From contig JAHFRS010000018.1 in the NCBI GenBank assembly GCA_023266155.1, positions 1 through 11,996 on the forward strand: DNA of 11,996 bases, read 5' to 3'. Every line of letters starts with the position of its first letter. Positions within the stretch are counted from its first letter, which is position 1. The notes under the pieces are model-generated. The model saw only the letters and a list, made by a program, of their open reading frames with translations. It had not been told where the DNA came from and did not search any database. Both the position numbers and the translations under genes were made by a program. Shown here piece by piece: positions 1-11,996 of this stretch. Source of the stretch: an archaeon. Lineage in GTDB: Archaea > Nanobdellota > Nanobdellia > Woesearchaeales > GW2011-AR9.

Positions 1-613
1 TCCTCAATTTACCTTGCCCGATGGAAGCATAGTGTACCGCCCTTTAACTTTCCGAGAGAATCTCGAAGCACGGGTCAAAGAGTATGAAACCTTGCAGCAT
101 CCTGATGGACGAGCAAAGACTGATGAGGAACGTCTGGCCTTATTTTCTAAATGGCTCGATAGCTCTGCGGGTATGATGTACCAAGCCAAGACCACAAAGT
201 TCAAGGTTATTCCTGCCTGTTCGCCGCTTATCACCATTGATAAAGCTAACAAAGATGCTTTTCTGGCCGTTCCCTATGTCGCTCATACTTCTGGTGTGGA
301 ATTAGACTCTTCTGCCCGAGGAGTAAAGTATAATACTGCTCTCACGCCGAGCGAAGTACAGGCTCACCCGGCGTGGCGTGCTGTTGTTGACAATGATGTG
401 TCATTGTTGAAAACGTATTCGGCAATAGTCTTTCCACTATTGAAGCAGAAGTTTAATCATGATAAGGGCATGGGATTTTATGTTCGCCAGAATACTGCTG
501 ATGATGAACTGCGGGCTTTGTTCGTCAGCAACCTTGACGGCAGCTCGAGTGCCGGTGGCGATAGCCTTTACGGCAGCGGGTCTTTCCTCCGAGTCGCCCA
601 CCGTCGTCGTGCG
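1..613 (+). repeat. Duplicated segment, left copy (partner 2711-3326)
   Basis: Bases 1-120 are identical to 2711-2830. Bases 121-235 are clearly diverged. Bases 236-383 are identical except at 304 (A versus G). Bases 384-410 are diverged, 411-520 are nearly identical, and the variable block follows. The duplication extends beyond the left window edge. The patchwork of identity suggests gene conversion between copies rather than uniform drift. Confidence 0.9.
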
Positions 614-619
614 CCGTGA
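1..619 (+). CDS. DGR-type variable protein, copy A (5' end outside the window)
   Basis: The reading frame is already open at the window edge (codon phase begins at base 2) and ends at TGA 617-619, so only about 205 C-terminal residues are seen; the ATG at 14 is internal by comparison with the full-length copy at 2475-3332. The two copies align almost without gaps, both containing TFRENLEARVKEYETLQHPD, GVELDSSARGVKYN and GMGFYVRQNTADDELRALFV. They then diverge abruptly in a short block (527-577) before a shared GSFLRVAHRRRA end. A C-terminal variable block just before a constant FLRVA-like end is typical of targets of diversity-generating retroelements, whose known variable domains have a C-type-lectin fold; that fold is inferred here. 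Copy A has Gly and Ser at many variable positions where copy B has Tyr and Asn. The stop codon overlaps the GTG of the next gene. No hairpin follows its variable block, unlike copy B, so it may no longer be a homing target. Binding partner unknown. Confidence 0.8.
   Translation, partial: PQFTLPDGSIVYRPLTFRENLEARVKEYETLQHPDGRAKTDEERLALFSKWLDSSAGMMYQAKTTKFKVIPACSPLITIDKANKDAFLAVPYVAHTSGVELDSSARGVKYNTALTPSEVQAHPAWRAVVDNDVSLLKTYSAIVFPLLKQKFNHDKGMGFYVRQNTADDELRALFVSNLDGSSSAGGDSLYGSGSFLRVAHRRRAP
527..577 (+). other. DGR-like variable region, copy A
   Basis: Against copy B (3237-3290), codon pairs in order include AGC/TAC, AAC/ATC, GGC/CGC, AGC/AAC, AGT/TAT, GGT/TAT, GAT/AGC, AGC/AAC, TAC/AAC and AGC/GAC. 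Apart from GAT/AGC, which also changes its third base, these differ only in codon positions 1 and 2 and can derive from an AAC or AAT template codon. Interspersed codons (GAC, TCG, GCC, GGC, GGG) are constant. One codon is missing relative to copy B. The adenine-directed pattern is seen in the sequence; attribution to a retroelement is inference because no template repeat or reverse transcriptase is present here. Confidence 0.7.
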
Positions 620-2478
620 AAAAAATGATCCCCTTACCAGCCAAAGATTTGGAACAGCACCTGCAACGCCTTGTCCTTGCCCAAGGTTCTGCCAGCTCCG
701 TCTCGGTGACAGAAATTACTGGCGCTCGCTCTATTGCTGCACATATTGAACATACCGATTCTCGTCCTATTAAAGTTCAAATTCCTGCTGGCTGGAATCC
801 TTTAAAGTACGCCAACATTCAAGCTTTTTCCCGACGATTAAGAGCACCAGATATCCGTGTTAAGATCGCTGAAGATGTCGGTTTCCATGAAATGGGGCAT
901 CACAAATTAAAACATGATGCACGGGGTTTAGGCTGTCCGGAAGACCTTCACGGAAAAGAAATTGCCGTTGAGGCTGTATCGAAGGCTATGCTGGAAGCAG
1001 GAAAGTTCTCCCCACAAGGAGCACTGCATCTTGAGAATGTGATTGCTGATATCATTAATAATCTTAATTGCTCGCAATATACCAAGCTAAATGGGTTAAG
1101 TATGTACTTTGCTGAGCAGGGAGAAGTCAATCGTGGAAAATATTCTCCACTTTTTGAAGCTTTTGTTAAGCTCAATATGCATCTCATGGGATCTCCACGA
1201 CAACAAAAAATGCTTCGTCAATACTACACCAATGCCCAACGTATTGATGATGTAGTTGCGGCCTGTATTCAAGAGGTGGGATTGACTAAAGACAAGCAAC
1301 AAAATATCGCGCGACTCTTTGATAAATCACAATGGCCTCATCTTTTTTACACCTTTGGCAAGCACTTGGCTACGTTGATGGATCATGATTCCGCAGAACT
1401 GCTGCCCCATATCGGCGCAGGAGGGTATAAAGTTCCTAGTACTTTTGGCAGTGTCATTCGTTTTACGCCGGACGAAGTTGATGATGAAGATTTTAAACGT
1501 GTCCTTGACCGGGATAACCTGAAAAAAGTAATGTTACGCCGTAATAAGAACGGGGAAAATATTCCTTCTTTTATTGAAAATTGGCGTGCTTTAGATTACT
1601 TTTATCAGGGCAAAGCAGCGGAAATTATAATTAAAGCAGAAGCACCCCGTAGAGGGGAACGTTTGCCTATTGCTCCGATCCAAACCCGTCAATTTGATCC
1701 AGATAAAGATGCGGTTGAACACATCCTCTTTGGACACATCATTTTTGACGAGAGGGGCGAACCTTGCTTTGCCGTGCCTCGACAATATCTTGACCATCAG
1801 GCTCAATATAAGAAGAGCATGACCAGCTATCCGGAATTAAATATTGCTCTGCTGGATACATCTAGTAGTATGAAATTAGCGGCAAATGCCGGGGGAGTTG
1901 GCAACACTTCCATCGTCCCCTGGGGAGATAACAGTCGCTATCACTACGGTGTGCTTACCTATTACGGTGTGGAAAAAGCCCTGCATCGTCTGGGCGTGGG
2001 AACAAAGACACGTTACAATTTGATCACGTTCTCTTCACAGACGAAGGCCAGCGGTGAGAAAACTCACGAAGAACGAGGACAAATTAAACAACGCATCTTG
2101 CAACCAGCGTTTGGCACCAGTACAGAAATTGATGTTGATGTTTTGGCAAAACAAACTCGTGAGCCGGGCAGTATTTTGATGACGATCAGTGATGGGGAAA
2201 TTCAGAATTGGGATTCCTGGTATACAGAGCCAAAACTTGACGAAGACAATAACGTTGTCAAAGCCGGTGTACGAGTGAAAGACCGTTTTAAGCACATTGT
2301 TGCTGACAAGTTTTATGTTCATTTCCAGATTGGCGGAGAGACTGCCGTCACTCGTGACATTGAACGATGGGGTGGAACGGTGGTTAAAATCAGCAATGCG
2401 GCAGAATTACCTCGTCGGGCAATCGATATAACTCACCGATTTTATTCAAGCTATGCTGCTGGAGAAAAAGGAAAATGA
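616..2478 (+). CDS. HExxH metallopeptidase-like / von Willebrand factor A domain protein
   Basis: A 620-residue protein. The N-terminal part carries HEMGH at residues 91-95, a zinc-metallopeptidase HExxH motif, followed by a helix-like stretch ENVIADIINNLN near 140-151 that could supply the third metal ligand. The C-terminal part is a vWA domain: DTSSSM at 414-419 gives the DxSxS MIDAS triad (D414, S416, S418), a Thr lies near 501-503 and ISDGE has D526, so the metal site looks complete. This order recalls the DUF2201-type 'putative metallopeptidase plus VWA-like' proteins often encoded next to MoxR AAA+ ATPases; the match is from memory. No signal peptide is seen, so it is probably cytoplasmic. 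The GTG at 616 overlaps the previous stop (GTGA), but an in-frame ATG at 625 is an alternative start. Its stop overlaps the ATG of copy B (ATGA). Translational coupling on both sides with two variable proteins suggests one functional unit, possibly sensor plus effector. Whether it cleaves anything is unknown. Confidence 0.75.
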   Translation: MKKMIPLPAKDLEQHLQRLVLAQGSASSVSVTEITGARSIAAHIEHTDSRPIKVQIPAGWNPLKYANIQAFSRRLRAPDIRVKIAEDVGFHEMGHHKLKHDARGLGCPEDLHGKEIAVEAVSKAMLEAGKFSPQGALHLENVIADIINNLNCSQYTKLNGLSMYFAEQGEVNRGKYSPLFEAFVKLNMHLMGSPRQQKMLRQYYTNAQRIDDVVAACIQEVGLTKDKQQNIARLFDKSQWPHLFYTFGKHLATLMDHDSAELLPHIGAGGYKVPSTFGSVIRFTPDEVDDEDFKRVLDRDNLKKVMLRRNKNGENIPSFIENWRALDYFYQGKAAEIIIKAEAPRRGERLPIAPIQTRQFDPDKDAVEHILFGHIIFDERGEPCFAVPRQYLDHQAQYKKSMTSYPELNIALLDTSSSMKLAANAGGVGNTSIVPWGDNSRYHYGVLTYYGVEKALHRLGVGTKTRYNLITFSSQTKASGEKTHEERGQIKQRILQPAFGTSTEIDVDVLAKQTREPGSILMTISDGEIQNWDSWYTEPKLDEDNNVVKAGVRVKDRFKHIVADKFYVHFQIGGETAVTRDIERWGGTVVKISNAAELPRRAIDITHRFYSSYAAGEKGK

Positions 2479-3332
2479 CCAAAACTAATCCCTGGAAATA
2501 TGTACATATTGATCCGGCTGAAGTAGCTCGGAATCCTTATTTGAATCCACGTGTTCCGCCTCCTCCACCTCCTCCTGATGTAGCTGGTTCAAGACCTCCT
2601 GCTGGCAGCAGCCTTGATGGAGATTATATTCTGATGCCTCAAACTAATACCTATGCGTTAGGTGTTGATGCCCTTCGTGAAGCGTGTAAGAATGATCCTG
2701 CTTCAGCTCATCCTCAATTTACCTTGCCCGATGGAAGCATAGTGTACCGCCCTTTAACTTTCCGAGAGAATCTCGAAGCACGGGTCAAAGAGTATGAAAC
2801 CTTGCAGCATCCTGATGGACGAGCAAAGACGGCAGAAGAACGTCAGGCTCTCTTTTTGAAATGGCTCGATAGCTGTACGGGCATAGCGTATAAAGCCAAC
2901 ACCACGAAGTTTAAGGTTATTCCTGAATGTCTGCCACTTATCACGATTGATAAAGCTAACAAAGATGCTTTTCTGGCCGTTCCCTATGTCGCTCATACTT
3001 CTGGTGTGGAATTGGACTCTTCTGCCCGAGGAGTAAAGTATAATACTGCTCTCACGCCGAGCGAAGTACAGGCTCACCCGGCGTGGCGTGCTGCAGTTGA
3101 AAATGATGTTCCCCTGTTGCAAACGTATTCGGCAATAGTCTTTCCACTATTGAAGCAGAAGTTTAATCGTGATACGGGCATGGGATTTTATGTTCGCCAG
3201 AATACTGCTGATGATGAACTGCGGGCTTTGTTCGTCTACATCCTCGACCGCAACTCGTATGCCTATGGCAGCAACTACCTTAACGGCGACGGGTCTTTCC
3301 TCCGAGTAGCCCACCGTCGTCGTGCGACGTAG
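2475..3332 (+). CDS. DGR-type variable protein, copy B (full length)
   Basis: A 285-residue full-length relative of the protein ending at 619. The first 45 residues are Pro-rich with a run of seven prolines at 28-34, probably a flexible linker, and there is no signal peptide or membrane segment. Residues about 80-253 form the conserved core shared with copy A. Residues 255-272 are the variable block (Tyr, Asn, Ile, Arg, Asp-rich), followed by a constant GSFLRVAHRRRA end. Proteins with a 'DELRALFV - variable - FLRVA' layout are known to me as DGR targets in candidate-phyla bacteria and DPANN archaea; the C-type-lectin fold is inferred. The Tyr- and Asn-rich variable face resembles ligand-binding surfaces diversified by DGRs. 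The ATG overlaps the vWA gene stop (ATGA), and AAAGGA just upstream may serve as ribosome binding site. The TAG lies in the loop of a GC-rich hairpin. Ligand unknown. Confidence 0.85.
   Translation: MTKTNPWKYVHIDPAEVARNPYLNPRVPPPPPPPDVAGSRPPAGSSLDGDYILMPQTNTYALGVDALREACKNDPASAHPQFTLPDGSIVYRPLTFRENLEARVKEYETLQHPDGRAKTAEERQALFLKWLDSCTGIAYKANTTKFKVIPECLPLITIDKANKDAFLAVPYVAHTSGVELDSSARGVKYNTALTPSEVQAHPAWRAAVENDVPLLQTYSAIVFPLLKQKFNRDTGMGFYVRQNTADDELRALFVYILDRNSYAYGSNYLNGDGSFLRVAHRRRAT
2711..3326 (+). repeat. Duplicated segment, right copy (partner 1-613)
   Basis: It matches 1-613 with an offset of 2710 up to the variable block and 2713 after a one-codon length difference there. Long exact blocks alternate with diverged patches. 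See the left copy for boundaries. Confidence 0.9.
3237..3290 (+). other. DGR-like variable region, copy B
   Basis: This is an 18-codon block directly after the constant ALFV codons and before the constant GGGTCTTTCCTCCGAGT. The variable codons TAC, ATC, CGC, AAC, TAT, TAT, AGC, AAC, TAC, AAC and GAC are all NNY and reachable from AAY by changing only adenines. Constant codons between them contain few adenines. The downstream constant GC-rich segment is in the position of an initiation-of-mutagenic-homing sequence, and the hairpin at 3321-3343 follows it. Confidence 0.7.
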
Positions 3333-3353
3333 GGCGTCGCGCGCGATTTTTTT
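3321..3353 (+). terminator. GC-rich hairpin with T-run; possible DGR hairpin and/or terminator
   Basis: Bases 3324-3329 pair perfectly with 3335-3340. Pairs 3323/3341 (G-U type), 3322/3342 and 3321/3343 extend the stem to nine. The five-base loop TAGGG contains the stop codon of the variable gene. Seven T follow at 3347-3353. The shape fits termination of the three-gene transcript. Its place just after the variable region also matches the downstream hairpin that DGRs use for target recognition. The equivalent position after copy A has no such hairpin. Confidence 0.6.
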
Positions 3354-3357
3354 GAAG

Positions 3358-3471
3358 CTAAATTACTTTTATCCCTTTTAGTATCAAATAGAGGGCAATA
3401 ATAATGAGAGCGATTTGAATGAGGGTAATGAGTTCTTTATGTCCACTTCCTGTTTTGTTCCACAACTTCAT
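3358..3471 (-). CDS. 37-residue single-pass membrane microprotein
   Basis: On the minus strand an ATG at 3471-3469 opens 37 codons ending at TAG 3360-3358. The product starts MKLWNKTGSGHKE and continues as one strongly hydrophobic segment (about residues 14-33, rich in Leu and Ile) ending GIKVI. Its ATG overlaps the stop of the upstream 89-residue gene by ATGA, which supports translation and coupling. The pair probably forms one transcript and possibly one membrane complex. I do not recognise a family. The T-rich hairpin region lies just beyond its stop. Confidence 0.55.
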   Translation of the reverse strand: MKLWNKTGSGHKELITLIQIALIIIALYLILKGIKVI

Positions 3472-3737
3472 TTTTTCCTCACCATTTGCTGTTTTAAGTA
3501 TTCCACATCGCTTTTCAAACCAATTAACTGGTTATGGATGTTGAGGCGTTCTTCGAGCTTCTTAATGCTTTCGCCATAGCCCTCCATATCTTCAGAGAAA
3601 GATTTGATGATATAAAAAACTATCGTACCGGCAAAAACGGCACTGGCCCATAGACGATCTTCTTTGTTGATGAAAGCCAACATGGCGAAAGCGATACTAA
3701 CAAGACTCAGAGCGTTTGATTTCCATTCTGATACCAT
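3468..3737 (-). CDS. Small two-TM membrane protein with C-terminal coiled coil
   Basis: An 89-residue protein with two predicted membrane segments (about residues 9-23 and 29-46) joined by a short charged loop NKEDR. A Lys/Glu-rich amphipathic stretch (about 56-87) looks like a coiled coil. There is no signal peptide beyond the first membrane helix. The start at 3737 lies 28 bases from the centre of a TATA-like element, fitting a leaderless transcript, and it diverges from rio1. The stop overlaps the start of the 37-residue membrane gene. Family not recognised; the form could suit a small scaffold, but no function can be assigned. Confidence 0.7.
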   Translation of the reverse strand: MVSEWKSNALSLVSIAFAMLAFINKEDRLWASAVFAGTIVFYIIKSFSEDMEGYGESIKKLEERLNIHNQLIGLKSDVEYLKQQMVRKK

Positions 3738-3760
3738 TCTTCGCCATTGGAAAGAATAAC

Positions 3761-3770
3761 TATATAAAAT
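3761..3770. promoter_or_regulatory. TATA element shared by divergent genes
   Basis: TATATAAAAT on the plus strand reads ATTTTATATA on the minus strand, and both resemble archaeal TATA boxes. From its centre (about 3765) the rio1 ATG at 3792 is 27 bases away and the minus-strand ATG at 3737 is 28 bases away. Both transcripts would therefore begin at or within a few bases of the start codon (leaderless). No Shine-Dalgarno precedes either start. Confidence 0.6.
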
Positions 3771-3791
3771 TACTCTGCTTTTCTATTTTTT

Positions 3792-4505
3792 ATGGTCACT
3801 TTACGCTATCAGGAACGCTTCAAGACGGCTCAGGGCGTCTTTGACGAATTCACTCACCGCAACTTGTTTGAACTCCATAGCCGTGGCACCTTTGATGATT
3901 TGGTTTCTCCGGTGAAAGTGGGCAAAGAAAGCAATGTCTTCCTCGCCATTAAAGGCAAGCAGAAACTGATTGTTAAAATATATCGCGTGCAGAACTGTGA
4001 TTTCCGCACAATGTTTGCCTATATCCAAAAAGATCCCCGCTATGAGTTCCTCAAACAAAAGAGACGGGAGATCATTTTTTCCTGGACTCAGCGGGAATAC
4101 AAGAACCTGTTTAAAGCACAAAAAGCTAACGTTCTGGCGCCGGTTCCTTTAGCCTGGAAATACAACATTTTGGTGGAGACAATGATTGGCGATGAGCAGC
4201 CGGCGCCGATGTTGAAAGATGCTCATCCCAGGGAGCCCCCAGAATTTTTAGAATTGGTCGTTGAAGAAATGAAAAAACTGTATCAGGGCGGGCTAATCCA
4301 CGGCGATCTTTCGGCCTTCAATATTCTGAATCATCAGGAGAAACCATATTTGATTGATTTTTCTCAGGCTACGTTGACGAAGACGCCTAATGCTGAAGAA
4401 CTGTTGGCAAGGGATGTGAAGAATGTGATCAAATTCTTTCGTAAAATAGGTGTACCAGCAAATTCTGAGGCAATGTTTAATAAAATAACCGGTAAAAAGA
4501 CGTAA
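3792..4505 (+). CDS. rio1: RIO1-type serine/threonine protein kinase/ATPase
   Basis: A 237-residue RIO-family atypical kinase, which in Archaea and eukaryotes acts in late maturation of the small ribosomal subunit. Visible elements are the flexible P-loop VGKESNVF (43-50), the ATP-positioning lysine in VKIY (K62), the catalytic loop LIHGDLSAFN (168-177; D172, N177) and the metal-binding IDFSQ (188-192; D189). The HGDLSxxN and IDFSQ forms are RIO hallmarks. A GKESNV-like loop favours RIO1 over RIO2, as does the absence of an N-terminal winged helix. The length is compact compared with many archaeal RIO1 proteins (about 250-290). Transcription is probably leaderless from the TATA element at 3761. 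The KH gene starts two bases after its stop, consistent with a joint role in 30S assembly. Confidence 0.93.
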   Translation: MVTLRYQERFKTAQGVFDEFTHRNLFELHSRGTFDDLVSPVKVGKESNVFLAIKGKQKLIVKIYRVQNCDFRTMFAYIQKDPRYEFLKQKRREIIFSWTQREYKNLFKAQKANVLAPVPLAWKYNILVETMIGDEQPAPMLKDAHPREPPEFLELVVEEMKKLYQGGLIHGDLSAFNILNHQEKPYLIDFSQATLTKTPNAEELLARDVKNVIKFFRKIGVPANSEAMFNKITGKKT

Positions 4506-4507
4506 TT

Positions 4508-5092
4508 ATGGACACGGAAGAATCTGACGATCACCCTGAGGAAAAATCCGCTGAGGAACTTACCGGAGATGAATTCTCCTACGAGTTGAAAATCCCGGAA
4601 GAGCGTGTAGGAGTATTAGTGGGAACGGAAGGAAAAAGTAAGAAGGAGATTGAAGTACAGACCAAAACGAAATTGGTGATTTCTAAGGAAGGCGACGTGG
4701 CCATCACCGGTGAAGATGCCATTTTGCTCTATACTGCCCGGGAAATTGTCCGAGCCATCGGTCGGGGATTTAACCCTAAAATTGCGTTGCAGTTGCTGAA
4801 AGCGGATTACGCATTTGAAATCATTGACCTCTCTATCATGACGGGGAAGAACAAGAACATGATGGAACGACTGAAAGGCAGAGTGATTGGCACGGGAGGA
4901 AAGTCACGGGAAGAGATTGAACGATTGACGGATACTTATATTTCTGTCTATGGCAAGACTGTGGGGATTATCGGGGAAGTAGCACAGGTTTCTGTAGCTC
5001 GGGAAGCGCTGGCGATGCTAATTCAGGGAGCGATGCATAAGACGGTTTATAGGTATCTGGAAAAGAAAAAGAAGGAACAGTTGTTGGGGTGA
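4508..5092 (+). CDS. Archaeal Dim2/Pno1-like double KH domain RNA-binding protein
   Basis: A 194-residue protein with an acidic N-terminus and two KH units. KH1 has the GTEG loop at 39-42 (VLVGTEGKSKKEIE) and KH2 has GTGG at 128-131 (RVIGTGGKSREEIE). Between them lies a conserved-looking segment with GRGFNPKIALQLL (85-97). The C-terminal HKTVYRYLEKKKKE is typical of the universal archaeal KH protein related to eukaryotic Dim2/Pno1, which binds pre-rRNA near the 3' end of 16S rRNA. It is separated by two bases from rio1, and this pairing, often next to the topoisomerase VI genes, is a known archaeal neighbourhood. Function is assigned by family and context. Confidence 0.9.
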   Translation: MDTEESDDHPEEKSAEELTGDEFSYELKIPEERVGVLVGTEGKSKKEIEVQTKTKLVISKEGDVAITGEDAILLYTAREIVRAIGRGFNPKIALQLLKADYAFEIIDLSIMTGKNKNMMERLKGRVIGTGGKSREEIERLTDTYISVYGKTVGIIGEVAQVSVAREALAMLIQGAMHKTVYRYLEKKKKEQLLG

Positions 5093-5104
5093 GGGTGATT
5101 TTGG

Positions 5105-5242
5105 CTGGAAAAAGTAACACGACCTTCTCAAAAAACGAAAGAAAATGAAGAGCGACGGACGTGGATTGCGTTAGGAGAAAAAGTATTTGCCAAGGTGTGG
5201 GATAATTCTCTCGATGAAGAAACATGGAAACACTATCTTTGA
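5105..5242 (+). pseudogene. Antitoxin-like small gene without a normal start codon (remnant)
   Basis: The open frame from CTG 5105 to TGA 5240-5242 encodes 45 residues containing QKTKENEERRTWIALGEKVF and AKVWDNSLDEETWKHYL. The 'E-x-W-x-x-L-x-x-x-x-F-A-K-V-W-D-N' ending resembles short antitoxins of type II toxin-antitoxin pairs common in DPANN genomes (recalled resemblance, not a search). An in-frame TGA lies three codons before the CTG and there is no ATG, GTG or TTG, so the start appears lost unless CTG is used. No intact toxin gene follows. It lies just after the KH gene in an interval of decayed sequence. Confidence 0.45.
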
Positions 5243-5258
5243 ATCGCTACCAGCGTGA

Positions 5259-5455
5259 TTTTCTCTGAAATTAGACAAAAATTATCTTCTCTTTTTACCT
5301 AAAGACAAAAGTGTATTTATGCTGACAAGGTTAATATCAATCTGTGGGCGCCCGTGATGGTGGCTATTGTCATAACATCAACAGAAATCGCTCAAACGTA
5401 TCGTCAGCATTTTAAGTTGATCTGGGAAAGCGCTTTCACCAAGGGCAAAACGTAA
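5259..5455 (+). pseudogene. Frameshifted C-terminal remnant of a TrmB-like regulator
   Basis: Frame 5259 onward reads KLDKNYLLFLPKDKSVF. The match then shifts to another frame from about 5315, giving IYADKVNINLWAPVMVAIVI followed by TSTEIAQTYRQHFKLIWESA and a TAA at 5453-5455. The 'LPKD..-DKV.I..W....-AI.I.S.EIA..YR..F..IW' pattern resembles the effector-domain end of TrmB-family transcriptional regulators. No N-terminal winged helix is present nearby and the frame is broken, so it is most likely a decayed fragment. The family call is from memory and only moderately secure. Confidence 0.4.
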
Positions 5456-5468
5456 GTCACCACAACCC

Positions 5469-5476
5469 TTATAAAC
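5469..5476 (+). promoter_or_regulatory. TATA box for the ORF50-top6B-top6A transcript
   Basis: TTATAAAC is centred about 26 bases before the ATG at 5498, so a leaderless transcript would begin at that codon. It is the only convincing promoter between the KH gene and top6B, suggesting that the decayed interval separated the topoisomerase genes from rio1-KH transcription. Confidence 0.5.
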
Positions 5477-5497
5477 ATTTTCCTGTTTTCTCGCGGC

Positions 5498-5650
5498 ATG
5501 GTGCCGAAGATGCCGGAAGAAAAAACGTATTTGTTTAGCACCTTCGAAACTCTCGATGGAAAAGTGGTTGGTGCTACGTCCCCGGATGGGGCAACCCCCC
5601 GTTACGCACTCGATTTATCAATGGCAGGAGTTTCGACCTTATGGTGCTAA
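5498..5650 (+). CDS. 50-residue leaderless upstream ORF overlapping top6B
   Basis: ATG 5498 opens 50 codons ending at TAA 5648-5650, overlapping the first ten bases of top6B in another frame. The product includes [17 protein letters not shown] and [18 protein letters not shown] recognise no family. Support for translation is the TATA box at exactly leaderless distance. Support for a regulatory role is that codons 10-15 form one arm of an inverted repeat whose other arm covers the top6B start, and that its stop lies seven bases past the top6B ATG. It could be a genuine microprotein, a coupling leader, or an accidental frame in a structured 5' untranslated region. Confidence 0.45.
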
Positions 5651-5659
5651 ACAAATACG
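5526..5659 (+). promoter_or_regulatory. Long-range inverted repeat sequestering the top6B start
   Basis: Bases 5526-5542 are the perfect reverse complement of 5643-5659 (17 pairs). Just inside, 5544-5552 are the perfect reverse complement of 5628-5636 (9 pairs). One unpaired base on the left and six on the right separate the two stems. The right arms contain most of the Shine-Dalgarno AGGAG (5626-5630), the G of the top6B ATG (5641-5643) and its next codons. The enclosed segment has another hairpin (GGTTG 5566-5570 with CAACC 5592-5596, and CCCC 5580-5583 with GGGG 5588-5591). GGTGCTA at 5570-5576 repeats the beginning of the outer right arm and could pair instead with 5536-5542, giving a competing fold. 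Confidence 0.65.
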
Positions 5660-7437
5660 AAAAACCACGAACCGCTGAAGATCTGGCGAAGAAACAGCGA
5701 GAGATAAGTATCGCCGAATTCTTTGAAAAAAATCGTCATCTTCTCGGCTTCGATAATCCACGGAAGGCTCTTTTAATGGCGGTGAAAGAAGCTGTTGATA
5801 ATTCTTTAGATGCCTGTGAAGAAGCCAGAATTCTGCCAGAAATCAACGTGGAGCTAGTCCAGTTGGAAGAAAAACGTTTCCGGGTCATCGTGGAAGATAA
5901 TGGGCCGGGCATCATCCGCAAGCAAATTCCCAAAATCTTTGCCAAATTGTTATATGGCAGCAAGTTTCATAAATTAAGTTCGACCCGCGGGCAACAAGGT
6001 ATCGGCATTTCTGCGGCAGTTCTCTACGGCCAATTAACGACGGGAAAGCCCGCAACGATCCTTTCCAAGACCGGTAAAGACTCCAAAGCTCATGCCTTTA
6101 AATTGAAAATCAACACCCAGACTAATAATCCGGACGTGATTGAAGATGTCGAGCAGGTGTGGGAAGGGAAAGATCACGGTATCCGAGTCGAAATCGATAT
6201 GGAAGGCGAGTACCTCAAAGGCCGCCAGTCGGTGGATGAATACCTGAAAGAAACGGCCATCGTCAATCCCCATGCTACTTTTATTTACACCAATCCTGAA
6301 GCCCAGCAGATTATTTTTGCCCGTGTCACGGAGCAGCTGCCGCCGGAAGTGCAGGAAATCCAACCACATCCCTATGGCGTGGAATTAGGCATTCTCATTA
6401 AAATGCTGGAAACGACGGAAGCTAAGACCTTACAGCAATTTTTAACCACAGAATTTGTGCGTGTTGGTCCTGGGACGGCCAAGGAAATCTGTCAGAATTC
6501 TGCTTTACTCCCTCATACGAAACCTAAAGAAGTCAGCCGGGACATGGCCGAACATCTGTATAAAGGCATCCAAAAAACTAAAATCATGGCGCCGCCAACA
6601 GATTGTATCTCGCCGATTGGTGCGGAACTGTTAGAACATGGGTTGCGCAAGGAAATCAATGCGGAATTTTATGCTGCGACGACGAGGCCGCCGGCGGTCT
6701 ATCGTGGCAATCCCTTTGTGGTTGAAGTCGCCTGTGCTTATGGTGGAGAACAGGATGTGGAAGGCACGATTCGGATCATGCGTTTTGGCAACCGCGTGCC
6801 ATTATTATATCAGCAGGGCGCTTGTGCCATTGCCAATGCCATCCAGAACACCGTCTGGAGGACCTATGGATTAAATCAAAGTCAGGGATCTTTGCCCACG
6901 GGACCATGTACGATGGTGGTGCATATGACATCCGTCTGGGTGCCGTTTACCTCTGAATCAAAAGAAGCCCTGGCGCATTATCCGGAAATCATCAAAGAAA
7001 TCAAATTGGCCTTGCAGGAATGCGGCCGAAAATTGGCGATGTATGTCAACAAAAAACGGCGTATCGGGGATGAGGTCAAGAAGCGTGGTTACATTGAAAA
7101 ATATATTCCTCACGTGGCGGAATCAATCAAAGAAATTACCGGTATCAACGATGAGCAGCGTCAGAAAATAGAAGATAATTTATATGAAATCCTTGAGCAT
7201 ACTCGTGGCGAACTGGAAGAAATCGGCGTGGATAATCCTGAGTATGACCCTGAATATGCCAAAATTGGCGCGGAGGAAGAAGTTGCCGTCGAGGAAGTCC
7301 CAGAACCTAAAAAGGGGCGCAAAAATCCTTCCCTCAAAGCGGCTGGTGATGACGATAACGGAGACGATGATGACGATGATGACGATGATGATGGAGACGA
7401 TGATGAGGAAGAAGAACGGCAAACAAAACTGATGTGA
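5641..7437 (+). CDS. top6B: DNA topoisomerase VI subunit B (GHKL ATPase)
   Basis: A 598-residue ATP-gated subunit of the type IIB topoisomerase that relaxes and decatenates DNA with Top6A. GHKL motifs are the N-box [14 protein letters not shown] (49-62, N54), EDNGPGI (85-91, D86, G88, G90) and the lid [15 protein letters not shown] (115-129). The transducer carries [10 protein letters not shown] with K441 as probable switch lysine. A helix-two-turn-helix region is expected around 245-310. It is longer than the well-studied Sulfolobus protein (about 530) because of a linker and an acidic tail (about 570-592), mostly Asp, encoded by GAT/GAC repeats. The first 12 residues before [20 protein letters not shown] are an extension covering the inverted repeat. 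AGGAG at 5626-5630 is a good ribosome binding site, but it can be sequestered. The stop overlaps top6A by GTGA. Confidence 0.97.
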
Positions 7438-8546
7438 ACATTATGGCGATAAAAAAAACAGGCGATAAGGACGTCGTGCGAAAAATTGTCACGATGGCAG
7501 AAGAGATGCACAGCAAGATCAAGCAGATGAAGCAACCTCAGTTAAAAATTCCGTTACGCTCTTTAACCAATGTTGAATATGATTTGAAAGAAGGTTATTT
7601 CAAGCTGTTGCCTGGAATTAAAGCACGGACACTGACGGCAGGCACGATCAAAACGTTTGCCCAGACTCTGCGGATGATGGGTTTGTCGAAGAACTTGGTA
7701 GAAACCGATGACATCGCCACCAAGAGGGAGGCTTATTACGTCAGTAAGAATTGGGGCGAAGCACGCTTTTTAGAGCAGCCAGAATCAGATACGGTGATGG
7801 ACGATATTGAAGCAATGATGCAAGTTAATCGGGAACAGATTGGGTTTATTCCGGAAGAAAAAGGCGGCGATATTGCCGGAGAATTGATTGTCATTGATAA
7901 AGATTCCGAAACGGGAAAAGAGTTACGCATCGACTGTACCAAATTTGGTTCCGGCGCCTATTCTGTACCGAGTTCCTGTGAGCATCTGAAGTTTGAAACG
8001 AAAGCTAAGTTTGTGTTAGCGATTGAAACCAGCGGGATGTTTGAACGGTTAAATAAGCATAAGTACTGGAAGACCGCCAATTGTATCCTGATTTCGATGG
8101 GTGGTGTGCCAACGAGAGCCTGCCGGCGGTTTGTCCGGAAGATTGCTGACCAGCAAAAATTGCCCGTATATGTATTTACCGACAGTGACCCTTACGGGTT
8201 TGGCTCCATCTATCGGACGCTTAAAGTTGGTTCTGGCAATGCCGCACATATCAATGAATTTTTCTGTGTGCCCCAGGCAACATTTTTAGGAGTGACACCG
8301 CAGGATATCATTGACTATAAGTTGCCGACGCATCCGCTGAAAGATGTTGACATTAAGAAAATTAAAGATTTGATCAAGAATGACCCTTTCATCAAGCATT
8401 ATAAAGAGTGGCAGAAAGCCTTAGAGCAGATGGCTAAAATGAAAGTTCGTGCCGAGCAGCAGGCCCTTGCGGCGTGGGGATTAAATTTCGTGATGGAAAA
8501 ATATCTTCCTGAAAAACTGAAAAATCCAAAAACCTGGCTGCCGTAA
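7434..8546 (+). CDS. top6A: DNA topoisomerase VI subunit A (Spo11-like DNA cleavage subunit)
   Basis: A 370-residue catalytic subunit homologous to Spo11. The winged-helix (5Y-CAP) domain carries [12 protein letters not shown] (97-108), where Y102 (second Tyr of the RxxYY-type motif) is the probable nucleophile that links to DNA 5' ends. The Toprim domain has the acidic residue E198 in AIETSGMF and D250/D252 in [11 protein letters not shown], which bind magnesium. The length is normal for the family. GTG 7434 overlaps the top6B stop (GTGA); an in-frame ATG at 7443 is an equally possible start and changes only three residues. Its stop overlaps the next ATG (TAATG), so subunits B and A and the isomerase are probably translated from one message. 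Confidence 0.97.
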
Positions 8547-9103
8547 TGAAGAAAAGTATTGAATTAGGAGTAGTGTTGATAACGGTCATCCTCATTATTT
8601 CCTGTCGCCCCCTACCTATGAAAAACAGAACTGCCACTTTTGAAACGTCGTTGGGAAGATTTCAGGTCGAGTTGTTTGAAGATAAAACTCCTTTGACCAC
8701 CAAGAATTTTATTGATTTAGCAGAGAAAGGGTTCTATGATGGAACCAGATTTCATCGGGTGATTTCTGGATTTATGATTCAAGGAGGAGATCCTTTAACT
8801 CAGGATGTAAATAAGAAAAGACTTTGGGGAACGGGCGGCCCAGGGTACGAAATAAAAGATGAGTTTGGCATCGGGCTGAGTAATGTCCCAGGCACCATTT
8901 CCATGGCCAATCATGGCCCCAATACTGGGGGAAGCCAGTTTTTTATTAATACTGCCAAGAATACGTTTTTGGACGGAAAACATCCTGTCTTTGGAAAAGT
9001 GGTTTCAGGTATGGATGTGGTGGATAAAATTGAGTCTGTTCGAACCGGTTCTGAGGATAAGCCGGTTGAAGATGTTGTGGTGGTGAAAGTGACAATTGAG
9101 TGA
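8546..9103 (+). CDS. Cyclophilin-type peptidyl-prolyl cis-trans isomerase, probable lipoprotein
   Basis: A 185-residue cyclophilin that interconverts cis and trans peptide bonds before proline. Core motifs are [15 protein letters not shown] (69-83; R71, F76, M77, Q79 of the active site), [10 protein letters not shown] (126-135; Q131, F133) and [11 protein letters not shown] (142-152; H146). The first 20 residues, [20 protein letters not shown], form a hydrophobic segment ending in a lipobox-like IISC, so this form is probably exported and anchored via C20. An in-frame ATG at codon 25 (8618) would give a cytoplasmic enzyme with a complete domain. It overlaps the top6A stop by one base, so it shares the topoisomerase transcript although no functional link is obvious. 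Confidence 0.93.
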
Positions 9104-9116
9104 GAAGGTAGAGATA

Positions 9117-9153
9117 GGTAACGATTTATAAAAATCTCGTTCTACCGGATTTT
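9117..9153 (+). terminator. Possible hairpin terminator after the isomerase gene
   Basis: GGT/AACG/ATTT (9117-9127) can pair with AAAT/CGTT/ACC (9132-9146) around the loop ATAA, with two 2-base bulges, followed by GGATTTT. An alternative pairing uses the GGTAGAGAT just upstream. The stems are weak and A/T-rich, so this is a tentative call. Confidence 0.3.
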
Positions 9154-9164
9154 ACTGAATAAGG

Positions 9165-9174
9165 TTTAAATATA
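9165..9174 (+). promoter_or_regulatory. TATA box and leader of the zinc-ribbon gene
   Basis: TTTAAATATA is a good archaeal TATA box; initiation about 26 bases on (around 9196) leaves a short leader of about 25 bases. The leader holds a strong Shine-Dalgarno-like GAGGAGAG at 9207-9214, six bases before the ATG at 9220. This gene is therefore leadered, unlike several neighbours. Confidence 0.6.
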
Positions 9175-9219
9175 ACCTCGCTTGTTAGCATTGAAAGAAA
9201 ACATCAGAGGAGAGAAATC

Positions 9220-9582
9220 ATGGTCGACATTCGCAAACTAAGAACCTGTGAAGTGTGTAAAGCCGATGTGCCAGCTACTCAGGTGAAGCTCTTTCCCAAA
9301 GACCGGGAACGCAACTGGATGCTCTGTGCGCCCTGTTGTGACAAAATGAAGAACCGGGCGTCGGCCAAGGTGGCCGCTACTCCTAAAGGGGTGAAGAAAG
9401 AACTCATCCGCAATGTCTATGAGCGAACCGTCACCAAGCAGGAGAAAGGCGATGCCACGGATTATAAAGTGCTGTTCTGCACCCGTTGTAATTATAATTT
9501 TAAAGTTGATAACGGCCGCGCTGGGGTATTTTTTAACTTGAACTGCCCCTATTGTGGCAAAGACGATCAGATCAGGAAATGA
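9220..9582 (+). CDS. Double zinc-ribbon protein of unknown function
   Basis: A 120-residue, basic protein with four CxxC knuckles: C10/C13, C36/C39 (with an extra C40), C87/C90 and C109/C112. Pairing the first two and the last two would build two separate zinc ribbons. A Lys/Arg-rich linker (about 41-75, ending NVYERTVTKQEKGD) joins them. The second ribbon (CTRCNYNFKVDN...CPYCGKDDQ) looks like a nucleic-acid or protein-binding treble-clef/ribbon type. A small cytoplasmic protein with a strong ribosome binding site and its own promoter suggests steady expression, perhaps in translation or transcription, but that is inference. I have a general impression of similar DPANN proteins but no named family. 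Confidence 0.85.
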   Translation: MVDIRKLRTCEVCKADVPATQVKLFPKDRERNWMLCAPCCDKMKNRASAKVAATPKGVKKELIRNVYERTVTKQEKGDATDYKVLFCTRCNYNFKVDNGRAGVFFNLNCPYCGKDDQIRK

Positions 9583-9583
9583 G

Positions 9584-9598
9584 TTTTATTATTTTTCT
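9584..9598 (+). terminator. T-rich terminator of the zinc-ribbon gene
   Basis: Immediately after the TGA at 9580-9582 comes GTTTTATTATTTTTC, with runs of four and five T. This fits archaeal T-tract termination. It separates the gene from the convergent ATPase gene, whose stop is at 9600-9602. Confidence 0.45.
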
Positions 9599-9599
9599 A

Positions 9600-10859
9600 T
9601 CAGCTCGTCAATTTCTCTGTGCGGATAAGAAACTTCCAAAGCGGAATTATGAAAATCTTTTTCTGGTTCAAGACAATGGAGTTTTCTTCATTCATAGTAA
9701 TTATAACTCCTTCGGCAAGTCTAAATTTTTCCATCGCTTCCTGCAGTCCCTGCAATTCTCTTTCTCTCGTCTCTGGCTGCTCGAGATGTACAGCAACCTG
9801 TATCGCTTGGATGATGTTCACACCTTTTTTTATCACAAAATCGCACTCCTTTTTGCCATAATAATAGTAAATCTCCAATTTTCGCCGCTTCAATTCTAAA
9901 AAAACGATGTTTTCTAATAGTTTACCCTGCTCTTTCCCGAAACTAAAAGCAATGGCATTAATCAGCCCCGAATCGATAGCGTAAATCTTCCGGTCATTTT
10001 TTATTTGCTTTTTGATTGAATATTCATATTTAAAGACGGCAAAGAGCAGATACGCCTCCGAAAGAAAATCCATATAATTTTTAACTTTTGAAGTAGTGCT
10101 GAAATGAAGAAGATTCTTGATGTTATTAAAGCTGATCTTTTGTGAAATGTTTGATAATAAATAAAGTGCCAGCTCTCGGAAATCTTTGCTGTCGCGGATA
10201 GCAAAACGAACCAGTAAATCTTTGATGATAATATCTTGATAAATTTCAGTTAGTTCTTCGCTATCTTTGCTTTTTACCATCTCTGGAAAACCACCCTCAC
10301 AAATATAATCCTGAAGCAATCGGGATATTTCCGCTATTTCTTTAGTGGTATAGATGGCTTTAATAAGGAAGTGATGATAATGCAAATATTCCACAAAGCT
10401 AAATGGAAACAATTCTAATTTCAGATTTCTTCCGGTTAAAGCTGTGGCGATCTCTGAACTTAACAGCTGAGCATTGGAACCGGTAATAAATAGTTTGTAA
10501 CCTTCTGAAAACAGGCGTCTGGCAAACTTTTCCCACCCGCCAATATTTTGGATTTCATCAAAAAAAAGTACTTTCAAATCTGCGTGTAATTCTAAAAAAG
10601 CTTCCAACAAAACATTGAAATCTTTATAGGTAAAATCAAGTAGGCGTTCGTCTTCAAAGTTAAAATAACCATAAGTTGTATAGCTCCTGGCAATTTGGCG
10701 CAGCAAGGTGGATTTTCCACACCTTCTAATGCCCGTAATAATAATTATTTTTGGTGTAGTCAGCAATTTTTCAGGGAAAGCCCGATCCACTATTCTTTTT
10801 TCTTGTTCAAAAATTTCTTTCTGTTCCAAGATCATTCTTTTGAGCGTTTCTTTATCCAT
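9600..10859 (-). CDS. AAA_14 / DUF4143-type P-loop ATPase
   Basis: A 419-residue protein of the widespread archaeal/bacterial 'ATP-binding protein, DUF4143' group. The ATPase part has Walker A GIRRCGKS (43-50), Walker B VLFFDEIQ (97-104) and a sensor-1-like FITGSNA (124-130). A central winged-helix-like part follows. The C-terminal domain has LENIVFLEL (315-323), GKKECDFVIK (335-344) and a Gln in QVAVHL (354-359), a layout reminiscent of PD-(D/E)xK nuclease folds; whether it cuts DNA is unknown. Such genes are mobile and present in many copies in archaeal genomes, and their cellular role is not settled. The start at 10859 lies about 26 bases from a minus-strand TATA box, fitting a leaderless transcript. 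The convergent neighbour ends 18 bases away. Confidence 0.93.
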   Translation of the reverse strand: MDKETLKRMILEQKEIFEQEKRIVDRAFPEKLLTTPKIIIITGIRRCGKSTLLRQIARSYTTYGYFNFEDERLLDFTYKDFNVLLEAFLELHADLKVLFFDEIQNIGGWEKFARRLFSEGYKLFITGSNAQLLSSEIATALTGRNLKLELFPFSFVEYLHYHHFLIKAIYTTKEIAEISRLLQDYICEGGFPEMVKSKDSEELTEIYQDIIIKDLLVRFAIRDSKDFRELALYLLSNISQKISFNNIKNLLHFSTTSKVKNYMDFLSEAYLLFAVFKYEYSIKKQIKNDRKIYAIDSGLINAIAFSFGKEQGKLLENIVFLELKRRKLEIYYYYGKKECDFVIKKGVNIIQAIQVAVHLEQPETRERELQGLQEAMEKFRLAEGVIITMNEENSIVLNQKKIFIIPLWKFLIRTEKLTS

Positions 10860-10880
10860 AAACCCCTAAATCTCTCCCTC

Positions 10881-10890
10881 TTTATATACT
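10881..10890 (-). promoter_or_regulatory. TATA box of the ATPase gene (minus strand)
   Basis: The minus strand reads AGTATATAAA, centred about 26 bases before the ATG at 10859. This predicts transcription starting at or next to the start codon. Confidence 0.55.
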
Positions 10891-10939
10891 TTACTAAAAT
10901 ATACTTAATACCTATTTTATATTTTACTAAAATATACTT
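10890..10939. repeat. Direct repeat pair upstream of the ATPase promoter
   Basis: The 17-base sequence TTTACTAAAATATACTT occurs at 10890-10906 and again at 10923-10939, with starts 33 bases apart (about three helical turns). A shorter piece, TATACTT, occurs a third time at 10885-10891, inside the TATA element. The arrangement on one DNA face next to the core promoter is that of operator sites, possibly autoregulatory. Confidence 0.5.
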
Positions 10940-11079
10940 TAAGACTGGTTTTCTTCTTTCGTTCGATGGCAGCACCGTTCTTTAACGGACTCCACTTAAT
11001 GCCCTGACACTTTAATCAGGCTACATTACCTTCTGCCCCCAGAACTTCAATTTTCACTATCATGGAGAGGGCAATCATC

Positions 11080-11132
11080 TTTTTATAGTCAACTCTCTCT
11101 CTCTCTCTCGGGAAACTTGTTGAAATGAGGTG
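11080..11132 (+). promoter_or_regulatory. Putative promoter and ribosome binding site of the lipoprotein gene
   Basis: TTTTTATAG at 11080-11088 is a plausible TATA box. Initiation about 26 bases downstream (around 11111) would leave a leader of nearly 30 bases with GAGGTG at 11127-11132, six bases before ATG 11139. A CT-dinucleotide tract fills the space between the TATA box and the predicted initiation site. Confidence 0.45.
11093..11109 (+). repeat. CT dinucleotide tract, eight and a half units
   Basis: An uninterrupted C-T alternation of 17 bases. It sits between the putative TATA element and the expected start of transcription, so changes in unit number by slippage would change promoter spacing. 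Confidence 0.85.
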
Positions 11133-11138
11133 TTGATG

Positions 11139-11996
11139 ATGAAAAAACTGAATGTTCTATTATTAGGATTACTTACCGTCATAATCTTGTTGGTGGTTAG
11201 TTGTGCTCCAGGGCAAGGTTTTGCTGGGAAAGCTTTTGCGCTTCCTCAGGATAAAACCGTTACTTCTTGTACGGAAACCGCGAGTGGAACTACTATCGTT
11301 CAAGGAAGTGGAAAGAAAGTAATGACCATAACAAACTCTGATGGTTGCGATTCCAGAAATAAATATCATGATTACAGTTGTCCTAAACCAGGCGTTCAGC
11401 GTGATCAGGCTACTCAATGCACCAGCAATGAACGCTGTGTTAATAATACTTTTAAGCCTTGTGTTGCTATAGCCTTGCCTTGTCCGAATGGCCAACAGCG
11501 TTTTGCACGTGAATTGTCAGATAGAGAAGGAGTTTGTGGAACACGTGAAGGAGCAGAATCATTCTGTTTATCACACCACATATATATTTCAAACCCGCCC
11601 GAGGGAACGTTTTGTTATTTCAGATCCGGCGATTATGGTTCTGTTGATTCTCAAAGAATTACCGGAGAGTATGAATGTCTGCTGGATTTGAGTGATCCCA
11701 TTTTTAGTACTTCTCCCCCCTCAGGAGCTTGTCCTGGTGGCTCTAGTTTGTTGAGTGGAAATCTGTTGCAGTATTTATGTCATAGTGATAGTCCAATAAT
11801 TGGCAGTTGCGCGGCAGGTTACGAACTTACGGGAAGTGCTACACCTTCTGAAGGATGGAGAGATTACGTGATTTGGTGTGGGTTGGGGGGATTTAGGTTC
11901 CCAGAGCAAGCAAGTGCAGACCAATATGCTTCCTGCGGTACTTCAGGTGCTAGGGCAATTGGTGGTTCTGGCAGTTCGTACTGTTGTGCTTATTTA
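11139..11996 (+). CDS. Cysteine-rich exported lipoprotein (3' end outside the window)
   Basis: From ATG 11139 the frame stays open for 286 codons to the window end, with no stop. The N-terminus MKKLNVLLLGLLTVIILLVV is a signal peptide ending in the lipobox-like VVSC, so C22 is the probable lipid-anchored residue. Eighteen further cysteines follow (for example C44, C70, C81, C94, C100, C108, C115, C133, C143, C159, C180, C198, C214, C224, C247, C266, C282, C283), implying a disulfide-stabilised surface protein. The segment with CTETASGTT, SDGCDSRNKYHDYSC and NERCVNNTFKPC resembles small Cys-rich modules of exported DPANN proteins (general impression). The rest is Gly/Ser-rich. GAGGTG six bases upstream favours ATG 11139 over the adjacent ATG 11136. 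Function unknown; a cell-surface role is inferred from the anchor. Confidence 0.75.
   Translation, partial: MKKLNVLLLGLLTVIILLVVSCAPGQGFAGKAFALPQDKTVTSCTETASGTTIVQGSGKKVMTITNSDGCDSRNKYHDYSCPKPGVQRDQATQCTSNERCVNNTFKPCVAIALPCPNGQQRFARELSDREGVCGTREGAESFCLSHHIYISNPPEGTFCYFRSGDYGSVDSQRITGEYECLLDLSDPIFSTSPPSGACPGGSSLLSGNLLQYLCHSDSPIIGSCAAGYELTGSATPSEGWRDYVIWCGLGGFRFPEQASADQYASCGTSGARAIGGSGSSYCCAYL

Follow-up and report, generated by a model that had tools for sequence, protein, structure and literature searches.

Two paralogous variable-protein genes (copies 1 and 2) bracket a vWA gene at the beginning of contig C49 of an archaeal genome (1.19 Mb in 186 contigs, 82.7 % complete), and this locus raises the question of whether the 3' ends of the two genes were rewritten by a diversity-generating retroelement (DGR) and what such a pair might do around a vWA gene. 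The window, i.e. the whole stretch of DNA analysed, is bases 1-11996 of contig C49 (11,996 nucleotides), and its features are listed in the table. Copy 1 lacks a start because the window opens inside it, and the identity of the first 120 bases to part of copy 2 means that the contig begins within a repeat. Copies 1 and 2 share 87 % protein identity, and the family profile matches copy 1 with E 4e-91. Both junctions in the cassette overlap, with ATGA where copy 2 follows the vWA gene and GTGA where the vWA gene follows copy 1, provided that the GTG taken as the vWA start is right; an ATG lies a little further on, at 625. A RIO kinase, a KH-domain protein, the B and A subunits of topoisomerase VI and a cyclophilin are encoded on the + strand between 3792 and 9100, and the variable cassette thus adjoins core genes. 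An ATPase with AAA_14 and DUF4143, from a family that is often a mobile or repeated gene in archaea, is encoded on the - strand at 9600-10859.

Table. Features of the cassette, with positions in the window
Feature	Position	Strand	Basis and remarks
Repeat	1..120	+	Sequence identity; identical to 2711-2830
Variable-protein gene, copy 1	2..619	+	ORF; 205 aa seen, N-terminal part cut by contig start
Variable region of copy 1, very probably DGR-written	527..598	+	Differences from copy 2 on adenines of relatives' templates, 17/18
vWA gene, 620-aa protein	616..2478	+	Start taken as GTG 616, overlapping copy 1 stop; HExxH at residue 91, MIDAS at residue 414, C-terminal vWA domain (predicted)
Variable-protein gene, copy 2 (285 aa)	2475..3332	+	ORF; ATG overlaps vWA stop (ATGA)
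Variable region of copy 2, very probably DGR-written	3237..3311	+	Same adenine test; 13 hypervariable columns in the family
Candidate hairpin behind variable region of copy 2	3317..3346	+	Folding z -1.7, weak

An earlier note, made from the sequence alone, had pointed to paired C-terminal blocks at 527-577 and 3237-3290 that differ at about ten codons. These blocks are real, being in frame and forming the C-termini of the two paralogous ORFs, and the count was a fair one, as 12 of the 17 codons within 527-577 carry substitutions. From position 520 on, the copies differ at 14 aligned codons (9 first-, 6 second- and 4 third-position changes) and by one codon (3 bases) in length; the body has 30 changed codons out of 175 (8 first-, 10 second- and 20 third-position changes). 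The variable end differs from the body both in the density of changed codons (12/17; Fisher P = 8e-6) and in the codon positions affected (Fisher P = 0.02), and the latter value means that the codon-position signal alone is modest. The bias towards first and second positions on which the note had relied is present, but its description of the third positions as nearly constant is only roughly right.

The adenine test used templates from relatives as an outside standard, and none came from the window's own genome. These templates were found by scanning for repeats whose mismatches sit at A in one copy, near homologous targets. One relative (G061) has one template and four targets, with 14/14, 10/10, 10/10 and 9/9 of the mismatches at A, and templates near homologous targets in G026, G032 and G039 have 13/13, 18/18 and 12/12; the scan of a fifth homologous-target locus, L028 in G009, revealed no template. 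When copies 1 and 2 are compared over the G026 template, 17 of their 18 substitutions fall on adenines (17 of 29 A sites and 1 of 48 other sites; P = 1.5e-8). This restriction to adenines is a decisive and independent test of DGR writing. The figure is likewise 17/18 with the G061 template, 15/18 with that of G032 and 16/18 with that of G039, and P ranges from 4e-6 to 1.5e-8 over the four templates. Moving the gap does not alter the result: among the 8 placements with no more than 22 differences, the worst P is 1.4e-4. Even the third-position changes CTT/CTC (533/3243) and GTC/GTA (593/3306) correspond to A in the G026 and G061 templates (CTA and ATA); in the G032 and G039 templates the CTT/CTC site is not A. 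As the GTC/GTA change falls on a template A, the footprint of writing extends beyond 577, to about 598.

However, two differences between the copies do not fit a single template, namely the difference of one codon in length and a T/C change, and the earlier suggestion that both copies were diversified from one template is not established. These differences suggest two templates, or a template altered between writings. Compared singly with the G026 template, which is the nearest, copy 1 has differences at 18 of the 29 A sites and 6 of the 48 others, and copy 2 at 15 of 31 A sites and 5 of 49 others; copy 2 compared with the G032 and G039 templates gives weak values (P 0.04 and 0.05). Within the relatives' own genomes the contrast is complete, with differences at A and at other sites of 15 and 0, 10 and 0, and 10 and 0 for three G061 targets and 13 and 0 for G039. 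The G026 target on contig C36 differs from the template on contig C38 at 12 A sites and nowhere else, so that either the target was written from afar or the array has been split. The variable region on C36 (L026) occupies 295-390 on the - strand, and that contig is without a reverse transcriptase (RT).

DGRs often carry a hairpin behind the variable region. The candidate behind copy 2 is matched by 13 of 200 shuffles that fold equally well, and a terminator is equally possible; no hairpin is present at the equivalent place behind copy 1 (folding z +1.7). A possible IMH is the conserved GGGTCTTTCCTCCGA stretch found in both copies, the weak hairpin accompanying it in copy 2 only. For bacterial DGRs, a hairpin in this place is stated in PMC5006420.

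In the window's genome, 82.7 % complete, a search with RVT_1 and a relative's RT found no RT, the window's own variable region as query found no template, and a relative's template as query matched nothing beyond the two known copies. No template emerged from the adenine scan of the window either. Thus, the search for a template and an RT that the earlier note had proposed turned up neither. The note had held that their absence from a complete genome would tell against a DGR, and an assembly 82.7 % complete in 186 contigs does not reach that point. In this genome only targets are seen, presumably diversified in this lineage by an RT that is now absent or unassembled. Among relatives, an RT was detected in 8 of the 17 target-bearing genomes, and the RTs of 7 relatives contain LGNLTSQ, which we take to be a motif of DGR-type RTs. 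The other nine genomes have no detected RT, and six of these are at least 90 % complete (G006, G012, G017, G021, G030 and G038); their targets may have been written from elsewhere or may be fossils. One of the six, G012 (93 % complete), has nine target homologues on nine contigs, several with long N-terminal parts and two with an in-frame TAG.

Not all loci yielded templates. None was found by the adenine scan in L129, in L131 or in L093 (G032), where a target and an RT are present. In L028 (G009), where the scan had also given no template, a DGR RT split over two frames (679-1892, - strand) adjoins the target, and this locus is a decaying element. Two scan matches were rejected as templates, namely one in L087 (8/8), a pairing of two paralogues that lies on the non-coding strand of the genes, and the second in L094, a reverse reading of the first; the third L130 match (8/8) was left out of the template counts. 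Further DGRs with templates are present at L090, L091, L092, L094 and L095 in G014, G026, G036 and G048. They do not resemble the window's target in sequence, and their templates show 11 to 15 mismatches, every one of them at an A.

The target family was examined in an alignment of 100 sequences, comprising the window protein and 99 of 120 listed target homologues. Thirteen columns (255, 256, 258-260, 262, 264, 266-268 and 270-272) are hypervariable and interleave with the near-invariant S261, A263, G265 and L269. Residues without an NNY codon (K, E, Q, M and W) fill 12 of 1295 cells in the hypervariable columns, compared to 1988 of 7413 at 77 other variable positions; as the rows are related to one another, a P value for this contrast should not be taken at face value. 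The two closest relatives are about 85 % identical elsewhere and share 3 and 1 of the 13 variable residues; a third, P0003, shares 6 of 13, a deficit that is not significant. The AlphaFold2 model of copy 2 (pLDDT 91.3) predicts an AvpA-type C-type lectin, a ligand-binding fold that would hold the variable residues. Pfam and PHROGs gave no match for the variable and vWA proteins, and AvpA was not matched by sequence for the window's target family or for the variable proteins of G021 and G226. With PADLOC, 7 of 8 proteins had no match, and only RT models matched, on a relative's RT. A viral origin was considered and rejected. Two patterns picked out 56 IMG/VR stretches, none of them a relative, and a search of 50,697 phage records gave no match.

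The vWA protein belongs to no Pfam or NCBIfam family. Over 74 of 120 listed homologues, the window's own included, H91, H95, D414, S416, T503 and D526 are invariant and E92 and S418 nearly so, and these residues would make up an HExxH motif and a MIDAS. The predicted structure (pLDDT 90.3) has a C-terminal vWA domain, and NorD and Rea1 are among the best structural matches along with many other vWA domains; the HExxH motif suggests peptidase activity. Two homologues from the window's own vWA subfamily, P0122 and P0124, appear to be linked to the target homologues P0005 and P0035, as suggested by contigs of the same size (3510 and 15148). The window's genome also encodes a MoxR-like protein of at least 251 aa on contig C60, where the gene runs off the contig end. 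It matches AAA_5 (3e-11), with a bpMoxR match below the cut-off, and is 76 % identical to the MoxR of G021 and 57 % to that of G310. This may be the missing gene upstream of the cassette. In favour of C60 as the left neighbour is the likeness to G021, whose genes run MoxR - variable - vWA - variable; against this is the low identity (27 %) between the G021 vWA protein and that of the window. A second vWA protein found with the same profile is encoded on the window genome's contig C15 (L083, 925-4622, - strand), adjoining two proteins judged by eye to be GHKL (HSP90-type) ATPase-like, and L083 may hold a further system of the kind.

The vWA profile matches 31 of the 371 genomes sampled from the phylum. 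Thirty loci, picked from the best vWA matches and not at random, were used for a flank test, and both neighbours were paralogous for 20 of the 23 vWA genes with same-strand neighbours. The control values were 19 of 108 for the remaining triples of these loci and 7 of 42 for those away from vWA, and by eye all 19 positives fall within gene arrays of the same systems. A first version of the test, with ORF rules other than those of the second, had given 16 of 21, and two of its five misses (L129 and L134) have paralogous flanks on inspection. In that version the flanks of L086 were 84 % identical and the paralogue match in L135 covered only 49 residues. The loci without a vWA triple were L086, L112, L133, L137, L151, L152 and L153, the last of which has a cut pair, and L138, L142 and L150 failed the pair test. 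L137 and L152, which have vWA and MoxR genes and no pair, are counter-examples.

Across the phylum the bracketed vWA gene often follows one for a MoxR-type AAA+ ATPase, and some of the loci also have a template and an RT. In G061 the order is variable - MoxR - variable - variable - vWA - variable - template - RT. Loci in which variable genes flank vWA, and MoxR and an RT are present as well, were also found in G238, G226 (two loci), G228, G122, G303, G377, G420 and G289. Two sites per template, with all or nearly all mismatches at A, were recorded in L126 (11/11 and 16/16), L127 (17/17 and 9/9), L128 (20/20 and 22/24), L130 (19/20 and 15/15), L132 (14/14 and 16/16) and L133 (14/14 and 18/19). 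The pair in G021 is of another family and no RT was found in that genome; in the last 50 residues of this pair the changes by codon position are 11, 10 and 3, compared to 17, 13 and 29 in the body. However, the target family is also found apart from this arrangement, since most of the annotated target loci have neither vWA nor MoxR next to the target, and in G026 and G048 a different vWA type lies beside the target. No paper on the paired arrangement around vWA was noticed among the matches listed, which cover Paul et al. 2017 (PMC5436926) only as cited in PMC10907252.

Bracketing proteins of other kinds were also seen. In L139 (G211) the pair consists of leucine-rich-repeat proteins, as judged from the one member that was scanned (LRR_8, E 1.5e-39), and in L136 (G316) and L087 (G088) the pair has a Chlam_PMP repeat (E 1.5e-9 and 7.5e-10). 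Six or more diverged paralogues in L150 (8879-16000) and eight in L151 (22-6717) are arrayed after or before a vWA gene, and the members scanned have no Pfam family. Overall, 7 of 10 bracketing or array proteins searched with Pfam, members of six pairs or arrays, were without a family, including the variable proteins of G021, G226 and G428.

We consider a DGR origin of the variable ends, together with the recurrent vWA arrangement, to be very probable. The DGR origin put forward in the earlier note is supported by the templates and RTs near relatives' homologous targets, the adenine-restricted differences, the NNY residue set and the AvpA-type fold. In a DGR, an RT makes errors at the adenines of the template that it copies, and its product takes the place of the variable region (PMC7159879, PMC10907252). 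Here, the RT would have copied a template rich in AAY codons, mis-copying adenines, and the cDNA would have replaced the 3' end of each variable-protein gene, leaving copies 1 and 2 with different versions of a 13-residue surface on a putative AvpA-type C-type-lectin fold. Judged on sequence, the recognition part appears to be exchangeable, with lectin-fold DGR targets here and LRR pairs, PMP-repeat pairs and families without a name elsewhere, and a vWA gene bracketed by paralogous copies looks like a built-in recognition system. The vWA protein would have both variable proteins as partners. Once a foreign or partner molecule was bound, the vWA protein would relay this together with the ATPase, perhaps as far as a peptidase site at the HExxH motif. 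We infer that the cassette is a DPANN MoxR-vWA system with DGR-diversified recognition subunits and a sensor function, with defence, partner recognition and protein maturation all possible roles. That MoxR, a vWA/HExxH protein and bracketing, exchangeable recognition genes form a widespread and undescribed DPANN recognition machine, in which one DGR template rewrites more than one gene, is a proposition that could fall either way. If it is true, otherwise gene-poor archaea would possess a hypermutating two-sided sensor. More narrowly, we propose tentatively that a MoxR/vWA machine uses the variable proteins as interchangeable recognition subunits, with binding relayed by vWA and the ATPase. 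The recurrent arrangement gives nanoarchaeal DGR targets likely partners, and the purpose of nanoarchaeal DGRs becomes testable at the bench.

Other explanations of the variable ends need to be weighed. Ordinary diversifying selection, or gene conversion between the paralogues, would dispense with a retroelement, and the body of the copies is indeed patchy, with difference-free stretches at 236-303, 305-383 and 466-523, as conversion would leave. However, this is contradicted by the adenine restriction relative to an outside template, and the NNY residue set and the RTs and templates beside homologous targets also speak against it, making this explanation extremely improbable. A DGR that is no longer active is harder to dismiss. 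The copies may have been diversified in an ancestor that then lost the RT and template, and would now be ordinary fixed paralogues. This agrees with the failure to find either component in the assembly and with the six relatives, at least 90 % complete, that bear targets and have no RT, and the same alternative is named for RT-less nanoarchaeal targets by Paul et al. 2015. On the other hand, both frames are open and 17 % of the genome is missing, and the non-adenine sites of the variable regions differ at only 1 of 48 whereas the 524 bases before them differ at 38, which indicates little drift since the last writing or homogenisation. A fossil pair is a possibility that we rate below an even one.

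The function proposed also has a competitor. The variable proteins could serve in attachment to a host or partner cell, with vWA and MoxR acting as their maturation chaperones and no relay of a sensing signal. A role in symbiosis has been suggested for AvpA-like proteins (Handa et al. 2016; PMC5006420), and the NorQ/NorD pair of MoxR and vWA proteins acts in metal insertion (PMC9976466). However, neither copy 2 nor the vWA protein has a hydrophobic segment of membrane strength (maximum mean Kyte-Doolittle values over 19 residues of 0.89 and 0.93), which leans towards an internal location, and no signal peptide is evident by eye, though export could take another route. Attachment strikes us as somewhat doubtful.

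DGRs in DPANN archaea, and AvpA, are already known (PMC4372165, PMC5006420), and the DGR targets of nanoarchaea were described by Paul et al. as orphan genes. The likeness of the window's family to the nanoarchaeal AvpA (PDB 5ioo; PMC5006420, PMC4372165) is one of predicted fold, with no match in sequence. In comparison with the AvpA DGR, the window's variable region lies nearly at the very C-terminus, and two paralogous targets bracket a vWA gene, an arrangement not described in the portions of PMC5006420 and PMC4372165 considered. DGR-associated MoxR-vWA (VMAP) ternary conflict systems are known in multicellular bacteria (PMC7159879, PMC10907252), and the likeness to these is in having in one neighbourhood a vWA protein, a DGR-diversified protein of (here predicted) lectin fold and, at relatives' loci, a MoxR-type ATPase; some bacteria even have two targets next to MoxR (PMC7159879, PMC10907252). 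A vWA protein is present in the window, as indicated by its predicted fold and MIDAS motif, and MoxR, which adjoins vWA in relatives, is in this genome on the separate contig C60. A protein with VMAP effector domains was found neither among the 12 window proteins scanned with Pfam nor, by eye, among the module ORFs of G061 and G021, and hence the window's module is not classed as a VMAP system. The module differs from VMAP systems, as far as these sources cover them, in being archaeal, in a vWA protein with HExxH that is not fused to a lectin domain, in a predicted fold of AvpA type in place of FGE type, and in paralogous recognition genes flanking vWA. NorQ and NorD are also a MoxR-vWA pair, and the model of the window's vWA protein resembles NorD. 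Beyond the DGR targets themselves, the larger point is this vWA-centred module with its bracketing, exchangeable recognition genes.
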